From positions 1-6,585 of the forward strand of contig JAFGOG010000587.1 in NCBI GenBank assembly GCA_016926595.1: a DNA stretch of 6,585 bases, written 5' to 3'. The notes under the pieces were generated by a model. It worked only from the letters and a program-made list of their open reading frames with translations. It made no database searches and was not told the DNA's origin. Of the stretch, positions 1 through 6,585 are shown one piece after another. How positions within the stretch are numbered: position 1 is the first letter of the stretch; the number at the start of each line of letters is the position of its first letter. Both the position numbers and the translations under genes were made by a program. The stretch comes from Anaerolineae bacterium. GTDB taxonomy: Bacteria > Chloroflexota > Anaerolineae > JAAYZQ01.

Positions 1-1639
1 AAGCGACGCTCTCGCCGCGCTGGCGGGCCATGTCCAGGCCATCGTTCCAATCAGCGCCCTCCAGGCGGATAATGTTGTGCTCGCCGACGTGAAAGAAGGC
101 GGTGAGATGCTGCACCAGCAGGTGCTCGAGGATGCTGCCGCGATAAATGCTTCCCGTGTTGGTTCGCAGCTCAGTGCCATCCTCGGGACACCAGGTCTCG
201 TCAACGGTCTGGGCACGGTGCGTCCAGGGGTCCTTGAAATAGGCCTGCTCCTCGAGTAGGAAGGCCAGGTCCCCACTGTGATCCAGGTAGAGCTGGGTGG
301 TGAGCAGGGGCCATGCTCCGTGATCCATCCACACCCGGGGGATGTCGTTGCGATCGGCCCGGAATTCGCCTGGCGCATCGCCGATGATGGTTGCGTTGCT
401 GCCATCAAGGCGGATCCCGGCAAAGCTACTGAAAAGCCGCTCGCGGACCTCGCCGGGCTCCATGAGGATCAAGGCCAACTGGTCCTGCCATAGGTCCCGC
501 CAGCCGCGACCCCCACGGCCATAGTCGTGGTAGGGCAGGAACGAGTTGCCGCAAATGCGGCGCAGGATTGGCTGGAGGGTGACCCACTTCAGCCACCCGC
601 TTAGGCGCGCCTCACCAAGATCCAGTTGCAGCGATGCCAGCTTCTGCTCCCAATAAGCTCTGGTCCGGTTCAGCCAGATTTCGAATCGGGCTTGGTCGCC
701 GTAGCGAGCCATGATTGCTTCTGCGTCCGCATTCTGATCCAGGATAGCCAGCACGAGCACGTAAGCCTGGCGTTGGCCCGGTTCGAGTGTGATTGGACGG
801 AAGCGCAAGCCGCCCATTGCTTCGTAGCCAGACAGGATCTGTCCTGCACCGAGGCCTGGATTGTCCGGGCTTACCACGGCTTGCGGCCAGTCGAGGCTGC
901 CGCCCGGGCCGATAAAGGTCTCCAGCAGTGGGAAGAAGGCGGCCGGAATCGTACCGTCCCCCTCTGCACCGAGCACGGCATAGGTCACGGTGTTGGGCCG
1001 GTGCCCGCGTTCGTCAAAGGTCAGGGTGGGCTGCACCAGGACACCGTACGGATGGGTATAGATCCGGTGCAATAGGGAGGTCACGTGACGATGGTCGCGC
1101 ACTCGGTCGGCCGAGCGGCCATAGATGGGGATGGCTGCGGTGGGGGTCAAGGTCAGCGGCGCTGAACCCACGTTCATCAGCACTACTTGCATCAGCTCGA
1201 CCAAGCTGGCCTCTGCCGGTAGATTCGCGCCCGAGGGCACAAAATTTGTGATCTCGGCTTGTAGGCCGAGCCCAGGATTGGTGCGCGTCACCCGGTGCCA
1301 GAGGAATCCGGCCTGCAATCCCACCGGCTCGGCATCCTCGACCGCAGAGTTCTGGGCGATCTGCCGCGCCGAGTTGCCCGTGGCTGACCAGGGTCCATAG
1401 CCCGCTACATTGACCCAGAAATTCCGGGCTGCCCGCGAAATGTGCAGATCCTCGACCGAGACGGGTACCGTGAGGAACCTGTGCTGCCCGGCCTTGACAT
1501 CGCCATGCAGCGTAGGTGTAACGACTGCTACCAGCCCCCCTTCGTTTACCAGCGGAAAATAGAGGTAGTTATGGCGCTGTGGATCGGACAGGGCAAACGT
1601 GCCCTGATCGTCAGTGAATCCCCAATTCGCCTTGCACAT
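1..1639 (-). CDS. GH94 glycoside phosphorylase, N-terminal 546 codons (candidate laminaribiose phosphorylase), 3' end outside window
   Basis: Seen: an uninterrupted minus-strand frame from ATG at 1639 to the window edge, 546 codons. The protein starts MCKANWGFTDDQGTF, then NYLYFPLVNEGG, TPTLHGDVKAGQ and SRAARNFW, the N-terminal beta-sandwich of GH94 enzymes. An (alpha/alpha)6 catalytic domain begins near residue 345 with YHDYGRGGRGWRDLWQD (370-386), the GH94 substrate-site motif. GADWNDGLD (528-536) carries the catalytic general acid, Asp533 of W-N-D, at nt 41-43. There is no signal peptide, so it is cytoplasmic. Known: GH94 enzymes phosphorolyse a beta-glucosidic bond with inversion, giving alpha-glucose-1-phosphate; members are commonly 800-900 residues or more, so roughly the last third (phosphate site, C-terminal sandwich) is missing. 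Inferred: the N-terminal sequence and the GH16 laminarinase and GH161-like neighbours favour laminaribiose phosphorylase; cellobiose or another beta-glucobiose is possible. The start is fixed by an in-frame TGA at 1652-1654 and a good Shine-Dalgarno. Confidence 0.93.
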   Translation of the reverse strand, partial: MCKANWGFTDDQGTFALSDPQRHNYLYFPLVNEGGLVAVVTPTLHGDVKAGQHRFLTVPVSVEDLHISRAARNFWVNVAGYGPWSATGNSARQIAQNSAVEDAEPVGLQAGFLWHRVTRTNPGLGLQAEITNFVPSGANLPAEASLVELMQVVLMNVGSAPLTLTPTAAIPIYGRSADRVRDHRHVTSLLHRIYTHPYGVLVQPTLTFDERGHRPNTVTYAVLGAEGDGTIPAAFFPLLETFIGPGGSLDWPQAVVSPDNPGLGAGQILSGYEAMGGLRFRPITLEPGQRQAYVLVLAILDQNADAEAIMARYGDQARFEIWLNRTRAYWEQKLASLQLDLGEARLSGWLKWVTLQPILRRICGNSFLPYHDYGRGGRGWRDLWQDQLALILMEPGEVRERLFSSFAGIRLDGSNATIIGDAPGEFRADRNDIPRVWMDHGAWPLLTTQLYLDHSGDLAFLLEEQAYFKDPWTHRAQTVDETWCPEDGTELRTNTGSIYRGSILEHLLVQHLTAFFHVGEHNIIRLEGADWNDGLDMARQRGESVA

Positions 1640-1708
1640 CTCTCTGTCCTTTCAATGTATCTCTGTATCATCTCAAAAAGTCGGGGTGGGATGTAGGGCG
1701 GATTATGT
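1640..1708 (-). other. 69-nt gap between the two phosphorylase genes
   Basis: The gap is short, has no stem-loop before its single run of five T (1675-1679, minus strand) and no clear promoter. The two phosphorylase genes are therefore probably co-transcribed, with the GH94 gene translated from its own ribosome binding site. This is inference from spacing. Confidence 0.55.
1647..1652 (-). promoter_or_regulatory. Ribosome binding site of the GH94 gene
   Basis: On the minus strand AAAGGA lies 7 nt before the ATG at 1639. It is the best Shine-Dalgarno in the window and, with the in-frame TGA just upstream (1652-1654), it settles the start codon. Confidence 0.75.
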
Positions 1709-4700
1709 CTATTCAGTATGGAAAAAGATGTCTATCTTGGTGATCTGCCGAGCCCGCACCATCCGCGCATAGGGTTCGCCGATCATACCCTCGGCAAACT
1801 CGACGTGCCTCCCATCGGGCAGGTGCAGGACCAGGGGCCCCGTGACCAGCCCATTGTTGGGATAGATATCCCGCCGGTCAGGGTTGTGATAGGTGACTGG
1901 CACCTGTCCCAGAAAGGTAAAGGTGAGCTTGCCGTCTTGGTCGAACAGCCAGCCTGGCAGCGCGGGCCGGAATTGGAGGCAGAGCGCCTCGTTTTGCAGG
2001 AAAAAGGGCTGCCCTCCAGCCATCATCGTGGTCCATATGCTCAGGAATTCGGCTGTTGCTCCGCTCAACCGGGCCACGAAGCCAGCCCCATGCAGCAATT
2101 CGTCGGGATGGGCGCTGCTGACCAGAAACGACGAGTTTTCGAGGGGGCTTCGGCCATATACCTGCGGATCCTGGAAACAGACCAATGCGTGCTCGAACTC
2201 CTCAAAGAATTCCTCGTACAGGCCCGCTTGCAGGACTTCCAGCAGATACTTGTACTCCATGTGCAGCCAGATCGACTCGTTCTCCAGCCAGCCCGGCGTA
2301 AAGGCCCGGGCGCGGCCGATCTCGGGGATCTGGTCCTCTAGCGGAGCGTTGACTTGGTACATGCCCAGTTTGCGGTCATACAGGTCGCTGGCTTTGATCT
2401 TGGCATACAGCTCCCGGGCCGAGGCAAGGTCCGGTTGCAATTTGAGAGCGTGGACTGGGCCTTCGAGGTACAGGGGGAGCACCGCTGGCTCGAACCCTCT
2501 GGCCCGGACGAAGGGCCGGCCCTGCTCGTCGCACCGCGGCTCCCCGTTGGCGTCAGTGATCAAGTCATAGTCGGTGACAGTGTAAATAAAGTAAGTCGGC
2601 GGGATACCGGGCGACGCGCCTTGGTTCATCTCGACAGCGCGTTGAATACCGGCGCGCACCTTGGCCCGGAAGGCAGCCAGAGTCGGCGCCAAGTCCTCAA
2701 AGGGCAGCATCCTGGTCTCCCCGTCAAAGCCCAAGCGGACAGACGCGCGGTAGGTTTCACGGGCGCTGGCGACGGCGTCCCAGTAGCGGAAATCCCGGTC
2801 CGGGCCGTCCGATGCCAGCCAGCTCACCAGGGCGCCCAATATCTCTAGCAACAGGGTGTGTTGTTCGGCTGGCATTCCGACCGCGTCCAGGTTCTTCTCG
2901 GCCATCGCTTCCAGCAGGAACGTGAGCAGTCGCTCCAGCTCGTAGGTTTCACAAAGCGACGAGCCGAACAGGCCTGGCAGGCCGTTGAGTGCATCGCACC
3001 AGCTCGGCTTGCCCGCCTCCATCTCTACGCCCATGCCCAGCGGATCGAGGGTGGCGAATTTGAGCAGGGCCAGGCCCACCAGCTTGCCCAAGACCGTTGT
3101 GCGATACACCTCGCCCTGGCCGTGCGCCGTTCGCACCAGGTTGGGGGACTCGGTGCGACTAGCGATCAAGGCCCCCTTCTCCTCGTCCTCCACCACCGCC
3201 CCATACTGGCGCACCCGGCCCTCGCCGGCGAGCACGTACTTGAGAGCGCGGGGTTGAACGATCACCGGGCTGTCAAAGAAGGAGACGCCCCGACCGCCAA
3301 ACAATAGCTCCTCCTTTCGCTCGGGGTAGACGGCCAGGTAGGTCTCGATCAGATCGAGGTTGTAGGTCCAGTGGTCGATCCAGTAGCCCTCACCCACTGC
3401 GGCCTGGAAGTGGTGTTCTGCGTGGCTCAGGGCCTCAGCAACCAAGGCTTTGGGGCTGCCTTTCAGCCCAATCTCCCTGTCAGTGATGGTCCGTAGAAGC
3501 TGACCCGGTGTGAAGGGTTGAGCGAGCACCGGCTCCAGCTCCTCCGGCCGCTCGGCCAGGGCCAGCACAGCCGCGTGCAGAGAGGCCGGCAAGGTGAAGC
3601 GACTGCCTTCCACCACCAGCGGATTATAACCATCAGCCTGGATCAGGCTCAGGAAAGACAAGACATTGAAAGTACCCACCTCTGGCCGGAGCAGTACGTC
3701 GCAGCGCCGGTTCTGGTTCACATCGCGATAGTTCGCATTTCCGTGCGAATAGGGCTCAGCAGCCAGGTAAAAGTAGTTATAGTCCCGCTCCAGATCACCA
3801 TGCTTGCGCGAGTAGATGTAATAGACGGGGGGTTCCTTCTCGCCCCCCAGGAGAAGGGGCCAGCCACCGCGCAGCACGTTGTCGAGGAAGGTCTGGCGTG
3901 TGTAGGCGTCGAGACGGGGCGATGAAGTGTGGGTGGCGACGGCGTCGGTGAGTTGGTCAACCAATTGCCTGGCTTCCTGGCGCTTTTGCTGCACGTAGGC
4001 TGGTTGGGCCAGGCGTGGCTTCTCGCGGAGGATACGTTCGGCGTGACCAGCATGGCCGATGATGGCATACAGCGTCGCCGCCTCCCCTGGCTCCAGGACC
4101 TGGCTCGCGCCGAAAAGGCCGCAAGGCGTCCGGCCAGTGGTGATCTGGCGTCTGCGACCCAGGTCATCCAAAGGCTGGGCGACAAAGCCGTCCGGTGTGC
4201 AAAGGGAAGTATTCTGACCAAACACGACAACCGGATCCACAAAGGGCAATAGCTTCTGCCCCGAGCTGTCAAAAGAGAGGTAGAAGTGGCCTGCCTGAAC
4301 TTGGCTGATCTCGGCCGAATCCCCGGCGCTGGCCTGGAAGCGATAAAAGGGCAATCCATCGTCCAGGTTCAAGACCGCCATAAAGGCCTCGAGCGTGCGG
4401 CCTATTTCTTTCAGACCCCAGTTATCTACACCGAAAGGCATGACCCGGGCCATACCATCCAAAAGCTCGAGGGCCAGCGCTTCACTGCCCACGTTGGTCA
4501 CCGTTACCTGGCGCACCAATCCGGCAAATGGCTCGCCGGACAGAGTGAAGTAGAGAACCTGGCTCTGAATGCCGTGGATCCGGCTAGTAGCGTGCAGCTC
4601 CAGCTCGTTCATGCCGATGCACATCCGTGTGTCCTCGCCTACATTTGCTGGGGCAAAGGGCTCGTAGAGCACCTCCTCCACGCCGCGCTTGACTTTTAGA

Positions 4701-4945
4701 AAGGTACGAAAGCCAGCATAGGGTGTGCCTTGGTATGCTTTGTTGGCCGGCTCGAACTCCATGATCGGGTTGTCCTTGTTCTCGATCCCAAAGCTGGCGA
4801 TGGCCTGGCCGCGGTTGACGTAGAATACCCACATCGGAATGCCGAGCGGCCCGGCGATGCCTGGCAGGAAACTCGAAAAGGGGCGCGCCCGGCCAAAGTC
4901 GCGCAGGATGAAACGCCCCTGGCCATCGAAGAAAGTGTCATCCAT
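1709..4945 (-). CDS. GH161-like inverting glycoside phosphorylase (candidate beta-1,3-oligoglucan phosphorylase)
   Basis: Seen: a complete 1078-residue protein without signal peptide or membrane segment. Residues 1-310 look like an N-terminal beta-sandwich (PFSSFLPGIAG at 22-32), 315-345 a helical linker, about 346-985 an (alpha/alpha)6 catalytic domain, and 990-1078 a C-terminal beta-sandwich. NANYRDVNQNRRCDV (403-417) corresponds to the GH94 G-[FW]-R-D-x-x-Q-D motif. PSWCDALNGLPG (647-658) matches GH94 DWNDGMN, making Asp651 the likely general acid. SGATAEF (961-967) matches the GH94 TGTA phosphate-site loop. Known: GH94, GH149 and GH161 share this fold and chemistry, releasing alpha-glucose-1-phosphate; GH149 and GH161 are long members acting on beta-1,3-glucans. 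Inferred: the size, the altered motifs and the GH16 laminarinase and GH94 neighbours favour GH161 on laminari-oligosaccharides longer than the disaccharide. GH149 or an untested GH94-like branch is the alternative; such proteins are often labelled 'cellobiose phosphorylase'. An in-frame TGA at 4955-4957 constrains the ATG start. Confidence 0.88.
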   Translation of the reverse strand: MDDTFFDGQGRFILRDFGRARPFSSFLPGIAGPLGIPMWVFYVNRGQAIASFGIENKDNPIMEFEPANKAYQGTPYAGFRTFLKVKRGVEEVLYEPFAPANVGEDTRMCIGMNELELHATSRIHGIQSQVLYFTLSGEPFAGLVRQVTVTNVGSEALALELLDGMARVMPFGVDNWGLKEIGRTLEAFMAVLNLDDGLPFYRFQASAGDSAEISQVQAGHFYLSFDSSGQKLLPFVDPVVVFGQNTSLCTPDGFVAQPLDDLGRRRQITTGRTPCGLFGASQVLEPGEAATLYAIIGHAGHAERILREKPRLAQPAYVQQKRQEARQLVDQLTDAVATHTSSPRLDAYTRQTFLDNVLRGGWPLLLGGEKEPPVYYIYSRKHGDLERDYNYFYLAAEPYSHGNANYRDVNQNRRCDVLLRPEVGTFNVLSFLSLIQADGYNPLVVEGSRFTLPASLHAAVLALAERPEELEPVLAQPFTPGQLLRTITDREIGLKGSPKALVAEALSHAEHHFQAAVGEGYWIDHWTYNLDLIETYLAVYPERKEELLFGGRGVSFFDSPVIVQPRALKYVLAGEGRVRQYGAVVEDEEKGALIASRTESPNLVRTAHGQGEVYRTTVLGKLVGLALLKFATLDPLGMGVEMEAGKPSWCDALNGLPGLFGSSLCETYELERLLTFLLEAMAEKNLDAVGMPAEQHTLLLEILGALVSWLASDGPDRDFRYWDAVASARETYRASVRLGFDGETRMLPFEDLAPTLAAFRAKVRAGIQRAVEMNQGASPGIPPTYFIYTVTDYDLITDANGEPRCDEQGRPFVRARGFEPAVLPLYLEGPVHALKLQPDLASARELYAKIKASDLYDRKLGMYQVNAPLEDQIPEIGRARAFTPGWLENESIWLHMEYKYLLEVLQAGLYEEFFEEFEHALVCFQDPQVYGRSPLENSSFLVSSAHPDELLHGAGFVARLSGATAEFLSIWTTMMAGGQPFFLQNEALCLQFRPALPGWLFDQDGKLTFTFLGQVPVTYHNPDRRDIYPNNGLVTGPLVLHLPDGRHVEFAEGMIGEPYARMVRARQITKIDIFFHTE

Positions 4946-4951
4946 CTGTCG

Positions 4952-4956
4952 CTCTC
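4952..4956 (-). promoter_or_regulatory. Weak ribosome binding site of the GH161-like gene
   Basis: GAGAG on the minus strand lies 6 nt before the ATG at 4945. It is a modest Shine-Dalgarno, weaker than that of the downstream GH94 gene. A further AAGGA at 4965-4969 is too far from the start to serve well. The in-frame TGA at 4955-4957 excludes a longer protein. Confidence 0.5.
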
Positions 4957-4971
4957 ATGATCGATCCTTGT

Positions 4972-5011
4972 GCCGCAATCCACAGGATGGCATAATCTGG
5001 AGGATTGCAGC
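4972..5011 (-). promoter_or_regulatory. Inverted repeat in the leader of the phosphorylase genes (possible operator or RNA hairpin)
   Basis: On the plus strand GCCGCAATCC (4972-4981) and GGATTGCAGC (5002-5011) are inverted copies with one mismatch, which becomes a G-U pair in the minus-strand transcript. The arms are 20 nt apart and 30 bp centre to centre, about three helical turns, which suits two half-sites of a regulator; an mRNA hairpin is also possible. The start codon lies 27 nt downstream. No convincing -35/-10 pair was found in the leader, so promoter position and any regulator are unknown. Confidence 0.35.
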
Positions 5012-5075
5012 ATAAAGATACCACAACCCTCCGGTTTGCGCGATCCAGTGACTTGCGATACTCGCCCCGCCATAG

Positions 5076-5124
5076 GCTCGGCGGTGAGGATGGCAGCAGT
5101 GTGAGACCATCCTCACCGCCGAGC
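5076..5124 (-). terminator. Perfect 18-bp stem-loop after the GH16 gene (terminator-like, no U-tract)
   Basis: Positions 5076-5093 and 5107-5124 are perfect inverted copies of GCTCGGCGGTGAGGATGG, separated by a 13-nt loop. On the minus strand the stem begins 8 nt after the GH16 stop codon. The length and GC content fit a transcription terminator or a 3' stabilising hairpin. No T-run follows in the minus direction, so it is not a textbook intrinsic terminator. It separates the secreted-enzyme gene from the phosphorylase genes, implying the latter have their own promoter or are reached by read-through. Confidence 0.6.
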
Positions 5125-5132
5125 GGCTGTAG

Positions 5133-6585
5133 CTATCCCTGCTTGCCGACCAGTGGCAGGTAGTAGTGGTGCATAGGCACCTCTGCCTCCAGGCTCACCT
5201 GGTCCAGATAGAACGCCCCGTTGCCTGTCACCGGCAGCTTGAAGCCATAGCCCCCTACTTCCGTCAGCCCCAGGCCGTCGTTGGGTGCACCTGCCGGCTG
5301 CTCCGCACTGCGTGTCAGCGCGTCGAACCGCACCGTGATTTTCTTCCAACCGGCAAAGTTGTCCACGAACGACGTCTCGAAACGTTCGGCCGTTTCGGCC
5401 GCCTGGTACACACGCACATAGTCGATGTGCATCGTCTGCGGGAAGGTCGTCGTGTCGTCGGGGTAACCGGGCCAGTTGCCGCCGACGGCGACATTCAGTA
5501 GTAGGTAGAAGGGATGGTCGTATACCCATTCCATACCTGCCGGGATGTCGTCTACCGTCGCCGTAAAGTAGTTGGTGTCGTCGATGAACCACCGGATCAG
5601 ATCGGGCTCCCACTCGATGGCGTACGTGTGGAACGCGTCCGACAGGTTTCCGGTGGGCAGGTTGTACGCACCGCCGATGCCGCTGCCCCCCGAGTAGCCC
5701 GGGCCGTGGATGGTACCGTGCACCGTTGCCGGCTCGCTGCCAATGTTCTCCATGATGTCGATCTCACCACACGCGGGCCAGTCGGCTTCACCGATGTCGT
5801 TGCCCAACGACCACCACGCCGGCCACACGCCCTGCCCGTACGGGATCTTGAGACGCGCTTCGATCCGCCCGTAGGCGAACTCGGCCTTGTTCGAGGTCAG
5901 CAGCCGCGCCGACGTGTACTCGCACGGCCCGTACCAGCACAGCAGATCCGTGGTTGTCGTGTCCACCGCCCGGGCTGTGATCACCAGGTTGCCCAGGCCG
6001 TCGGCCGCCACGTTGTCAGGGCTATCGGTATAGTATTCCAGCTCGCCGTTGCCCCAGCCTGGGATGCCATTCAGCCCGCCGTCGCCGATCTCGTGCGACC
6101 ATTTGCTGGGGTCGGGCAGGGTTCCAGCCGCGTCGTCGAACTCGTCACTCCAGGCCAGCACCCAGTCCTCCGGCGCCACATCGCCCGTGGTCGCCGCCTG
6201 GTTGTCATACACCTGCACCGTGATCGTGTCGCCGCTGTTGGTACCATAGTACCAGAAGCTGAGGCCCTCGTAGCTGCTCCAGTCCTGACTCTCGGCAAAG
6301 GTCCGGCCAAAGCCAAGGCCGGCCGCAGCGCGGATCGTGTCGCCATACGCTACCGATAGTACCTGCTCATACACACCCTGCCCCGGCACTGCCATGCCCG
6401 TCCCGGTCATGATCTCGACGATGTCGAGCATGACGCTCCCGGTGACAGCGTAGCTGTGTGCGCCTTCAAAGTCGTCCAGCAGGTCGGGATCCTCGATGTC
6501 GTCGTCCTCGATCGTCAGGATGGCCCGTCGCAGAAAGCCCAACGTGGCGCTCACCGGGTCCGAGAGGTGAAGCGCGATGCGTTCG
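5133..6585 (-). CDS. Secreted multidomain endo-1,3-beta-glucanase (GH16 laminarinase), 5' end outside window
   Basis: Seen (numbering from the GTG at 6554, residue 1): the frame stays open to the window edge and the ten upstream codons read ERIALHLSDP, joining SATLG...LTIEDDD as the end of a Calx-beta domain. The GTG has no Shine-Dalgarno or signal peptide after it and is not the real start. Residues 23-120 and 388-457 resemble two halves of one carbohydrate-binding beta-sandwich. Between them, about 131-385, is a GH16 domain: SDEFD, GWGNGELEYYT, YTSARL, YGRIEARLKIP, and GEIDIMEN (263-270) with nucleophile Glu264, Asp266 and acid/base Glu269, then GGNWPGYPDD and MHIDYVRVY. The E-x-D-x-x-E spacing and the CGEIDIME context are typical of laminarinases rather than lichenases. 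The protein ends in MHHYYLPLVGKQG. Known: GH16 laminarinases cut internal beta-1,3-glucan bonds with retention. Inferred: it is exported and supplies oligosaccharides to the phosphorylases encoded downstream. The signal peptide should lie upstream of the window. Confidence 0.95.
   Translation of the reverse strand, partial: ERIALHLSDPVSATLGFLRRAILTIEDDDIEDPDLLDDFEGAHSYAVTGSVMLDIVEIMTGTGMAVPGQGVYEQVLSVAYGDTIRAAAGLGFGRTFAESQDWSSYEGLSFWYYGTNSGDTITVQVYDNQAATTGDVAPEDWVLAWSDEFDDAAGTLPDPSKWSHEIGDGGLNGIPGWGNGELEYYTDSPDNVAADGLGNLVITARAVDTTTTDLLCWYGPCEYTSARLLTSNKAEFAYGRIEARLKIPYGQGVWPAWWSLGNDIGEADWPACGEIDIMENIGSEPATVHGTIHGPGYSGGSGIGGAYNLPTGNLSDAFHTYAIEWEPDLIRWFIDDTNYFTATVDDIPAGMEWVYDHPFYLLLNVAVGGNWPGYPDDTTTFPQTMHIDYVRVYQAAETAERFETSFVDNFAGWKKITVRFDALTRSAEQPAGAPNDGLGLTEVGGYGFKLPVTGNGAFYLDQVSLEAEVPMHHYYLPLVGKQG

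What the first reader, a model, noticed from the sequence alone, without database searches (positions are those of the whole stretch)
5184..6488. GH16 catalytic domain apparently inserted inside a single carbohydrate-binding beta-sandwich
The segment before the GH16 domain (DDFEG... to SFWYYGTNSGDTITVQVYDN) looks like the first half of a CBM11-like jelly roll, and the segment after it (ERFETSFVDNFAGWKKITVRF ... GAFYLDQVSL) looks like the second half: the strand after 'VQVYDN' in such domains is normally the 'F...F.D.F.GWK.I.I.F' strand. Neither half looks complete alone. A nested enzyme within a binding module would hold the catalytic cleft rigidly against the glucan, unlike the usual beads-on-a-string layout.
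Basis: inference. Interest (0 to 1): 0.72.

Follow-up and report, generated by a model that had tools for sequence, protein, structure and literature searches.

The report
Glucan-cutting enzyme nested inside sugar-binding domain
A bacterial enzyme domain of the kind that cuts beta-1,3-glucan sits in one loop of a sugar-binding domain, so that the binding domain is built from two pieces of sequence on either side of the enzyme; relatives in three phyla share this layout, but what it does for the enzyme is untested.

Summary
On the minus strand, the frame 6584..5133 (5' end off the contig) reads: Calx-beta tail, first part of a CBM11 domain (6482-6186), complete GH16 domain (6185-5403), last part of the same CBM11 (5402-5184). 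A profile of 81 uninterrupted CBM11 copies from homologues is matched at 30-115 by one half and 119-188 by the other; joined they score 133.9 bits, against 50.5 and 71.5 apart and 67.7 swapped. AlphaFold2 gives pLDDT 91.3, pTM 0.88; a full-length homologue shows matching strand order in intact and split copies. Both halves flank GH16 in 119 of 121 proteins held (the two misses are truncated) and in 42 of 42 best loci, from Chloroflexota, Deinococcota and Actinomycetota. The 44 split CBM11s fall on one side of one branch, so one ancient insertion is the simplest reading. Downstream genes encode GH161-type and laminaribiose-phosphorylase-like enzymes. Function is less sure: split copies lack aromatic positions that intact copies conserve, so the shell may be a mount more than a binder. 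New variant of a known kind.

The parts
6498..6584 (-). C-terminal end of a Calx-beta domain (ERIALHLSDPVSATLGFLRRAILTIEDDD); the frame continues beyond the right end of the window
   Evidence: sequence; Calx-beta (PF03160) at the same place in homologues P0004, P0008, P0061 and P0063
6186..6482 (-). first part of the split CBM11 (P0001 residues 25-123): strands up to TITVQVYD and the following loop
   Evidence: Pfam CBM_11 14-102/182, E 2.1e-4 alone; profile of intact copies 30-115, 50.5 bits; ten-residue pLDDT means 88-97 except one of 66
5403..6185 (-). complete GH16 catalytic domain (laminarinase / endo-beta-1,3-glucanase type), P0001 residues 124-384
5748..5765 (-). GH16 catalytic motif EIDIME (residues 274-279 of the 483-residue frame); roles of the residues recalled
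   Evidence: E274, D276, E279 invariant in A1; pattern GE.D..E in 118 of 118 inserts (a narrower pattern gave 108 of 118)
5184..5402 (-). second part of the split CBM11 (P0001 residues 385-457): strands RFETSFVD, WKKITVRFD, GYGFKLP, GAFYLDQVSLE
   Evidence: Pfam CBM_11 109-179/182, E 2.6e-9 alone; profile of intact copies 119-188, 71.5 bits; ten-residue pLDDT means 83-98
5133..5183 (-). C-terminal tail EVPMHHYYLPLVGKQG and stop
   Evidence: sequence; pLDDT under 50 over residues 470-483
1709..4945 (-). downstream gene: GH161-type phosphorylase, 1078 aa, same direction
   Evidence: 902.4 bits to 9qqk (named gh161 phosphorylase) and 903.5 to 9h8v (named cellobiose phosphorylase by its depositors)
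2..1639 (-). next gene, runs off the left end: GH94, laminaribiose-phosphorylase-like
   Evidence: 713.8 bits to laminaribiose phosphorylase 6ggy; Pfam GH94 E 4.7e-11

Best explanation
The gene encodes a multidomain laminarinase (exported, by inference) whose GH16 catalytic domain is inserted into one loop of a single CBM11 beta-sandwich, between the strand TITVQVYD and the strand RFETSFVD. It most likely arose once, when a GH16 domain landed in the last of a row of CBM11 domains, and the gene then spread within and between phyla. Shown by sequence: the halves are complementary, collinear and kept together, and GH16 is complete. Supported by prediction: the two halves make one sandwich and GH16 has a defined place on it. 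Inferred: intact N-terminal CBM11 copies do the targeting to beta-glucan; GH16, held by two short connections, cuts beta-1,3-glucan into oligosaccharides that the GH161-type and laminaribiose-phosphorylase-like enzymes phosphorolyse. I think the split copy works mainly as a rigid mount that fixes GH16 relative to the row of binding modules, its own glucan binding being reduced or changed. That last step is the least certain: about 0.55 for mount over binder.
For: Split profile matches and controls. Intact copies in the same proteins as a built-in reference. AlphaFold2 of the window protein, pLDDT 91.3, pTM 0.88, and of full-length P0033, pLDDT 86.0, pTM 0.75: intact copy 107-115, 130-139, 144-150, 169-177, 182-189 | 201-208, 212-220, 243-251, 257-269; split copy 408-414, 429-436, 441-450, 457-465, 470-477 | GH16 | 749-756, 760-768, 792-798, 804-813. 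GH16 complete by structure comparison. Halves kept together in 119 of 121 proteins and in L001-L042. One branch separates 44 split from 86 intact CBM11s, SH-aLRT 99; nested GH16s as one clade not rejected, p-AU 0.536. Downstream phosphorylases, with kin of the GH161-type gene in 5 of 43 nested loci and 0 of 37 others.
Against: No experimental structure; coordinates of the models were not available, so contacts between the halves were not measured. PDB fold searches were filled by GH16 entries, so the fold of the shell was not confirmed by structure. Short strands 89-92 and 225-227 of the intact copy in P0033 have no listed counterpart in the split copy. In the 89-row GH16 tree the label needs 4 changes and starred branches force at least 3; with two rows dropped it needs 2, so GH16 alone does not show a single origin. 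All trees were of the 'quick' kind, with long-branch warnings. The loci are ranked by likeness to the window, and the scan patterns include stretches of the Calx-beta and CBM11 parts, which favours the nested type. 38 of 43 nested loci show no GH161-type gene in the DNA held, some of it short.
Confidence: 0.78

Rival explanations
1. Same architecture, but the split CBM11 is a true binding module: its groove and the GH16 cleft lie side by side and grip one glucan chain.
For: Core CBM11 motifs are kept in the split copies (QDWS, FW, ER[FW], GW, GAPxDG). In the alignment the insertion loop falls at about residues 92-100 of C. thermocellum CBM11, and D99 there is a ligand contact (recalled, not found in print here). 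In MtGlu5, of reverse layout, substrate binding by both domains is proposed (PMC9063844, passages). pTM 0.88 suggests a fixed placement.
Against: 44 of 44 split copies lack the segments that hold F21/W24 and W81 of the intact reference; position 66 (aromatic in 48 of 48 intact copies) is aromatic in 0 of 44, and position 89 falls from 100% to 41% aromatic (F, W, Y or H; positions 66 and 89 depend on the alignment). Whether these are ligand contacts is unknown.
Confidence: 0.33
2. Two separate CBM-type domains flank GH16 (beads on a string), as Pfam stretches on both sides might be read.
For: CBM_11 is reported in two or more stretches in the window protein and in four homologues scanned.
Against: The halves match complementary parts of the profile, with medians of 84 and 68.5 of 190 positions in 118 rows, and 119 of 121 proteins show the pair. 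Joined they give a single stretch, and swapped order loses the gain.
Confidence: 0.02
3. Assembly artefact or a one-off fusion in this contig.
For: The window is one 6,585-base contig and no whole genome is held for it.
Against: Separate assemblies of isolates and metagenomes in three phyla carry the same layout.
Confidence: 0.005

Closest known systems
Uninterrupted CBM11 (PF03425), e.g. C. thermocellum CtCBM11 (1v0a)
   Same: Profile match over the cut-off; the intact relatives align with 1v0a residues 62-169, E 1.7e-6, including the loop in question
   Different: CtCBM11 is contiguous; here 261 residues of GH16 sit in one loop, and two short segments of the intact homologues are missing
GH16 laminarinases (Thermotoga 3azx and 4dfs, Nocardiopsis 2hyk)
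   Same: Complete catalytic domain, about 57% identity
   Different: Those structures are free catalytic domains; here the domain is anchored at both ends in a CBM11
MtGlu5, GH5 with an inserted CBM29-like module (PMC9063844, passages read)
   Same: CBM and catalytic domain nested rather than in line
   Different: Reverse topology: the CBM is inserted in the catalytic domain
TgLaforin split CBM20 (PMC9254107, passages read; its authors call it the first reported split CBM)
   Same: One CBM built from discontinuous sequence
   Different: Interrupted by long, largely unstructured linkers; the phosphatase domain lies after the CBM, not in it
GH70 glucansucrases, U-shaped chain (PMC4919382, passages read)
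   Same: Outer domains IV and V made of N- and C-terminal segments around the catalytic core
   Different: Different folds and chemistry; all domains but C are discontinuous there, whereas here one whole enzyme domain sits in one CBM loop

Membership tests
CBM11 (PF03425) | Profile match over the curated cut-off | tested here: met
   56.2 bits for the whole frame, 67.8 joined, cut-off 27
CBM11 (PF03425) | One contiguous stretch (Pfam model of 182 positions) | tested here: not met
   Split by 261 residues; hence called a split variant
CBM11 (PF03425) | CBM11 beta-sandwich fold | tested here: inconclusive
   Predicted strands follow those of the intact copy, save two short ones, but the PDB lists shown hold only GH16 entries
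CBM11 (PF03425) | Binding of beta-glucan in the cleft | not testable with these tools
   Needs a binding assay; loss of conserved aromatics makes it doubtful for the split copy
GH16 | ExDxxE catalytic motif | tested here: met
   EIDIME; pattern GE.D..E in 118 of 118 inserts
GH16 | Complete GH16 fold | tested here: met
GH16 | Endo-beta-1,3-glucanase activity | not testable with these tools
   Inferred from kin and neighbours

The most novel reading that the evidence does not exclude
A single ancient insertion of a GH16 enzyme into one CBM11 copy turned a binding module into a two-point mount: the shell gave up sugar-contact aromatics, kept its core, and now fixes the catalytic cleft at a set angle to the row of intact CBM11 modules. 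This would be a laminarinase design, kept across three phyla, that beads-on-a-string models do not cover, with intact modules in the same protein as a natural control.
Probability: 0.4. Interest if true: 0.65.

Novelty: new variant of a known kind. Interest (0 to 1): 0.5.

Why it matters
Carbohydrate-active enzymes are usually drawn as independent modules on flexible linkers (general knowledge). Here what looks like one evolutionary event made a lasting exception, with the uninterrupted form of the host domain in the same polypeptide. That makes it testable what fixed coupling does to an endo-glucanase, and it offers a template for building fused enzymes. It also means that tools counting CBM hits may record one split module as two.

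Tried and rejected
Beads on a string was rejected by profile complementarity and swapped-order controls. Chance likeness of GH16 flanks was rejected because no CBM11 match was found in the GH16 frames of L044-L080. No whole genome is held for the window. PDB fold searches with both models gave lists of 50 rows that were all GH16-type entries, so a CBM11 structure could not show; this says nothing about the shell's fold. Searching one intact CBM11 gave only weak hits to 1v0a (E 0.07; E 0.005); a profile was needed (E 1.7e-6, residues 62-169 only), so the N-terminal part of CtCBM11 could not be aligned. I found no list of CtCBM11 ligand residues (search listings; passages of PMC5849603, 12 of 22 places shown). 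PMC10956234 (passages) uses 'disruptive' for a CBM that disturbs curdlan gel, and its passages do not mention nesting. Ten paper searches listed no paper whose title or abstract start describes a GH16 nested in a CBM11. Several lists were capped (20 of 3,221; 15 of the 23 papers holding both names, with passages of four read), and the library lacks most subscription papers, so absence from print is not shown. A look for CBM11 hosting other enzymes: CBM11 was searched in 301 genomes of the phylum of G001, 111 of that of G003 and 396 of that of G002, but only the loci and two regions of G003 were examined by profile; no other enzyme in a CBM11 was seen there, and the hits were seen as tables only. 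From the second GH16 tree two rows were dropped: L014_1126 (end branch over 7) and L043 (only the first half detected by profile).

Full report
What is there. The finding lies in a minus-strand frame from 6584 (open, contig end) to 5133. From the right: the end of a Calx-beta domain, the sequence DLLDDFEG...TITVQVYDNQAATT (6482-6186), a GH16 domain (6185-5403), AAETAERFETSFVDNFAGWKK...GAFYLDQVSLEA (5402-5184), and a short tail.

Is it one domain in two pieces? Pfam CBM_11 finds both pieces in the whole frame (E 5.8e-15). Alone, the first covers profile 14-102 (21.9 bits, under the cut-off of 27) and the second 109-179 (37.8 bits); joined, with GH16 taken out, they give one stretch, 14-179 of 182, 67.8 bits; in swapped order 57.1 bits in two stretches. 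A better reference is inside the homologues: 81 of the 121 proteins held have an intact N-terminal CBM11. A profile of these is matched by the window's first half at 30-115 (50.5 bits), by the second at 119-188 (71.5 bits), and by the join at 30-188 with 133.9 bits, the junction aligned without a gap: dNrnpdstgddaerwsyrf against DNQAATTAAETAERFETSF. Over 118 rows (of 119 split ones; the duplicate window row P0003 was left out) the mean scores were 113.4 joined, 38.8 and 64.6 for the halves, 61.4 swapped, and 38.1 and 62.5 with the second or the first half shuffled. The join beat the better half by more than 20 bits in 116 of 118, and covered at least 150 model positions in 79 of 118.

Structure. 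AlphaFold2 of the 483-residue frame with 57 homologues gave mean pLDDT 91.3 and pTM 0.88. The four strands after GH16 have ten-residue means of 83-98, hard to explain if they did not pack on the first half (inference). pTM 0.88 also suggests a defined placement of GH16 relative to the shell (inference: GH16 is about 54% of the chain). In the full-length homologue P0033 (pLDDT 86.0, pTM 0.75) the strands of the intact and the split CBM11 come in the same order, save two short strands of the intact copy (89-92 and 225-227) without a listed counterpart, and GH16 sits at the place of the loop 190-200 of the intact copy. In the window protein about 5 residues lie between the last GH16 strand (383-394) and the next CBM11 strand (400-407), and about 14 between 120-127 and the first GH16 strand (142-147).

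Spread and history. In the 80 best of 548 genome loci, ranked by likeness to the window, each of L001-L042 has both halves around a GH16, and L012 has a second such gene. L043 (Deinococcales) has the first half by profile and a diverged tail in which I see the second half by eye only. The GH16 frames of L044-L080 show no CBM11 match. Nested rows come from Chloroflexota, Deinococcota (Trueperaceae) and Actinomycetota (Microbacteriaceae). In 301 genomes drawn from the phylum of G001 (the Anaerolineae genome of L002) 9 had CBM11 at E 1e-5; 5 of the 9 show both halves around GH16, one more shows the first half and GH16 up to the end of the locus, and in the other three the CBM11 hits are not beside GH16. 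The quick tree of CBM11 domains (44 split, 86 intact) puts the split copies on one side of one branch, SH-aLRT 99, with warnings of long branches among single rows. For GH16, the quick tree of 89 rows needed 4 changes of label, with at least 3 forced by starred branches; after dropping L014_1126 and L043 the 87-row tree needed 2, and holding the nested GH16s together was not rejected (p-AU 0.536). One insertion is the simplest reading; losses or a second gain cannot be excluded.

Function. The next genes encode a GH161-type phosphorylase (902.4 bits to 9qqk) and a laminaribiose-phosphorylase-like GH94 enzyme (713.8 bits to 6ggy). Kin of the first lie in 5 of 43 nested loci and 0 of 37 others, of the second in 2 of 43 and 0 of 37, so the linkage recurs but is not general in the DNA held. 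The likely path is: laminarinase cuts beta-1,3-glucan outside the cell, and oligosaccharides are taken up and phosphorolysed (inference from families; GH161 activity recalled). Whether the split CBM11 binds sugar is open. Against 48 intact copies (those over 175 residues, of 86), the 44 split ones keep core positions (W95, W136, F143, F146, E123, R124, R148, GAPxDG). All 44 lack the segments with F21 and W24 and with W81 (79-100% aromatic in intact copies), have no aromatic at 66 (100% in intact) and 41% instead of 100% at 89 (numbering of the L012 intact copy; F, W, Y and H counted). This suits a shell kept for its fold. It does not prove loss of binding, because I could not place these residues in a ligand-bound structure.

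Against what is known. Nested or discontinuous binding domains are known: a CBM29-like module inside GH5 (PMC9063844, passages read), discontinuous domains in GH70 (PMC4919382, passages read), and a split CBM20 in TgLaforin that its authors call the first reported split CBM (PMC9254107, passages read). An enzyme domain inside a single CBM jelly roll was not seen in the listings of ten searches of the held library (named under Tried and rejected), which is not proof of absence. I file it as a new variant of a known kind: CBM11 by profile but not by contiguity, GH16 in full.

Noticed in passing
window 2-4945, minus strand: Two phosphorylase genes follow in the same direction: GH161-type (NCBIfam gives only a weak GH149 hit, 70.4 bits against a cut-off of 1150) and laminaribiose-phosphorylase-like GH94; probably a beta-1,3-glucan operon.
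   Followed up: partly
L111 (G003 C1), minus-strand frame of 1211 residues, residues about 711-816: A second laminarinase of a Trueperaceae genome has a further stretch of about 105 residues inside the first part of its CBM11 (profile 2-61 and 64-114 lie apart), so that this CBM11 seems cut twice; 104 residues of the stretch match no Pfam family at E 1. The end of the frame is masked, so its second half was not seen.
   Followed up: partly
L096 and L102: In two other genomes of the same phylum an uninterrupted CBM11-like domain is in one frame with a protein kinase domain.
   Followed up: no
window 5133-5183: The C-terminal tail HHYYLPLVGKQG resembles those of P0002 (YHYYLPLIGKQG) and P0004 (IYLPLIPTE); it may be an export or anchoring tail (impression, not tested).
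   Followed up: no
L003, L005, L007, L014, L017: Stand-alone GH16 frames lie close to the nested one; six of the seven group with other stand-alone GH16s in the tree, the seventh (L014_1126) is a very long branch.
   Followed up: partly
L012, minus strand, 1288-residue frame: A second nested laminarinase in this locus, in which a CBM11 match (713-862) comes only a few residues before the match of the split copy (865-956), whose first half lacks about 44 model positions.
   Followed up: no
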